Program-made: the position numbers and the translations under genes
DNA from: Fischerella sp. PCC 9605
GTDB taxonomy: Bacteria; Cyanobacteriota; Cyanobacteriia; Cyanobacteriales; Nostocaceae
Assembly (NCBI RefSeq): GCF_000517105.1
Contig: NZ_ALVT01000034.1
Location: 187,101 to 251,100, forward strand
DNA length: 64,000 nt
Direction: 5' to 3'
Part shown: positions 1 through 64,000 of the stretch, piece after piece
How positions within the stretch are numbered: the first letter of the stretch is position 1
Layout of the letters: the number at the start of each line of letters is the position of its first letter
Notes under the pieces: generated by a model
What the model was told of the DNA's origin: nothing
Database searches by the model: none
What the model saw: the letters and a program-made list of their open reading frames with translations, nothing else

Positions 1-312
1 TTGCACTCCATCCGTTGCTGCTTTCAGGGCATCTCTACCAGCTGTAGCATGAATAGTCAGCAAATCAACACCGTAATGTGCCGCTACACGGCAGGCACCA
101 GCGACGGTGTTAGGGATATCATGAAACTTCAAATCCAGGAAAATTCGCTTTTGCCGGGATTTTAACTCTTGGAGAATCTTCGGCCCCGTACTAGTAAACA
201 ACTCTAAACCAACTTTCCAAAAGCTGACTTGTGGCAGTTGTTCGACAAGGGCGATCGCATCTGCCTCATCAGCCACATCTAAGGGAACTATGATTCTTCG
301 ATCTGCGTTCAT
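1..312 (-). CDS. pyrF: Orotidine 5'-phosphate decarboxylase, partial (C-terminus beyond left edge)
   Basis: This enzyme decarboxylates OMP to UMP, the last step of de novo pyrimidine synthesis, in the cytosol. Reading leftwards from the ATG at 312, the protein begins [19 protein letters not shown] and continues through [14 protein letters not shown]. The catalytic stretch [19 protein letters not shown] carries the family's D-x-K-x-x-D signature (here DLKFHD). About 104 residues are visible of an expected 230 to 240, and the rest lies beyond position 1. It is followed on the same strand side by tyrS, separated by repeat-rich DNA. The start is supported by the family's usual short N-terminus before the first beta strand (IIVPLD). 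Confidence 0.93.
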
Positions 313-434
313 CTGTGTTCGTTATCTAGGGATCGGGGATCGGGATAAGGGGGACAAGGAGGACAAGGGAGACTAGGGAGAGGGGAAGACGCACCGGATG
401 CAAAGAGGAGGTGATGGGGAGAAAAACTAATCTC

Positions 435-457
435 CAATCCCCAATCCCCAATCCCCA
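435..457. repeat. CAATCCC heptamer tandem repeat
   Basis: Three perfect CAATCCC units run from 435 to 455, just before the tyrS stop. They are preceded by G-rich degenerate repeats from about 328. This is the short tandemly repeated repetitive sequence type typical of heterocystous cyanobacteria. Confidence 0.8.
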
Positions 458-1627
458 TCATGGTACAAGTCGAACAAACTTATTTTTCCCCAGTTGCAAA
501 ACTCGTCCATGCAATTCACCAGGTGCTTGGAAAGAGGCATCAACATCGGTGATGCGATCGCCATCTAGCCGCACGCCACCCTCTTGAATTTTCCGCTTTC
601 CTTCCCCACCGCTTTTACACAAGCCGCTGACATTGAGAATATAGGATAATTTTGCCGGGAATTCTACTTTAGATAGAGAAAATTCGGGTACATCACCTGC
701 TTCAATGTTGTTGACGGCTTCATGTCCGTGATACTGCCGGACTATTTCTTGCGCGAGCAATTTTTGGCGATCGCGTGGATTATCTGGCAGTTTTTCCAGC
801 GGTAAATCCGTCAGCAGTTCAAAATACTGTTCCAGCAAATGGTCGGGTACACCTTGCAACTTTTGATACTTCTGAGTTGGATGTTCTGATAATCCTACAT
901 AATTACCTAAAGACTTAGACATTTTTTGCACGCCATCAGTGCCAATTAAAATCGGCAGCAGCAACCCAAATTGGGGTTTTTGTCCAAAATGGCGCTGCAA
1001 ATCTCGCCCAACTGCTATGTTAAATTTCTGGTCAGTACCACCTAATTCCACATCTGCTTCGATTGCCACAGAATCAAAGCCCTGCATCAACGGATAAAGG
1101 AACTCATGTAGAAAAATTGGATTCTCTTTTTTATAACGTTCAGCAAATCCTTCTTTTGCTAGCATCTGCCCTACCGTCATGGTTGAGAGTAACTCCAAAA
1201 TTTTTCCCAAATCCAGTTTGGAGAGCCATTGGGAATTGTACCTTACCTCTAACCTTCCAGGTGTGTCAAAATCCAATATAGACCGCACTTGGTCAAGGTA
1301 CGTCTGGGCGTTTTTCTCGACCTCTTCTTGGGTCAATTGGCGACGCACTTCGGATTTACCGCTAGGATCGCCTATGCGTGCCGTAAAATCACCAATGATT
1401 AGCACTGCTGTATGGCCAGCATCTTGAAACGCTCGCAGCTTTCGCATTGGTATGGTATGACCAAGATGAATCTCCGCACCCGTAGGGTCAATTCCATACT
1501 TGACCCTTAAAGGTCGGTCGGTTGTCGCCAAGCGCTTTTCTAAACTTTCAGTTTCACTGTCTGAGTCAGTTGGTTGTGGAAAAATTTCGACTACGCCACG
1601 ACGTAACCAAGAAAAATTCTGCGCCAT
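458..1627 (-). CDS. tyrS: Tyrosyl-tRNA synthetase
   Basis: A class Ic aminoacyl-tRNA synthetase that charges tRNA-Tyr. From the chosen ATG at 1627 the protein has 389 residues. The HIGH-type motif HLGHT is at about 54-58, the tyrosine and ATP pocket includes GGTDQ near 197-201, the KMSKS loop is at about 235-239, and an S4-like RNA-binding domain occupies roughly 325-389. An in-frame upstream start at 1720 would add 31 residues with no family similarity, so I prefer the [11 protein letters not shown] start. It has the longer TyrS organisation with a long C-terminal half (TyrZ-like). Position next to pyrF suggests a conserved housekeeping neighbourhood. Confidence 0.96.
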
Positions 1628-1803
1628 ACTAATAGGATGTTGAATGTTATCAATGCTTTGCACTATAGAAGTTAAGTAGGTTATAGTCACTAGCAATGCT
1701 TCCGCTCTTTTATCTGCCAAACTAATATAATTGCAAAAAATTAACCGCCTTACTGCGCCAAAGAAATTATAGTTATATTTACAAGTGAGGAAGTGAGAAC
1801 GCC

Positions 1804-3723
1804 GTGTCGTCTAGCACTTTTGAAGATAAGGAATCCCAAAATAGCCCTTCATCTGGCGTCGAGTTTTTGAAAGGAGTAGGTCAGGTAGCTGGCGGTACTC
1901 TACTATCAATTACCATGCTGGCGAGTTCTATTGTAGCGGGAGGACTGGTTGGCTTAGCCATTAGTTTCCGCAACTTGCCCGATGTTAGGCAGCTACGCAG
2001 CTTTTTCCCTTCAGAAACTACTTATATTTATGACATCAAGGGCAAGTTGTTAGCGAGTATCCACGGTGAAGCCAACCGCGAAGTGGTACCCCTAGATAAA
2101 ATTTCTCCGGAACTCAAGCGGGCAGTGCTAGCAAGCGAGGATGGCGACTTTTACTATCACCACGGCATTAACCCCAAAGGTGTGGGGCGTGCTGTTGTCA
2201 CCAACTGGATAGCAGGTGGAGTGCGTGAGGGTGGTTCCACCATTACTATGCAGCTGGTAAAAAACTTGTTTTTGTCTCAAAGGCGTGAGTTTACGCGCAA
2301 AATAGCAGAGGCGGTATTGGCAATTCGCCTAGAACAAATACTCACAAAAGACCAAATTTTGGAAATGTACCTCAATCAAGTGTATTGGGGTCACAACAAC
2401 TATGGCGTACAAACGGCAGCGCGCAGTTACTTTAACAAGTCGGCCGAATATTTAACCTTAGCTGAGTCGGCAATGATGGCGGGTTTGATCCAAGCGCCAG
2501 AACAATACAGCCCTTTTATCAGCATGGAAAAGGCCAAATACCAACAGAAAGAAGTTTTGGGGCGGATGCTCTCTTTGGGTTGGATCACGCAGAAAGAGTA
2601 CGACGACGCCCTGCAAGAAAAAATTAAGCTGGGTAGAATTAGGTCATTCCAAGGTAGCGCCCTGCCTTATATAACCAACGCTGTTTCCCAAGAGTTAGCG
2701 AGAAAATTTGGTCGCGAGGCGCTGCTAAAAGGCGGGATGCGGGTACAAACTACGGTTGACGCTAAGTTTCAAGCAATGGCAGAGGAGACTGTCAGTAAAT
2801 GGCATAAAAGACTTCTCGGTCAAGGGTTATCTAAAAATCAAATTGCCCTTGTGGCAATTGACCCCCGCACGCATTATGTCAAAGCATTGGTGGGTGGTGT
2901 AGACTCCAGAACTAGCGAGTTTAACCGAGCAACTCAAGCTTATCGGCAACCAGGATCTGCTTTTAAACCCTTTGTTTACTACACTGCTTTTGCTACTGGT
3001 AAGTACGGGCCAGAAACGATTGTTTACGATACTCCAGTCAGTTACCGAGATGGCAGCGGTTGGTACAGCCCGAAAAACTACGATGGTAGTTATGGCGGCT
3101 CAATGTCAATTCGCACTGCTTTGAAGCTGTCTCGTAACGTCCCCGTGATTAAAATTGGCAAGGCTGTAGGCATGAATAAAGTTGTCGAGGCTTGCCGTAC
3201 TCTAGGGATTATGAGTCCAATGGAGCCAGTGACTTCTTTGCCTCTTGGTGCTATTGGTGTAACACCTTTAGAAATGGCATCCGCTTATGCTACCTTTGCC
3301 AATTATGGCTGGCAGTCGCCGACAACGGTAATTGCCCGCGTCACTGATAGTAGTGGTAATGTGTTGCTAGATAATACTCCCAAACCCCAGCTAGTTTTGG
3401 AACCTTGGGCAGCAGCGGCAACTATCGACACGATGCGCTCGGTAATTACTGATGGTACTGGTAAAAATGCTGCCATTGGTCGCCCAGCCGCTGGTAAGAC
3501 AGGAACTACTTCTTCAGAAAAAGATATTTGGTTTGTCGGTACTGTACCCCAGCTAACAACTGCTGTTTGGGTGGGCAGAGACGACAATAGACAATTGGCT
3601 CGCGGTGCGACAGGTGGTGTTATGGTTGCTCCCGTCTGGCGCGACTTTATGGTTAGGGCGCTCAAAGACCAGCCAGTGGAGAACTTCAAGCCTATTTCTC
3701 AGTTTCCTCGCCCTAAAAAGTAG
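1804..3723 (+). CDS. Penicillin-binding protein 1A, bifunctional glycosyltransferase/transpeptidase
   Basis: A class A PBP that polymerises lipid II and cross-links peptidoglycan on the outer face of the plasma membrane. A cytoplasmic tail is followed by one membrane segment at about 31-55. The GT51 domain follows, with the catalytic glutamate in SEDGDF (E112) and the GGSTITMQ motif at 143-150. The transpeptidase domain has SAFK at 385-388 (acyl-serine S385), SRN at 443-445 and KTGT at 565-568, so both active sites look intact. It is 639 residues long and starts with GTG at 1804; AGTGAGGAAG lies a few bases upstream. It is transcribed away from tyrS. A C-terminal extension is short. Confidence 0.95.
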
Positions 3724-3852
3724 AGGGATTAGGGATTATGGACTAAGGGACGATCAAAAATCAGAGATAGAAATTAAGAACTAGGATTTTGAATTTAGAG
3801 TTTTGATTTTAGAATAATGTCTCTCTAGCCCCTAGCTCTTAGCCCTTGGTTT

Positions 3853-4176
3853 CTAAGGCTGTTTTTCTAGCTCTGCTTTCATGCGCTCTAGAGTGAGTTG
3901 CATTTGGTCAAACATTTGTTGTGGTGTGACGCCAAACTGACTAAGCTGAGTTTTCAACTGCTGGATAGTCATTTGCGCCATAAAATCCTCCGATAGCTCG
4001 AATCGCTTCATAAAGACGCGATAGCGCTCCATCATTGCTTCCATTTGCTCAATAAACAGCTTTTTACCCTCGCGATCAAACTTGCCGTAACTATTGCCAA
4101 GTTTGATCAGCGCTTGATAATCTTCAAACAGCTGTTTCGCTTCTTGCTGAACAATCTCAGAGTCAAAGAATCCCAT
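3853..4176 (-). CDS. DUF1825 family protein
   Basis: A 107-residue, mostly helical and charged cyanobacterial protein of unknown function. The opening MGFFDSEIVQQEAKQLFEDY and the repeated helical heptads up to ERMKAELEKQP match what I recall of the DUF1825 family, which is conserved in cyanobacteria and plant plastid lineages. No membrane segment, signal peptide or catalytic motif is visible. It faces the PBP1A gene (convergent). Family membership is recognised by memory of the sequence, not by a search, and no role is assigned. Confidence 0.85.
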   Translation of the reverse strand: MGFFDSEIVQQEAKQLFEDYQALIKLGNSYGKFDREGKKLFIEQMEAMMERYRVFMKRFELSEDFMAQMTIQQLKTQLSQFGVTPQQMFDQMQLTLERMKAELEKQP

Positions 4177-4513
4177 GTTGCTTCTATATCAAATGAGTAC
4201 CGATGCTCAGTAGCTCACCTTTATCTTAAACTTATGTCTTTAGCTTTATTTTAGTCTAGGTAACTAACATCAGAAACAGACTTCGGTTAGAGTACGGTTT
4301 GTTACCGAGATATCAACACTTGACTGTTATTAGTCAAGAGTCCAGAGTCAAAACTCAAGAGTCATGAGATTTGGCTAGTAGCACCAGACTTAAATTAATA
4401 CAATATATTCAGAGGTTGAAAGTTTGATAGCAGCAATGCTGATTTTATGAATGTCCTTTGCTACTATGGCTGTCTTACCGTCAGAAATGTGGTAGTGGTA
4501 GATTGATAAGAAA
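4177..4513. other. Intergenic region between divergent genes
   Basis: About 340 bases hold promoters for the DUF1825 gene and the TM2 gene. A degenerate repeat of AGTCAAGAGTC type lies at about 4335-4367. I see no further gene, RNA or clear operator. Confidence 0.5.
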
Positions 4514-4888
4514 ATGTTGACTAAGCGAAAAAGCCGGAGTGTTGCTGCAATTTTAGCGTTTGCTGGCACGCTGACAATTTCAGGTTTACATAAGTTTTAT
4601 TTGGGACAGCCTCTGTGGGGTCTTTTATACCTATTGCTTTCTTGGACACCGATTCCCAAGGTAGCTAGTGCTATAGAGGGTGTTTGGTATTTAGCTCAGG
4701 ATGAAGAAACCTTCGATCAGAATTTTAATCAAGGCAAGTCAGTGGTTCGTTCCGTGCAGTCAGGGGCAAATCAAGTTGGAGCGATCGCTGATGCTTTGCG
4801 TGAATTAGATGCTCTGCGTCAGGATGGACTAATTTCTGAATATGAATTTGAGCAAAAACGCCGTCAGTTACTCGACCAAATTTCTTGA
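4514..4888 (+). CDS. TM2 domain protein with C-terminal SHOCT-like helix
   Basis: A 124-residue small membrane protein. Residues 1-60 hold two hydrophobic helices around GLHKFYLGQPLWGLLYLLLS, the typical TM2 pattern (G-x-HxFYLG). The last 35 residues (ADALRELDALRQDGLISEYEFEQKRRQLLDQ) form a SHOCT-type short helical hairpin of the L-x-x-L-x-x-x-G-x-I-x-x-x-E-F-x-x-x-K-x-x-L pattern, thought to mediate oligomerisation. ATG at 4514. Function is unknown. It is followed by a heptamer repeat block. Confidence 0.85.
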   Translation: MLTKRKSRSVAAILAFAGTLTISGLHKFYLGQPLWGLLYLLLSWTPIPKVASAIEGVWYLAQDEETFDQNFNQGKSVVRSVQSGANQVGAIADALRELDALRQDGLISEYEFEQKRRQLLDQIS

Positions 4889-4894
4889 TTTGTT

Positions 4895-5004
4895 GGTAGT
4901 TAGTAGTTAGTGGTTAGTAGTTAGTAGTTAGTAGTTAGTAGTCATAATCGGTTTTTTCCACTATCCACTATCCACTAACCACTATCCACTATCCACTATC
5001 CACC
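4895..5004. repeat. Two heptamer repeat arrays, TTAGTAG type and TCCACTA type
   Basis: TTAGTAG/TTAGTGG units fill 4895-4942 and TCCACTA-type units fill about 4957-5004. The two arrays are roughly reverse complements (TAGTGGTTAG against CTAACCACTA), so a transcript could fold them together. They sit between the TM2 gene and the helix-hairpin-helix gene. Confidence 0.8.
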
Positions 5005-5010
5005 AATACC

Positions 5011-5553
5011 ATGAACCAAAACAGGCTGCCATTTACACTCAACCCTAGGCTGCAAAAACTACGTTCTAAACTGCTCAACGATCCTTACTACCGACTCCAA
5101 TCAGCGGAGGAAATTGTGATCGCTGCATCCCTAGGCATCCGTATAGATGCTAATCAGGCAACTGTAGATGATTGGTTGCGCCTGCCAGGGTTATCGATTC
5201 ACCAAGCGCGATCGCTTGTAGAACTTTCGCGTAGTGGTGTTAAATTTTACTGTATTGAAGATCTAGCTGCGGCTTTGAGTATATCGATACAGCGACTCAA
5301 GCCTTTAGAGCCAATTCTAAATTTTAGTTATTACGATGACGAAGCTGTTAATAATATTACCTATGTAATTAATCCCAATACAGCAACAATTGAAAGCTTG
5401 CTAAAAGTACCGTTTATAGATGCGTCTCTTGCCCAAGCAGTAGTCGAAAACCGCCAATCAGCTGGGCTGTACCGTAACTTAGTAGATTTCCAGCAACGGC
5501 TAAACTTATCGGGCGATATCCTTGCCCAGCTGATGTATTATCTCAGGTTTTAG
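5011..5553 (+). CDS. Helix-hairpin-helix protein, ComEA-like
   Basis: A 180-residue protein with two ComEA-type helix-hairpin-helix modules. The first is around residues 45-100 (NQATVDDWLRLPGLSIHQAR) and the second around 122-178 (NPNTATIESLLKVPFIDASLAQAVVENR). The pattern N-x-A-T-x-x-x-L-x-x-x-P-x-x-x-x-x-x-A is characteristic and usually binds DNA non-specifically. There is no signal peptide or membrane anchor, unlike true ComEA, so a competence role is not established. It stands alone between repeat blocks and converges on lepB. The exact role is unknown. Confidence 0.82.
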   Translation: MNQNRLPFTLNPRLQKLRSKLLNDPYYRLQSAEEIVIAASLGIRIDANQATVDDWLRLPGLSIHQARSLVELSRSGVKFYCIEDLAAALSISIQRLKPLEPILNFSYYDDEAVNNITYVINPNTATIESLLKVPFIDASLAQAVVENRQSAGLYRNLVDFQQRLNLSGDILAQLMYYLRF

Positions 5554-5556
5554 ATG

Positions 5557-5617
5557 TTGATAGTTGGTTGTTGGTGGTTGTTTGGAGCAACCAACAAACA
5601 ACAAACAACAAACAACT
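5557..5617. repeat. GTTGTTG / CAACAAA inverted heptamer repeats
   Basis: TTGGTTG-type units on the left and AACAAAC-type units on the right can fold into a long hairpin in the convergent gap between the HhH gene and lepB. It could act as a bidirectional terminator. Confidence 0.7.
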
Positions 5618-5619
5618 AA

Positions 5620-6192
5620 TTAAACAAACCCAATTCGACTAAGCGGCCAAAAGCGAAACACTGCCCGACCAATGATATTTTTTCTTGGTAAAAAGCCCCA
5701 GTAACGAGAGTCATTACTATCGTTGCGGTTGTCTCCCATGACAAAAAACTCATTTTCAGGGACTTGTACTGGTGGAAACGGTTGATTTGGTGGTTCGGCA
5801 ATGTAGTTTTCTTTTAAGGGTTTTCCGTTGATGTAAACTTTGCCACTATTAATGGCAACTATCTTACCTGGTTCCCCAATCACGCGTTTGATAAAAGCTT
5901 GGTCTTTGTGATATCCCCGTCGTTGGAGTTCTTCGGGAGGTTGAAAAACGATGATATCGCCTGAATGTGGAGGATGAAAATAGTAAGAGACTTTTTCTAC
6001 CACTAAGCGATCGTCTGTATGTAAGGTTGGCACCATTGAATCTGAAGGGATGTAGCGAGGTTCGGCAATAAAAGTCCGGATTAAGAATGCTAAAACTAAG
6101 GCAATAGCTATCAAACCCAAATTTTCCCGCAAACTGCGCCCCACTCCTGACGACGCAGAAGCTTCTTTTGCATTACTTTCCTGAGAGGTCAT
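5620..6192 (-). CDS. lepB: Signal peptidase I
   Basis: A membrane-bound serine protease that removes signal peptides from secreted proteins (thylakoid lumen or periplasm). From ATG 6192 it has 190 residues. A single membrane helix occupies about 24-42, followed by box B YIPSDSMVPTL with nucleophile S52. Box D AFIKRVIGEPG holds general base K102, and box E GDNRNDSNDSRYWGFLP lies near the end. An in-frame ATG at 6216 would add eight residues (MNLILKFC); I prefer MTSQESN as the family start. It is a Ser/Lys-dyad S26 family member of normal cyanobacterial length. Confidence 0.95.
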   Translation of the reverse strand: MTSQESNAKEASASSGVGRSLRENLGLIAIALVLAFLIRTFIAEPRYIPSDSMVPTLHTDDRLVVEKVSYYFHPPHSGDIIVFQPPEELQRRGYHKDQAFIKRVIGEPGKIVAINSGKVYINGKPLKENYIAEPPNQPFPPVQVPENEFFVMGDNRNDSNDSRYWGFLPRKNIIGRAVFRFWPLSRIGFV

Positions 6193-6482
6193 ACAAAATT
6201 TAAGAATTAGGTTCAAAAGTTAGACAAACACTATTAATTATTTTGACGCTAAGCTAAATATATCTTTAATAAGCAAGATATGTTTCACAAATTGCAAATT
6301 AATAAGTATCAGTACGTATATTTTCTTTAGGCTTACTCAGGTATTTTTCAGACTATCAAAGCTAAATTATAGATTGAAATGTATAATTCAAGACAATACT
6401 TAGATTAGATGATAGAGAAAATAATTCAAAATCTTAGTCGAAAAATTTATAATTATCAGACAAGCTTTAGTATACTTTCAGT
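6193..6482. other. AT-rich intergenic region upstream of lepB
   Basis: Very AT-rich DNA containing the lepB promoter (minus strand). On the plus strand it probably holds the promoter for a small RNA: TATACT at 6471-6476, with an ATAATTATCA stretch upstream at about 6449 that resembles half of a Fur box. No coding region is supported. Confidence 0.4.
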
Positions 6483-6543
6483 TTTTCCTCCTTATAAAAA
6501 GCTAATTGCCGACTGGTAAGATGATAGTCCCAGTCGGCTTTTT
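6483..6543 (+). ncRNA. Candidate small RNA with unpaired CCUCC and strong terminator
   Basis: No plus-strand gene precedes the intrinsic terminator here. The stem is GCCGACTGG at 6508-6516 and CCAGTCGGC at 6530-6538, followed by five T. A -10-like TATACT (6471-6476) would start a transcript of about 60 nt. Its unpaired 5' part is pyrimidine-rich and holds CCTCC (6487-6491), able to pair with ribosome binding sites. This shape is that of trans-acting cyanobacterial sRNAs. The hairpin also lies downstream of ugd on the other strand, so a bidirectional terminator alone is the simpler alternative. Confidence 0.4.
6507..6543. terminator. Bidirectional intrinsic terminator
   Basis: A 9-bp perfect stem with a 13-base loop. 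TTTTT follows immediately on the plus strand. On the minus strand, the direction of ugd, a weaker AATTAGCTTTTT follows. It lies 36 bases beyond the ugd stop. Confidence 0.8.
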
Positions 6544-6579
6544 GTGGAAGTTAATAACTAGCGGCTCATTACATCTCTA

Positions 6580-7971
6580 TTATCGCCCTACACCAATGTA
6601 CTGGAAGCCAGCTCTCAACATTGTTTCAGGGTCGAGGAAGTTACGACCGTCAATCATGACCGGGTGGTTCATCAATTTTGCCATCTTAGCGTAGTCGAGA
6701 TGGTTGAACTGTTGCCATTCGGTTACTAATACCAACGCATCACAACCATCGGCAAGTCTTTCTGGATCTGTTTCTACCAGAACACCAGAAAGACCATCAC
6801 GCAAACCAGATTGGGAAACAATCGGGTCATATGCCTTGACTTTGGCTCCCAGTCGATTCAACTGCTCGATCAGATTGAGTGCAGGGGCGTCGCGCATATC
6901 ATCGGTATCAGGTTTGAAGGTAAGACCGAGTAATCCAACAGTTTTACCTTTAAGGATTTTCAGTGCTTGCTGGAGTTTTTCTACAGCAATTAGGCGCTGG
7001 CGTTGGTTGACGCAAACAGCAGCTTTGAGTAACTGTGCTTCGTAGCCGTAGTCATCAGCAGTGTGAATCAGCGCTGCTACATCTTTGGGGAAGCAGGAAC
7101 CACCCCAGCCAATACCAGCGTTTAAGAATTTATTACCGATGCGGGAGTCAAGACCGATGCCTTTTGCTACTTGGGTGACGTCAGCACCAACGCGATCGCA
7201 AATGTTAGCTACTTCGTTAATAAAACTAATCTTGGTTGCTAAAAAGGCGTTAGCAGCGTATTTAATCATTTCTGCCGAACTGAGATCCGTTACCAGTACT
7301 GGCACTGGTGGTAAAGACTGGTCTTCAGCGTACTTGCGCTCTACAATTGGGGTATACAGTTCTTGCATCATAGCGATCGCTTTCGAGCTATTGCCACCTA
7401 GAACAATGCGATCGGGATTGAATGTATCGTAAACTGCCGAACCTTCCCGCAAAAACTCTGGATTGCTAACTACATCAAACTCGGCTGTAATCTCAGGCAA
7501 TTTTTCTTCATCGTGTCCCCCACCAACAGGCACTAGTGTTTTTTGGCGTTCGGCAATGCCATCTAGAACAATCATCCGTACCCAGTCACCAGAGCCAATA
7601 GGTACAGTAGATTTATTGACAATCACCTTATAGCCACCATTTAAGTGGGAACCAATGCCACGAGCAACAGCTTCAACGTAGCGAGTATCGCTTTCACCAG
7701 TGGGTAGAGGCGGTGTTCCTACAGCAATAAACAGAATCTCCCCGTGAGTGACTCCAGCACCGAGATCAGTTGTGAACTGGATCTTGCCATTAGCAATGGC
7801 AGTCTGCATGATTTCTGAGAGTCCCGGCTCGAATATAGGCGACTGCCCAGACTTCATTAATTTTACTTTTTCTTCGTTGTTATCTACACAAATGACATCA
7901 TGCCCGATGTGAGCCAAGCAAGCACCTGTAACCAAACCGACGTAACCAGTACCAATAACACAAACACGCAT
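6580..7971 (-). CDS. ugd: UDP-glucose 6-dehydrogenase
   Basis: Oxidises UDP-glucose to UDP-glucuronate with two NAD+, feeding exopolysaccharide and UDP-xylose synthesis. The protein has 463 residues. The Rossmann motif GTGYVGLVTG is at 7-16, the NAD-site GTPP is at about 85-88, the middle-domain helix is NAFLATKISFINE, and the catalytic cysteine is C293 in GWGGSCFPKD. The C-terminal UDP-binding domain has the KTVGLLGLTFKPDTDDMRDAP motif type. It lies 115 bases downstream of uxs on the same strand, consistent with an operon using UDP-glucuronate as a shared intermediate. Length and motifs are complete. Confidence 0.96.
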   Translation of the reverse strand: MRVCVIGTGYVGLVTGACLAHIGHDVICVDNNEEKVKLMKSGQSPIFEPGLSEIMQTAIANGKIQFTTDLGAGVTHGEILFIAVGTPPLPTGESDTRYVEAVARGIGSHLNGGYKVIVNKSTVPIGSGDWVRMIVLDGIAERQKTLVPVGGGHDEEKLPEITAEFDVVSNPEFLREGSAVYDTFNPDRIVLGGNSSKAIAMMQELYTPIVERKYAEDQSLPPVPVLVTDLSSAEMIKYAANAFLATKISFINEVANICDRVGADVTQVAKGIGLDSRIGNKFLNAGIGWGGSCFPKDVAALIHTADDYGYEAQLLKAAVCVNQRQRLIAVEKLQQALKILKGKTVGLLGLTFKPDTDDMRDAPALNLIEQLNRLGAKVKAYDPIVSQSGLRDGLSGVLVETDPERLADGCDALVLVTEWQQFNHLDYAKMAKLMNHPVMIDGRNFLDPETMLRAGFQYIGVGR

Positions 7972-8018
7972 CTTATTCTAATTCCTCACTTTTTTGGGGT
8001 TAATTTTCTACGAATAAG

Positions 8019-8096
8019 TCCAGAGTCCAGAGTCAAGGGTCAAGAGTCAAGAGTAAATTTTTTGACTAATGACTATTGACTATTGACTATTGACTA
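8019..8096. repeat. AGAGTCA and GACTATT heptamer repeats
   Basis: AGTCCAGAGTCAAGGGTCAA-type units (8019-8054) face TGACTATTGACTAT-type units (8066-8095) between ugd and uxs. They could form a hairpin in the shared transcript. Confidence 0.7.
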
Positions 8097-9022
8097 CTTT
8101 TTATACGATCGCGGAAATCTTCTACAGTCAGTTTTAACCCTTCTTGTAGAGGAACGGTAGGTTCCCAATTTAACCAGGTTTTCGCCCTGGTAATATCGGG
8201 GCGACGGCGGCGCGGATCATCAGCGGGCAGTGGTTCAAACTTAATCTCTGCATCTGGGTTGATTAGATTTTGGACTGCCTGGGCTAATTCTAAAATTGTG
8301 TATTCATCAGGGTTTCCTAGATTGACTGGTCCTGTGTAGTCATTATTCATTAATCGCATCAGCCCTTCTACTAAGTCTGAAACGTAACAAAAACTACGTG
8401 TTTGTGAACCATCACCGTATACGGTTAAAGGAATACCGCGCAACGCTTGAACTATCAAATTGCTCACTACCCGACCGTCGTTTTCTAACATTCGAGGTCC
8501 ATAGGTATTAAAGATGCGAGCAACTCTAATATCAACTTTATTTTGTCTGTAGTAATCAAATGCTAGTGTTTCAGCAATACGTTTGCCTTCGTCATAGCAT
8601 GAACGAAGTCCGATGGGATTGACGTTACCCCTATATTCTTCGCTTTGGGGATGAACTTCTGGATCGCCGTAAACTTCACTTGTGGAAGCTAATAAAAAGC
8701 GTGCTTTCACGCGCTTAGCTAACCCCAACATATTCAACGTTCCCATAACGTTGGTTTTAACAGTTTTAACTGGGTTGTACTGATAATGTACTGGGGAAGC
8801 AGGACAAGCTAAATGGTAAATTTGATCGACTTCTAAGCGTATTGGTTCAGTAATGTCATGGCGGATAAGTTCAAAATAGGGGTGATTCATCCATTTAAGG
8901 ATGTTACGTTTGTGACCTGTATAGAAATTATCCAAACAAATGACTTCGTGTCCGTCAGCTATTAGTCGGTCGATTAGATGGGAACCAATAAACCCAGCAC
9001 CGCCCGTCACCAAAATTCTCAT
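8087..9022 (-). CDS. UDP-glucuronate decarboxylase (UDP-xylose synthase) type SDR
   Basis: An extended short-chain dehydrogenase of 311 residues that is expected to convert UDP-glucuronate to UDP-xylose. It has [11 protein letters not shown] at 6-16, the conserved [12 protein letters not shown] stretch (70-81) diagnostic for UXS-type enzymes, STSEVYGDP (113-121), and the catalytic Y143-x-x-x-K147 in SCYDEGKR. It lies upstream of ugd on the same strand, so substrate-producing and substrate-using genes are neighbours. A dTDP-glucose 4,6-dehydratase is the main alternative, but the HLACPASP signature argues for the decarboxylase. The stop overlaps a repeat block. Confidence 0.9.
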
Positions 9023-9346
9023 AGTTTTCCAAGTAGTTATAGATATTCAACAGCTGCTATTGTGCTTGTGCTTAGAGTACCCACTCAAAGAAAGAAAATA
9101 CAGCACAAGTAAGAGTATCTAAAGAACTAATGTTAGTCAAATTTCCTTTGTATGTGAGTCTTTATGTTTATATTCAATTGCTGAACAATGCTTTAAGCAA
9201 AATTATCAAACATCTTCTGGAAATACCGATCTTTTCCCTAAGATTTCATGAAATCTTTAAAAATATAAAGTTTTTTAAAGTCGGAAATGTTGTTTGTTGT
9301 TTGGAAGCAACCACCGAACAACAACCAACAATCAACGAACAACAAA
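9023..9346. other. Intergenic region with heptamer repeat
   Basis: AT-rich DNA upstream of uxs, with a GTTGTTT/AACAACC repeat block at about 9287-9350 abutting the antiporter stop. A plus-strand open frame here (9130-9363) has poor, repeat-derived composition and is not called. Confidence 0.5.
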
Positions 9347-11482
9347 TTACACAACTGCCGTAGAACCGGGAACACCCGCTGGTAGAACTGTTGATTGAGT
9401 GCGTTGTGGTTCCCCAAGCATGACAATAGAACAGGTAAGTTGTCTAGCTAACTGAGTTGTGACATCACTAATAGCTAAACCACCTGGACTAGTGCGATTA
9501 CGTACAAAAGGTAGCACGACTAAATCATATAATCGTGCTGCCTGCAAGATGGCCTGAGCAACATTTTCATGAGCAATAATTTGAATCTCTGGTGGATTAG
9601 CTAAAGCTAATTTTGATACCAGTAGAGAAAGTTGCGATCGCCTCCACGCTATCTTGCTGGAACTAGTGCGGCGTTCGCATACATTCAACACGGTTACTTG
9701 CGCTTGATTTGCCTCTGCGAGCATCTGGGCAAATTGCATCGGTTGCAATGTTGGTGCCATTAAATTTTCTACTGGCACCAAGATCCGCTGAATTTTTTTC
9801 GGTGATTCTACCAAACGAGTCACCGCCACTGGGCAATGTGATGACCACAAAACACTATCAATCACATTACCGAATAAACGCGCCCTCAACCCAGTTCGTT
9901 TACCCCATCCCATCAAGATTAAATTAGCCTTTTGTTCGCGTGCCGATCTGCTAATTCCCTGTGCAAAGGCATCATCGATTCGCAGTAATGGTTCTGCTTC
10001 CACACCCAATACTTTACTCAAGGCCATAGCTTTAAGCAGCAAACGTTCGCTACGTTCTAGAGAGATCTCTAATTTAGGTGCATCCATATGAGCTGTTGCA
10101 GTGGCAATAGCTAACGGTATAATCCTGCCATTTGCCTGACGTGCCAATAACGCCGCCATTTCAATTAAATACTGCTGTGTTTGGGGATTATGGACTGGTA
10201 CAACGATAGTAAAAGGAGTGTTGTCTCTTTTTCCAGAATCGGTGTATGGTGGCGTTATTGACGGTTTTTCCTTCCCAATCGCGGAAGTCAAACCAACGGC
10301 AAACCGACTGCTCATCAACGAGCCTAGGGTTGATGTTAGCAACATTAAGGCGATCGCACTATTTAATAGTGTTGGCGATAGCAACTTATTCTGATACGCG
10401 ACTAAAGTTGCGGCTAATGTCACACCCACCTGGGGTAATGATAATGACCACATAGTTAACATTTCCTGCCAGTTGTAGTGGTAAAGTAACTTCGCCCCCA
10501 AAGCAGCGATAAATTTGCTGGCAATTAAACCTACTACAAGCAACAGCGTTAATTTAATTGTGGTGATACTGCTGAAAAGGGTAGGCAGATCAAAGAGCAA
10601 GCCTAAATGAACAAAGAAAATTGGAATGAATAGTACGCTACCAACAAACACCACTTTCTCTTTTACCGGGCCTTCGCCAACCGCCTCATTCACTGCCAAA
10701 CCAGCTAAAAAGGCTCCAACAATTTTTTCTACCCCTATCAATTGGGCACCTACGGCAGCAAGAAATACAGAAAGTAACACAAACAAGAACTGATTTCCCT
10801 CGTCGTCTCCCGAACGCCGAAAAAATTCTTTGCCTGCCCAATTGCAGCCAAGCAAAACAATAATGGTGTAAATAATTAGTGAATTAAATAAAGGAATGCT
10901 CTGCCAGAAACCCAAGTTTGCGGTGTTGGCAGCTAAACATAGGGCAAATACTAGTAGCGCACCTAAGTTCGTTAAAACCGTAGCCCCGATCGTCGTGCTG
11001 ACTGCTTCGTTGTTTATTACTCCCAAGCGATTAATGAGGGGATATGCTAAAAGCGTGTGGGAAGCCAAAATAGAACCAACTAGAACAGCCTCATTCCAGC
11101 CAAAGCCAAAACTCCGACCGATCAAGATTCCCACCATCAGAGGTATACTGAAGGTCAAGCAGCCAAAGCCGAAAACTTGACTTTTTTTGCGGCGGAACTG
11201 CTCTAAGTCAATTTCTAAGCCTGCTACAAACATCAAATAAATTAACCCAATGTCTGCAAGCAGGCTCATAACAGGCGATTCTGTCTGGAATATATTCCAG
11301 CCATAGGGACCAAGTACTACCCCCGATAGCACTAAACCTACCAGTCCCGGTAGTCGTAGTCGCTCAAATACGACGGGTACGACTAAAATGACCACCAGTA
11401 GAATGGCAAAGGGAATAATGGGTTCCTTGGTGAGAACTTGGGCAGTATCTTCAACAGCAAGAACTTGTGAGATCAGTTCCAT
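9347..11482 (-). CDS. Cation:proton antiporter (CPA2 family) with two universal stress domains
   Basis: A 711-residue inner-membrane Na+(K+)/H+ exchanger. Residues about 25-385 hold the 12 or so helices of a Na_H_exchanger (CPA2) domain, starting PIIPFAILLVVILVVP. The C-terminal 300 residues form two tandem UspA-like domains, from about TPFTIVVPVHNPQTQQY and from IQRILVPVENLMAP. The second includes an ATP-loop-like segment near LILMGWGKRTGLRARLFG. Fusion of CPA2 antiporters to Usp domains is common in cyanobacteria, and nucleotide sensing by the Usp part is plausible but inferred. It is monocistronic by layout. Confidence 0.9.
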   Translation of the reverse strand: MELISQVLAVEDTAQVLTKEPIIPFAILLVVILVVPVVFERLRLPGLVGLVLSGVVLGPYGWNIFQTESPVMSLLADIGLIYLMFVAGLEIDLEQFRRKKSQVFGFGCLTFSIPLMVGILIGRSFGFGWNEAVLVGSILASHTLLAYPLINRLGVINNEAVSTTIGATVLTNLGALLVFALCLAANTANLGFWQSIPLFNSLIIYTIIVLLGCNWAGKEFFRRSGDDEGNQFLFVLLSVFLAAVGAQLIGVEKIVGAFLAGLAVNEAVGEGPVKEKVVFVGSVLFIPIFFVHLGLLFDLPTLFSSITTIKLTLLLVVGLIASKFIAALGAKLLYHYNWQEMLTMWSLSLPQVGVTLAATLVAYQNKLLSPTLLNSAIALMLLTSTLGSLMSSRFAVGLTSAIGKEKPSITPPYTDSGKRDNTPFTIVVPVHNPQTQQYLIEMAALLARQANGRIIPLAIATATAHMDAPKLEISLERSERLLLKAMALSKVLGVEAEPLLRIDDAFAQGISRSAREQKANLILMGWGKRTGLRARLFGNVIDSVLWSSHCPVAVTRLVESPKKIQRILVPVENLMAPTLQPMQFAQMLAEANQAQVTVLNVCERRTSSSKIAWRRSQLSLLVSKLALANPPEIQIIAHENVAQAILQAARLYDLVVLPFVRNRTSPGGLAISDVTTQLARQLTCSIVMLGEPQRTQSTVLPAGVPGSTAVV

Positions 11483-11733
11483 AGGTAGGACTTGCAGGGG
11501 TGATGGTGGGACTGTGATTCTCTTAGGGCAATCCTCGAATCACGATCAAAGGTCGGGGTATAAGGGTATATGGATTCAAGGGTGTAGAAGAGCAAGAAAT
11601 ATCTTGTTCATCTAAACCCCTACACCCCTAACCACTTATACCCCTAGTGACGAAATAACAGCAGAAGCCACCTGGACGATAAATATCAAAATTTTACTTA
11701 CACTAACTAAGCAATTATCTAGGAACGAACTAC

Positions 11734-12390
11734 CTATGGGTGGATTTGACTCAAAATGAACCGCAGGCGATCGTAGTCGTCTTTGAGCAATACGCTCAGG
11801 GTACGTCCGGCTTGTATGAGCCATTCTCGATCAGCTTTACGTAACTGATATACCTCGCGAATGGCTGCTGCGGTCAAAGAATCTACTGGCGCACTGTTGA
11901 CAAAAAGCAGTGTCCGCAAAAAATCTAGCTGTTCGGTAAATTTAATTATCGCTTCACTTTCGCATCGATAAACTGGTTGATGAATTTGCGGTGGACGAGG
12001 AGGTAAATACTGATACAGTCGAGCACTAGAACCCCGTATATTGGAGCCTGTTGCAAAGCCTACGATCGCAGCACGAAATTCGGTTTTGAGCATGGCGAAT
12101 ATCTGGGGTTGTTCCTCTCGCAACTCCTGTAGCGACAATCCTAGAGCCACTGGTCTGTGTACGGAATCGATGGGCATAGTCGTGGCATGGTAGACCACAG
12201 CATACACTTGATTGCCTGATTCTTCATCCACAGAAAAAACCCAACTGCCAAAGGGAGGCATGGGAGGAAAGCTCAAGTCTTCCGGTTCCAGACACTGGGC
12301 TAAAAACTCACAAGTAGTAGTTTCGACCACCTCCGCAAAGTGGTTGGGGTGGCGATCGCCTCTGTTAAATTGTGGCAGGGGAAGACGCAT
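11734..12390 (-). CDS. Cyanobacterial HAS-barrel-type conserved protein
   Basis: A 218-residue soluble protein of unknown function. It begins MRLPLPQFNRGDRHPNHFAE and carries the strongly conserved FLAQCLEPEDLSFPPMPPFG. The N-terminal half looks like a beta-barrel of the HAS type known from HerA-family ATPases. The C-terminal half is helical (TAAAIREVYQLRKADREW). I recognise the sequence as a conserved cyanobacterial family, and the HAS-barrel label is from memory. The start is ATG 12390; an upstream TTG at 12399 falls inside a tandem repeat and is less likely. No catalytic motif is visible. Confidence 0.7.
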   Translation of the reverse strand: MRLPLPQFNRGDRHPNHFAEVVETTTCEFLAQCLEPEDLSFPPMPPFGSWVFSVDEESGNQVYAVVYHATTMPIDSVHRPVALGLSLQELREEQPQIFAMLKTEFRAAIVGFATGSNIRGSSARLYQYLPPRPPQIHQPVYRCESEAIIKFTEQLDFLRTLLFVNSAPVDSLTAAAIREVYQLRKADREWLIQAGRTLSVLLKDDYDRLRFILSQIHP

Positions 12391-12395
12391 AGTTA

Positions 12396-12440
12396 TCAAA
12401 AGTCACGCATTCAAAAGTCACGCATTCAAAAGTCAAGAGT
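12396..12440. repeat. 15-base tandem repeat, about 2.7 copies
   Basis: TCAAAAGTCACGCAT occurs at 12396-12410 and 12411-12425, followed by a partial third unit. It sits directly upstream of the HAS-barrel gene start, where the minus-strand ribosome binding site should be. Confidence 0.9.
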
Positions 12441-12482
12441 CACAATGTTATGAACTATTGACTCTTGACTCTGGACTTTGGA

Positions 12483-12680
12483 CTATTTTGCTTTTTTACG
12501 TCCGGCTGTTGTCTCTACAGGTTCTAGTTCTGAGAGACGAAAGGTAATTAATTTATCCCAGTTACCACCTTCAAACAGTACGGCGACCTTGCCATCACTT
12601 ACCCGTTGCACGAGTCCTTCATAGCGATAATAGGTATCTTTCGGATTCTTGACGCGAACAGTTGCTCCTGGCAGGATCAT
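12483..12680 (-). CDS. ndhS: NAD(P)H dehydrogenase-like complex subunit NdhS
   Basis: A 65-residue SH3-like protein that forms part of the ferredoxin-docking site of the cyanobacterial NDH-1 complex on the thylakoid membrane. The sequence [19 protein letters not shown] and the following [20 protein letters not shown] and [16 protein letters not shown] closely match the Ssl0352/NdhS family as I remember it. Length is normal. The basic tail GRKKAK is variable in the family. It lies between the HAS-barrel gene and rodA on the same strand, each separated by repeats. Confidence 0.88.
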
Positions 12681-12737
12681 GATTTTTACTCTCTAGGTTT
12701 CCTGTTAATAGCTTAATACTTGTGACTGGTCATTGGT

Positions 12738-12800
12738 TAGTTGTTGGTAGTTGGTTGTTGGTTGTTAGAACCAACAACAAACAACAAACAACAAACAACA
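12738..12800. repeat. GTTGGTA / AACAACA inverted heptamer repeats
   Basis: TTGTTGG-type units (12740-12768) and AACAAAC-type units (12770-12800) can pair into a hairpin between rodA and ndhS. Confidence 0.75.
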
Positions 12801-12809
12801 CACAAAGGA

Positions 12810-14123
12810 TTAATATTTCTGCTTTTGGCGAAAATTAGCCACAGACTCGACTATTCCCAAGGCAATAAAGTTTTTCAACATAGCAGAACGCCCGTAACTC
12901 ATCCAAGGTAAGGGAATTCCTGCTACTGGCGCTAAACCAACAGTCATGCCAATGTTGACAATCATCTGAAACACGATCATGGACAAAACACCAATAGCTA
13001 ATAATGAGCCAAAATTATCTTTGGCAGTTTGGGCAACGTGTAACAGGCGCAGACAAATTAAGCAGAAGACAAAGAGCAATATCAAACAGCCAATGAAACC
13101 GAATTCTTCTCCCACGGCAGAGAAGATAAAATCTGTGTGCTGTTCGGGAACGAAATTCAACTGAGTCATCGGACCTTTGAAAAGACCCCATCCCCACCAC
13201 TCACCAGCACCAATGGCAATGCGAGATTGGATTTGGTGATAAGCAGCGCCGAGGGGATCGGCTTTGGGGTTCATGAATGAAGTGAGTCGGTCTTTTTGAT
13301 AGTCTTTCAGCACGTGGTTCCAAATAAACAGTCCTAATTCGCCACCCAGCATATTCAGACTCCATGCACCGATAGCGCCAAAGTTATATTTTCGCCAAGG
13401 GAGGGTACGCCAGCCAACAATCCCCATGATTACTGACCAAACTAACCCTAACGGGCCGAAAGTAATGTCTTTGGAGAAAGCGATCGCAAAGGGCCAGGGT
13501 ATGCTAAACAAAATCGCGGCAAAAATCGGAGAAATCATTAGTATCAACCAGCCTGGGTTAGCATTTGCCCAGTACAACATCCCCAAGACGATCGCACCAA
13601 ATACTAGTGATGTTGCCAAGTCTGGTTGCAAAAATACCAATCCCCAAGGAATGGCAGTAATTGCCAAAGCGCGGAAAACGCTATCAAGGCTAGAAGCAGT
13701 GCGTTTGTGTAGCAAAGCGGCTAGGGTGATAATGATCCCGATTTTGGCAAATTCTGAAGGCTGGATGTTGAAACCAAAGATGTTGATCCACCGTTGTGCG
13801 CCTTTAGCACTGTGACCAATTACCATGACTGCGATCAAGCTGATGTTGGTAATTGTGTATGTCACCCAATGCCATTGGAGTAGATTTTCATAACGAAAGC
13901 GGGCCAGCATCAAGGCGATCGCGCAACCAATAGCACCAATCAGCCAGTGCCACCACCAGTCGGTGAGTCCCTGGTTCAATTCGGTACTGCGGATCATGAT
14001 GCCACCAAATATGGTCAAACCTACGGGCAAACAAAATAACAGCCAGTCCATTTGCTGCCAAGGTTTAAACCAATATTTCCAGCGAATTTGCAAGAGGGGA
14101 GAGCGTGACCTTTTTAACAACAT
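12810..14123 (-). CDS. rodA: Rod shape-determining SEDS glycosyltransferase RodA
   Basis: A polytopic plasma-membrane peptidoglycan polymerase of the SEDS family that works with a class B PBP during lateral wall growth. It has 437 residues and about ten hydrophobic segments. Family landmarks include AKGAQRWINIFGFNIQPSEFAKIG near 110-133, the FLQPDLATSLVF segment, the RIAIGAGEWWGWG loop, and the C-terminal PEQHTDFIFSAVGEEFGFIG and PLPWMSYGRSAML. The NQGLTDW N-terminus and length distinguish it from ftsW at 45.7-46.9 kb. All conserved charged residues of the family appear present. Confidence 0.93.
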   Translation of the reverse strand: MLLKRSRSPLLQIRWKYWFKPWQQMDWLLFCLPVGLTIFGGIMIRSTELNQGLTDWWWHWLIGAIGCAIALMLARFRYENLLQWHWVTYTITNISLIAVMVIGHSAKGAQRWINIFGFNIQPSEFAKIGIIITLAALLHKRTASSLDSVFRALAITAIPWGLVFLQPDLATSLVFGAIVLGMLYWANANPGWLILMISPIFAAILFSIPWPFAIAFSKDITFGPLGLVWSVIMGIVGWRTLPWRKYNFGAIGAWSLNMLGGELGLFIWNHVLKDYQKDRLTSFMNPKADPLGAAYHQIQSRIAIGAGEWWGWGLFKGPMTQLNFVPEQHTDFIFSAVGEEFGFIGCLILLFVFCLICLRLLHVAQTAKDNFGSLLAIGVLSMIVFQMIVNIGMTVGLAPVAGIPLPWMSYGRSAMLKNFIALGIVESVANFRQKQKY

Positions 14124-14225
14124 GGGGGGATTGTAGACTCTTAGTTTTTAGATTTTAAATTTACTGACTACTAAAAGTCTGTATTCCGACCCATAGTTTG
14201 TTACCCAGACAAAAATTACAATTTC

Positions 14226-15296
14226 TTATGTAAGGGCAGCAACTGATACTTTGCCTGCGATTATTTGGGCGATCGCCTTGAATGCTTTGGCACTGGCTGA
14301 ATCTGGATCGGCTGCAACTATTGGTACACCACTGTCTCCGCCGATGCGCGTGGAAATTTCTAATGGTATGCACCCCAACAACGGCACTCCCAACTCTGCC
14401 GCTGTTTTAGAGCCACCACCAGATCCAAAAATGTCATACTGCTTATCCGGCATATCCGGGGGAATGAAATAACTCATGTTTTCGACTATCCCCAAGACAG
14501 GTACGTGCATTTGCTGAAACATTCGCAAACCTTTGCGAGAATCTAACAAAGCGACAGTTTGCGGTGTCGTTACAATCACTGCTCCTGCCATTGGCACTGC
14601 TTGTGTCAATGTTAACTGAGCATCCCCTGTTCCCGGTGGCATATCGACAATCATATAGTCCAGTTCTCCCCATTGCACTTGATAGAGAAACTGGCGAATT
14701 ACCCCATTCAGCATTGGCCCGCGCCAAATCACAGGCTGATCGCGGTCAATCAAAAAGCCCATTGATACTAGTTTGACGCCATGATTGAAAGCAGGCTCCA
14801 ATACTTCTCCTTTCTCCGAGGAGCGCACTACAATCTGAGCATCAGCTAATCCCAGCATCGTAGGATCGTTAGGCCCGTAAATATCCGCATCAAGCAAACC
14901 TACCTTCGCCCCAGATTGTGCCAGAGCGACTGCTACATTCACAGCCACCGTACTTTTACCGACGCCGCCTTTACCACTAGAAATGGCGATAATATTCTTT
15001 ACACCAGTCACGCCTGTGCGATCGGGTAAACTTTTTTGCTGGGGTGTTTCTGCTGTTACTTCTACGGATACATCCGTAACACCTGGTAAAGTTTTCACCG
15101 CTTTTTGACAGTCTTCCACGATGAATTCACGTAACGGGCAGGCAGGTGTAGTCAACACCAAAGTAAAATTTACTTTGCCTCCGTCAATTTTAATGTTGCG
15201 AATCATATTCATTTCTACCAGACTTTTGCGGAGTTCTGGGTCTTGTACCGGTCGCAACACTTCTAAGACTGAGCGAGAATCGAGGACATTATTCAT
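14226..15296 (-). CDS. Mrp/NBP35-type Fe-S cluster carrier ATPase
   Basis: A 356-residue P-loop ATPase (ApbC/Mrp family) thought to carry and deliver iron-sulfur clusters. The N-terminal MIP18/DUF59-like domain (about 5-85: LDSRSVLEVLRPVQDPELRKS) is followed by the deviant Walker A ISSGKGGVGKSTVAVN at about 106-121. The Walker B-like DADIYGPNDPT and the VDMPPGTGDAQLT segment follow, all typical of the family. The C-terminal CxxC of eukaryotic homologues is not seen. It is monocistronic by layout and ends near an IR-free gap before rodA. Confidence 0.92.
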   Translation of the reverse strand: MNNVLDSRSVLEVLRPVQDPELRKSLVEMNMIRNIKIDGGKVNFTLVLTTPACPLREFIVEDCQKAVKTLPGVTDVSVEVTAETPQQKSLPDRTGVTGVKNIIAISSGKGGVGKSTVAVNVAVALAQSGAKVGLLDADIYGPNDPTMLGLADAQIVVRSSEKGEVLEPAFNHGVKLVSMGFLIDRDQPVIWRGPMLNGVIRQFLYQVQWGELDYMIVDMPPGTGDAQLTLTQAVPMAGAVIVTTPQTVALLDSRKGLRMFQQMHVPVLGIVENMSYFIPPDMPDKQYDIFGSGGGSKTAAELGVPLLGCIPLEISTRIGGDSGVPIVAADPDSASAKAFKAIAQIIAGKVSVAALT

Positions 15297-15379
15297 AGTG
15301 TTTTTACCCTTACTGCCGCAACATTATTTAACAAACAGCAATGATTATCTAGTTATCTACTTGCATCTTAACTTTGTTG

Positions 15380-15406
15380 GGTAATAGGTAATAGGTAATA
15401 GGTAAT
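15380..15406. repeat. GGTAATA heptamer repeat
   Basis: Three GGTAATA units and a partial fourth lie upstream of the Mrp gene. A complementary ATTACCC run follows at 15434-15448, so the region can fold. Confidence 0.75.
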
Positions 15407-15459
15407 TGAGAAGACTTATTCTTTCCATTACTCATTACCCATTACCCCTTATTCCTTAC

Positions 15460-15984
15460 CTAAAAATCAAAACAACTATCCTTGAGTGGTTTCCCTTTCC
15501 CTGAAACTGCTGATAATGTCCCTTTTTCAACTGCCTCGATTAAAGCTTTGGCGACGCGATCGGCGTAAGGACGAGAAAATGACCAAATCAAGGGCGATAA
15601 CCAACCGCGTAGTGTAACAGAATATGACAAATAGGTACCGCAAAGGGTAGACTCTATAGTGTAAGTGATTCGTTCTTCAACACCAGGAATCGCCAATATT
15701 CTGATACTCAGTAACTCTCTGGGATTGACGCGCTCTACAAAAATACGTATCGGAATTGGTGAAAAACGTGTCACCGCTTGATAAATTAATCCTGGTTTGG
15801 GTACTAATCCATAAGGGACGTTCGTGCTTTTGAGAAGTGGATGCCAGGAGACGTCTGCCAAGTTAACTAGCTTTTGCCACAGTTCATCAACAGAAGCAGA
15901 ACTAATCTCGCGATAAGTTCGTATTAGAGAAGCGCAAAACCGACGACGTTTGCGGTGGATGAAGTTGGGCAACCAAGCTCGCAT
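15460..15984 (-). CDS. SRPBCC (START-like) family protein
   Basis: A 174-residue protein with the SRPBCC helix-grip pattern: ISSASVDELWQKLVNLADVSWHPLL at the N-terminus, then beta strands through GLIYQAVTRF and RILAIPGVEERITYTIEST, and a long C-terminal helix PYADRVAKALIEAVEKG. This is the polyketide-cyclase/dehydrase-like ligand-binding fold. The basic N-terminus (RKRRRF) has no signal peptide pattern. Ligand and role are unknown. It is convergent with nothing and faces away from hemF. Confidence 0.75.
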   Translation of the reverse strand: MRAWLPNFIHRKRRRFCASLIRTYREISSASVDELWQKLVNLADVSWHPLLKSTNVPYGLVPKPGLIYQAVTRFSPIPIRIFVERVNPRELLSIRILAIPGVEERITYTIESTLCGTYLSYSVTLRGWLSPLIWSFSRPYADRVAKALIEAVEKGTLSAVSGKGKPLKDSCFDF

Positions 15985-16047
15985 TTTCCTAATCCTCTTC
16001 GCTACATGCTTTCTGGTAACTCTTGCATGATGGATGGGTATTGGGTA

Positions 16048-16205
16048 TTGGGGAATGGGGATTGGGGATTGGGTAAAGGGTAAAGGGTAAAGGGTAAAGG
16101 GTAAAGGGTAAAGGAATATTACTACCCTTTCAGCCTTCCTCCTTTACCCTTCCCCCTCTTGTTTTTTCCCATGCCCTTTGTCCCATGCCCCTTAACCCTT
16201 TCCAG
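16048..16205. repeat. Composite repeat copy A with six GGGTAAA heptamers
   Basis: GGGGATTGGG leads into six perfect GGGTAAA units (16071-16112), then GGAATATTA, CCTTTCAGCCTTCC, CCCTTCCCCCTCTTG and repeated CATGCCC-type units. The same arrangement recurs at 54595 and 58472. Confidence 0.85.
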
Positions 16206-16616
16206 TCCCTAGTTCTTAGTCTCTAGTCCCCATTCTCCTTGAAACTTCTGATGCCTGAGGTAACAACCCTGCAAGAGAAACCATATTTTTTCTACTTTTT
16301 ATAAATACTATTAATCAGCACCCGATATCTTCCTACCTACTGCGGAAATGCACAGAAAAATTTGGTGTGCGATTATACTGTTTTACTTTGATTTTGGTGA
16401 ATAGGGTCTCCACAGTAAAATTTGGGCTAAATTCAGACATAGCATTTAGGTTTTACCAAAGTAATTTTTTTGTCAAAGTAGCCCGCTTTTGAATTACTTA
16501 CAAGGTCAAAAGTGCTTATAGACTAATTCGCCAAAGTAGAGTATTCATACCAGAATATTTACATTTAGAAAAGAAGTTGAAAAAAATCAATCAATATACA
16601 AGCCTATACGCATTTG
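16206..16616. other. Non-coding region upstream of a candidate small RNA
   Basis: I see no coding frame. A -10-like TATACG at 16605-16610 precedes the candidate RNA. Otherwise it is AT-rich DNA without clear repeats. Confidence 0.4.
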
Positions 16617-16695
16617 AGAGAAAATAACTCTAGTCATGCCCACCCACTGCCTGAATGCTTGATCCTCAAGAGAAAAGCAAGGTGGGCATTTTTAG
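16617..16695 (+). ncRNA. Candidate small RNA ending in an orphan terminator
   Basis: A strong plus-strand terminator has no gene before it for more than 10 kb on this strand. ATGCCCACC (16636-16644) pairs with GGTGGGCAT (16681-16689), followed by TTTTTA. An inner stem TGCTT (16656-16660) with AAGCA (16675-16679) extends it. With a start near 16617 the RNA would be about 80 nt. It could alternatively be a leader attenuator for hemF, which starts 84 bases downstream. Confidence 0.45.
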
Positions 16696-16778
16696 CCGAA
16701 TTGTTGGCTGCTGCTGTGGTGGGTTCTTAGTTAAAAAATTGTTGCTTTTTGCAAATAGTTATTTAGGTTGTTGAATTT

Positions 16779-17825
16779 ATGGTGACTAACTCTCAAAGAC
16801 CGGCTTTACCAGTAGAATCATCTGCATCTTTACCACCAACTGACGCTAAAGCTAGGGTCAGTGAGTTTATGAAAAGTTTACAAGACGAAATTACCCAAGC
16901 TTTAGAAAAATTGGATGGTGTAGGTAAATTTCAGGAAGATTCTTGGGAACGTCCGGAGGGAGGCGGTGGGCGATCGCGCGTGATGCGAGAAGGCGCAATC
17001 TTTGAACAAGGTGGTGTAAATTTTTCTGAAGTTTGGGGTTCCCATTTACCGCCTTCAATTCTCGCACAACGCCCAGAAGCAAAAGGACATGATTTCTATG
17101 CCACAGGCACTTCAATGGTGTTGCATCCCCGCAATCCTTACGTACCCACCGTTCACCTCAATTATCGCTATTTTGAAGCAGGCCCGGTATGGTGGTTTGG
17201 TGGTGGTGCCGATCTGACCCCCTATTATCCCTTTGCTGAAGATGCCATTCATTTCCATCAAACATTCAAGCAAGCCTGTGATGCTCATCACTCAGAGTAT
17301 TACCCAGTCTTTAAACGCTGGTGTGATGAGTATTTTTACTTAAAGCATCGGGGGGAGACGCGGGGCGTTGGTGGTCTGTTTTTTGATTATCAAGATGGTC
17401 AAGGTGCTTTATATCGCGGTCCTCATACTGATAGCGAAGCTGCTAAGTACAGCAACCAATTGGGAACTATTGCACCACGCAGTTGGGAAGATTTGTTTGC
17501 CTTTGTGCAAAGCTGCGGCAAAGCCTTTTTAAGCGCCTACCTACCAATCGCAGAGCAGCGACACAAGATGGAATATGGCGATCGCCAACGCAATTTTCAA
17601 CTGTACCGCCGGGGACGGTATGTAGAATTTAATCTAGTTTATGACCGAGGTACAATTTTTGGACTGCAAACCAACGGTCGTACCGAATCAATTTTGATGT
17701 CCCTACCTCCCCTAGTACGGTGGGAATACGGCTACAAGCCTGAGCCAAACTCACCCGAAGCCGAGTTGTACGAAACCTTCCTCAAACCCCAAGACTGGGT
17801 AAACTGGACACCAAGCCATACGTAA
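16779..17825 (+). CDS. hemF: Oxygen-dependent coproporphyrinogen III oxidase
   Basis: Aerobic oxidative decarboxylation of coproporphyrinogen III to protoporphyrinogen IX, in haem and chlorophyll synthesis. The 348-residue protein has hallmark stretches: [57 protein letters not shown] and [30 protein letters not shown] (as two adjacent pieces). Length is normal with a short variable N-terminus. Transcription may be linked to the hairpin ending at 16695. A perfect 10-bp hairpin follows the stop. Confidence 0.97.
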
Positions 17826-17882
17826 AGAGTGTGAGTTAAACTACTAAAGGAAAGCACTAAGCAATCAAGGTGACAGTTGTTG

Positions 17883-17909
17883 CTGTAGCTTGCTAATTTC
17901 AAGCTACAG
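17883..17909 (+). terminator. Perfect 10-bp hairpin downstream of hemF
   Basis: CTGTAGCTTG and CAAGCTACAG with a 7-base loop, 57 bases after the hemF stop. No T-run follows, so it may be a 3'-end stabiliser rather than a true terminator. Confidence 0.55.
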
Positions 17910-18000
17910 AATCAATCCACCCGTTGCAAGTGAGTAACATAATTAACCAATACCATTCCGTCCATCTCCTTTCAATTAAGAGGGATAAGTGGTTATGGGG

Positions 18001-18140
18001 ATGTTAGTGGTTAGTGTTTGTTGTTTGTTGTTTGTTGTTTGTTGTACCCTGCGGGAAGCCGAGTAAAGCGCGTCTATGGAACAACTAACAACAATCAACT
18101 ATCAACTAACAACCAGCAACCAACAACTAACAACTAGTCA
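18001..18140. repeat. GTTTGTT / AACAACT heptamer repeats with a short palindromic insert
   Basis: GTTTGTT units (18014-18043) are followed by a GCGGGAAGCCGAGTAAAGCG insert, a dispersed palindromic motif, then AACTAAC/CAACAAC units up to 18138. They lie directly upstream of the STAS gene. Confidence 0.75.
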
Positions 18141-18167
18141 ATATTGAGAATGCCAAGGGGAGGCTCA

Positions 18168-18536
18168 GTGATCGACATAGACCAAAAAACTTATACAACT
18201 CAGGACGGTAATACCGTTATCGTCTTGACACCCACAGGCCGCCTGGATATTACCACAGCATGGCAATTTCGCTTGAAATTGCAGGAGTGTATTTCCAAAC
18301 TCAGCCGTCATGTGGTTGTGAATTTAGGTCAAGTGAATTTTATTGACAGTTCTGGGCTGACTTCTCTGGTGGCAGGAATGCGCGATGCTGATAAAGTTAA
18401 AGGCAGTTTTCGTATCTGTAATGTCCACCCAGAAGCCAAACTGGTGTTTGAAGTAACGATGATGGACACGGTATTTGAAATCTTTGAAACGGAGGAGGAA
18501 GCTTTAGAAGGTGTACCTCGTAGTATTGCCAGCTAG
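18168..18536 (+). CDS. STAS-domain anti-sigma factor antagonist
   Basis: A 122-residue single STAS domain protein. It has the beta-strand GNTVIVLTPTGRLDITTAW and the phospho-acceptor region NLGQVNFIDSSGLTSLVAG, where the serine of D-S-S-G-L is the usual site phosphorylated by an anti-sigma kinase. It probably acts in a partner-switching pathway, but no kinase or phosphatase partner is next to it. I chose the GTG at 18168 because AGGGGAGG (18156-18163) lies 4 bases before it. In-frame ATG 18150 and TTG 18144 would overlap that ribosome binding site. Confidence 0.9.
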   Translation: MIDIDQKTYTTQDGNTVIVLTPTGRLDITTAWQFRLKLQECISKLSRHVVVNLGQVNFIDSSGLTSLVAGMRDADKVKGSFRICNVHPEAKLVFEVTMMDTVFEIFETEEEALEGVPRSIAS

Positions 18537-18602
18537 TTCAAAGTCAAATATGAATAGTGAAGAGTCCAAAATAGAGACACTTCATAATTCATAATTCATA
18601 AT

Positions 18603-19199
18603 TTAGTACTGTTTTCGCTTGGTGTAGCGATAAGGCCCTAAAATCGCTCCCCAAGTAGCCCCTCCGGTATTAGGATCAATTCCTTTGTCATAACTATGCA
18701 ATTCTTTCTGAGTCACTTCAAACCCCAAGGAAACTTGTACAGTATTGCCAGTGTAACTAAAACAGCAACGAGTTTCTGGAGGTGGGGTAGCAGTAAACTG
18801 ATAGCTGTTGGCAGCTAGTGTTTGCTGAGTGACGTTGAGAATGCAACCAGGTAGTAAATCTAATTGTTCAGGCTTGAGGGTGTGAAGTAACGAGGGGTTT
18901 AGACCAGCGCCACGCAACGCTGTTGGATCTTTGGGCATATAGTATTGTACATTTAGAGGTGCATCAAGTTCACCCCCTGACCTGAGCCGCATAATCCGTT
19001 GGCGGTAGGGTTGATCCAATTTCACAATATTGGCTTGTTCTGCAAATAATGTCAGGCTGTCTTCTGGAAACAGAGGAACAGGTATTTGCCACAGACGCAA
19101 GTGGACATACCAAGCAGGTTCTGCTAGAGCTTGTTCTCGATTATCAAATTCACCAGCTAAGTAATTAGCGAGGCAGAGTAACTGTGGCGAGAAGGTCAT
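18603..19199 (-). CDS. cpcT: Phycobiliprotein chromophore lyase CpcT/CpeT family
   Basis: A 198-residue bilin lyase of the T family, which attaches phycocyanobilin to Cys153 of phycocyanin beta subunits or the equivalent phycoerythrin cysteine. The sequence includes LANYLAGEFDNREQALAEPAWYVHLRLW, FAEQANIVKLDQPYRQRIMRL (two family-conserved blocks) and the C-terminal ELHSYDKGIDPNTGGATWGA, ending GPYRYTKRKQY. Cofactor site specificity (CpcT versus CpeT) cannot be read from sequence alone. It is convergent with the STAS gene, and the start ATG 19199 has a free upstream region with a hairpin. Confidence 0.92.
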   Translation of the reverse strand: MTFSPQLLCLANYLAGEFDNREQALAEPAWYVHLRLWQIPVPLFPEDSLTLFAEQANIVKLDQPYRQRIMRLRSGGELDAPLNVQYYMPKDPTALRGAGLNPSLLHTLKPEQLDLLPGCILNVTQQTLAANSYQFTATPPPETRCCFSYTGNTVQVSLGFEVTQKELHSYDKGIDPNTGGATWGAILGPYRYTKRKQY

Positions 19200-19335
19200 A
19201 AATCTAAAGCGTATTCACAAATTATTATAATTTGTGCGTGCTTTCCAAGGGAAGAGGGATTAAAAGCTATATGGTCTTGCCATGTGTTATGACTTTTGGT
19301 AACTAAAGTGTAACTTAATACAAAAATATAAATAA

Positions 19336-19357
19336 AACCTCCTGCTAAGAGGAGGTT
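19336..19357. terminator. Short hairpin upstream of cpcT
   Basis: AACCTCCT and AGGAGGTT form an 8-bp stem with a 6-base loop. TTTATTTTT follows on one side and TTTATTTATATTTTT on the other, so it can terminate in both directions. Confidence 0.6.
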
Positions 19358-19425
19358 GTTTATTTTTAATATTGAAATTTAATTCTTAGAGGTCATTTAT
19401 AAAGTAAAAATAAAATTTTTGTAGG

Positions 19426-19472
19426 GGAGCCACTGCGTTGGGCAGCTCTGCCGACTTGTAGCAAGTGGCGTT
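19426..19472. repeat. Dispersed GGAGCCACTGC palindromic repeat, copy 1
   Basis: GGAGCCACTGCG, a GC-rich centre and GCAAGTGGCGTT form a hairpin. A second copy with the same ends lies at 58551-58598. Confidence 0.75.
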
Positions 19473-19591
19473 GTGTTAGGCGCATATTTCGGTATGATTT
19501 GTCACGAAAAATATGATCAAAGTGCCTAACGCACCATGTTAGATAGTGGTGCGTGATAGCAAAGCCGTAACACACCCTACTTAAAATTTAC

Positions 19592-20348
19592 CCCGTTGCT
19601 GAATGAAGGGATGATATCATTTATGTAAGTACAATTTGATACTTCAAGTAGTGAAGTAATAATTTAAGTGAGTATCGAGCGCATTTCTTCGGTCTTAGAA
19701 GAGCATAAAGTTTTTCGGTGAAGGCGTGCAAGATAATGACGCAATCGGGTGTTTTCATTTTCCACTCGCGTCATATATGTTTGACTGAATAATTTGGTCT
19801 CCATCAGGGATAAAACTTGGGTAAACTTTCCAGCCATCGGTAAGATAAAAATAACTTTTCCACTGTTTAACAATTTCCCACAATGGCTCAAACGTTTCAG
19901 CACTGTGGTCTCCTAAAACCCACGCTAAAATACCTTGACTAAAATGATTTAGTGCTGTCCACAACCAAATTTTGTTTTTTTTGAACCGATGAATGTCTCT
20001 AATTCGTCTAGTTCTCCAACCTTTGGAACTATATCTTCTTTTGGTACATCCGGCAGTTTTTCTCCCAATTGTTTAATCCAATAAATGATGCTAGTATGAT
20101 GCACACCTTTGACTCGTTCAATCGCGCGAAAACCCATACCGTTGAGGTACATTTTTACGCATTCTTTTTTGATCTCTTCTGAATATCCTTTCGGCGGATC
20201 GTACAGGTCGATAAACTGGCGGTCGCATTTGATACAAATTTGCCCGCAGCTTACCTCTACGCTTTCCGTTCTTACGAATTTCCCTAGACCCACACTATGG
20301 ACATTCCACAGTAGATCACCTCAATTCATCCCTCTATTATGCAACGCC
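19592..20348 (-). mobile_element. IS1-family insertion sequence, degenerate
   Basis: Imperfect terminal inverted repeats open with CCCGTTGCTGAATGAAGGGATGA at the left (19592-19614) in pieces CCCGTTGC and AGGGATGA. At the right (20348 inwards) they read GGCGTTGC and AGGGATGA. The element is about 757 bases, the usual IS1 size, and its interior encodes an IS1-type zinc-finger and transposase in broken frames. It interrupts the outer inverted-repeat element. Confidence 0.8.
19621..20310 (-). pseudogene. IS1-family transposase, multiply frameshifted
   Basis: The frames together spell an IS1-like transposase. They comprise a zinc-finger region (ECP, then CGS and KNGKRRGK), the HTH region KGYSEEIKKECVKMYLNGMG, the DDE part LNHFSQGILAWVLGDHS, DGWKVYPSFIPDGDQ, and TYMTRVENENTRLRHYLARL. 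Visible lesions are an in-frame TAG at 20297-20295, a frameshift in the zinc finger near 20245, a frameshift after DGDQI near 19789, and one near 19670 before LLLHYLKY. The step at the A8C run (19982-19974) is a -1 shift and may be the natural IS1 recoding site. The protein cannot be made intact. Confidence 0.85.
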
Positions 20349-20444
20349 TAATTTACTTTATAAATGGTTTCTTAGTATTTATACTCTTATGTGGAAAATG
20401 ATTGGATAACTTATCGAATAAATTTTAACAATAGAGATATAGCT

Positions 20445-20636
20445 CTACTTATCTTGTGTAGCCTCATCCAGTGCTTTCTGAATAGCTTGTCTCACGAATT
20501 CCGGATAATTTTCTTGCTGGCTTAATGCATCTTTCATTGACTTACTGATACGAATATTGAGCCGTTCGGTTAAGGGTTCTTCTCTGTCAGTAGTAAACGG
20601 TTTGAGATTATCTGGGTTCCCTTTGGGATTAGGCAT
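20445..20636 (-). CDS. Small ribbon-helix-helix-like protein (antitoxin type)
   Basis: A 63-residue charged protein. The segment TERLNIRISKSMKDALSQQ resembles the strand-helix part of ribbon-helix-helix repressors, followed by a second helix PEFVRQAIQKALDEA. Proteins of this type are often antitoxins or plasmid-type regulators. It starts at 20636, and an inverted ATGTAAA/TTTACAT pair lies just upstream in the divergent promoter region. No obvious toxin gene overlaps it; the divergent neighbour at 20751 is a candidate partner only by position. Confidence 0.6.
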   Translation of the reverse strand: MPNPKGNPDNLKPFTTDREEPLTERLNIRISKSMKDALSQQENYPEFVRQAIQKALDEATQDK

Positions 20637-20640
20637 TTAT

Positions 20641-20672
20641 ATGTAAATGTAAATATAGATAGCGTTTTACAT
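20641..20672. promoter_or_regulatory. Candidate operator in divergent promoter
   Basis: ATGTAAA occurs twice in tandem (20641-20647 and 20647-20653), and TTTACAT (20666-20672) is its inverted partner. It is 5 bases upstream of the ribbon-helix-helix gene, where such repressors usually bind to regulate themselves. Confidence 0.4.
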
Positions 20673-20696
20673 GTAGGCACGTGAAATAATAGTTAA

Positions 20697-20735
20697 TTGG
20701 TGGCTGTACTTCCGGCAAGTCGTCACAGCCACCAA
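20697..20735 (+). promoter_or_regulatory. Perfect 10-bp hairpin in the leader of the SAP-like gene
   Basis: TTGGTGGCTG (20697-20706) pairs perfectly with CAGCCACCAA (20726-20735) over a 19-base loop, ending 15 bases before the ATG at 20751. It would fold in the mRNA leader and may affect translation. Confidence 0.5.
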
Positions 20736-20750
20736 GTCCATCCACTACCG

Positions 20751-21143
20751 ATGAACAACTATATGATGACACGCAAAGAACTAGAAGCGCTATCACTTGA
20801 AGATTTACGCGCTATGGCATCTCACTATGGAGTGCAACCATTTGGAAGCTATGGTAAACCTGAAGCTTGGATCGCGGTGCTAACTAGCTTTCCTTATCGT
20901 GCTATTGACCAGATGAAAGATGGTATCGGCTTGCACTCACCTGGAATTGAAATCTACAGACATATCACAGTAGCACTTGATATGATTGGGAAACCTACAG
21001 AAAGCCAAATGGGATTGTTGCGACTAACCAAAGAGGAAGAATACTTTGAGGATGAGCAGATGAGGTTTTATCAGGACAAGCTTTATAAACTGTATAGAGT
21101 AAAAATGCTGTTGCATGAAGCGGTAAAGATTCTAGTTAGCTAA
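20751..21143 (+). CDS. Hypothetical protein with SAP-like motif
   Basis: A 130-residue protein. Its N-terminal MTRKELEALSLEDLRAMASHYGVQPFG and GKPEAWIAVLTSF have the helix-turn-helix spacing of SAP or Rho-N type nucleic-acid-binding motifs. The rest (RLTKEEEYFEDEQMRFYQDK) is helical and charged. I chose ATG 20751 because an upstream frame from 20697 would translate through the perfect hairpin. No strong ribosome binding site is visible. I do not recognise a specific family. It diverges from the ribbon-helix-helix gene. Confidence 0.6.
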   Translation: MNNYMMTRKELEALSLEDLRAMASHYGVQPFGSYGKPEAWIAVLTSFPYRAIDQMKDGIGLHSPGIEIYRHITVALDMIGKPTESQMGLLRLTKEEEYFEDEQMRFYQDKLYKLYRVKMLLHEAVKILVS

Positions 21144-21164
21144 GCTTGCGCGATCGCGTTATTT

Positions 21165-21191
21165 AACCCTTCATCATTGGAGGGTTTTTTT
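21165..21191 (+). terminator. Intrinsic terminator
   Basis: AACCCTTC and GGAGGGTT (one mismatch) close a short loop, and a run of seven T overlaps the stem end. It lies 22 bases beyond the SAP-like gene stop. Confidence 0.85.
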
Positions 21192-21384
21192 AGATATAAT
21201 GATTATTTATACTTTTTTGATCTTGTCAGGCAGCTTGCAGTTTGCAAAATTTTTTAGAAAATCAATTTATAAATTTCATAGATACTAAAAGCACGCGAAA
21301 CAAGCGTAAAATTAACCTAAGATTAAGCACTTACCTAGAAAAATAATAGAAATTAGCTTCAAGATAGTTAAAACCCTTGATATT

Positions 21385-22092
21385 ATGTCGTTAACCCGTA
21401 CTGTATCCGATACAAAGCGAGCTTTCCACACTCTCCACACCCGTCCGATCAACACTATTTATCGGCGGGTAGTAGAGGAATTAATAGTAGAAATGCACCT
21501 ACTGTCAGTAAATGTCGATTTCAGCTACAATCCTATTTATGCCTTGGGCGTCGTCACTTCCTTTGACCGCTTTATGCAAGGCTACCAGCCAGAACAGGAT
21601 AAAGAGTCGATATTTAATGCTCTGCTACGGGCAACAGAGGCAGATCCGCAAACCTACAGACAGGATGCTCAACGCTTGCAAGATATTGCCAAAAGTCTGT
21701 CAACTCAAGATTTAATTGCCGCTTTAAGCCAACAAACTCAATTAAATCGTGATGCTGACTTACAAGCACATCTACAAGCGATCGCCAACAACCCCAACTT
21801 TAAATACAGCCGCTTGTTTGCGATTGGTTTATTCTCTTTACTAGAACAGTCAGACCAAGAATTGGTCAAAGACGAAAAAAAACGTACTGAAGCACTGAAA
21901 AGCATTGCTGCTGGCTTGCACTTATCAGATGACAAACTCAACAAAGATTTGGAACTTTACCTTTCTAACGTAGATAAGATGTCGCAAGCACTAGTGGTAA
22001 TGGCAGATTTGCTTTCAGCCGATCGCAAAAAACGCGAACAACGCAATCAAAAATCAAATACTACCGTTACTCCCCCAAAGAATAACGAATAG
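21385..22092 (+). CDS. thf1: Photosystem II biogenesis protein Psb29/Thf1
   Basis: A 235-residue protein of the Psb29 (THF1) family, which helps photosystem II repair and stabilises FtsH protease complexes. Recognised from RTVSDTKRAFHTLHTRPINT, YRRVVEELIVEMHLLSVN and FSYNPIYALGVVTSFDRFMQGY in the N-terminal 80 residues. A helical bundle and a C-terminal coiled coil follow (ALVVMADLLSADRKKREQ). The tail is short and charged. Length fits the cyanobacterial members. ATG 21385. It is monocistronic by layout. Confidence 0.94.
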   Translation: MSLTRTVSDTKRAFHTLHTRPINTIYRRVVEELIVEMHLLSVNVDFSYNPIYALGVVTSFDRFMQGYQPEQDKESIFNALLRATEADPQTYRQDAQRLQDIAKSLSTQDLIAALSQQTQLNRDADLQAHLQAIANNPNFKYSRLFAIGLFSLLEQSDQELVKDEKKRTEALKSIAAGLHLSDDKLNKDLELYLSNVDKMSQALVVMADLLSADRKKREQRNQKSNTTVTPPKNNE

Positions 22093-22452
22093 TGATGAGC
22101 GCCCTTTGCGGGTGCTTCTCGCTTCTAAGTAGGACGGCGTAATTAATTAAAGGTTTGTAGTGTAGACGCTCGTAGAGCGGCTTCCCGTAGGGTGGACTTT
22201 AGTCCTCAAAAAAGGGCTAAAGCCCTTACTACGAACTTATTTCAATAATTTTACGTTACTTAAAATGGTTTGATTTATTTCCGCCGGCTTACTTAGGTTA
22301 GAGGAAACAATAGCTGAAGTTCGCTTTATCACTATTAAGAGTGCCAGCGCACCAAAGATAGTGGAGTTTTTTCTATAGCCAGAACTTAATTTGATTTAAG
22401 CTTTACTGATGTAGAGACACTCCTAGGGGCATCTCTACCAAACACGTTAGTT
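22093..22452. repeat. Intergenic region with dispersed palindromic repeats
   Basis: At 22150-22240 a GTAGACGCTCGTAGAGCGGC and CTTCCCGTAGGGTGG block is followed by a fold-back of ACTTTAGTCC and AAGGGCTAAAGCCC, ending in ACTACGAAC. GTAGAGA (22411-22417) faces TCTCTAC (22432-22438) beside the exbD stop and may act as its terminator. No gene is supported. Confidence 0.6.
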
Positions 22453-23067
22453 TTAATTTCCTTGTTGATTTGGAGCTGTGGGCTGTTGCAAAGAAGTGCC
22501 AGGATTAATAGGAAAGGGAATTGAATTGGGTTGATTAAGGTCAGAGTTACCTTGAGGATTGAACGGAGCTGCTGGTGGTGTACCAGGATTGATCGGCAAA
22601 GAAGGAACAGGAGCACCTGGGAGAGAATTCGGCGATTTTTCTGAAGAACCGGGTATAATTCCTAAAGAAACGCGATCGCCACCTACTTGCCGCAGCAAAT
22701 CTAATAATTCTATGACATCGTTATAAGTTGCTGAACGTGAGGCATTCAATACTAAAGTGCCGTTAGGATTTTCTTGCAGATACTGTCTTAAAATATCTGC
22801 CAGTTGTTCGCGTTTGATTGGTTGTTTTTCTACATAGGTTTGACCAACAGCATCAATAGTCACGGGTAATATTTGTCGTCCTTGGGGTAAATTAACATTA
22901 CCTGCTGTAGATGAACTAGCTTTGGGCAAATCAACGTTAATTACTTGCTGCCGAGTAAATTGCAAAGATGCCAAAATGAAAAACGTCAAGATACAAAAAA
23001 TGACATCAATTAAGGGAATAATTTGAACTTGAGCTTCTTCAATGGGAGTATGCAAGTTAATTTTCAT
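22453..23067 (-). CDS. exbD: ExbD/TolR-type biopolymer transport protein
   Basis: A single-pass inner-membrane protein that with ExbB forms a proton-driven motor energising TonB-dependent outer-membrane transport or envelope maintenance. It has 204 residues. The membrane helix is IIPLIDVIFCILTFFILASL at about 17-36, with the proton-carrying aspartate in LIDVIF. The periplasmic domain (VNVDLPKASS onwards) has the usual beta-alpha fold. The last 60 residues are rich in Pro, Gly, Asn and Gln, an unusual low-complexity tail. It lies 115 bases downstream of exbB on the same strand. Confidence 0.9.
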   Translation of the reverse strand: MKINLHTPIEEAQVQIIPLIDVIFCILTFFILASLQFTRQQVINVDLPKASSSTAGNVNLPQGRQILPVTIDAVGQTYVEKQPIKREQLADILRQYLQENPNGTLVLNASRSATYNDVIELLDLLRQVGGDRVSLGIIPGSSEKSPNSLPGAPVPSLPINPGTPPAAPFNPQGNSDLNQPNSIPFPINPGTSLQQPTAPNQQGN

Positions 23068-23108
23068 CGTCTCGCTCTTATGCTAGATTGCAATGGAATA
23101 TTTGACAA

Positions 23109-23140
23109 TTCGTAGTGGGTAATTTAAAGCTCACTACGAA
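23109..23140 (-). repeat. Inverted repeat between exbB and exbD
   Basis: TTCGTAGTG (23109-23117) and CACTACGAA (23132-23140) form a perfect 9-bp stem with a 14-base loop in the exbB-exbD intercistronic gap. The ACTACGAA end recurs near 22230, so it belongs to a dispersed fold-back family. Confidence 0.7.
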
Positions 23141-23182
23141 CCAATTTTTTTGTGCATTTTTCCTAGAATTATCTGCACTGAT

Positions 23183-23953
23183 TTATTTGTCTGAATCAGA
23201 TGTATCTTCGGAAATTTCTGGAGGATCGGAAAACCTGTTTTGAGTTCGCTTGCGTCGAGGAATAAAATTTTCTCCCGTAGAATCGTGGGCAACGCCCTGA
23301 GGTAGCGCCTTGTTTGGCTTACTATTGCTTAAATCAGCTGGAGACTGCAAGTAAAGCATTTCTAAATCATTCCCTGCCTTGCGAAATACTTTGACTTGAT
23401 TGACTAACAGACCTTGAAACAATCGGTAAAATATCAAGCTGAAAATGGCAACTGCTAGCCCCACCGCTGTACTGTACAGAGATTCGCCAATACCAGTAGT
23501 TACTCCCGCTGTGGCTTCTGTTCCCAAATCTCCAATCCGAATTGATTCCAAAGACCTAATTAAACCCCAAACTGTACCAAACAATCCCAACAGAGGAGCC
23601 ACAGCAATTACAAGTTCTAAAACTTTTTCGCCCCGCCGCATCTGAGCCAATTCGGTTTCCGCAGTTGACTCCAGTGCCAGTCGAAATAATTCCGCATTGT
23701 TTTTCGGCAGGCTTAAGGGGGCAAAAAGAAATCTGCCTATCGGTTGATCTGTTGCCTGTCTAGCCATGTCCGCAGCGATTCCCCAATCTTGACGAGCCGC
23801 TTCTAAAATGCGATCGACAGTTTCCTTTTCCTGGGTCAAAATTCGCAACCAAAACCACAGGCGCTCTAAAACCACACTTAACGACAACACTGAGAAGAAA
23901 AGCAACGGCCATACTACTGGCCCAACCTTGCGAAATATATCTAAAATATCCAC
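23183..23953 (-). CDS. exbB: ExbB/TolQ-type proton channel protein
   Basis: A 256-residue MotA/TolQ/ExbB family membrane protein. Helices are at about 10-34 (VVWPLLFFSVLSLSVVLERLWF), near LELVIAVAPLLGLFGTVWGLI, and YSTAVGLAVAIFSLIFYRLFQG. The APLLGLFGTVWG motif and the following TTGIGESLYSTAVGL segment carry the conserved threonine and glycine positions of the channel. A basic, Ser-rich tail extends past the usual end. It is upstream of exbD, and together they form the stator of an energy-transducing system. The TonB partner is not in the window. Confidence 0.92.
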   Translation of the reverse strand: MDILDIFRKVGPVVWPLLFFSVLSLSVVLERLWFWLRILTQEKETVDRILEAARQDWGIAADMARQATDQPIGRFLFAPLSLPKNNAELFRLALESTAETELAQMRRGEKVLELVIAVAPLLGLFGTVWGLIRSLESIRIGDLGTEATAGVTTGIGESLYSTAVGLAVAIFSLIFYRLFQGLLVNQVKVFRKAGNDLEMLYLQSPADLSNSKPNKALPQGVAHDSTGENFIPRRKRTQNRFSDPPEISEDTSDSDK

Positions 23954-24168
23954 AGTTTAGGTTTTCTCCGTCTATTCACCGAGCAACTATTCCAAAGCAT
24001 TTTAATACCAGAGATGAATACACAAACTTCTATAATCGTTTAACTTCTATAGAAAATAATGTAGTAATAGGCAACTGGTAGCATCTTCCAGACATCCTAG
24101 GGCGGTTATTCCCACAAGAAGTTCGAGGAAGTATTTGTCAACATTAAAAATAACTAGAGGTGAAGGTC

Positions 24169-24480
24169 ATGAAAATTTCAGTTCAATCACTTTATAATTG
24201 GTATCGCAGCGTAATTCGCAATCCTAAGTACCGCTGGTGGGTAATTTTAGGAACATTGCTATATTTTGTCAGCCCATTTGATATCGCTCCAGACTTTCTA
24301 CCCATCGTGGGACAAATTGATGATGTTTTTCTTTTGACGTTGTTGGTAACTGAGGTATCTGGGCTAGTGATTGAAGGCTTTAAAGCGCGTCGGGGTAATA
24401 TTGACGCTAAAACAGCCAATTCAGCCGAGGATTCTACCTCCAAAGCTACTGTCGATGTTGATGCGGTTTCTGTCAAGTAG
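24169..24480 (+). CDS. YkvA/DUF1232 family membrane protein
   Basis: A 103-residue protein with the DUF1232 core LLYFVSPFDIAPDFLPIVGQIDDV, whose P-x-D-x-x-P-D-x-x-P-x-x-G-x-x-D-D pattern is diagnostic, followed by a hydrophobic stretch FLLTLLVTEVSGLVI. Function is unknown across the family. I chose ATG 24169 because AGAGGTGAAGG lies immediately upstream; a GTG at 24160 falls within that ribosome binding site. A terminator follows. Confidence 0.88.
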   Translation: MKISVQSLYNWYRSVIRNPKYRWWVILGTLLYFVSPFDIAPDFLPIVGQIDDVFLLTLLVTEVSGLVIEGFKARRGNIDAKTANSAEDSTSKATVDVDAVSVK

Positions 24481-24507
24481 TTACAAATACAACATACAAT
24501 TTAACAA

Positions 24508-24560
24508 CCCCCTCCTGTTGCTGCGATTGCTGCGTTACTTGGGAAGGGGGATATTTTTTT
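24508..24560 (+). terminator. Intrinsic terminator after the DUF1232 gene
   Basis: CCCCCTCC (24508-24515) pairs with GGGAAGGGGG (24541-24550), followed by ATA and seven T. The loop is long (about 25 bases) with internal GCTGCG repeats. Confidence 0.75.
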
Positions 24561-24564
24561 GGAA

Positions 24565-24680
24565 TATAGTCAAGAGTTAGTGGTTAGTGGTTGGTTGGTC
24601 GTTGGTTGTTGGTGGTTGGTTGGTGGTTATTTCCAATGCCCAATGCCCACTTTCCCACTCTCTCACTCTCCCAACCCTAT
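24565..24680. repeat. GGTTGGT and CCAATGC type heptamer repeats
   Basis: Degenerate GTTAGTGGTTGG units run to about 24630, then CAATGCC and TCTCACTC units lead to the nucleotidyltransferase start. Confidence 0.65.
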
Positions 24681-24696
24681 TCCCGTTTAATTACTT

Positions 24697-25497
24697 ATGA
24701 GCGATCGCCAAATTATTGGACTGCTACCAGCTGGTGGACAGGCAAAACGCATTTCTCCCTTACCACTGAGCAAAGAATTATATCCAGTCGGATTTCAAGA
24801 TTTTGGTGAAAAATGTAACTGGCGACCGAAGGTAGTTTGTCAATATCTACTAGAAAAAATGCGACTGGCTGGCATTGATAAGGCATACTTTATACTGCGT
24901 CCTGGTAAATGGGATATCCCGGCGTATTTTGGCGATGGCGCAATACTTTCCATGAGTTTGGGTTATCTGATGATGGGTTTGCCTTATGGTGTACCTTTCA
25001 CCTTGGATCAGGCTTATCCCTTCGTCCGAGATGCTGTGGTAGCCTTGGGTTTTCCTGATATTTTATTTCAGCCAGAGGATGCCTATGTGCGGTTAATAGC
25101 ACGCCTTGAAACAAGTAAGGCAGATGTGGTTTTGGGATTATTTCCTACCAATCAACCTCAAAAAGCGGGTATGGTTGATTTTGACGAAACAGGTAGAGTC
25201 AAACTGATAATTGAAAAGCCGCTTCAGTCGGATTTGCGCTATATGTGGGGTATTGCCGTTTGGACACCTGCCTTTACCCAGTTTCTGCACGAGTATCTCA
25301 TACCTCTTAAAGCAGATTCTAATTTGTCACAGCTGCCAGAAGTACCGATAGGGAATGTAATTCAAGCTGCTATTAAACTGGGTTTTCACGTAGCAGCGGA
25401 AGTGTTTGCTGATGGAAGTTACCTAGATATTGGTACGCCTAATGATTTAGTGCGGGCAGTGCGGTATTTTGCTGCTTTAGCATCAGAGGAAGATTAA
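24697..25497 (+). CDS. Sugar-phosphate nucleotidyltransferase
   Basis: A 266-residue GT-A fold nucleotidyltransferase of the glucose-1-phosphate thymidylyl/uridylyltransferase group. The N-terminal IIGLLPAGGQAKRISPLPLSK fits the family's G-G-x-G-x-R-L-x-P-x-x-x-x-x-P-K pattern loosely. Catalytic metal ligands are likely in PEDAYV and YLDIGTPNDL. The LLPAGGQAKRI variant (A-K-R instead of G-T-R) is a noticeable deviation, so substrate and activity are uncertain. It stands alone between repeats and a long promoter region. ATG 24697. Confidence 0.8.
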   Translation: MSDRQIIGLLPAGGQAKRISPLPLSKELYPVGFQDFGEKCNWRPKVVCQYLLEKMRLAGIDKAYFILRPGKWDIPAYFGDGAILSMSLGYLMMGLPYGVPFTLDQAYPFVRDAVVALGFPDILFQPEDAYVRLIARLETSKADVVLGLFPTNQPQKAGMVDFDETGRVKLIIEKPLQSDLRYMWGIAVWTPAFTQFLHEYLIPLKADSNLSQLPEVPIGNVIQAAIKLGFHVAAEVFADGSYLDIGTPNDLVRAVRYFAALASEED

Positions 25498-25976
25498 GGA
25501 TCTACAAAAAACGCTAGGACTGTTTCTAATTGACTAGTTTTAGTAGATTGAGGGTAAGTTGGCGATCGCGTCGGTACAATACCTACTCCACAACAGACAA
25601 GTAAGTGCGATCGCTTATCTTTTTCCTGTGTCTGTGACAATGTCTGGCAACAAACTGCTGCGTATCTATAGCACTCTAGTTAAAACTAGGAGGAGATTGC
25701 CGAAAATTTACAGAAATTTTAATAAAACCTAAATTTTATTACCACTTTTTTATTACTAAAAAGCTAGATAATATTATATCTACTTAAATAGAAAGATATA
25801 AAAAACTACCTGTAAAAATAGCTTTTGTTTGTAAAAAAAATTACTAATATTCAAAAGGTAATAAACATTAGGCTATGGCTGATTGTTTTGTTAAGTACAC
25901 AGTCAAAATCATTATTAACGAATGAATGCCTTGGAGTGAGTCTACAATCAACAACCTTTAAATGGAGAACTAATGC
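25498..25976. other. Promoter region of the four-gene hydrolase/NTPase operon
   Basis: Two GCGATCGC-like sites occur early (25562-25616). From 25720 the DNA is very AT-rich, unlike the neighbouring genes. No gene or clear operator is seen. TGGAGAA at 25963-25969 is the likely ribosome binding site for the GTG at 25977. Confidence 0.4.
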
Positions 25977-26906
25977 GTGGCAAACTTGAATGACTTATTC
26001 CAAATCTCAAGAGGTTGCGACAACTTCCAAAGAACAGGAGATGTAATTTTTGTTCATGGACTGATGGGTCATCCCCGAGAGACTTGGCATCCCACAGGCA
26101 AGAACGATGATAATAATTTCTGGCCAGCTTGGCTGGGAGAGGAACTACCAGACGTCGGTATTTGGTCACTGGGTTACGAAGTAGAAGCCTTTGCCTGGAA
26201 GGGCAACACTATGCCCCTAGTAGATCGCGCAACCAATACTTTGGCACTTCTAGATACATACGAAATTGGCGATCGCCCGCTGATTTTCATTACCCATAGC
26301 ATGGGCGGATTGTTGGTTAAGCAGATGCTTCGCCACGCATACGATTTCGGAAATCCAAGATGGAAGGCAATTGTAGAGCAGACGAAAGGCATTGTTTTTC
26401 TGTCAACTCCTCATTCGGGTTCCGACTTAGCAAATTGGATTAACTATATCGGTGGTATTCTCAGAACCACAGTCAGTGTTGATGAGCTTGAAGCACACCA
26501 TTCTCGTTTACGGGAACTAAACCTTTTGTATCGAAATCACGAACGCCTGAGTCAAATTCCAATGGAGGTTTACAGTGAAAAACAGAAAACCTACGGAAAA
26601 ATTCTCGTTGTGAATGAAACCAGTGCCGACCCAGGCATTCGTGGTGTAATTCCAATACCAATGGATAACGACCACATCTCAATCTGTAGACCGGAATCAA
26701 AAGATAGTCCTGTCTATCGTCGAGTGAAGAGATTTATTTGCGACCATTTAAAGACTCCTTTACAGCCGATTCAATTTGAACAGAAGGATAAAAAACTTGA
26801 AAAATTAACCATCGATCGGCGTAGTGGCGGTGTTTACTTTGGAACTGGCTCGGTTCATATCGATGGGGATGTAGTCGGAGGTAATCAGGAAAAACTTGAC
26901 AAGTAA
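25977..26906 (+). CDS. Alpha/beta hydrolase with C-terminal glycine-rich signalling motif
   Basis: A 309-residue lipase/esterase-like protein. Oxyanion-loop VHGLMGHP is at 26-33, the nucleophile elbow is THSMGG at 106-111 (S108), and the likely catalytic histidine is H233 in DNDHISI. It resembles the effector hydrolases (SesB-like) of NLR systems. After the hydrolase fold, residues 278-304 carry ID-x-RSGG-x-YF, then V-x-ID-GD-x-VGGNQ. The same motif occurs in the NTPase encoded 62 bases downstream. There is no signal peptide, so it acts inside the cell. The substrate is unknown; a membrane phospholipid is a reasonable guess. GTG start. Confidence 0.8.
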   Translation: MANLNDLFQISRGCDNFQRTGDVIFVHGLMGHPRETWHPTGKNDDNNFWPAWLGEELPDVGIWSLGYEVEAFAWKGNTMPLVDRATNTLALLDTYEIGDRPLIFITHSMGGLLVKQMLRHAYDFGNPRWKAIVEQTKGIVFLSTPHSGSDLANWINYIGGILRTTVSVDELEAHHSRLRELNLLYRNHERLSQIPMEVYSEKQKTYGKILVVNETSADPGIRGVIPIPMDNDHISICRPESKDSPVYRRVKRFICDHLKTPLQPIQFEQKDKKLEKLTIDRRSGGVYFGTGSVHIDGDVVGGNQEKLDK

Positions 26907-26968
26907 AGCTTACAGTCTTTTGTGAACAATATCTGGCAAGCTCTCTTAACCTACCGAATGTTGGTTAT

Positions 26969-29233
26969 GTGTCTGATTTACTCTTTTCAATAAGCGGGGA
27001 GGAAGTTAAGTCAGTGAGTGATGATTCCGAACAAAATCCCTCATCTGGGCAACAGAATACTGAAAAATCGGGGCAGGATAATAAAAGCGAGGGTGCTGAG
27101 GCATTCAATCACACCAATCCACAGGAAGAGTTCTTCAAGAAATTATTAGGCGAAGATACAGCTCGAAACATTAATGAATCCTTGCAATGGCAAGGAGCGG
27201 CAAACATATATATTGATGCCCGTAGTGGTGGTGCTTATTTTGCGAACCAAGTGGATATCGAAGGAGATATAGTAGGGGGCAATCAGACAAAATCGATTAA
27301 ACGCAGTTCTGTAAAAGACATAGCTGGACAAGTATTAAGTGCTGATATTGAAAAAGTACGTAGTGTCTATGTTGAGACCACTAGCTACCAGCAAGCAAAA
27401 AGAATCTTAAAAGAGAAGCACGTTTTGATCCTCTGGGGTGATTCTAAATTCGGTAAGCAAACTACTGCAATCCATCTGCTTTCGCACCTCAAGACTGAAG
27501 AAATTTTTGAAATCGACCCAGGAGTAGAAGACCTCAGTTTATTTCAATGTCAAGCGAAACAAGTGTATGTGATTGATACACTGGCAAGTGATAGCGCTTA
27601 TAAACTAAGTAGTTATCTACTCAAAGGCCTGAATCACAAACTCAGACAACAAGATAGTTATCTTGTCATCACTGTAGACAGTCGTGTGCGGCTATCGCCA
27701 GAAGCTTTGGGCGACTATATCCTTAATTGGAGTGAATTACCAAACAATGAGGAACTGCTAGAAAAACATCTCGCATGGTATTTCAAAGACCAATCCATGC
27801 TTGATAATAGTCACTCCTTGATTGAGTCAGAGTCAGTACGTCAGCTGCTCAACCACTACCTATTACCCGGTGAAGTAGATCAGTTAGCAGAAATCCTTGC
27901 CAAGGTTGTTAGGAAAGAGCTTGAGCCGGAGGAAGCACTGGCACGCTTTAGTGTTCGTGTTCGAGAGCAAGTTGAATCCTGGTTCGAGAAAGAAGAAAAT
28001 CAAGATCTGAGTAAATATGTCTTCATGATTACTCTGGCAGTTCTCAGCGGAAGTAGCTATCAAGCAGTCGTCGATGCTAGTCAGCGTTTACAATTTCTGA
28101 TCAAACCCCCATTAGACGGCAAAGAGGTTGCCGATGCTGAGCCACTTTTCAACAGAAGACGCAGCCAGTGGTTAAAAGATGTTTGCGCTCACCTAACCGA
28201 TGGATATGAAAATACTGAGTTTGGACGCAGTCGAGTTGAGCTAATTGAACTGGATAATCCCAGATTTCAGCCAGCTGTTCTACATTATGTTTGGAAAGAG
28301 TACGATCGCTTACGGGAACCGCTGCTTTTATGGTTGTGTGAGCTAGGGTCGCACCCTAGTTTTGAGGTACGGATCAGAGCTGCGGCGGCAGTTGGTGAAC
28401 TAAGTAAGTATGCTTTTGGTTTTGTGCTGGACAAAGTGCTGCGACCTTGGGCAAATTGCGAGGATCGCCGTTTGCAGAGATTAGCTGCACAAGCCATCAG
28501 CATACCAGTATTTGAAAGCGATCTTGCCCCACAAGTTCTAGGTTTGCTGCATCACTGGAGTACAGTAAATAATCCAAACTTACGTTGGACAGCCACAGCT
28601 GCTTATGGAGGCTATGTTGGATTGCGCTTTCCTGATATCGCGCTGCGAGATCTGTTTGCGATCGCCAAATCTGGAGACAGACTGTTATTTTTAGCGCTAG
28701 CCGAAAGCGTAGTAATCCTCTTTGAAGCTGGACAGTTTTTGCCTGGTCAATATCTTAAAGTTCTTAACACACTGCAAGTGTGGACAGAACAAACAAAGAC
28801 AAACATGACAAACCAGTTGAGTTTAGGAATCTTCTTGCTGTTGATGCGTGAGCCAAAAGTTCCACCAGAATTCAATAACAGCCATTTGCCTACATTACTG
28901 TGGCTCTTATGGGAAGAATATGAATTTGTTCAAGAACATCCCAAAACAGAGCGGACATATGAAAAAATTGTGACCGATCTATTGCGGAGTTCCTTAAATC
29001 TAAAGCTGACTCGCAAACTCGTGTTAGATGAACTCCACAATTGGCTCAAGCTGGTAGATTTTGATCGTCGGCTACTTCCAGTCCTTTGGCGAATTATATA
29101 TTTACTTGTTAATCAAGGAATCGAACGAGAGAGAGAACGTATCCTTAAATACCTTCAAAGATGGGCAGATGTTGAACAAGCCAATGCTGCCAGCAAAATA
29201 CTATCAAAAATTCAAAAGTATCTAAATATCTAG
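26969..29233 (+). CDS. STAND-type (NLR-like) NTPase with helical-repeat C-terminus
   Basis: A 754-residue protein. Residues 1-75 are low-complexity and acidic. Residues 80-108 repeat the hydrolase motif (ID-x-RSGG-x-YF and GD-x-VGGNQ). An nSTAND3-like NTPase follows: YQQAKRILKEKHVLILWG leads to a P-loop GDSKFGKQT (157-165), Walker B VYVID (199-203) and a sensor-like VITVDSR (233-239). The P-loop has Q where S or T normally follows GK. From about 400 the chain is an alpha-helical repeat array (HEAT/ARM-like: VRIRAAAAVGELSKY, RLQRLAAQAIS), a likely sensing platform. GTG 26969; a second GTG at 27014 has a better ribosome binding site. Confidence 0.75.
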   Translation: MSDLLFSISGEEVKSVSDDSEQNPSSGQQNTEKSGQDNKSEGAEAFNHTNPQEEFFKKLLGEDTARNINESLQWQGAANIYIDARSGGAYFANQVDIEGDIVGGNQTKSIKRSSVKDIAGQVLSADIEKVRSVYVETTSYQQAKRILKEKHVLILWGDSKFGKQTTAIHLLSHLKTEEIFEIDPGVEDLSLFQCQAKQVYVIDTLASDSAYKLSSYLLKGLNHKLRQQDSYLVITVDSRVRLSPEALGDYILNWSELPNNEELLEKHLAWYFKDQSMLDNSHSLIESESVRQLLNHYLLPGEVDQLAEILAKVVRKELEPEEALARFSVRVREQVESWFEKEENQDLSKYVFMITLAVLSGSSYQAVVDASQRLQFLIKPPLDGKEVADAEPLFNRRRSQWLKDVCAHLTDGYENTEFGRSRVELIELDNPRFQPAVLHYVWKEYDRLREPLLLWLCELGSHPSFEVRIRAAAAVGELSKYAFGFVLDKVLRPWANCEDRRLQRLAAQAISIPVFESDLAPQVLGLLHHWSTVNNPNLRWTATAAYGGYVGLRFPDIALRDLFAIAKSGDRLLFLALAESVVILFEAGQFLPGQYLKVLNTLQVWTEQTKTNMTNQLSLGIFLLLMREPKVPPEFNNSHLPTLLWLLWEEYEFVQEHPKTERTYEKIVTDLLRSSLNLKLTRKLVLDELHNWLKLVDFDRRLLPVLWRIIYLLVNQGIERERERILKYLQRWADVEQANAASKILSKIQKYLNI

Positions 29234-29249
29234 TAGAAGAGGTAAAACA

Positions 29250-30302
29250 ATGGCAAACACATACAGTCCTATTTTCAGCAAAGAACCACTTCGCGGGGGA
29301 TTATTTCAGCGCCGGCCAGTCCCTGAACCAGGGATAGCCCTAGTTTTTTCCGGTGATGGGCAACCCTTATTAACTATTGCACAGGGTCAAAGGGGACCCA
29401 CCAAGGGAGAAATGGTTTGGGGCAAATATAATCTGCTTTACAAGGTAGATATGACTGAACACCCATTGAGTTTTCGGTGTGACTTACCTTGTACAACTGA
29501 CGCTTTCGATTTTCATGCTGAGGTCAAGTTCAATTGCTCAGTACATAACCCGGAAATAATTGTACGACGCAATGTGACTGACGTTTATGAAGTACTAGAA
29601 CCTCTAATTGTTGAGGTCATGCGAAGCATGAGCCGTAACTATGAGTTTAAAGAAGTTGGTATTGCAGAGCGTGAGATAGGCGACAGGGTGAAACAAGAAG
29701 TATACGATGCAGGATTCCAACTCAATCGCTTTGTATTGAAACTATCTTTAGAACAAGAAGTACGAGATCGAATTCGCAGAAAGACAAATATTCAGGAAGA
29801 AGTTGAAGTCGATATTACAAGTATTAAAGGAAAAAGTGAAGTGGAGAAAACAGCTATCGAGGAACAGAACAAGCTAGAAAAGCTCAAGATAGAAAGCGAT
29901 AAATTAGAGATCGAGCGCTTGCGAATCAGAATGGACTTTTACAGCGAAATTATCCAGACTGGTAGCTTGCAATTGCTGATATTGCAACTTGCTAAAAACC
30001 CTAATGATGTAATGGCTGTTGCTCAAATGCTCAATCAACAGCGTCAACTCGCTGTTAATAATGAAGTTAAACTGCTAGAAGTATTGTTAAAAGAAGATGC
30101 TATAGAAGGGTCTCAACTCGATGATGCAGGTAAACATATAGTTCAGAGATTGATTGGTCTTATAGAACGTCCAGCACCTGCTTTGGAAGCCACTCTCACC
30201 AAAAATGCAGAAAGTCAGAAAGCTCTACTAGAAACAGACGAAACCAAGAGTGACTCCTCCGAACCTACAATTCCTGAAATTAACTGGGACGAAGACGACT
30301 AA
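29250..30302 (+). CDS. SPFH/band-7 domain protein
   Basis: A 350-residue protein. Residues about 25-185 have the SPFH pattern: VFSGDGQPLLTIAQGQ, YKVDMTEHPLSFRCDLPCTTDAFDF (split here by one strand) and a long EVMRSMSRNYEFKEVGIAERE segment. It is followed by a charged coiled coil (KGKSEVEKTAIEEQNKLEKL) at about 190-235 and an acidic tail ending EINWDEDD. Stomatin-like proteins form rings or scaffolds at membranes; this one lacks an obvious N-terminal membrane anchor. It starts 16 bases after the NTPase stop with AGAGGT upstream, so the two are probably translated together. Confidence 0.72.
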   Translation: MANTYSPIFSKEPLRGGLFQRRPVPEPGIALVFSGDGQPLLTIAQGQRGPTKGEMVWGKYNLLYKVDMTEHPLSFRCDLPCTTDAFDFHAEVKFNCSVHNPEIIVRRNVTDVYEVLEPLIVEVMRSMSRNYEFKEVGIAEREIGDRVKQEVYDAGFQLNRFVLKLSLEQEVRDRIRRKTNIQEEVEVDITSIKGKSEVEKTAIEEQNKLEKLKIESDKLEIERLRIRMDFYSEIIQTGSLQLLILQLAKNPNDVMAVAQMLNQQRQLAVNNEVKLLEVLLKEDAIEGSQLDDAGKHIVQRLIGLIERPAPALEATLTKNAESQKALLETDETKSDSSEPTIPEINWDEDD

Positions 30303-30350
30303 AATAATTAATTTACGTAGCCTCATGAGAGAAAAAGGCAAAAAATCATC

Positions 30351-31229
30351 GTGATAGAGTTCCTGCAAAGCACAATTCGAGCATTCTGGGAACTGCTTCT
30401 ACTCATACCAATTCCGTGGCGGTTTCTAGTTGTTTTACTCCTGTTCATGCTCGTTTTCCCCTGGTTTGTTTGGCGAGCTTTACCTTCGTTAATTTTCATA
30501 TTCTCCCATCTACTGCTTATCTGTGCAAAAGTTTTAGCATATGTTCTACTGTTTCTGGAATATTTACTAACACAATATATACGACAGCAAGGTCGTCAAC
30601 CGCCGAACTTTATTTATATCTATGGCGAATTCCTAAGTGGTATGGTGAGTACTTCTGTTGAAGTAACACAACAATCAAAAAAGATATTTGATTATGCCAT
30701 CAAAAAACGATGGTTGCTTCGTAGAGGATGGTTTGTAACAGCGACTATTATACTAGCTTTCACTTGGTATTTCCGCCCTATTTTTAGAGAAAGTAGTATT
30801 GCTAAATTTATTGATGGTGGAGTGATGTGGTGGTACTCGATTGAAGGATGGGGACTTTACTCTAAACGTTCATCCTCTGCTTTAAGTAGTCCTGCACCCA
30901 CAAAATTTATCCAAGCTTACTATTTAGCTATTAATGAACGTCAGTACCCAACTGCATGGAATTGTTTATCATATGAATTTCAAAGCAATCGATTAAGTTG
31001 GTCAAGTGGTTTTATTTCCTATGTAAATTCATTAGAAATTATTGAGCAAGTCAATATTAAGAAAATTAGTCTGGAAAAACAAACTAGTAACTCTGCTATA
31101 GTAAAAATTCGTTTACAATACCTGATGAGAAATACTCAAACACAATCCGAACTAAAGTCCGTACGCTTATGGCTGGTACGGGATGCCAAAACCCGCAAAT
31201 GGATGATTAATTATTTCAGGTTTGTTTAG
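30351..31229 (+). CDS. Membrane protein with C-terminal NTF2-like domain
   Basis: A 292-residue protein with a hydrophobic N-terminal half: segments at about 12-40, 44-73 and 127-142. After a Ser-rich linker near 174-182, residues 183-292 (PTKFIQAYYLAINERQYPTA onwards) look like an NTF2-like domain of the kind found in immunity-type and ARC6-like proteins. It is the last of four co-directional genes, 48 bases after the SPFH gene. It may anchor the system at the membrane or form its target or immunity component, but this is inference from position. GTG start; the upstream ribosome binding site is weak. Confidence 0.65.
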   Translation: MIEFLQSTIRAFWELLLLIPIPWRFLVVLLLFMLVFPWFVWRALPSLIFIFSHLLLICAKVLAYVLLFLEYLLTQYIRQQGRQPPNFIYIYGEFLSGMVSTSVEVTQQSKKIFDYAIKKRWLLRRGWFVTATIILAFTWYFRPIFRESSIAKFIDGGVMWWYSIEGWGLYSKRSSSALSSPAPTKFIQAYYLAINERQYPTAWNCLSYEFQSNRLSWSSGFISYVNSLEIIEQVNIKKISLEKQTSNSAIVKIRLQYLMRNTQTQSELKSVRLWLVRDAKTRKWMINYFRFV

Positions 31230-31278
31230 TTCAACAAGGTTCATTAGAGGGAATTTATAAAGTATAAATACAATAACT

Positions 31279-31391
31279 GTAGTGGACTGACACGATTAAA
31301 ATGGTGCAATAGTAAAGGTTTGTAGTAGGCGTTGTCTTCGCCAAAAAAACTAAAAACCTAATGCACCAAATGAGTATGGTCACGCCACTAC
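31279..31391. mobile_element. 113-bp fold-back element
   Basis: GTAGTGG at 31279-31285 is mirrored by CCACTAC at 31385-31391. Inside it, TGGTGCA (31302-31308) is mirrored by TGCACCA (31362-31368). The nested inverted repeats fold the whole element. It sits in the convergent gap between the membrane protein and the GH15 gene. Confidence 0.65.
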
Positions 31392-31402
31392 GCGAATGCT
31401 AA

Positions 31403-34400
31403 TTAAGCTGCGCTGACTTCTCCAAATTCTGTCAAGAACCTAAATGCCTTCACAACATAACTAGCGCATTCTCTAGGAGAAGTATTGTAAAACGATGGCC
31501 ATGCACTAGCTTTATCCTCATCATAGCGATCGCCCCTTTCCGGATGTCTATCTAACCATGCTAGTCTGACGGCATGACCGATTAACACATCCAACACTAT
31601 ATATTCTTCGATTTGCAAGCTTGGGTTATTAGAAGCGATCGCTGCTAATTCCATCAATGTTTCAATATTGACTTGGCGGTACTCTGGGGCTTCAATTTTA
31701 TTTAGTAGATGCTCTATTTGCAAGGCAAAATTCTTTTCTCCTGCTGTCATCTCCGATATCATCACTTCACTATCCAAGCGATTGCGGCGCTCTAGTTTAT
31801 CGCCAATTACTAAGCCTTTGCAATGATGCATCAACAGCCAAACTTGCTGAAAAAAGTCTTTTGGCACACGTCCCGTTGCTCCCTCGGCTTGGCGGAACCG
31901 CCGCCATCCGCCTGCTTGTACTTCTATGTCCTCGATCGCTGCTGGTTGCACTACCCAATCAATATCACTTTCTTTTTGTTTGACGTGCAGTGATTCTTGC
32001 TGGCGCAATAGCTTACTCATACCGACGTATTCACTTAATACCTGACGTAAGCGTGTTTTCACCTCAAAGGGCGAAAGTTGCATGAGTGTTTCGTATGCCT
32101 CATCTTGAGTAACTTTTAACTCTTGTGCTAGTTCGCTAGTAATCAACAAAATCAGATAACCGACTCTGAGGGTGAGTAGTCCTTTAAAGAGTTCGGATTC
32201 TGATTTAATTAACGTACTCAGATAAATGAGGATTTCTTGAGTCAAAACGCGATCGCGAATGTCTTCTCGACAAAAATGATTGATTTTCTCAACAATTTCA
32301 CTGTGAGACAGTGGCACAGTTATTAACGACGCTTCACTATAAGCTTTACCGACTGCGATTTGCTTACCTCGAACTACAATACTTGTCACTACGTCTGACA
32401 AAGCAATATATGCCATCTGCTGCAACCCTGCTGCACGACGCACAACCGCCCAAATTCCCAATTCCGCAGCCTTGGTGTAGACTTCATCGAGTAAATTCTC
32501 TACGGTAACAGGATTATTTGGCCCGCCAAAACCAGTATCAAACTCTAGTCCTTGCAAACGAGTTAACGTCTGCAATAACTCGATTTGCTCATAAATATTT
32601 TCTGAGGAACGCAAATAACCAAGCAGCAATCCTAAGTTGGTTTCGCACTCCACCTGGAATTCTTGGGTATGCTTTAAAGGCCAGTTCTTATCTGGATAGA
32701 AGGCTAGATAGGCACAGCGAGGTTTCGCATCTTTGACTGAAGACAAGGAAAATTCAAACTCTGGCAGAAAATCAAGTCGTTCGATCGCAGCTGTTAAGAG
32801 TAGCTGATTGAGTCGTCCTAATTTTACCTGCACACCGTTGCAAACACCATCTTTGAGTTCTTGCATCAGGTTAAGCAATGCTTCAGAACCTGTTTCTAGC
32901 ATAGTGTGTGTCAACATTAAGGTTAGGGTAGGACGCCCTAAATCGCTCCAGTACTTTTGAATGTAAGCAAGTTCACCTCGTAGTTGTGCGATCAGAAAAT
33001 GGTAATCGAGGGTTAAGTAGAACTGTTGGGAGTCTAAAAATGAGGGCAAGAATACTACAGTTTCGTTACCAATGCGAAAAATTCTGGATGTTGTCAAACT
33101 CCGGGGACGACGTGGCGGACGTCCGGTTAAACCGAGTTTGTCGCTGCGTCCTATTTGGGCATAAATGGCAATAAAATCATCGGGTTGGCGAATTTGAATT
33201 GGTTCTACTTGCTTGGGTGTTTGTGTTTCAATGCCATGAACTTCCAGTTTTGCCTGTAAATCTTCATCTTCCGCTAGCAAGGCGATTTGTACTAAACGTT
33301 CCCGGTGTCTGTCCATGCGTAAGTGTCGTCCCAAAGGATCGATATCCCCAACAGCGATTAATCCTTCACTTAGCATTTGCCCGAGGTAATACAAACTCTG
33401 CGCCCACACTAGGGGGATATTTTCGTTAGGTAAGCGTGGCTGGGTGTGGGGTGCTAGTTTCTCCGCTTCTATATACTCGGCTGGAACGTAATAAAGTTCT
33501 GGCAATAAACCCAAGCCATCACGTTTTACAACTAAAGACTCTAAACACTCTTGGTAATATTTAGCTAGTTCTTTGTCGCCCTGAAATAGCCCATCGAGAA
33601 CTAAATATGTGAAAAATAGGGGCCATTCGGATTCGATATTTTCAAATTGCTTGAGTTCCCACGGTTCGTAGTGCAAGCGCTTGGTGTCTTCTAAAACGGT
33701 TTGGTGTCCATCGCGCAGAAAACGCTTGCAACCATATTTGCCTGCGAGTTTCGCGATCGCGTCGTTGCGAGTACGATTGCGCAGTTGCACATCTTCGACT
33801 GCAAAGGCTGGAAAACTAATTATACTCAACAGCGCTGCATCAATTTCTTTGGAAGCAGATTCTCTTGGTAGCAAGGATTCTAGAGTAATTCTGGCGCGGG
33901 CAATTTCATCTGGCAACACGTGAATTACTGATGCATGACTGCCACGCATACCAAATAAATCCAGTCCATCAATTGCTTCTAAAGCAGCTTTTGCCATGCC
34001 TATGGAACTGGCGTTTAGTTCGGCATTGCCATGATTAATTTTGTTACCCCGTTCCCAAATTCCATAATCTGGTGTGCGATAAGCTCTACCAATGTAGTAA
34101 ACCAAATTTTGCACGAAGTTTACTTCATCAAGAGTATAAATTATTTGCAATCCGGAAGAAGTCATCTGTGCCAGCATCAGCACAAATATCGATGTCGCAT
34201 CCAGTTGCAAATGTCCCCATTCATCATCACCGACAACGATGTCTCCTGTAGCGGTGTTGTACTTAGCATGTAAAGCATCTAACGGTGATTGAGTGTGTTT
34301 AAATTGCTCTACTTTATGCGCCTGTCGCATCATCGCGAATAGCAAACCCCGCATAAGCTTGATGACACTGTGTTCTAATTCGTAGGCGCGTCCCTTGTCT

Positions 34401-34615
34401 TCATCAACCTTGCGGTATGCCAGTGCCAATCCCCAAACTGCCAAAATACTGTAGACGTTATCACGTACCCAAGCATCAGTATAATCACCGTGGGCTGTGA
34501 TTGCTGTACTTGCAGGTAGCAAACCAGTAATCGGATTTTGACGTGCCAAGATAATTGTCTTGATTTGCTGATAGTAATACTCTAGGCGAGCTTGCAATTG
34601 GGAAGCTGTTTTCAT
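31403..34615 (-). CDS. Glycoside hydrolase family 15 / phosphorylase kinase alpha-beta-like protein
   Basis: A very large protein of 1070 residues. The N-terminal half is an (alpha/alpha)6 barrel of the GH15 type, opening ARQNPITGLLPASTAITAHG, DYTDAWVRDNVYSILAVWGL and VVGDDEWGHLQLDATSIFV. The whole length resembles eukaryotic phosphorylase kinase alpha/beta subunits, which share this barrel. The C-terminal part has helical repeats and the family's EVQAGGWRRFRQAEGATGRV segment. Whether it hydrolyses glucans or regulates glycogen phosphorylase is not clear from sequence. It stands alone and converges on the four-gene operon. Confidence 0.82.
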   Translation of the reverse strand: MKTASQLQARLEYYYQQIKTIILARQNPITGLLPASTAITAHGDYTDAWVRDNVYSILAVWGLALAYRKVDEDKGRAYELEHSVIKLMRGLLFAMMRQAHKVEQFKHTQSPLDALHAKYNTATGDIVVGDDEWGHLQLDATSIFVLMLAQMTSSGLQIIYTLDEVNFVQNLVYYIGRAYRTPDYGIWERGNKINHGNAELNASSIGMAKAALEAIDGLDLFGMRGSHASVIHVLPDEIARARITLESLLPRESASKEIDAALLSIISFPAFAVEDVQLRNRTRNDAIAKLAGKYGCKRFLRDGHQTVLEDTKRLHYEPWELKQFENIESEWPLFFTYLVLDGLFQGDKELAKYYQECLESLVVKRDGLGLLPELYYVPAEYIEAEKLAPHTQPRLPNENIPLVWAQSLYYLGQMLSEGLIAVGDIDPLGRHLRMDRHRERLVQIALLAEDEDLQAKLEVHGIETQTPKQVEPIQIRQPDDFIAIYAQIGRSDKLGLTGRPPRRPRSLTTSRIFRIGNETVVFLPSFLDSQQFYLTLDYHFLIAQLRGELAYIQKYWSDLGRPTLTLMLTHTMLETGSEALLNLMQELKDGVCNGVQVKLGRLNQLLLTAAIERLDFLPEFEFSLSSVKDAKPRCAYLAFYPDKNWPLKHTQEFQVECETNLGLLLGYLRSSENIYEQIELLQTLTRLQGLEFDTGFGGPNNPVTVENLLDEVYTKAAELGIWAVVRRAAGLQQMAYIALSDVVTSIVVRGKQIAVGKAYSEASLITVPLSHSEIVEKINHFCREDIRDRVLTQEILIYLSTLIKSESELFKGLLTLRVGYLILLITSELAQELKVTQDEAYETLMQLSPFEVKTRLRQVLSEYVGMSKLLRQQESLHVKQKESDIDWVVQPAAIEDIEVQAGGWRRFRQAEGATGRVPKDFFQQVWLLMHHCKGLVIGDKLERRNRLDSEVMISEMTAGEKNFALQIEHLLNKIEAPEYRQVNIETLMELAAIASNNPSLQIEEYIVLDVLIGHAVRLAWLDRHPERGDRYDEDKASAWPSFYNTSPRECASYVVKAFRFLTEFGEVSAA

Positions 34616-35037
34616 GATTTGACTAGAGAGTAGATTCCGGAAAATAACCCTGTGACTGTGAAGTTAGTTATGTAAGCAAAGCCAGAACAAATTATGTAAT
34701 AGGCGATCGCACTATAGCTTCGGTTAAGGGATGAGCTTATTATCTCTTGTTAATAGCTATCTTGAAAACAAGGAAGAGGCAGTAAGGCAAAAGAAGTAAG
34801 AATTTCATTTATTTATTGGTTAATAATTTCTATTAGCATATACTTGCCTTCCAAATTTATCCAAATTTTTATTATTTCGTATATGTTTTTACTATTGCTT
34901 TAATTTTTTGTTGATTATTTTATAATAATAAATTTTATATTTAAGAGCAAGAGGTATTGAAAATAAGTCAGACATTCTATTTATTAGATTCATTAAAAAC
35001 TTGAATTTAGGAGAAAGAGTATAAAAAGGGGGTAATT
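34616..35037. other. AT-rich intergenic region
   Basis: Divergent promoter region between the GH15-like gene and a 48-residue gene. One GCGATCGC site lies at about 34703. AGGAGAAAGAG at 35009-35019 and AAGGGGG at 35026-35032 are the only ribosome-site-like features. Nothing else is seen. Confidence 0.4.
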
Positions 35038-35184
35038 ATGTCTGTGCGTTATAACGAAAATAATTCGCCATTAGTAAAAGTTGTATACTCTCAAATTAAA
35101 GTTAACGGCAAAATCGAGCTAGTACCAATGGAATTATACGCTGATGGAAAGCTCAAGCGGTGCGATGGCGAGATACAGCAATAA
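35038..35184 (+). CDS. Small conserved-type hypothetical protein, 48 residues
   Basis: Begins MSVRYNENNSPLVKVVYSQI and continues KVNGKIELVPMELYADGKLK, ending CDGEIQQ. AAAAAGGGGG lies 5 to 14 bases before the ATG, an excellent ribosome binding site. The amino-acid composition is natural, and the chain looks like one small beta-rich domain. I do not recognise a family. It is too short for many gene finders. Confidence 0.6.
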   Translation: MSVRYNENNSPLVKVVYSQIKVNGKIELVPMELYADGKLKRCDGEIQQ

Positions 35185-35810
35185 TTCTCCGGTTTATTTA
35201 TGAATTTGTGAGACTGAATTTGCATTTATGATTTCTTGTTAGTTGGGTAATAAGCAGTCGCAGCTTGCTTATTCAACAAAATCTAGTTTGCCAAAACCAT
35301 ACTTAGAAATAGGGATTAATAGCTAGAAGCGAGGGAAGATAATTTTTTATACTTTGCTAGAGGTATCAGGACTTAGTCTTGCTAAATTATATTGACTGTC
35401 CTCCGATCAAAAAACTGTTAAATTTAACATCTTTCACCAGTTCTAAACAAGCCCACCACCATCGTTATCAGGTTGAACCTAGTAACAATAATTAGAGCCA
35501 GGTCTCTCCCACTCAGTTCAGCATTCTCCTCTTCGAGGAGAATATTTTCCATATTTTTCAGGTATAAAAACGCCACGATAAAAATGTATGCTGAATCCAT
35601 CAGCAAATGCATTGCTGGCTCTTTTTATATGTCAAATCTAAATTTGGATAGCTCGCCACATACAACTCAAATAAACAAGTCCGATCGGAACAAAGTTATC
35701 TCAGTAATCAGCAATTGACTATCAAAATAAACACGATACGGGAAAAAGAACTGATTTAGCTGTTTAATAATAGTTTTGTACCATTTTTAATCAAAGCTTT
35801 AAGGTAGGTA
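35185..35810. other. Long intergenic region without a clear gene
   Basis: A perfect inverted repeat with a UUCG-type loop (ATTCTCCTC and GAGGAGAAT, 35523-35543) is followed by ATTTTCCATATTTTT, so it may terminate plus-strand transcripts. A minus-strand frame at 35424-35612 reads through this palindrome, has no ribosome binding site and is not called. Confidence 0.4.
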
Positions 35811-35924
35811 ATGGTAAGAATTGCTTCTATTCAGACTTTCAAGAACGGTAGAATTGCCCAACTCGTGTCTGTGTATCTCAAAACAATGACTCATTCTGAG
35901 GTAGTAGATATTTTGTCTTTGTAA
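35811..35924 (+). CDS. Very short possible gene, 37 residues
   Basis: ATG 35811 has AAGGTAGG just upstream. The product (MVRIASIQTFKNGRIAQLVS, then VYLKTMTHSEVVDILSL) has normal composition but is unrecognised. It could be a remnant of a longer gene. Low confidence. Confidence 0.22.
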   Translation: MVRIASIQTFKNGRIAQLVSVYLKTMTHSEVVDILSL

Positions 35925-35945
35925 AGTTTAAAAATTAATCCTGAG

Positions 35946-36101
35946 ATGAGCTTGACACAATTGCTAGCAGTAGTAGAATCTACTCAAAGTAATCAAAAAA
36001 ATTCAGGGCAATTGAGTGGTTGGTTTGTGCGTAGTGTCACAGAATCTCCACTCTGGCGCTTAGCATCTACCGGATTACCTAATTCCGGGTTAGGATTATG
36101 A
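35946..36101 (+). CDS. Short possible gene or remnant, 51 residues
   Basis: Begins MSLTQLLAVVESTQSNQKNS and contains GWFVRSVTESPLWRLASTG. It has no ribosome binding site but an intact frame, 21 bases after the previous short frame. It may be the tail of a decayed gene. Confidence 0.22.
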   Translation: MSLTQLLAVVESTQSNQKNSGQLSGWFVRSVTESPLWRLASTGLPNSGLGL

Positions 36102-36179
36102 CTAGCGATGCCTTGATTGGTCATCGATGTTGAATTTCTAAGATTTTATGGACCAAAGTCCACAAGACGGCAGTACTAT

Positions 36180-36231
36180 CCTCCTCTAAGCTGGTGAGCT
36201 TGTCTCCCAGCGCGGGGGAGACATTGGGAGG
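36180..36231 (+). promoter_or_regulatory. Structured mgtE leader with possible RBS sequestration
   Basis: GTCTCCC (36202-36208) and GGGAGAC (36216-36222) form a 7-bp hairpin, and AAGCT/AGCTT (36188-36201) forms a small one before it. The ribosome binding site GGGAGG (36226-36231) can alternatively pair with CCTCC at 36180-36184. Switching between these pairings could control translation. No known Mg2+ riboswitch class was recognised. Confidence 0.35.
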
Positions 36232-36237
36232 TTTATC

Positions 36238-37593
36238 ATGCTTGTACAGGACGTTCGCAATTCTGTCATTGACGTCGCTGACTTAAATCAGCTGAAATGG
36301 GATTTAAATCGTTTACAACCCGTTGATGTGGGGGAGTACATTACGCAATTGCCCAGCAAACAACGGGCGATCGCATTCCGCCTACTCAACAAAAATCAGG
36401 CGACTGATGTTTTTGAATATCTACCTCTAGAAGTGCGGGAAGAATTACTCGATTCTCTGCAAGATTTACAGGTAGCACAAATTGTCGAAGCGATGAGTCC
36501 CGACGATCGGGCAGAATTGTTTGATGAATTACCTGCGAAGGTTGTCAGACGATTATTACAGCAACTTAGCCCAGAACAACGACAAGCTACAGCAACAATT
36601 CTTGGCTATCCCGAAGGTACTGCTGGACGGGTAATGACTACAGAATACGTGCGGTTGCGAGAAGGATTGACTGTAGGTGAAGCTTTGAGAAAAATTCGCC
36701 TGCAAGATGAAGATAAAGAGACGATTTACTACGCCTACGTTACAGACGATAACCGCAAGTTGGTAAGCGTTGTTTCCTTGCGGCAGTTACTGTTTACTTT
36801 TCCCGATGTCTTGATCGGAGATATAGCCGGCGATCGCGTCGTCAGAGTCAGAACGGAAACACCCCAAGAAGAAGTCGCCCGCATCATGAAGCGCTATGAC
36901 TTAATCGCTTTACCCGTGGTTGACCGGGAAGACAGATTGGTCGGTATTATCACAATTGATGATGTGGTCGATATTCTGGAGGAAGAAGCCACAGAAGACA
37001 TTCAAAAGCTGGCGGGTGTGAGTGGTGGAGATGAAGCCGCCTTGTCGCCTCCTTTGATGACAATCAAGAAGCGCCTACCGTGGCTGTTTGGAATTATGTT
37101 GCTGTACATCGGGGCATCTAGTGCGATCGCGCCGTTTCAGTCCACCATTGCAATGGTTCCGGTACTGGCTGTAATTATGCCGCTTTTCTCCAATACGGGT
37201 GGTACTGTTGGCATTCAAGCTTTAACAGTGACTATCCGCGGACTTGGTGTGGGAGAGGTAACACCCAAGGATACTCTGAAAATTCTTCGTAAGGAACTTA
37301 CGGCAGGACTAGGTACAGCTTTAGCATTGGGTATGACTATGATTTGTCTTTCCCTAATTTGGGCACCTCCTCAAGAACGTTGGGTGTCATTAATTGCTGG
37401 AACGGTGATGGCAACAAATACGCTGGTAGCTGTCACTCTCGGAACTTTGTTACCAATGGGCTTAAAGCGTCTGAAACTCGATCCCGCCCTAGTTAGTGGA
37501 CCGTTAGTGACTACAATGCTGGATGCGATTGGGTTCGTGATTTTCTTAACACTGATTTCTACAGCTTTGCGTATTTTCCACTTAAAGGTTTGA
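36238..37593 (+). CDS. mgtE: Magnesium transporter MgtE
   Basis: A 451-residue Mg2+ channel of the plasma membrane, gated by its cytosolic Mg2+-binding domains. The N domain (about 20-130: MSPDDRAELFDELPAKVVRRL) is followed by a tandem CBS pair (about 135-260: TVGEALRKIRLQ, TPQEEVARIMKRYDLIALPV). Five membrane helices run from about 285 onwards, with the pore segment VPVLAVIMPLFSNTGGTVGI and the C-terminal SGPLVTTMLDAIGFVIFL. All family landmarks are present. ATG 36238 follows GGGAGG at 6 bases. A hairpin lies in the leader and a perfect stem follows the stop. Confidence 0.95.
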   Translation: MLVQDVRNSVIDVADLNQLKWDLNRLQPVDVGEYITQLPSKQRAIAFRLLNKNQATDVFEYLPLEVREELLDSLQDLQVAQIVEAMSPDDRAELFDELPAKVVRRLLQQLSPEQRQATATILGYPEGTAGRVMTTEYVRLREGLTVGEALRKIRLQDEDKETIYYAYVTDDNRKLVSVVSLRQLLFTFPDVLIGDIAGDRVVRVRTETPQEEVARIMKRYDLIALPVVDREDRLVGIITIDDVVDILEEEATEDIQKLAGVSGGDEAALSPPLMTIKKRLPWLFGIMLLYIGASSAIAPFQSTIAMVPVLAVIMPLFSNTGGTVGIQALTVTIRGLGVGEVTPKDTLKILRKELTAGLGTALALGMTMICLSLIWAPPQERWVSLIAGTVMATNTLVAVTLGTLLPMGLKRLKLDPALVSGPLVTTMLDAIGFVIFLTLISTALRIFHLKV

Positions 37594-37635
37594 GTTCTAC
37601 CATCTCTCCATAGTTATCACCGCGCTGTCGCTGCC

Positions 37636-37668
37636 AATAATCCTCCCAACGATATTGGGAGGATTATT
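37636..37668. terminator. Perfect 14-bp hairpin after mgtE
   Basis: AATAATCCTCCCAA and TTGGGAGGATTATT close a 5-base loop, 42 bases after the mgtE stop. It is symmetrical, so it can serve mgtE and the convergent RodZ-like gene. Confidence 0.75.
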
Positions 37669-37783
37669 ACGTTTATACGATTCTGGGAGAAAAATAATAG
37701 AAAAAAGTAAGTAAAAGTAAAAAGGCAAAAAATCAGAAAAATTTTTTACCTTATTACTTTTTATCTTTTACCTCTTTCCCTGA

Positions 37784-38902
37784 CTACAGCGCCTCCGGTG
37801 GGGAAATATCAGGGCCAACAGTAATACCAGCATTACTAGACTTGATTCCTGGTATAGTAGTTGGTTCTTGTTGCTTGAGTGACTCCGAAACTGAAGAAGA
37901 AGTTGGAGTAGTAGTAAACGCATCTTGATTGATCTGTCTGTTAGTATCCCCTTGCTGCGACACTAGCGACAATCCTCCTAGGGCACTAGCCACAAGCGCT
38001 GTATAACCTACATACAAATGTATGGGGCGGATTTCCAATCCCAATCCCTTAGAACTCTTTTTAGACTCATACCAAGAGGGCAAAATAGATTTTACTGGTT
38101 CGGATTTTGGTAAAGAAGCGGCTAAAGCTGTGCCATTTAGTCCCAAAGCATTTCCCATCACGCGGATAAAACCGCGCACAAATACATCTTCTGGTAGTAA
38201 CTCCCAATTTCCGTTCTCTATTGCTTCCATTTGATGCACAGGTACATGAGTGTAAACGTTGAGTTGGTATAGAGAAAGATTTTGAGACTCGCGAACCAGC
38301 CGGAGTTGTTGCCCAACTTGACGCAGACACTCTGTGCGTTGTTGGGCTGCTGTTTGTTTGGTTAGTTCAGCTTTGGAAATTTTCTTATTCTTGAGCCATG
38401 CCAACGGTGTTTTTGCCGTCGCAGCGTTTTCTGTGGATATTACTTTTTTTTTAGTTATATTTGCTACTAAATCAGCTTGTGGCGACAAGTTGTCTATTCC
38501 AATATTTTCTCTGTTAATTTTTGTATTAAATTTAGCGTTTGTTAAACACTGTAATAAGTCATTGGAATTATCTTGTGGTACATCTTGTGAAAAATTGGTC
38601 GTTTCTATTTGTTGTTGATTATCTGTAGTTTGTTCAACAGTTTTTTCAACTTTTTGATACTGTTGGACAAGTTGTCGAAATGCTAAACCGATTGCTTCTC
38701 GACCTACAGCTTTTAATAACATCTTGCCTTGTTCTGCCGAATCACCAAATAATTGCTGCACACTAGCCAAGGCATGGCGATACACTTGAGAGCAATGCAA
38801 TTCTGCTTCTATTTCTCCCAAAAGCGATCGCAAGTCATCTTGAGAAATTTCAATAGTAGGATTGCCCAAAATTTGTAAAAAGTACATCGGTGTGGTAGCC
38901 AT
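37784..38902 (-). CDS. RodZ-like helix-turn-helix membrane protein
   Basis: A 372-residue protein. The N-terminal 90 residues (FLQILGNPTIEISQDDLRSL onwards) and a low-complexity Gln/Asn/Thr linker precede a HTH_25 domain at about 195-265. That domain reads LRQVGQQLRLVRESQNLSLY, QMEAIENGNWELLPEDVFVR and GFIRVMGNALGLNGTAL. A single membrane segment follows (YVGYTALVASALGGLSLV), then a Ser/Thr-rich outer tail. RodZ links MreB to the wall synthesis machinery; here the extra N-terminal domain is unusual and its role is unknown. A second RodZ-like gene lies at 40335. Confidence 0.75.
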   Translation of the reverse strand: MATTPMYFLQILGNPTIEISQDDLRSLLGEIEAELHCSQVYRHALASVQQLFGDSAEQGKMLLKAVGREAIGLAFRQLVQQYQKVEKTVEQTTDNQQQIETTNFSQDVPQDNSNDLLQCLTNAKFNTKINRENIGIDNLSPQADLVANITKKKVISTENAATAKTPLAWLKNKKISKAELTKQTAAQQRTECLRQVGQQLRLVRESQNLSLYQLNVYTHVPVHQMEAIENGNWELLPEDVFVRGFIRVMGNALGLNGTALAASLPKSEPVKSILPSWYESKKSSKGLGLEIRPIHLYVGYTALVASALGGLSLVSQQGDTNRQINQDAFTTTPTSSSVSESLKQQEPTTIPGIKSSNAGITVGPDISPPEAL

Positions 38903-39317
38903 TATTAGAAGTCTCTTTTAGTAATAAAGCAAAGGAAAGTTATATCTGTATCATTTCTTCTAACTTTATGCCCACAGTTCCGGACTATTAGGTATCAATT
39001 TTGTGCTGATTTGAGATCAACAGCACAGAGATTAACTACCTAGGGGATTGTAATTTTTTCTAAAAATTTCATGAGGTATGGAGAAAAGATTTTGAAACTT
39101 ACGAAAAGCAGAGTCACTCATTTCGCAAATAAGTAGAAAGCAGAAGGGAAAAAGCTTTTCCTGAAATGGTTTTACTGACTGATATTTTAGGTTTAATTAT
39201 GTCTACTTACTTATAAAGATTTTAATAACATCTGGTATACAAAATTTTATTGTTTTCATTAGTAAAATATATTAATCAAGCATCAAAAATACGATCTGCT
39301 TTTATGTGTCATATAAT
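38903..39317. other. AT-rich intergenic region
   Basis: About 415 bases between two minus-strand genes, holding the promoter of the RodZ-like gene. I see no further gene, repeat array or terminator. Confidence 0.4.
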
Positions 39318-40199
39318 TTACCTTGCTTGTCGAACAAAAATTCGTACTGCTCGTAGATATTCCGCAGGAGCGACTTCTGCAACGTTGTTATGTTCTGCGT
39401 CAGGAACTATGAGTAATTTTTTCGGTTCTGGAGCAGCAGCATAAAGTTTTTGACTCATAAAAGCAGGCACAATTGAATCAGCAATGCCGTGAATGAATAA
39501 AACGGGCATTTTTAACTTAGGTACTTTTTTGATTGATTCAAACCGCTGCGTCAGTATCAGATCGACAGGAAACATCCAAAAAAGGTTCCGATGAGCTACT
39601 ACCTCGCGAACTGAGGTAAAAGAGCTTTCCACAATTAATCCAGCAGCTTCTGGCTGTTTGACAGCTAAATCAATTGCTATTGCACCACCCAGAGAATGCC
39701 CGTAGATAAAAATTTGACTAGGTGAAATCTTGCGTTGCTGTACTAAATAATCCCAAGCTATGGCAGCATCTTGATAAACACGCATTTCATTGGGAAAACG
39801 ACCTTGACTGCGACCGTAACCCCGATAATCAATTAGTAATACTGAAAACCCCTGTTGATAAAATCGATTGGCGTGGGCAATGTTTGCGCCAATATTGATA
39901 CCGTTACCATGCAGATACAACAGCACTTTTCCATCGGATTTATTTGCGCCAAGCCACCAACCGTGGATATATTCCACTTTTTGCGATCTTATTCTTACAG
40001 GTATCCAAACTTCTTCATAAGGTAAATTTAAAAACTCTGGTGTAGTTTCAATTACTGAGGATGGAAAAAAGATAAATTGTGGTTGCCGAAAAAAAATCAG
40101 TATACAAACAGCACAGTAAACTAAAACTACTACTACACCAGTCCAAATGAGCGGATAAATAAACAATTGTATTGTATGTTGCAGCTTCCTTCTCAACAT
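39318..40199 (-). CDS. Membrane-anchored alpha/beta hydrolase (BEM46/lysophospholipase-like)
   Basis: A 293-residue protein with an N-terminal membrane segment (about 13-36: YPLIWTGVVVVLVYCAVCIL) and an alpha/beta hydrolase fold. Landmarks are the strand-loop YLHGNGINIGANIAHANRFY, the RGYGRSQGRFPNE segment typical of BEM46 proteins, nucleophile GHSLGG, the acid in HGIADSIVP and the histidine in DAEHNNV. The active site therefore faces the side opposite the anchor start or the cytosol; topology is not certain. The substrate is unknown. It is divergent from the RodZ-like gene at 40335. Confidence 0.85.
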   Translation of the reverse strand: MLRRKLQHTIQLFIYPLIWTGVVVVLVYCAVCILIFFRQPQFIFFPSSVIETTPEFLNLPYEEVWIPVRIRSQKVEYIHGWWLGANKSDGKVLLYLHGNGINIGANIAHANRFYQQGFSVLLIDYRGYGRSQGRFPNEMRVYQDAAIAWDYLVQQRKISPSQIFIYGHSLGGAIAIDLAVKQPEAAGLIVESSFTSVREVVAHRNLFWMFPVDLILTQRFESIKKVPKLKMPVLFIHGIADSIVPAFMSQKLYAAAPEPKKLLIVPDAEHNNVAEVAPAEYLRAVRIFVRQAR

Positions 40200-40334
40200 G
40201 CGAGTATTTATGTATACAATATAGTCGCCAAAATTTGCGATTGTATCATTTCACAATTAACATTTTGTATCAAAAAAATTATGATTGAAAAGTTTAATAA
40301 ATAAAAAATAGTAGATTTCAGTAAATTTTGGGAG

Positions 40335-41222
40335 ATGACAGTGACGTCGTTCAATGAGGCTCAACAAGAGCAACTCAAGGAAATAGGGGCATATTTACGA
40401 CAGATTCGACAAGAAAAATCTGTACGTATAGAGCAAATAACAGCTCAAACTCTGATTAGACAAGCTTTTTTAGAAGCTTTGGAAGAAGGTAGATATGAAG
40501 ACTTACCCGAACCTGTCTTTGTTCAAGGATTTATCCGCCGCTATGGAGATGCCTTGGGGCTAGATGGTACAGCTTTAGCTAAAAATTTTGCAATTAATTT
40601 TTTCCTTCTTGACTCTGGTAATGCTGGTAATGATAGTAAGAATTCAAAACAAAACTCAAATATCTCAAATATACATATTCCTCTTGTCGTCCCCTATGTA
40701 ATACTATTAGCTGTTGCTTCTTTCTTACTATTTTTTCGACTCAATCCAAAAAATCCAGCCGATTCTGTTGCTAGCAACCAAAAACTCAAAGCCTCTTCAG
40801 AAAAAACAGTACCTACACCCATAGCTTCACTACCAGAAACACCTGCTCCCACTCCAGCACCAATACCTTCATCATTAGAAATATCCCCTTCTACACCAGA
40901 AACACCTGCTCCCACTCCAACAGCTACAGCTTCATCACCGGAAGCACTCCCTTCTAACCTCATAGCTACCCCAGTCGAAGTAACCATTGAGCTTCAAGGC
41001 GAATCATGGGTACGAGTGAAAGCAGATGGCAAAACAGCGTTTGAGGGGACTTTAAACAAGGGAGAACGAAAAACTTGGACAGCAAACAAGCAATTGACTA
41101 TACTCTCTGGAAATGCAGGTGCAGTATTGATTTCTGCGAACAATAACGAACGTAAACCTTTAGGAGGTTTAGGGAGTATTAAGCAAGTGACTTTTACTCC
41201 TGAAACAGTCCAGAGTCAATAG
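40335..41222 (+). CDS. RodZ-like helix-turn-helix/DUF4115 membrane protein
   Basis: A 295-residue protein with classic RodZ order. A cytosolic HTH_25 at about 12-95 (LKEIGAYLRQIRQEKSVRIE, RYEDLPEPVFVQGFIRRYGD) is followed by a membrane helix at about 117-138 (IPLVVPYVILLAVASFLLFF). A Pro/Thr-rich linker with a doubled ETPAPTP unit comes next, then a DUF4115 beta domain at about 212-290 (EVTIELQGESWVRVKADGKT). RodZ bridges the MreB cytoskeleton to wall synthases in cell shape control. The start ATG 40335 has GGGAGA nearby. The internal linker repeat (PETPAPTP at two places) suggests a small tandem duplication. Confidence 0.85.
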   Translation: MTVTSFNEAQQEQLKEIGAYLRQIRQEKSVRIEQITAQTLIRQAFLEALEEGRYEDLPEPVFVQGFIRRYGDALGLDGTALAKNFAINFFLLDSGNAGNDSKNSKQNSNISNIHIPLVVPYVILLAVASFLLFFRLNPKNPADSVASNQKLKASSEKTVPTPIASLPETPAPTPAPIPSSLEISPSTPETPAPTPTATASSPEALPSNLIATPVEVTIELQGESWVRVKADGKTAFEGTLNKGERKTWTANKQLTILSGNAGAVLISANNNERKPLGGLGSIKQVTFTPETVQSQ

Positions 41223-41277
41223 TCATTTTTTATTCGTAATAACTAAGGACAAAGGACTAATGATTAATGACTATTGA

Positions 41278-42735
41278 CTAAATTTGAGGCACACGCAGAT
41301 GCCATGATGTTGATTGCTCATATGCGTAAGCCACCTGAAAAAGCTGGTCTTCTCGCAGTGGCTTACCAATTAGCTGCAAACCAATCGGTAATCCATTGTC
41401 ATCAAAGCCACACGGCACACTTATACCTGGTAAACCTGCAAGATTCACGGGTATAGTCATCAAGTCAACTAAGTACATGCTGAGAGGATCGGCAGTTTTT
41501 TCTCCCGCCTTGAATGCTGTGGTGGGAACTGTAGGACAGGCTAAGACATGAACTTGTTCAAAAGCTTTTTCAAAGTCTTCTTTAATAAGAGTGCGTACTT
41601 TTTGTGCTTTTAAATAATAAGCATCGTAATAGCCAGCAGAGAGGGCGTAGGTTCCTAGCATAATTCGGCGTTTCACTTCTGCACCGAAACCAGTAGCACG
41701 AGTACGGGTGTACATCTCTATTAAGTTTTCTGTATCAGCAGCACGGTAGCCATACTTGACACCGTCGTAACGAGCCAAATTTGCTGAAGCTTCCGAAGGA
41801 GCAATGATGTAGTAGCTGGGCAAACCATAGCGGAAGCGAGGACAGGAAACTACATGAATTTCTGCACCCAAGGATTGCAATTGATCGAGTGCTTTGGTAA
41901 TTGCTTGCTCAACTTGTGAATCTAAGCCTTCACCAAAAGTTTCTTTAATGATGCCTATTCTGAGTTGTCCTCTGGGTTTGAGGTCTGGTTTTAAGACTGA
42001 GAGGTAATCGGGAATGGGAACTTTCAAGCTAGTGGAGTCTTTGGGATCGTGACCGGCGATCGCCTGCAATAATATTGCAGCATCCTCAACACTGCGCGCA
42101 AACGGCCCGATTTGATCCAAAGACGAAGCAAACGCCACCAAACCGTAACGAGAAACTAGTCCGTAGGTTGGTTTGATACCCACCACACCGCAAAAAGAAG
42201 CTGGTTGGCGAATCGAACCGCCAGTATCAGAACCAAGGGAAACAGTACATTCTCCTGCTGCTACCGCCGCCGCTGAACCACCAGAAGAACCACCCGAAAC
42301 CCTTGACAAATCCCAAGGATTGGCGGTGAAACCGAAGGCAGAGGTTTCTGTAGAACCGCCCATTGCAAACTCATCCAGATTGGTTTTGCCTACCATGACT
42401 GCATCGGCATCTGCCAATTTTTGTGTCACAGTTGATTCATAAGGCGGTACAAAATTTTCCAAAATCCGGGAAGCGCAGGTAGTGGTAATTCCTTTGGTGC
42501 ATAGATTGTCTTTGATGCCAATGGGAATGCCTGCCAACAAGCCAATTTCTTCTCCGGCAGCGATTTTGGCATCCACAGCCCGCGCTTTTTCTAACGCCTG
42601 TTCGGCAGTTACGCACAAGAAACTGTGCAATTTCGGCTCTAACGCTTGAATACGGTCTAAAGCTTCTTGAGTAATTTCTACGGCAGAACGTTCTTTGGTG
42701 ACTAACTGTTTGTGCAACTCGCGGATGGATGCCAT
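41278..42735 (-). CDS. gatA: Asp-tRNA(Asn)/Glu-tRNA(Gln) amidotransferase subunit A
   Basis: The amidase subunit of GatCAB, which makes Gln-tRNA-Gln (and Asn-tRNA-Asn) from the misacylated tRNA. It has 485 residues. The Ser-cis-Ser-Lys triad is at about K75 (PIGIKDN), S150 (SGGSSGGSA) and S174 ([10 protein letters not shown]). The amidase signature continues through [20 protein letters not shown], and the C-terminal [16 protein letters not shown] is present. gatB and gatC are not adjacent, which is normal in cyanobacteria. It is complete and of normal length. Confidence 0.97.
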
Positions 42736-42911
42736 AATTGCTTCCTTTGTGACTCAAGTCCTTGATTTTAGTACAGTTTAATAATTTCTGTTCAGTTGAT
42801 TTCAGCCGCACAAACAGCTTGGATGGCGGCTTGCATTAGATTAATATGTATTCCACACCAAACAATTCTATAAACTTGTTTATTTTAAAGATTTTCATAG
42901 AGTGGTGAACA

Positions 42912-44267
42912 ATGGTGAAAATTGTAACACGCAGACCGCTAGGCACACAGAACGTATATGACATTGGAGTAGAGAGCGACCATAATTTTGTCATCAAAAA
43001 TGGTTTGGTAGCTTCCAATTGTTTCAACAAATCTCACTCCACAGCTTACGGTTATGTAACATATCAAACTGCGTATTTAAAAGCTAATTATCCTTTGGAA
43101 TATATGGCGGCACTGTTGACAGCTAACAGTGGCGATACAGATAAGGTGCAGAAATATATTGCTACCTGTACCAATATGGGTATTCAAATAGACCCACCAG
43201 ATATTAATCGCTCTGGCGTAGATTTTACTCCCGCGGGTGGCAAGGTTTTGTTTGGATTGTCGGCTGTGCGGAACGTGGGACAAAGTGCGATCGCTTCTAT
43301 TTTAGAAGCCAGAGAAAGCGGGGATGAGTTTAAATCTTTGGCTGATTTTTGCGATCGCGTCGATCTGGGTGCTGTTAACCGCCGTACTTTAGAGTCACTA
43401 ATTTATTGTGGAGCCTTTGACAAAATTGACTCAAACCGCAACCAGTTACTTCACGACTTGCCCCTAGTTTACGACTGGGCACAATCTCGTGCCAAAGATA
43501 GAGCTACCGGTCAGGGAAACCTCTTTGATTTATTAGGTGGTGGATTCTCTAATATTAATAATAACAATCAAGCTCAAAACAGTTTTGACATTGCACCGAA
43601 AGCCAAACCTGTTCCTGATTTACCTCCCCAAGAAAAGTTACGCAGAGAAAAAGAATTATTAGGTTTTTATGTATCAGACCATCCACTCAAATCTATACGA
43701 AACTCAGCGCGCGTCCTAGCTCCAATTAACCTTTCACAACTGAGCGATCAAAAAGAAGATACAGTAATTTGTGCCGTGGTTATGCTCAACAATGTGAAAA
43801 AAGTGATCACCAAAAAGGGCGATCCAATGGCAATTTTACAAATAGAAGATTTAACTTCACAATCAGAAGCAGTAGCATTTCCTAAATCTTACGAACGCAT
43901 TAGTTCACTGTTACAAGTTGATGCCAGATTAATAATTTGGGGTAAAGTAGATCGACGAGACGACCAAACTCAATTTATTGTTGAAGATGCTGAGCCGGTA
44001 GAAACAGTACAGATGGTGATGGTGGAATTGAGCACTCAACAAGCAGCGACTATTGAAGAACAGCATCGCTTGCGAACAATTCTGCAAGAACAATCAGGGG
44101 ATAAAGAAAAAGCAAAAGTACCGATAATAGGAATTGTCCAGGCTGGGAACTCTCGTCATCTTGTCCGTTTTGGACGACAATTTTGGGTGCAAGATTCTAG
44201 AAGTACTGTTCTGGCTTTGCAAAACGCCAGGTTCCTTGCTCATGTACAACCGCTTATTAATACCTAA
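42912..44267 (+). CDS. dnaE: DNA polymerase III alpha subunit C-terminal half with split intein C-domain
   Basis: Residues 1-36 (MVKIVTRRPLGTQNVYDIGV and following, ending N36) are the C-terminal half of the trans-splicing DnaE intein, with block F around NVYDIGVESDHNF and the terminal N36. Residue C37 starts the extein CFNKSHSTAYGYVTYQTAYL. The extein is the C-terminal part of the replicative polymerase: finger/tail region, helix-hairpin-helix, and an OB fold from about 290. The matching DnaE N-half fused to the intein N-half must be encoded elsewhere in the genome. Splicing joins the two into active PolC-alpha. 451 residues; ATG 42912. Confidence 0.97.
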   Translation: MVKIVTRRPLGTQNVYDIGVESDHNFVIKNGLVASNCFNKSHSTAYGYVTYQTAYLKANYPLEYMAALLTANSGDTDKVQKYIATCTNMGIQIDPPDINRSGVDFTPAGGKVLFGLSAVRNVGQSAIASILEARESGDEFKSLADFCDRVDLGAVNRRTLESLIYCGAFDKIDSNRNQLLHDLPLVYDWAQSRAKDRATGQGNLFDLLGGGFSNINNNNQAQNSFDIAPKAKPVPDLPPQEKLRREKELLGFYVSDHPLKSIRNSARVLAPINLSQLSDQKEDTVICAVVMLNNVKKVITKKGDPMAILQIEDLTSQSEAVAFPKSYERISSLLQVDARLIIWGKVDRRDDQTQFIVEDAEPVETVQMVMVELSTQQAATIEEQHRLRTILQEQSGDKEKAKVPIIGIVQAGNSRHLVRFGRQFWVQDSRSTVLALQNARFLAHVQPLINT

Positions 44268-44514
44268 AATAGATAAGTAAAAAATAATACTTTTATTGAC
44301 TTTTGATAAAAAGAAACAAGCTTTTATCTCTAATGTTTGCATTGGTTCATAGGCTATATTTTTCTCTTGTCTCCGTCATCAGTAATTTAGCTTATCTCTT
44401 AGAGTTTTTATAGTTTTTTTCGTTACTTATGCGGATGATCCTCTCCTAGAGAAAATGGTATTTTTTTATGCCATGAGGATAAATGCAACAACCAGGGCAA
44501 GGAGCAAATACTTA

Positions 44515-45054
44515 ATGACCGCAGATGCGCTAGGTCAATTTGTTGCATACTGCAAAAAAATTCAACCCCAAACTCAAGAAGAAATAAAAAGATTTTTTGA
44601 GGGGGTTGTTGGGTTTCCTTACGACAAGGAACTCTTATTGCAAGCGTACTTATTTTTGAATAACAAAAATTTATTTCCGACCTGCGCTGAATTGCTGTTA
44701 TTTGAAAAGTCTCCTATTGCCGACTATACAGATTTAGGTAAGTGTGATTTTGTCTACCTTACATCTCAAAACAAATTGTTTTTAATTGAAACTAAATTTA
44801 TTGATACGGAGGCAACAGGGGCAACAGAAAGAAAAAGAAGAAACAAGCACAGAAATAAAGTATTTGAACAGGCGATCACTTTAAAGCACCGATTTAGTGA
44901 ATATTGGAATATCAAATTAGAGGAGTTAGAATGCGGTGTTTTTACAACAGATCCAGAGGTTGATTGGCGGGGAAATGACGTGAATGTCATTACCAAGTCA
45001 ATATCTATTGATAAACTCGAATATTGGCGGAAAAATTATCCAATCATAATATAG
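44515..45054 (+). CDS. PD-(D/E)XK-like nuclease-fold hypothetical protein
   Basis: A 179-residue protein from ATG 44515, preceded by AAGGAG at 10 bases. A longer frame starts at 44455 but without a better site. CDFVYLTSQNKLFLIETKFI carries D78 and E92-x-K94, the D-(x13)-E-x-K spacing of the PD-(D/E)XK superfamily; Q119 in the following helix (KVFEQAITL) fits its helix glutamine. Earlier helices resemble no known family. Such solitary nucleases are often defence-associated, but no partner gene is seen. It is co-directional with dnaE 247 bases upstream. Confidence 0.6.
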   Translation: MTADALGQFVAYCKKIQPQTQEEIKRFFEGVVGFPYDKELLLQAYLFLNNKNLFPTCAELLLFEKSPIADYTDLGKCDFVYLTSQNKLFLIETKFIDTEATGATERKRRNKHRNKVFEQAITLKHRFSEYWNIKLEELECGVFTTDPEVDWRGNDVNVITKSISIDKLEYWRKNYPIII

Positions 45055-45259
45055 TCGCGTCACTGCAACCACAACTCATGGGATAGGTGCAAATACAAGG
45101 CGCTTCTCAGTAATACTATTGGTAAACAAATCTTAAGTTACCAATATTCATACAAAACTCACAGTTTGAACTGTAAAAGTTATGCTGATCTAAGTGGTAG
45201 CAGGAATATTTTTCTAGGTTGCCACTCTTGTACACCACCATAACTAAACTGCCCCAAGG

Positions 45260-45288
45260 GTTGCACTCTCAGACAACGAGAATGCAAC
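45260..45288 (+). promoter_or_regulatory. Short hairpin upstream of the DUF6464 gene
   Basis: GTTGCA (45260-45265) pairs with TGCAAC (45283-45288), with CTC/GAG extending the stem inward. It ends 38 bases before the coding start and lies in the presumed leader. Confidence 0.4.
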
Positions 45289-45326
45289 ACTAGGGACGAG
45301 AAGCGCACACAAGAGGTAAAAAGAAG

Positions 45327-45641
45327 GTGTTAAGGACACTTTTGGTCATTGCCATTGGTTTCTTGCCGTCCCTATTCTCCCTGTGGTTGATGCGTAAAAC
45401 CCAGGCAAGAATGCGATCGCACCTCAGACGTGTTGCTATGAATTTTCCTCGGGAGCAGATTCAGGTAAACACTAGACCTCCGGAACCCAGCGATCGTTAT
45501 TACTTAGAAGGAGTAGGTTATCTCATTGGTGATATCAGCTGTCGATATAATGCTCGTTCTGGCTATCTGCGTTGTGCTGTTAATCCCAGTGGGCCGTGTG
45601 AGGGTTGCCGTTACTATGAACCTAAGGAACCCACCAAATGA
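45327..45641 (+). CDS. DUF6464 family small membrane-associated protein
   Basis: A 104-residue protein. An N-terminal hydrophobic helix (TLLVIAIGFLPSLFSLWLMR) is followed by a basic stretch and a conserved C-terminal domain with YYLEGVGYLIGDISCRYNAR. The Cys-rich end LRCAVNPSGPCEGCRYYEP has four cysteines that could bind metal. I recognise this as the cyanobacterial DUF6464 family; its function is unknown. Start choice is uncertain: GTG 45327 lies directly on AGAAGG, and a TTG 15 bases later is possible. It converges on ftsW. Confidence 0.75.
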   Translation: MLRTLLVIAIGFLPSLFSLWLMRKTQARMRSHLRRVAMNFPREQIQVNTRPPEPSDRYYLEGVGYLIGDISCRYNARSGYLRCAVNPSGPCEGCRYYEPKEPTK

Positions 45642-45720
45642 GGTCTTACTTCTTCCGCTCTTTTTCTAATTCATGGACTTTTTAAGGATAAAGTTAAATT
45701 TTTTCTTTGGTAAATCAGCG

Positions 45721-46887
45721 TTATAGCCTATTTCCACGTCTTCTTTGCAAAGGTATTACCTCTGCTTCGCTACTCTCCCTTGCTACTCGAATCAACAATC
45801 CTGCTGCTATTAAACTAGCAATCATGGAATTACCACCATAACTAAACATAGGTAATGGCAAACCAGTAGTTGGCAAGGCACCTGTAGCAACACCTATATG
45901 GAGTAATGATTGTCCTACCATCAAAATTGTCACACCGATCGCCACCAGTCGATGTATGGGATGGGTTGTCTTGAGGGCAACAATTAATCCCAAAGTGGCA
46001 AATATAGCTAACATCAGTAACAGCACCATACTGCCAACAAAGCCAAATTCTTCAGCAAATACCGCAAAAATAAAATCGGTATCCTGAATTGGTAAATAAA
46101 ATTGTTTTTGTTGAGAAAGTCCAAAACCAGCACCCCAAGTACGGCCGGAACCTATTGCCAGTAAACTTTGTACTAGCTGATAACCATCTCCAGTAGGATC
46201 GGCCCAAGGATTGAGGAAAGACATCACACGTTTGCGCTGATACTCCTTGATACTAATACTGAGTAACGCTAACAGCACTCCTCCAACTGCTGTTCCTCCC
46301 AAGTATTTGTAAGGCAAGCCAGCAGCTAAAGCAATTAACCAAATAGTCATACCGCAGAGTGCAGTTGTACTCAAGTTAGGCTGTGCCAAAATCCCCAAAA
46401 TCACAAGACCAAAAACACCTAACCAAGCAAAGCGAATAGACCAACTCAGTTTATCCCACTGACCAAAAAGTCGCGCACTTTGTAGCACCAGAAAGGGCTT
46501 AATTAATTCAGAAGGTTGTAGCGGAATCGGCCCTACTAGCCTACGGGCTGCACCAAGCTCATTCTTTCCCACTCCTGGAATCATAGTGACGAAAATCAGC
46601 ACCAATAGCAGGAATACAAACCAATGGGATACTCCCAAAATCCTATGCAGGGGTAAATTAACAATGATGTTGAACAATATTAAGGCTACTAACACCCACA
46701 GGAGTTGGCGCTTAAAGTAATACAGTCCATCATCATGATTGACATCAGCAACGGGATAGGAGGCTGAAAACAGCATTATTAAGCCTATAAACAGCCAAAC
46801 TAATGTTAACCAGCGCAACAAGCGCGCCTCTAATGCCCACTCGGACACAGAGTTATCAAATAATGGAATTAGGCGGCGTAAATTCAC
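45721..46887 (-). CDS. ftsW: Cell-division SEDS glycosyltransferase FtsW
   Basis: A 388-residue polytopic membrane peptidoglycan polymerase that works with FtsI at the septum. SEDS landmarks are GAARRLVGPIPLQPSELIKP, LAQPNLSTTALCG, the LLAIGSGRTWGAGFGLSQQ loop, PIQDTDFIFAVFAEEFGFVG and the C-terminal LPTTGLPLPMFSYGGNSM. It is shorter than rodA of this window. The start is GTG 46887, preceded closely by a pseudogene remnant that ends 4 bases upstream on the same strand. The remnant suggests gene loss beside ftsW. Confidence 0.93.
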   Translation of the reverse strand: MNLRRLIPLFDNSVSEWALEARLLRWLTLVWLFIGLIMLFSASYPVADVNHDDGLYYFKRQLLWVLVALILFNIIVNLPLHRILGVSHWFVFLLLVLIFVTMIPGVGKNELGAARRLVGPIPLQPSELIKPFLVLQSARLFGQWDKLSWSIRFAWLGVFGLVILGILAQPNLSTTALCGMTIWLIALAAGLPYKYLGGTAVGGVLLALLSISIKEYQRKRVMSFLNPWADPTGDGYQLVQSLLAIGSGRTWGAGFGLSQQKQFYLPIQDTDFIFAVFAEEFGFVGSMVLLLMLAIFATLGLIVALKTTHPIHRLVAIGVTILMVGQSLLHIGVATGALPTTGLPLPMFSYGGNSMIASLIAAGLLIRVARESSEAEVIPLQRRRGNRL

Positions 46888-46890
46888 GAG

Positions 46891-47100
46891 TTATACCGAA
46901 TCAATAGCATCCGCAATATTTTGTACGTGGTAGATTTTAGCAGCCCTTTTATTTTGGCGATCGCACAGTCGTGTGAAAGCGATCGCTACCAAGGGTACAC
47001 CCACAGCCCCACATTCGTAAACGGTGTTGTAATCGGCACTTTCCACTACGTGATGAAAAGAAGGGTAAGTGACTTCTTTGATGCAGATACTAAATAAAAT
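46891..47100 (-). pseudogene. 5'-truncated glycosyltransferase-like remnant
   Basis: Minus-strand frame from a stop at 47103-47101 to the TAA at 46893-46891, 69 codons without a usable start codon. It reads CIKEVTYPSFHHVVESADYN, then TVYECGAVGVPLVAIAFTRL and CDRQNKRAAKIYHVQNIADA. The pattern N-T-V-Y-E-C-G-x-x-G-V-P-L-V-A resembles the nucleotide-sugar-binding C-terminus of MurG-like (GT28-type) glycosyltransferases. Only the last domain part remains; the front is absent, and the histidine kinase stop lies 35 bases away. It looks like the fossil of a gene once upstream of ftsW. Confidence 0.7.
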
Positions 47101-47135
47101 TTAAGTATACAGAATGATACAACTTTGAAGGATAT

Positions 47136-48602
47136 TTAGATAACACAACTCAGCGATCTAATATCATTCACTGTTTGTCTGTCCACCGATATAGGAATTT
47201 CAATGCAGAACTCGCTTCCCTGACCCGGTTCTGATACGCATGTCAGTTTTCCTCCGTGTTTTTCAACAACAATTTGATAGCTAATCGATAAGCCTAGCCC
47301 TGTCCCCTTACCTACTGGCTTAGTTGTAAAAAATGGATCAAACAGTTTTGCCTTAACTGCTTCAGTCATCCCTGGGCCATTGTCAGCAATTCGGATTGCA
47401 ATATAGCTTGTTTCTAAAACTTCTGTAGTAATTGTAATGGTATTAAAATTATCTTGAATTCCTATACTATAATCTTTTATGTTATTGCTCTCAATAGCAT
47501 CAATAGCATTACTAATAATATTCATGAAGACTTGGTTTATTTGTCCAGGATAACACTCTATTAAAGGTAAATTACCGTAGTTTTTTACTATTTCTATACC
47601 TGGTTTATCACCTTTGGCTTTGAAGCGGTTTTGTAAAATCAGCAGAGTACTCTCAATACCTTCGTGAAGATTAACCCTTTTCACCTCTGCTTCATCAAGA
47701 CGAGAGAAGTTGCGAAGAGACAACACAATGTCCCTGATGCGTTCTGCACCTATTTTCATAGAATTTATAGTTTTGGGTAAATCTTCAAGTATGTAATCTA
47801 ATTCATTTTTACGAATATACTCTTGTATTTTTGGTACAATATGGCAATTAAAAGTTTTATATAAATTTAATAACTTAAATAGGTCTTGAGTATATTGTTC
47901 AACATAATCTAAATTGGCGTAAATAAAATTTACAGGATTGTTAATTTCGTGTGCAATTCCTGCTACCAACTGACCTAGACTGGACATTTTCTCAGCTTGT
48001 ATTAATTGGGCTTGAGTATGCCGTAATTCTCTGAGAGATTGTTCTAGTTTTTGGGCTTGTTCTTCAGCAACTTTAGCCAAATTTTCTTGTATTGCCAGAG
48101 CACGCTGTAATTCTGCCCGCTGCTTAGTTAGTTCTGTTGTTAACTTTTCAGCATCAGCCAGAGCAGAATTCTTTGCTTGTAGTAGGAATAAAAAATCAAC
48201 AATTGGATCGTGAATGGCAAAGTCTTTTAATTTGATATTTAGAGGAATGAGATTAGCAGCATCAGTAATCCAGGGAGAACAAAGAAAAAATATCAATTCC
48301 TCTTCTGGTTGATATACCATTTGACCTTTGAGTTGCATTCCATTGCGGAGAAACTCCAATATGAAAAGAGCGTGAGTTTGTTTTTTAATAGCATCAAATT
48401 CAACTGTGACCTTAGGGCGATTGATTTGAAAATACTGCTCAATTTTGCTTCCTATTATTTGTTCACAACTAATGCGCTCTAGAACAGCACCAGCTTGTAA
48501 AATTTCTCGTTGGCGGTTAAATACAAAGTGGAATGGAAAAGCCTTTGTAAATAATTCTGGCGAAAGACTCAGATGAGGAGAAACCATACATACTGACCTC
48601 AC
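47136..48602 (-). CDS. Sensor histidine kinase with HNOBA domain, partner of H-NOX
   Basis: A 488-residue protein. Residues about 10-150 form an HNOBA (heme NO binding-associated) domain ([20 protein letters not shown]), followed by a coiled coil at 145-205. The kinase core has H-box [13 protein letters not shown]-box [14 protein letters not shown], and G boxes DNGPGM and [11 protein letters not shown]. It receives signal from the H-NOX protein, whose stop overlaps its GTG start in GTGA (48602-48599), giving translational coupling. The first ATG of the family-like sequence is at 48587. The response regulator is not in the window. Confidence 0.9.
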
Positions 48603-49150
48603 TGTGGTTTATATTTCACTAAAAATTCATCATGATCGGCACCTTCATCCCTACTTTGGGTTTGGGAAATATCCACTTCTGTATCAAACCTTTTTCCTAA
48701 TCCCTTGACTAGACCCATTACCATTGGAGTCAGTCCTTCTCGGGTTGAGCGATAATGTAAGTTTAGAGACTCTTCTTCTGTATCAGTACACTCAAAAGAT
48801 GGGGGCATTAGCTTAGGAAAACTAATTCCTACACGAGCGTGAAGATTGTCAAGGTTTTCCAGAAATTCAGGTAGGTTATCCCCGCTCATATCCATCAGTT
48901 CGCCGTAGCCTTCCTCTGCTGTGTACTGTACCCAATATTCTCCAAAAGCTTGCATAATTTCTGCGGCTGATAAACCTAAGACAACACTTGCAGCTTTTAC
49001 AAGCCTATGAGTCATATCATCGGGATAGGCTTCCATACTGATAAAAACATCTACTTCTAGTTCAGCTTTCTGCTTAATTTCTTGCCAGGTATTTTTGCCA
49101 AAGCGACCGCATACCATCTCTTCAATCGCCTTGTTGACTAATCCATACAT
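48599..49150 (-). CDS. H-NOX heme nitric oxide sensor
   Basis: A 183-residue soluble haem protein that binds NO (and CO). From ATG 49150, with AGGAGG upstream, the proximal haem ligand is H104 (DNLHARV) and the porphyrin-binding Y-x-S-x-R motif is YRSTR at 133-137. W74 lies in the distal region. A distal-pocket tyrosine as in O2-binding H-NOX proteins is not seen at the equivalent site (140 is L), which argues for NO selectivity. It is operonic with the HNOBA histidine kinase, the classic bacterial NO-signalling pair. A longer frame to 49171 is less likely. Confidence 0.93.
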
Positions 49151-49359
49151 AAAGCCTCCTGATTGATGCACCCATTAGAGTTTGTGAATTAGACTCAATA
49201 ATCTTATGCTCTACAGCAGTTTTAAAAATTTTTATATCTGCTGTATAAATATATTATTTTGCGTTTGCTTAATTGCCTGAAAAAAGAGAAAAAATGCAAT
49301 AAACTTCCTGCTATTTTAAGCAATTTATCCAGAAAAATAGCATCCGTAATTTCACTCTT

Positions 49360-50106
49360 TTAGCTTACCGATTGCCATGCATTCAAAAGCAAAAATGGAT
49401 TAGCATTCAAGTCAGGTTCGTGAATTTGACGCTGAATCCCATTAAAGAATTGCACACGGGCATCCATTGCCTCGACAATAGCAAGCTTTAGCTTGACCTC
49501 TTCTTCTTCTGTAGTTAACCGAGGTTCAATCAGTGCTGCGAGTTTTGCCGCATGGCTATCATCCACATCAATATGGACTTCAAAAAATATCAAAGATTCC
49601 TTGGATAAAGGTGCAGCGCCAATAATGCCTTGATAAAGTTGAGTGTATAGCGTACTCACAATTCCTTCAGATGCGTAACACACTGCCCCAAGTGCAGCTA
49701 AAAAACCATACTGATGCGGTATCCGTAGGTACGTATCAACTAAAGCTCTAGTTTCAGGTATTGTGGGCAGCATTGCTAAAATATCGTCATCGATACCAAT
49801 AGCACGGGTAAAACGACGAAATAACTCGGGATGGGATTGATTTAAATCCCCCTGTCCCATTTCGTCAAACAAGTTCTCTAAGAGGACTAACTGAGCGCTT
49901 TCATCTTGGCAGCAAGATAAAATACTAGCCAAAATTCGATTAAATTCTTTGGAGAATTTGTACATTTGAACGGCTAGTAAGCGTACCTCTTGTAAAGACA
50001 ACTGTCTAGTACTACAGCGACTGAGGAAATCATGCTTCCACAGTGGATGATGAGCCGTAATTTCCCGTAAGGATTCGTGAATAGAACAAGATAGCTGTGT
50101 CATCAT
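49360..50106 (-). CDS. Heme-oxygenase-fold (TenA/CADD/HDO-like) iron-containing enzyme
   Basis: A 248-residue all-helical protein of the TenA-like/heme-oxygenase-like diiron superfamily. Candidate metal ligands follow the HDO pattern: E77 or E82, H92, E147, H178, D182 and H185, in LLENLFDEMG, SHPELF, YASEGIVS and FEVHIDVDDSHA. Such enzymes oxidise amino-acid or natural-product substrates. ATG 50106 overlaps the stop of the methyltransferase by four bases (ATGA), so the two are translated together. The substrate is not predictable here. A thiaminase TenA is the alternative but its active-site pattern is not clear. Confidence 0.78.
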   Translation of the reverse strand: MMTQLSCSIHESLREITAHHPLWKHDFLSRCSTRQLSLQEVRLLAVQMYKFSKEFNRILASILSCCQDESAQLVLLENLFDEMGQGDLNQSHPELFRRFTRAIGIDDDILAMLPTIPETRALVDTYLRIPHQYGFLAALGAVCYASEGIVSTLYTQLYQGIIGAAPLSKESLIFFEVHIDVDDSHAAKLAALIEPRLTTEEEEVKLKLAIVEAMDARVQFFNGIQRQIHEPDLNANPFLLLNAWQSVS

Positions 50107-50873
50107 CGTAATACTTGTATGGCTAGATGGAGTGGTAAATCAATCAAAGAACCGAAAAAAGATTCATCTAGTGCTATGTGTTCTGGAGTAACCCGTAATT
50201 CCCGCAAAGTTGGCATCGTATTGAAGCCAGCGTTTTTGAGGGCATCAAAGTAGTCTTCTAAGGTTTTGTGAACCAATTGCACATTTAGCCAAGACCCATC
50301 TCTTTTCCAAATACGACCCGGAAATTGCCAATCTCGCTTGCTGAAATAGCCTTTACCCTCAACCTCAAAATAGAAGGGATAGGCAGCTTCCCGCATGTAT
50401 GGAAAAGATGGATGTGGAACACTGAAAACAAATCGACCCCCTGGACGAAGTACACGTGCAACTTCGGTCATGCATTGTTGAGTTTGAACAGTTGTCAAAT
50501 AGTTAAATAGAAACACTGCTATGACTAAGTCAAATTCGCGATCGCCAAATTGTTTGAGGTCAGTAGCACACCCTAATTCATACTGAATACCCAAGGGATC
50601 TTTTAATTCCTGCAATTTTGCTCCTGCAATCATCGCTTCAGAGAGATCTACACCATATATTTGGGCAGCACCTCTTTGGCGTAATTCCCGAGAGCAATAA
50701 CCTTCACCACAACCCAAGTCAAGCACTCGCAACCCAGCAACAGGCTCACAAAGCTTTAGTACGAAAGGGCGTGCCGTAAAATCAGAAAGTGAAGTCGGTT
50801 CTCCTCGAATCCACTGTGATGCTGTGCCGTTATAAAGGTTTTTAGTGGAATTTTTGTTATCTGAGTTTGGCAT
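50103..50873 (-). CDS. SAM-dependent methyltransferase
   Basis: A 256-residue class I methyltransferase. SAM motif I is RVLDLGCGEGYCSREL at about 49-64, with an acidic loop (GVDLSEAM), motif post-I, and the later FDLVIAVFLFNYL and RPGGRFVFSVPHPSF blocks. The acceptor substrate is unknown. It is upstream of, and translationally coupled with, the heme-oxygenase-fold enzyme, and divergent from the 2-oxoglutarate oxygenase-like gene. Together these look like a tailoring set. Confidence 0.88.
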   Translation of the reverse strand: MPNSDNKNSTKNLYNGTASQWIRGEPTSLSDFTARPFVLKLCEPVAGLRVLDLGCGEGYCSRELRQRGAAQIYGVDLSEAMIAGAKLQELKDPLGIQYELGCATDLKQFGDREFDLVIAVFLFNYLTTVQTQQCMTEVARVLRPGGRFVFSVPHPSFPYMREAAYPFYFEVEGKGYFSKRDWQFPGRIWKRDGSWLNVQLVHKTLEDYFDALKNAGFNTMPTLRELRVTPEHIALDESFFGSLIDLPLHLAIQVLR

Positions 50874-51627
50874 GTTGACAGATTTATCTAGTAATCAGGT
50901 TTAAATAAATACAAGTATGAGGATTGTTGGTAGTTGATGATAATAGTTACTGCTTTCTCAAAAGCATAAGCAAAGTAAGTGCGCTTTTTTCGCCGATTGT
51001 AGGAACAACAAACGACAAAAATAAGTTGCAGTAAATACGTGTGTTAATACCTATCTATTTAGTTTTTAGAAAAGTTACATTTGATGAGATATTTCTTTTG
51101 TATCATTTGTATATTTTGTTGATAATGTTGATTGTACGGATTTTTGTCTTATTGATTTTAATCTTATTTTTTCAGGTAGCTAGCTGTTTGTATCTACCAA
51201 TCTTTATAAAAGTTTGTTAATGTTGCTGATGAGCAAAATATTTATTTAACAAATTTATTGCTCAAAAATTATTTTTAGCTTTAACTTTATATTGGATTTA
51301 TAAAAAAATTCAGAGTAAATACCCTACTAAAACAATTTTATTTGGAGAATATTAGTAGCAAAGTGTAAATAAACATGACTATCAAGTGTGTTTAGTGTGA
51401 TTGATAAGTTGTTAGTTTTACCAAATAACAAACAATCAACAACTAGTAATTATCAGTAAAAATCAACCACCGAGCGCAAAGAGGTCGAAAGTCAATAATT
51501 AAAATTTGTTGACTCTACCTTACCCTACGGCATGCTTTTGACTACTGCGTGAATACAACAGCAGCTTGCCCTAGGAAATGGTATTAGCCACTACACTAAC
51601 TTCTAGTAAATGATAGAAAGGATAATA
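50874..51627. other. Long divergent promoter region
   Basis: About 750 bases of AT-rich DNA between two divergent enzyme genes. GTTGATAATGTTGAT repeats and poly-T/A tracts occur near 51090-51330. A GCAGCTTGCC-type palindrome and a CTACGGCATGC site lie near 51525-51575. No frame or RNA is supported. Its length suggests complex regulation. Confidence 0.4.
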
Positions 51628-52623
51628 ATGGCAAAATTATTAGCAAAGCCAAAATTAGATAAACAATTAGAACTAGAGCAAGCGATCGCATTCTCTGAGT
51701 TAGGCGATCGCCTGTTTGATGAACTTAGCGATCGTATTTCTACTAAACGGCAGTATCGGCTGCTGTTTGAACACAAGTTAAAGCCTGAATTATTTCAGCA
51801 GATCCAAATTGCTGCTGCTGGTTACATTTCAGCCTGCCTAAACAGTCCTATCATTCTCTCGGAAGAGGAAATGCTCCAGAGATTACTCGAACAGAGAAAT
51901 ACTCTGTCGAACTACACTGGCACCGGACTTTTAATGCCAAAGCGAGAACATACTTTGGCTTTTAACCTCTTTCAAAGAAGTGTAGCTGAAGCTTTTTACC
52001 AATTAGGAGCTAACGATCTGATCGATGCAGTAGATTTACCAGTAAATCTCCGTATGGTTTATGGTAAAACCGATCCAGAAAAAACTCGTTTGCCTTTCGC
52101 AAGCTCAAAGCTACATAGCGATGTCTGGGCAGGTGTTCCTGCTGATGCAACAGTTGTAATTTTGCCCCTCTTTGGTGATATTGAAAACATCACTATCGAA
52201 GCTGGTGAAATGCCCCGCGAAATGGAACTCAAAGCAATGCGGATCATGTCCGACTTCGATGAAGGTAGGGATATTCCAATGGTTGTCTCCTACACAGAAG
52301 CACAATTACAGCACGGTACGATGTATTTTAATGATGCTCGTGGATTGCACCAAACAGTCAGACGTCAAACAGATGGTGTGAGAATTTCAGTAGATTTTAG
52401 GTTCCGCAGAAAATTCAATAAAGTATATCGGGCAATGTTGTCACCAAGTCTTGGTGGTGTAGAGCAAGATATGAGTGTACCTTACGAAGAATGGCTAAAG
52501 GTTGGTAAAGAAACACTTATTATATTTGATGAAACTATCGAGGAGGCAAAGTTCAAACGCAATAGCAGCAGTTCTGTTCCGCTATATATGCGTGGATATC
52601 GTCTCCTGAAAATGTTTGACTAA
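51628..52623 (+). CDS. 2-oxoglutarate/Fe(II) oxygenase-like protein (StrG-like)
   Basis: A 331-residue protein whose C-terminal half has the jelly-roll iron pattern H163-x-D165 (SKLHSDVWAGVP), H241 (GLHQTVRR) and R252 (GVRISVDFRF). The order H-x-D then H then R matches 2-oxoglutarate-dependent oxygenases, and the HSDVWAG context resembles StrG-type proteins of aminoglycoside pathways. The N-terminal 130 residues are helical and unfamiliar. I chose ATG 51628 because GAAAGGA lies 6 bases upstream; an in-frame ATG at 51610 is possible. It is divergent from the methyltransferase/oxidase pair. Confidence 0.7.
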   Translation: MAKLLAKPKLDKQLELEQAIAFSELGDRLFDELSDRISTKRQYRLLFEHKLKPELFQQIQIAAAGYISACLNSPIILSEEEMLQRLLEQRNTLSNYTGTGLLMPKREHTLAFNLFQRSVAEAFYQLGANDLIDAVDLPVNLRMVYGKTDPEKTRLPFASSKLHSDVWAGVPADATVVILPLFGDIENITIEAGEMPREMELKAMRIMSDFDEGRDIPMVVSYTEAQLQHGTMYFNDARGLHQTVRRQTDGVRISVDFRFRRKFNKVYRAMLSPSLGGVEQDMSVPYEEWLKVGKETLIIFDETIEEAKFKRNSSSSVPLYMRGYRLLKMFD

Positions 52624-52747
52624 ATCATATTTGGTCATCGATCGCATAGTTTGATAGTGCAGGCATTTCACCTGAGTAGGCAAGATGCTTGCACTATTTT
52701 TGTATTAAGCCAGATATATTCACCTCTTCTGGCAACTGACAAATAAC

Positions 52748-52774
52748 ACAAAAAAGAGGTCTGATTGACCTCTT
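52748..52774 (-). terminator. Intrinsic terminator of the apc operon
   Basis: On the minus strand AAGAGGTC, a 5-base loop and GACCTCTT run into TTTT. It lies 44 bases beyond the apcC stop. Confidence 0.88.
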
Positions 52775-52817
52775 AGCAACTCCCTACAATCAATAATTTG
52801 GTCTATTAGGAATTAAA

Positions 52818-53021
52818 TTAAGCTAAACCAGCATTTGTTCCTTGCTTACCAGTAGCCAATTCTACCTTAACAATTTTACCGCCCATTTTTTGAATACGTT
52901 GCTGTTCGCGGAACCAGTTCTCATAGGGAACTAACTTAGTGAAGTAAGTATTTTGCAATTCCCGCTGGGTACGAATTCTAGTTTGGCTAGGAACGCAAGC
53001 AGTAATTTTAAACATCCGCAT
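52818..53021 (-). CDS. apcC: Phycobilisome small core linker (allophycocyanin-associated, Lc7.8)
   Basis: A 67-residue linker that caps the ends of allophycocyanin core cylinders. The sequence MRMFKITACVPSQTRIRTQR, the basic TQRELQNTYFTKLVPYENWF and REQQRIQKMGGKIVKVELAT show the CpcD-like fold of this linker. It is the third gene after apcA and apcB on the minus strand. A strong terminator follows. The 226-base gap from apcB holds a possible leader or processing site. Confidence 0.96.
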   Translation of the reverse strand: MRMFKITACVPSQTRIRTQRELQNTYFTKLVPYENWFREQQRIQKMGGKIVKVELATGKQGTNAGLA

Positions 53022-53247
53022 GGTCTTAAATCTCCTGTAGCTGGGGTGAAAACTTTTTTATCTCAAAATCTTGAGTGCAAATCTGTCTTTATTTACTGCA
53101 AGGCTGGAAATCAGGCGTCAATACCAGACCGTTAACACTCATCATTCATAAATTTAGCTTGATAAGCGATATAACGTCCTAGCACTCACGATTGATTTCC
53201 AGTCCTTAATTAAAGTCGCACCTAAATTATTAAGCGCAAACTAGTTC

Positions 53248-53733
53248 CTAGCTCAAGCCAGAGCTAATATAGTCGAAGTAAACGCCCATTTCCTTTCCAG
53301 CGTCTGGACCAACCAAGCTAGCGGTTACTTCCTTCATAGCTTGGATAGCTTGTACGGTAGCTCCTACGGGTACACCCAAGGAGTTGTAGGTTTCCTTCAA
53401 ACCATTCAGTACGCGCTCATCCAAAATGGAGGGGTCGCCAGCCAGCATAGCATAGGTTGCATAGCGCAGGTAGTAATCCAAATCGCGGATACAAGCTGCA
53501 TAGCGGCGAGTGGTGTACATGTTACCACCGGGACGGGTGATGTCAGAGTACAGCAGAGACTTAGCAACAGCTTCCTTCACAATCGCAGCAGCATTAGCAG
53601 CGATGGTGGTAGCAGCACGTACGCGCAGTTCACCAGTATTGAAGTAGCTCTTGAGTTTCTCTAGAGCTGCGGTGTCGAGGTACTTACCTTGAACGTCCGA
53701 AGAATTAATAACAGCGGTAATTGCGTCTTGCAT
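53248..53733 (-). CDS. apcB: Allophycocyanin beta subunit
   Basis: A 161-residue phycobiliprotein of the phycobilisome core. The PCB attachment cysteine is C81 in [15 protein letters not shown], and the asparagine normally methylated is N71 in GGNMYTTR. The globin-like helices are complete. It pairs with ApcA to form (alpha-beta)3 discs. It is 65 bases downstream of apcA. Confidence 0.97.
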
Positions 53734-53798
53734 GTTGTTATTTCCTTATTTCCAACCGTATTGCAATACTTCTGTTTCAATAGGAGAAACAGCTTCAC

Positions 53799-54284
53799 CT
53801 ACGACATCGCGCCAACGAGGTAGTCGAAGTAAGCGCCAGCTTCAGCAGCGTCTTCACCAGACAACAGGGAAGCAGCAACATTCTTCATTGCGTTGACACC
53901 GCCAGCAACGGCATCGATAGGAGTTCCGAGAGACTTGTACATTTCACGGACGCCTACAACACCGATTTCTTCGATGGGGGTGACATCACCAGCTACGATA
54001 CCGTAGGTGATGAGGCGGAGGTAATAATCCAAGTCACGCAGACAGGTAGCGGTCATTTCTTGACCGTAAGCGTTGCCACCAGGAGATACAACATCAGGGC
54101 GCTTTTGGAACAGCTGGTCACCAGCTTGCTTAACAATCCGCTCGCGGTTGTCTGTCAAAACTTGAGCAATCCGCAGACGGCGCTCACCGCTGGTAACAAA
54201 GCTCTTGATCCGATCCAGTTCGCCAGGGCTGAGATAGCGGGCTTCTGCATCTGCATTCACGATGGACTTCGTGACGATACTCAT
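53799..54284 (-). CDS. apcA: Allophycocyanin alpha subunit
   Basis: A 161-residue phycobiliprotein. The chromophore cysteine is C81 in [13 protein letters not shown], with the family-typical [18 protein letters not shown]. It heads the apcABC unit; a long leader of about 200 bases contains a candidate RpaB (HLR1-like) site. apcE is upstream on the same strand at 494 bases distance. Confidence 0.97.
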
Positions 54285-54505
54285 TAATGGATTCCTCCAA
54301 AACGTAATGAAACCAGAATTTAATTAAACTGGTGCGACTTTACGGGTTGACTGAGCTTATGTTCTCGTTTTTTAGACTCAACAGTCAAATAACTGCTGAA
54401 ACTATTACATTTCGAGCCTGCTTGAGTAATTACAAGTACACAAGCCTTGAAACTCAGCTACCTTCCGGAATTATTTTCGGGCATTATGTTGAGCATATAT
54501 GACTG

Positions 54506-54523
54506 CTTTTAACAGTTTGTAAC
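54506..54523 (-). promoter_or_regulatory. Candidate HLR1 (RpaB) direct repeat upstream of apcA
   Basis: Read on the minus strand, GTTACAAA is followed by two bases and GTTAAAAG. This fits the 8+2+8 layout of HLR1 sites; the second half has two deviations. A TATATGCT -10-like motif lies about 12 bases downstream. The distance to the start codon is about 220 bases. Confidence 0.4.
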
Positions 54524-54594
54524 ATTCTTTTTCATGTTTGCTGTTGCAGCAACAATATTAAAGCAATGTTACGAAAGATTGCAAATAGGGCATA

Positions 54595-54775
54595 GGGGAT
54601 TGGGTAAAGGGTAAAGGGTAAAGGGTAAAGGGTAAAGGGTAAAGGGTAAAAGAATTTATTAACCTTTCACTTTTCTCCTTTTCCCCTTCCCCCTCTTGTT
54701 TTTCCGATGCCCCATGCCTATTGCCCTATGCCCGTTGCCCGTTGCCCATTGCCCTATGCCCTTGTCCTCCCTAGG
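54595..54775. repeat. Composite repeat copy B with seven GGGTAAA heptamers
   Basis: GGGGATTG leads into seven perfect GGGTAAA units (54602-54650), then AGAATTTATTAACCTTTCAC, a C-rich stretch and GATGCCCC/TTGCCC-type units ending at the apcE stop. The layout is the same as at 16048 and 58472. Confidence 0.9.
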
Positions 54776-54777
54776 CT

Positions 54778-58224
<3,447 letters not shown>

Positions 58225-58471
58225 TTAAGTCTGGGTCACTTTAGGCTTGACACATCGGTATATTCATGCTTTCCCTGTGCCGCCTGCTAAGTTGCCAGAA
58301 AAAATTAACCCAGTCAGCTTTTAGATTAGAACGTTTTGAGATTTATCAGGAGCTTTATTAAGAAGTATGTAGAAACTGTAGCGTTGATGTATCGGCTTTT
58401 TAACGCTGATGCTTCAGGTTTATGAGAAAAAATCGAAGTTTTGTATCTATAGGTAACAAAGATCCAACTTG

Positions 58472-58685
58472 GGGATTGGGGATTGGGTAAAGGTTAAAGG
58501 GTAAAGGAATTTATTAACCTTTCACCTTTGTTGCCAGTCGCTACAACTGAGGAGCCACTGCGGTGGACGGGTTTCCCGGCATAAAGCACGTGGCGTGGAA
58601 CCTCCAAGGGCGCTTACGCTCCTCTTTTCCCCTTACCCCTTTTGTTTTTTCCGATGCCCATTGCCCCATACCCTATGCCCCTTTT
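58472..58685. repeat. Composite repeat copy C with three heptamers and a palindromic insert
   Basis: GGGGATTGGG, three GGGTAAA/GGTTAAA units (58485-58505), GGAATTTATTAACCTTTCAC and a C-rich tail with GATGCCC units. A GGAGCCACTGC palindromic repeat (58551-58598) is inserted between the halves. It lies in the apcE upstream region. Confidence 0.85.
58551..58598. repeat. Dispersed GGAGCCACTGC palindromic repeat, copy 2
   Basis: GGAGCCACTGCG, a GC-rich centre and GCACGTGGCGTGG. The ends match the copy at 19426-19472. Here it splits composite repeat C. Confidence 0.75.
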
Positions 58686-58760
58686 GATGAACACGGATAA
58701 TCTATCTGTGTGTATCTGTGGTCGCATTTAAAACATTGACTTTTGCAAGAGGTTTTATGA

Positions 58761-59480
58761 TTACATAAACTGTTTCACATAAGCATTTTTTATAAACAAA
58801 GGTACACAATTACTCACGTTAAAAGCTGCTGCAATTTCAATGTCTGATTCAAACCCGCGTGCAATTAACTCTTTACCTGAACTGCATTTTTTCAAATAAG
58901 CCAGCAAATTTTTTTTAAAATCATGAAATACTGCCACAGCAATTTCAGCTTCCGGTGATAAACTGCCATTAAGATAACTAAGAATTGCCCCAGCACCAAT
59001 CAAATCTTCAAAAGCAGGTCTTAACGTGCCATCTTCCCACCTTTCACCTGCGGGAATAACTGCAATTTTGGAACCATATTTTTGAGCCCACTTTGCCACA
59101 GTTTCGCAGTTCCGCAAGCAACCCGCCAAAGTAGGTGTTCTGCCAGTTCGTAAAGTGAGGTAAGAACCATTAGGAGATGGCAAAACTAGTTTTGTTCCTA
59201 CCGGAATTTTAATTAGTGATGCAGGTGAGAGAGAATAACTGTCTTTGGAAGTGCGATCGCCTGCCAATTGCGCCTGTAAAGATTTGGCATAATCATGCGC
59301 TGACTCATCTTTCCACTCGTAGGGAAAAATGATCGCGCCGTTGTTGGTGGCTATTTCTACAGAGGTAGAAAAAGATAAAACATCAACTATCACAACCACA
59401 TCACTAATGGGAGCTAGGTGAGTAATACCTTGATAACTCCACTCACAGCGCAGGTCAAATTCTGATTGGTCAAAAATCAT
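58761..59480 (-). CDS. comB: 2-phosphosulfolactate phosphatase family protein
   Basis: A 239-residue ComB-type phosphatase with the core SDVVVIVDVLSFSTSVEIAT, the PSPNGSYLTLRTG segment and AGERWEDGTLRPAFEDLIGAGA, which holds acidic metal ligands. In methanogens it dephosphorylates 2-phosphosulfolactate in coenzyme M synthesis. In cyanobacteria, no other genes of that pathway are near, so the substrate here is uncertain. The gene is monocistronic by layout and followed by an apcE upstream repeat. Confidence 0.88.
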   Translation of the reverse strand: MIFDQSEFDLRCEWSYQGITHLAPISDVVVIVDVLSFSTSVEIATNNGAIIFPYEWKDESAHDYAKSLQAQLAGDRTSKDSYSLSPASLIKIPVGTKLVLPSPNGSYLTLRTGRTPTLAGCLRNCETVAKWAQKYGSKIAVIPAGERWEDGTLRPAFEDLIGAGAILSYLNGSLSPEAEIAVAVFHDFKKNLLAYLKKCSSGKELIARGFESDIEIAAAFNVSNCVPLFIKNAYVKQFM

Positions 59481-59559
59481 TAATTTATTTTCAAGTTATA
59501 CCAATTTAAAAAATGATTGCGACAGATGGATTGACAGAACCCCAATAGAGACAGTAATT

Positions 59560-59592
59560 CCCAATCCAAAATCCAAAATCTAAAATCCAAAA
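59560..59592. repeat. ATCCAAA heptamer repeat
   Basis: CCAAAATCCAAAATCTAAAA-type units, four copies, upstream of the methyltransferase. Confidence 0.75.
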
Positions 59593-59741
59593 TGGTATTA
59601 ATTGTGGGATGAGTATCTTGCCCGCACTCGATGAATAGACGGCTCATGTCGCCCGTCCCACAAGAAAACTACAAGAAAATGTGTCACATTGAGTATCCAG
59701 CATTAGATAAACTCAAATATGCTGCGATCAAAGCTCCTGAA

Positions 59742-60926
59742 ATGTCCGACTCTCAAACTGTTAGTACTGCTGTTGCCAAACTCTACGATACCTACCCCTT
59801 CCCTCCAGAACCGTTGCTCGATCAACCACCCCCAGGCTACAACTGGCGCTGGAATTGGCTAGCTGCTTATAACTTCTGCACCGGACAAAAACCCCAAAAA
59901 CAAGACATCCGCATTTTAGATGCTGGCTGCGGTACGGGGGTGGGAACAGAGTACTTGGTTCACCTCAACCCCTACGCTTCTGTAGTCGGAATTGATCTTA
60001 GTGCTGGGGCGCTACAAGTGGCGCGAGAACGCTGCAAACGTTCCAAAGCAAATCGTGTCGAGTTCCACCATCTTAGCCTGTACGACGTCGAACAACTTCC
60101 GGGTGAGTTTGATTTCATTAACTGTGTGGGGGTACTGCACCACTTAGGCGACCCCATTCGCGGTATTCAAGCTTTGGCAAAGAAATTAGCACCAAGCGGT
60201 TTAATGCACATCTTCGTGTATGGAGAGTTGGGACGCTGGGAAATTCAACTGATGCAAAAAGCGATCGCTCTCCTCCAAGGTGACAAACAGGGCGATTACC
60301 GCGATGGTGTACAGGTAGGACGAAAAATATTTTCTGCTTTGCCAGAAAATAATAGAATTGTCAAGAGAGAAAGAGAACGTTGGTCTTTGGAAAATCAGCG
60401 GGATGAATGCTTTGCTGACATGTATGTCCATCCCCAGGAAATTGATTACAATATAGACACGCTGTTTGAACTCATCGACGCTTCAGGATTAGAGTTTCTC
60501 GGCTTCTCAAATCCTGGTTTTTGGCAATTGGAGAGACTTTTGCGCAAAGCACCGGAACTAATTGAACGGGCAGTTAGGTTAAGCGATCGCCAACGTTACC
60601 GTTTGATAGAATTGCTAGACCCGGAAGTAACCCACTATGAGTTTTTCCTTGGTCGTCCACCAATAACCAAAGCCGACTGGTCAGCCGATGATGCTTTAAT
60701 GGCAGCGATTCCAGAACGCAATCCCTGTATAGATGGGTTTCCGAGCCAGTGCGTATTTAATTATGATTACCAAATAGTCAACTTGTCGGAAGCCGAATTA
60801 AAATTTCTGCAAGCCTGTGAGGGGAAGAAAACAGTCGCGGAAATTTTCAGGGATGATGAGCCGCTAGAGTTAAAGCAAGTGCGATCGCTTCTGAAGCAGC
60901 AGTTGATTATGTTAACACCAACCTGA
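59742..60926 (+). CDS. Class I SAM-dependent methyltransferase with helical extension
   Basis: A 394-residue protein from the ATG at 59742. An opening LYDTYPFPPEPLLDQPPPGY, N-W-R-W-N-W region, is followed by SAM motif I ILDAGCGTGVGTEYL and CVGVLHHLGDP. The C-terminal 150 residues (FWQLERLLRKAP onwards) resemble a helical regulatory or substrate-binding domain. An upstream frame from 59631 would add 37 residues lacking family similarity. Substrate unknown; this family is widespread in cyanobacteria. Confidence 0.82.
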   Translation: MSDSQTVSTAVAKLYDTYPFPPEPLLDQPPPGYNWRWNWLAAYNFCTGQKPQKQDIRILDAGCGTGVGTEYLVHLNPYASVVGIDLSAGALQVARERCKRSKANRVEFHHLSLYDVEQLPGEFDFINCVGVLHHLGDPIRGIQALAKKLAPSGLMHIFVYGELGRWEIQLMQKAIALLQGDKQGDYRDGVQVGRKIFSALPENNRIVKRERERWSLENQRDECFADMYVHPQEIDYNIDTLFELIDASGLEFLGFSNPGFWQLERLLRKAPELIERAVRLSDRQRYRLIELLDPEVTHYEFFLGRPPITKADWSADDALMAAIPERNPCIDGFPSQCVFNYDYQIVNLSEAELKFLQACEGKKTVAEIFRDDEPLELKQVRSLLKQQLIMLTPT

Positions 60927-60929
60927 AAA

Positions 60930-61022
60930 ATAAGGTATCGGGGATAGGTGATAGGTGATTGGGAAATTACCTTTGCCTAGTTCCTAATCCCCGATCCCCA
61001 ATCCCCAATCCCCGATCCCCAA
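60930..61022. repeat. GGTGATA and CAATCCC heptamer repeats
   Basis: GGTGATAGGTGATTGGG units (60948-60963) face CCCCAATCCCCAATCCCCGA units up to 61022, giving a fold-back upstream of the atp operon. Confidence 0.75.
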
Positions 61023-61080
61023 TGACTAAGTTAATTGTTTTTTTCTAAAGTATTGTTACTCTATCGTGATATGATTTAGC

Positions 61081-61098
61081 TGACTGAATGTGCAGTCA
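61081..61098 (+). promoter_or_regulatory. Inverted repeat at the atp operon promoter
   Basis: TGACTG, 6 bases, CAGTCA. It lies just after a -10-like TATGAT (61070-61075), at the likely transcription start. Confidence 0.4.
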
Positions 61099-61128
61099 AC
61101 ATCATTAGCTGTACTGGTTTCAAGTCCC

Positions 61129-61581
61129 GTGAGCTTGTCCGATCAATCAACTGATCCCACACCGACAACACGACAAGATACTCAATCTGGTTTTGAGGAC
61201 GCAGAACCAGTAAACTCTATGCAAGAGTTCTACAAACTCTACCAGGAGTTTTTGCTAATCACACTTGTCTTAACGGGGATTATTTTTATCTCTGTGTGGA
61301 TTTTTTATTCCCTAAATATTGCCCTGAATTATATTCTTGGGGCATTTACGGGTATGCTTTACATGAGGATGTTGGCAAAAGATGTTGAGCGTTTGGGCCC
61401 AGAAAAGCGGCAGCTGAATAAAAATCGGTTGGCCCTATTAGTAGTCATAATCCTACTGGCATCCCGGTGGAATGAACTACAAATTTTGCCCATATTTTTG
61501 GGATTTCTCACTTATAAAGCAACGCTCATCATCTATGTAGTCAGAGAGGCGTTTATCTCTGGCTTGCCGACACCTCGATAA
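61129..61581 (+). CDS. atpI: ATP synthase subunit I (AtpI)
   Basis: A 150-residue accessory protein from GTG 61129 (first codons [13 protein letters not shown]); a longer GTG frame from 61090 is possible but begins at the presumed transcription start. Its two hydrophobic pairs ([37 protein letters not shown] and a C-terminal pair with [20 protein letters not shown]) match AtpI. AtpI assists assembly of the c-ring. It is first in the atpI-B-E-G-F operon. A terminator is not seen before atpB. Confidence 0.88.
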
Positions 61582-61682
61582 CCTTGAAAAGCCAATGTGA
61601 GTTTGCCTTAAGTAAATCCACACAAGGCTCTTAGTTCCTGTTCTCCAAGTAATATTGGAGAAGTAATTGATATGGGAAGAAA

Positions 61683-62438
61683 ATGCTCAATTTTCTGAAC
61701 TTCTTCAATTCTGTTCCCCTTGCCGAATTAGAGGTAGGAAATCATTTCTACTGGCAATTGGGTAATCTAAAAATACATGGACAAGTTTTTCTCACCTCGT
61801 GGTTTGTAATTGGCATTCTAGTGGTAGCTTCACTAGCTGCTACTCGGAACATCCAGAGGATTCCTAGTGGCATACAAAATTTTATGGAATATGCCTTGGA
61901 ATTTATTCGGGATTTGACGAAAAACCAGATTGGTGAGAAAGAGTATCGTCCTTGGGTGCCTTTTATCGGCACGTTGTTTTTGTTTATCTTCGTATCGAAT
62001 TGGTCGGGCGCTTTAGTTCCTTGGAAGCTCATCAAACTGCCATCTGGTGAATTGGCAGCTCCGACTAATGACATCAATACGACAGTTGCACTGGCGTTGT
62101 TGACTTCTTTGGCTTACTTTTACGCCGGTTTTAGCAAGCGCGGTTTGGGTTACTTTAAAAAGTATATCGAGCCAACACCGATTCTTTTACCAATCGCGAT
62201 TCTAGAAGATTTCACCAAACCTCTTTCCCTAAGCTTCCGTCTTTTTGGCAACATTTTGGCGGATGAATTAGTGGTGGCGGTACTAGTTCTTTTGGTTCCT
62301 CTATTTGTGCCTCTGCCGGTAATGGCTCTGGGGTTGTTTACAAGTGCTATTCAAGCCCTGGTTTTTGCCACCTTAGCAGCAGCTTACATACATGAGGCCA
62401 TGGAGGGGCATGGTGGTGAAGAGCATGAAGGACATTAA
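61683..62438 (+). CDS. atpB: ATP synthase subunit a
   Basis: A 251-residue membrane subunit of the F0 sector forming the proton half-channels. The essential arginine lies in [17 protein letters not shown], and the C-terminal [20 protein letters not shown] matches the family. His/Glu-rich tail (HGGEEHEGH). It has normal cyanobacterial length. It is followed by repeats in a 123-base gap before atpE. Confidence 0.97.
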
Positions 62439-62807
<369 letters not shown>

Positions 62808-62830
62808 ACTCTAAAACTTTTCGTAGTTTG

Positions 62831-62852
62831 GAGACGTGATGACTCACGTCTC
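62831..62852 (+). promoter_or_regulatory. Perfect hairpin in the atpE-atpG gap
   Basis: GAGACGTGA (62831-62839), loop TGAC and TCACGTCTC (62844-62852) form a perfect 9-bp stem 23 bases after the atpE stop. No T-run follows, so partial termination or transcript-end protection is more likely than full termination. Confidence 0.55.
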
Positions 62853-62962
62853 TAATCTAGATTTACCCTTTATGGTTATAGGGTCTCTAGAGTATTACGA
62901 TGAAAAGTTGAATTCATTATTGCTTGCCATGAAAACTGCTGTTACAGCCAAAGAGGAGAGAA

Positions 62963-63394
62963 ATGTTTGATTTCGATGCTACCTTGCCCTTGATGGCATT
63001 GCAGTTCCTGCTGTTGGCAGCTGTTTTAAATGTGATTTTCTATAAGCCATTGACCAAGGCACTGGACGATCGGGATAATTACATCCGAACGAATAACCTT
63101 GAAGCTCGGGAACGCTTGGCCAAAGCCGAGCGATTGACCAAAGAATATGAGCGGCAGCTAGCAGAAGCTCGCAGGCAATCTCAAGCAGTTGTGGCTGAAG
63201 CTCAAGCTGAAGCTCAACAAATTACTGCCGAGAAAATCGCTGAGGCACAAAGAGAAGCTCAGGCTCAACGAGAACAAGTGGCTCAAGAAATAGAACAGCA
63301 AAAGCAGGAAGCTTTACGTTCCTTAGAGCAACAGGTAGATGCCTTCAGCAGGCAGATTCTGGAAAAACTCTTGGGACCCACTTTAGTTAAATAA
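62963..63394 (+). CDS. atpG: ATP synthase subunit b' (AtpG)
   Basis: A 143-residue second b-type stalk subunit characteristic of photosynthetic organisms. A membrane helix at about 7-27 ([20 protein letters not shown]) is followed by a long coiled coil rich in Ala, Glu and Gln ([20 protein letters not shown]). It dimerises with b (atpF) to form the peripheral stalk. ATG 62963 with GGAGAG upstream. Confidence 0.95.
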
Positions 63395-63712
63395 AGTGAT
63401 TTTTGATAGCTTACAACATCGGTTCCAAAAAGCATACGCGCTGCGGGGCATTAGTCCGGTGAGCGCTGAATTAAGTGTCAACCAATTTTGGATTTACGAT
63501 TTTGGATTTTGGATTGACCCCACCCGCAAGGGAATAGGGATTAAAGATTTTAGACTAGCGATTTTGGATTATTTTCGACCACGCTTGGCCGAGGTATAAA
63601 TCAAAAAATCTAAAATCTGAAATCTAAAATCTAAAATTGCTAGTCGAAAGTGGCACTTTTTTCCTTTGGGAAAGTTCTAACTGATATTAGCAAGGGAGCA
63701 GCGCAGTTGTAG
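63395..63712. repeat. Repeat-filled gap between atpG and atpF
   Basis: Heptamer-type ATTTTGG and AATCTAA units fill about 63484-63570 and 63600-63640. GACTAGC (63553-63559) faces GCTAGTC (63639-63645), with matching TTTT..GA stretches beside them, so the region folds back. A frame over 63396-63599 is repeat-derived and not called. Insertion of such repeats within an operon is notable. Confidence 0.65.
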
Positions 63713-64000
63713 ATGGGTATCATAGGAACTGTCTTATTAGTAGCCACAGAGGCGGCAGAAGCAGAATCGCAAGGCGGTTTCGGTCTTGACTTCAACATTC
63801 TTGAAACCAATATAATTAACCTGGCAATTCTGATTGGCGTTCTATTTTATTTTGGGCGTAAAGTTATAAGTAACACACTAAACGAGCGACGCTCAAATAT
63901 TGAAACAGCGATTCGGGAAGCAGAAGAACGCGCAAAAGAAGCAGCGATCAAACTTTCCGAGGTACAGCAAAAGTTGACCCAGGCACAAGCAGAGGCGCAG
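63713..64000 (+). CDS. atpF: ATP synthase subunit b, partial
   Basis: The first 96 codons of the b subunit, cut by the right edge. A signal-like hydrophobic start ([18 protein letters not shown]) is followed by the membrane helix [23 protein letters not shown] and a coiled coil ([20 protein letters not shown]). Together with b' it forms the peripheral stalk of F0F1. GGGAGCAG upstream is the likely ribosome binding site. The delta, alpha and gamma genes should follow beyond the window. Confidence 0.95.

What the first reader, a model, noticed from the sequence alone, without database searches (positions are those of the whole stretch)
47136..52623. NO-sensing pair beside an oxidase/methyltransferase/2OG-oxygenase trio
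H-NOX and its kinase overlap by four bases; the next two genes on the same strand also overlap (methyltransferase and heme-oxygenase-fold oxidase), and a StrG-like oxygenase diverges from a 750-base promoter region. Three tailoring-type enzymes with metal centres together suggest a small-molecule pathway, possibly a signal controlled by nitric oxide.
Basis: inference. Interest (0 to 1): 0.6.

Follow-up and report, generated by a model that had tools for sequence, protein, structure and literature searches.

The report
NO-sensor-linked oxidation gene cassette
In many cyanobacteria a nitric-oxide sensor and its kinase sit beside the same three enzymes (a methyltransferase and two oxidases that probably use iron, fused into one protein in one strain), which points to an undescribed small-molecule pathway tied to nitric-oxide sensing whose product is still unknown.

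Summary
The neighbourhood is strongly conserved. A scan of 84,980 species genomes with OG gave 43 loci, all cyanobacterial, and 41 of 43 hold all five genes, in several arrangements and with different outer neighbours. In one Pleurocapsales strain HDO and OG are a single 558-aa protein between MT and H-NOX. Dependence runs one way: H-NOX/HK is common without the trio, but no intact trio was seen without H-NOX. HDO keeps six diiron ligands in 34 of 34 sequences and lacks both CADD pABA-synthase residues. OG matches no family by sequence and aligns as a distant PhyH-like Fe/2OG oxygenase; "StrG-like" is unsupported. Best reading: an accessory oxidative biosynthetic module governed by the NO sensor. 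Linkage is shown; substrate, product and direction of control are inferred. No prior description was found in the papers searched.

The parts
47136..48602 (-). HK: histidine kinase with N-terminal HNOBA domain, partner of H-NOX
   Evidence: HNOBA 7.9e-31, HATPase_c 1.8e-23, HisKA 1.1e-6; beside H-NOX in 20 of 20 trio-less loci examined too
48599..49171 (-). H-NOX NO sensor, conserved start at about 49150
   Evidence: PF07700 2.9e-57; best PDB sequence match Alr2278, 256 bits
49360..50106 (-). HDO: heme-oxygenase-like diiron oxidase; ligands E82, H92, E147, H178, D182, H185
   Evidence: PF14518 3.6e-29; model pLDDT 88.9, nearest PDB folds CADD, HrmI, UndA, BesC; ligands in 34 of 34
50103..50873 (-). 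MT: class-I SAM-dependent methyltransferase, 4-base overlap with HDO
   Evidence: Methyltransf_25 1e-22; nearest PDB sequence ToxA-type, 68 bits
50874..51609 (.). divergent intergenic region between MT and OG, with short blocks conserved in relatives
   Evidence: alignment of 38 regions; related one-mismatch elements at about 51127-51139 (towards MT) and 51454-51466 (towards OG)
51610..52623 (+). OG: orphan protein, probable PhyH-like Fe/2OG oxygenase (H169, D171, H247, R258)
   Evidence: no family match; hhalign to PhyH E 2.8e-4 with decoys at 0.042 or worse and shuffles at 0.018 or worse; H169, D171, H247, R258 invariant in 32

Best explanation
A five-gene cassette in which MT, HDO and OG form one oxidative pathway for a small molecule, an accessory module of an H-NOX/HNOBA-kinase NO sensor. 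HDO (O2-activating diiron) and OG (mononuclear iron, 2-oxoglutarate) most likely act one after the other on the same compound, and MT methylates substrate or product. The likeliest substrate is an amino acid or an amine derived from one. H-NOX binds NO and alters the kinase, which through an unlinked response regulator (or, in two Leptolyngbya-like genomes, an HNOBA-GAF-PAS-GGDEF-EAL protein within the gene run) sets whether the trio is made or its product used. Shown: gene content, conserved linkage, fusion, intact diiron ligand set, one-way dependence on the sensor. Inferred: OG cofactor, substrate, product, order of reactions, direction of control.
For: OG occurs in exactly the six of 291 order genomes that hold the close HDO type, and H-NOX lies beside it in each. 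41 of 43 OG loci from the species-wide scan hold all five genes; 12 of 43 show neither apc nor rodA in the stretch held and still keep the five. Order and strand vary (37 divergent, 4 co-linear of 41) while linkage stays. HDO-OG fusion of 558 aa inside MT-[HDO-OG]-HNOX-HK. Trio absent as a unit at the apc/rodA locus in L107; relic of OG only in L131. HDO ligands intact in 34 of 34. Precedent for HDO followed by an Fe/2OG enzyme on an amino acid: HrmI/HrmJ and BelK/BelL (PMC10764440, passages).
Against: No expression, metabolite or biochemical data. No response regulator lies in the cassette of the window. The OG assignment rests on a remote profile match (probability 41%) and its model failed (pLDDT 45). 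No known regulator box is general in the divergent region and the shared element is post hoc and absent from the outlying loci. Most loci are Nostocales and not independent.
Confidence: 0.55

Rival explanations
1. The trio makes the sensor's ligand: HDO N-oxygenates an amine, MT and OG process it, and the product releases NO (or nitroxyl) that H-NOX reads, a NO source independent of NO synthase.
For: The trio was never seen intact without H-NOX. Some HDOs are N-oxygenases: SznF makes a nitrosourea after methylation of arginine, HrmI a nitro group (PMC13108848, section 8); HrmI and RohS are among the fold matches.
Against: 22 of 28 H-NOX genomes lack the trio, so H-NOX has other NO sources there. 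HDO is nearer to CADD and BesC than to HrmI (2.2e-18, 2.4e-12, 1.9e-6), and SznF was only a very weak match (0.37).
Confidence: 0.12
2. The trio degrades or detoxifies a compound that accompanies NO (for example a nitro or nitroso compound of host or neighbour), under NO control.
For: Oxygenases with a methyltransferase can detoxify; the NO sensor would be a sensible switch. Same linkage data.
Against: Nothing points to a particular toxin; the conserved HDO-OG fusion and fixed set of three fit a defined pathway equally well or better (inference).
Confidence: 0.15
3. The linkage is incidental: a block inherited with the apc/rodA locus of Nostocales, with the enzymes unrelated to H-NOX.
For: Many loci do lie between apc and rodA in one order; distance correlations of 0.87-0.93 had no species-tree control.
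Against: 12 of 43 loci show neither apc nor rodA in the stretch held and keep the five genes; order and strand differ in L100, L101, L102, L105; HDO-OG fusion directly before H-NOX.
Confidence: 0.08
4. HDO is a housekeeping enzyme: a CADD-type 4-aminobenzoate synthase or TenA thiamine-salvage enzyme.
For: Nearest solved fold is CADD; TIGR04305 96.5 bits and Pfam TENA_THI-4 32.1 bits, the latter above its cut-off of 22.
Against: TIGR04305 cut-off is 200 bits. The CADD Tyr27 and Lys152 positions are Leu in 34 of 34 and Leu/Ile in 34 of 34, while 18 of 18 other cyanobacterial CADD-like proteins examined have Tyr and Lys. Six metal ligands are kept, whereas the thiazole and PQQ enzymes of this fold are metal-independent (PMC13108848, introduction).
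Confidence: 0.03

Closest known systems
H-NOX/kinase and H-NOX/diguanylate-cyclase pairs (Shewanella HnoX-HnoK, Legionella Hnox1-Lpg1057; PMC8846402, passages)
   Same: H-NOX beside an HNOBA kinase; in L100 and L101 also a GGDEF-EAL protein
   Different: Three biosynthetic-type enzymes are fixed neighbours here; the reviews' passages name kinases and c-di-GMP enzymes as partners
Alr2278 (Nostoc H-NOX, PDB 2o09 and others)
   Same: Best PDB sequence match, 255-256 bits
   Different: Only the H-NOX itself; its own gene neighbourhood was not examined here
HrmI/HrmJ and BelK/BelL (HDO then Fe/2OG enzyme, nitrocyclopropane amino acids; PMC10764440, passages)
   Same: An HDO paired with an Fe/2OG enzyme acting in turn
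   Different: HDO nearer to CADD and BesC than to HrmI; OG not compared directly with HrmJ; a methyltransferase and NO sensor are added here
SznE/SznF streptozotocin route (PMC13108848, section 8; SznE as methyltransferase recalled)
   Same: Methyltransferase, HDO and a mononuclear-iron domain, with a fusion
   Different: Fused partner is a cupin in SznF, a probable PhyH-like protein here; SznF match very weak
CADD-type 4-aminobenzoate synthases
   Same: Same fold and six metal ligands
   Different: The self-sacrificed Tyr and the Lys are absent in 34 of 34
PhyH-like Fe/2OG oxygenases (PF05721)
   Same: HxD...H...R order aligned by hhalign
   Different: No Pfam match even at E 5; found only in cyanobacteria

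Membership tests
H-NOX (Alr2278-type) | HNOB domain over its curated cut-off | tested here: met
   193.6 bits against 25.5
H-NOX (Alr2278-type) | YxSxR heme motif (label recalled) | tested here: met
   YRSTR present in the H-NOX frame
H-NOX (Alr2278-type) | binds NO | not testable with these tools
   needs purified protein
HDO superfamily | three His and three carboxylate ligands (PMC13108848, section 4) | tested here: met
   E82, H92, E147, H178, D182, H185 in 34 of 34; aligned with CADD and BesC
HDO superfamily | heme-oxygenase fold | tested here: met
   model pLDDT 88.9; 1rcw TM 0.79 by query, 0.91 by target
CADD-type 4-aminobenzoate synthase | Tyr27 and Lys152 (numbers recalled) | tested here: not met
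   Leu in 34 of 34; Leu/Ile in 34 of 34
TenA thiamine salvage | metal-independent TenA-type enzyme | tested here: not met
   six metal ligands kept and PF14518 scores 102 bits against 32 for TENA_THI-4, although that match passes its cut-off
Fe/2OG oxygenase, PhyH-like | HxD...H iron triad with a downstream Arg | tested here: met
   H169, D171, H247, R258 invariant in 32 of 32
Fe/2OG oxygenase, PhyH-like | homology to PhyH | tested here: inconclusive
   hhalign E 2.8e-4, probability 41%; 12 decoys 0.042 or worse, 60 shuffles 0.018 or worse
   no StrG sequence was compared; no family search named it
HrmI/HrmJ pathway | HrmI-type lysine N-oxygenase | tested here: inconclusive
   HrmI profile match 1.9e-6, weaker than CADD and BesC; substrate residues not compared
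SznE/SznF pathway | HDO fused to a cupin | tested here: not met
   fusion partner in L036 is the OG protein, with no cupin match in Pfam

The most novel reading that the evidence does not exclude
The trio is a self-contained route to a reactive-nitrogen signal: HDO N-oxygenates an amino acid or amine, and OG and MT convert it to a compound that is, or releases, the ligand of the adjacent H-NOX. That would be a NO or NO-donor signalling circuit, independent of NO synthase, encoded in one cyanobacterial cassette.
Probability: 0.12. Interest if true: 0.92.

Novelty: new variant of a known kind. Interest (0 to 1): 0.62.

Why it matters
H-NOX proteins from Nostoc are used as structural models, and the one paper on the Nostoc punctiforme H-NOX that I searched by term does not mention an operon (PMC9510103, passages). 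Here the sensor is tied to a fixed enzyme set, which gives a direct, testable output for NO sensing in cyanobacteria. It also offers an orphan oxygenase family and an uncharacterised HDO type whose partner is named by a natural fusion.

Tried and rejected
TenA or CADD housekeeping enzyme: rejected on the kept metal ligands and the missing Tyr and Lys, although the Pfam TENA_THI-4 model passes its cut-off.

StrG label: no family search named it; no StrG sequence was compared. PF10014 as the home of OG: hhalign E 0.49, rejected.

OG structure by AlphaFold: failed (pLDDT 45), so no fold search was made with it. OG on plasmids: none at E 1e-4. Distant OG relatives in 292 genomes of the phylum: five full copies and one relic, nothing else at E 0.05.

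Known regulator boxes in the divergent region (patterns recalled): NtcA-like in 9 of 38, FNR/CRP-like in 1 of 38, CRP, NsrR-like and HcpR in 0 of 38. A CAGTANANNNNAC element occurs exactly towards OG in 25 of 38 and towards MT in 13 of 38 regions, against shuffled means of 0.2 and 0.4. I picked it by eye from these same related sequences; the window has only one-mismatch copies; it was not found, up to one mismatch, in the 400 bases upstream of OG in L100, L101, L103 and L105 or of MT in L102; exact copies lay upstream of H-NOX in 0 of 41 and of HK in 2 of 42. Kept as a lead only. Sigma-70-type promoter matches in 48500-53200 were fewer than in shuffles (4 against a mean of 12.6). PADLOC gave only a methyltransferase-domain match to mad2 for MT.

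Rows dropped before counts: 2 of 22 trio-less H-NOX genomes (G165, G173; short partial matches) were not fetched. Of 24 non-cassette HDO loci, the 18 with frames of 200-320 aa were aligned. 34 of 42 HDO and 32 of 44 OG sequences went into A4 and A5. 22 of 25 PhyH loci passed a length filter for the hhalign alignment, taking the longest frame at the match. 39 loci and the window entered the distance comparison; L063 (start misplaced by my script) and L093 (kinase stub) among those left out.
Full report
WHAT IS IN THE WINDOW. On the minus strand MT, HDO, H-NOX and HK follow one another; MT and HDO overlap by four bases. OG points the other way across 736 bases. A scan of 48500-53200 gave one minus-strand terminator-like site, at 52774-52754, and none between MT and H-NOX; most of HK was outside the scan. 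Beyond OG lie allophycocyanin genes (apcB, apcA, apcE; names recalled).

CONSERVATION. In 291 genomes of the order, 39 had an HDO match; six were close (55% identity or more) and 33 were at 30% or less. OG was found in exactly those six. H-NOX was found in 28 of 291, including the six, and tblastn on 20-kb stretches of the five relatives found all five genes together in each. A scan of one genome for each of 84,980 species with the OG alignment gave 43 distinct loci, all with cyanobacterial titles. Matches to all five genes were found in 41 of 43. The exceptions are L094, where the contig ends near OG, and L098, a metagenome bin in which H-NOX, HDO and MT were not detected, the kinase is shortened and the OG frame is broken. 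In L093 only a stub of the kinase is matched near the contig end. OG diverges from MT in 37 of 41 and is co-linear in 4 of 41 (L100, L101, L102, L105); the four-base MT/HDO overlap is in 36 of 41. Twelve of 43 loci show neither apc nor rodA in the stretch held (one of them, L093, is a 5.4-kb contig), and all twelve keep matches to the five genes.

FUSION AND EXTRA PARTS. In L100 and L101 a protein with HNOBA, GAF, PAS, GGDEF and EAL domains lies between HDO and H-NOX. A GGDEF-EAL protein stands divergent to MT in L036.

ONE-WAY DEPENDENCE. Of 22 H-NOX genomes without the trio, regions of 20 were fetched. In 20 of 20 a kinase-like gene lies beside H-NOX, and in 0 of 20 was HDO, MT or OG seen within about 5.5 kb. 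L107 has apcE-apcA-apcB, H-NOX, HK and rodA without the trio. L131, from a genome in which H-NOX and close HDO were not detected, keeps only a relic of the OG 3' end between apc and rodA. So the sensor pair does without the trio, but no intact trio was seen without the sensor.

HDO. The model is good (pLDDT 88.9). Best PDB folds are CADD (TM 0.79 by query, 0.91 by target), then HrmI, UndA, BesC and PqqC, with RohS lower. By profile: CADD 2.2e-18, BesC 2.4e-12, HrmI 1.9e-6. Six metal ligands are present in 34 of 34 cassette HDOs and in 18 of 18 other cyanobacterial CADD-like proteins. The CADD Tyr and Lys positions are Leu in 34 of 34 and Leu/Ile in 34 of 34, against Tyr and Lys in 18 of 18 of the others. 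R97, R101 and R217 (34 of 34) and R57 (33 of 34) are kept in the cassette type; this may mean an anionic substrate, but their place in the pocket was not examined.

OG. No usable match in Pfam, NCBIfam, PHROGs or PDB sequences and a poor model. Profile-profile alignment with PhyH proteins from related genomes gave E 2.8e-4, probability 41%, aligning H169-x-D171, H247 and R258 with the PhyH motif. Twelve decoy comparisons gave 0.042 or worse, 60 column-shuffled versions 0.018 or worse, and PF10014 gave 0.49. I take OG as a distant PhyH-like Fe/2OG oxygenase; it is not proven. The retained Asp argues against a halogenase (recalled knowledge).

MT. A class-I methyltransferase. In 60 genomes of the family the cassette type (71% identity or more) is in 14 and is well separated from the other matches (46% or less). 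Its substrate cannot be told from sequence.

MECHANISM. The fusion points to HDO and OG acting in sequence. HDO followed by an Fe/2OG enzyme is known in HrmI/HrmJ and BelK/BelL, acting on lysine (PMC10764440, passages), and an HDO with a mononuclear-iron cupin in SznF (PMC13108848, section 8). Characterised HDOs mostly act on fatty or amino acids (PMC13108848, section 4), and HDOs with like ligands can do different chemistry (section 11), so the reaction cannot be read from the ligands. H-NOX partners are commonly kinases or c-di-GMP enzymes (PMC9500659 and PMC8846402, passages). I therefore read the cassette as an accessory oxidative pathway under the NO sensor. That the trio makes the sensor's own ligand is the boldest reading; H-NOX without the trio is common, and HDO is not nearest to the N-oxygenases.

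PRIOR DESCRIPTION. None found. Searches: (no paper); of the papers listed I saw the abstract, introduction and sections 4, 8 and 11 of PMC13108848 and passages of PMC9510103, PMC9500659, PMC8846402 and PMC10764440, and only listings of the rest.

CAVEATS. Most loci are Nostocales and not independent. Distance correlations among the five proteins are 0.87-0.93 but had no species-tree control. The species-wide scan needed one of two peptide patterns, so divergent OG proteins could be missed. L098 and several others are metagenome bins.

Noticed in passing
window 42912-44267: The frame begins like a DnaE C-half behind a C-terminal split-intein segment, as known from Nostoc (recalled, by eye).
   Followed up: no
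window 50874-51609 and 37 related intergenic regions: Short blocks are conserved about 80-130 bases upstream of both divergent genes in many Nostocales loci and share a CAGTANANNNNAC core (post hoc).
   Followed up: partly
L011, L015, L017, L020, L021, L022: Distant HDO matches in one genus (f8 g71) lie in 505-aa open frames, so a CADD-like domain there is probably joined to something else.
   Followed up: no
L100:10670-13471, L101:10638-13424: HNOBA-GAF-PAS-GGDEF-EAL protein inside the cassette, linking it to c-di-GMP.
   Followed up: partly
L123, L124, L125: H-NOX with a divergent kinase (about 30% identity) and receiver-like genes, beside long proteins of unknown kind: a different H-NOX setting.
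   Followed up: no
window 53248-58188: The apcB-apcA-apcE block is the usual outer neighbour of the cassette in Nostocales but not in the outlying loci.
   Followed up: partly
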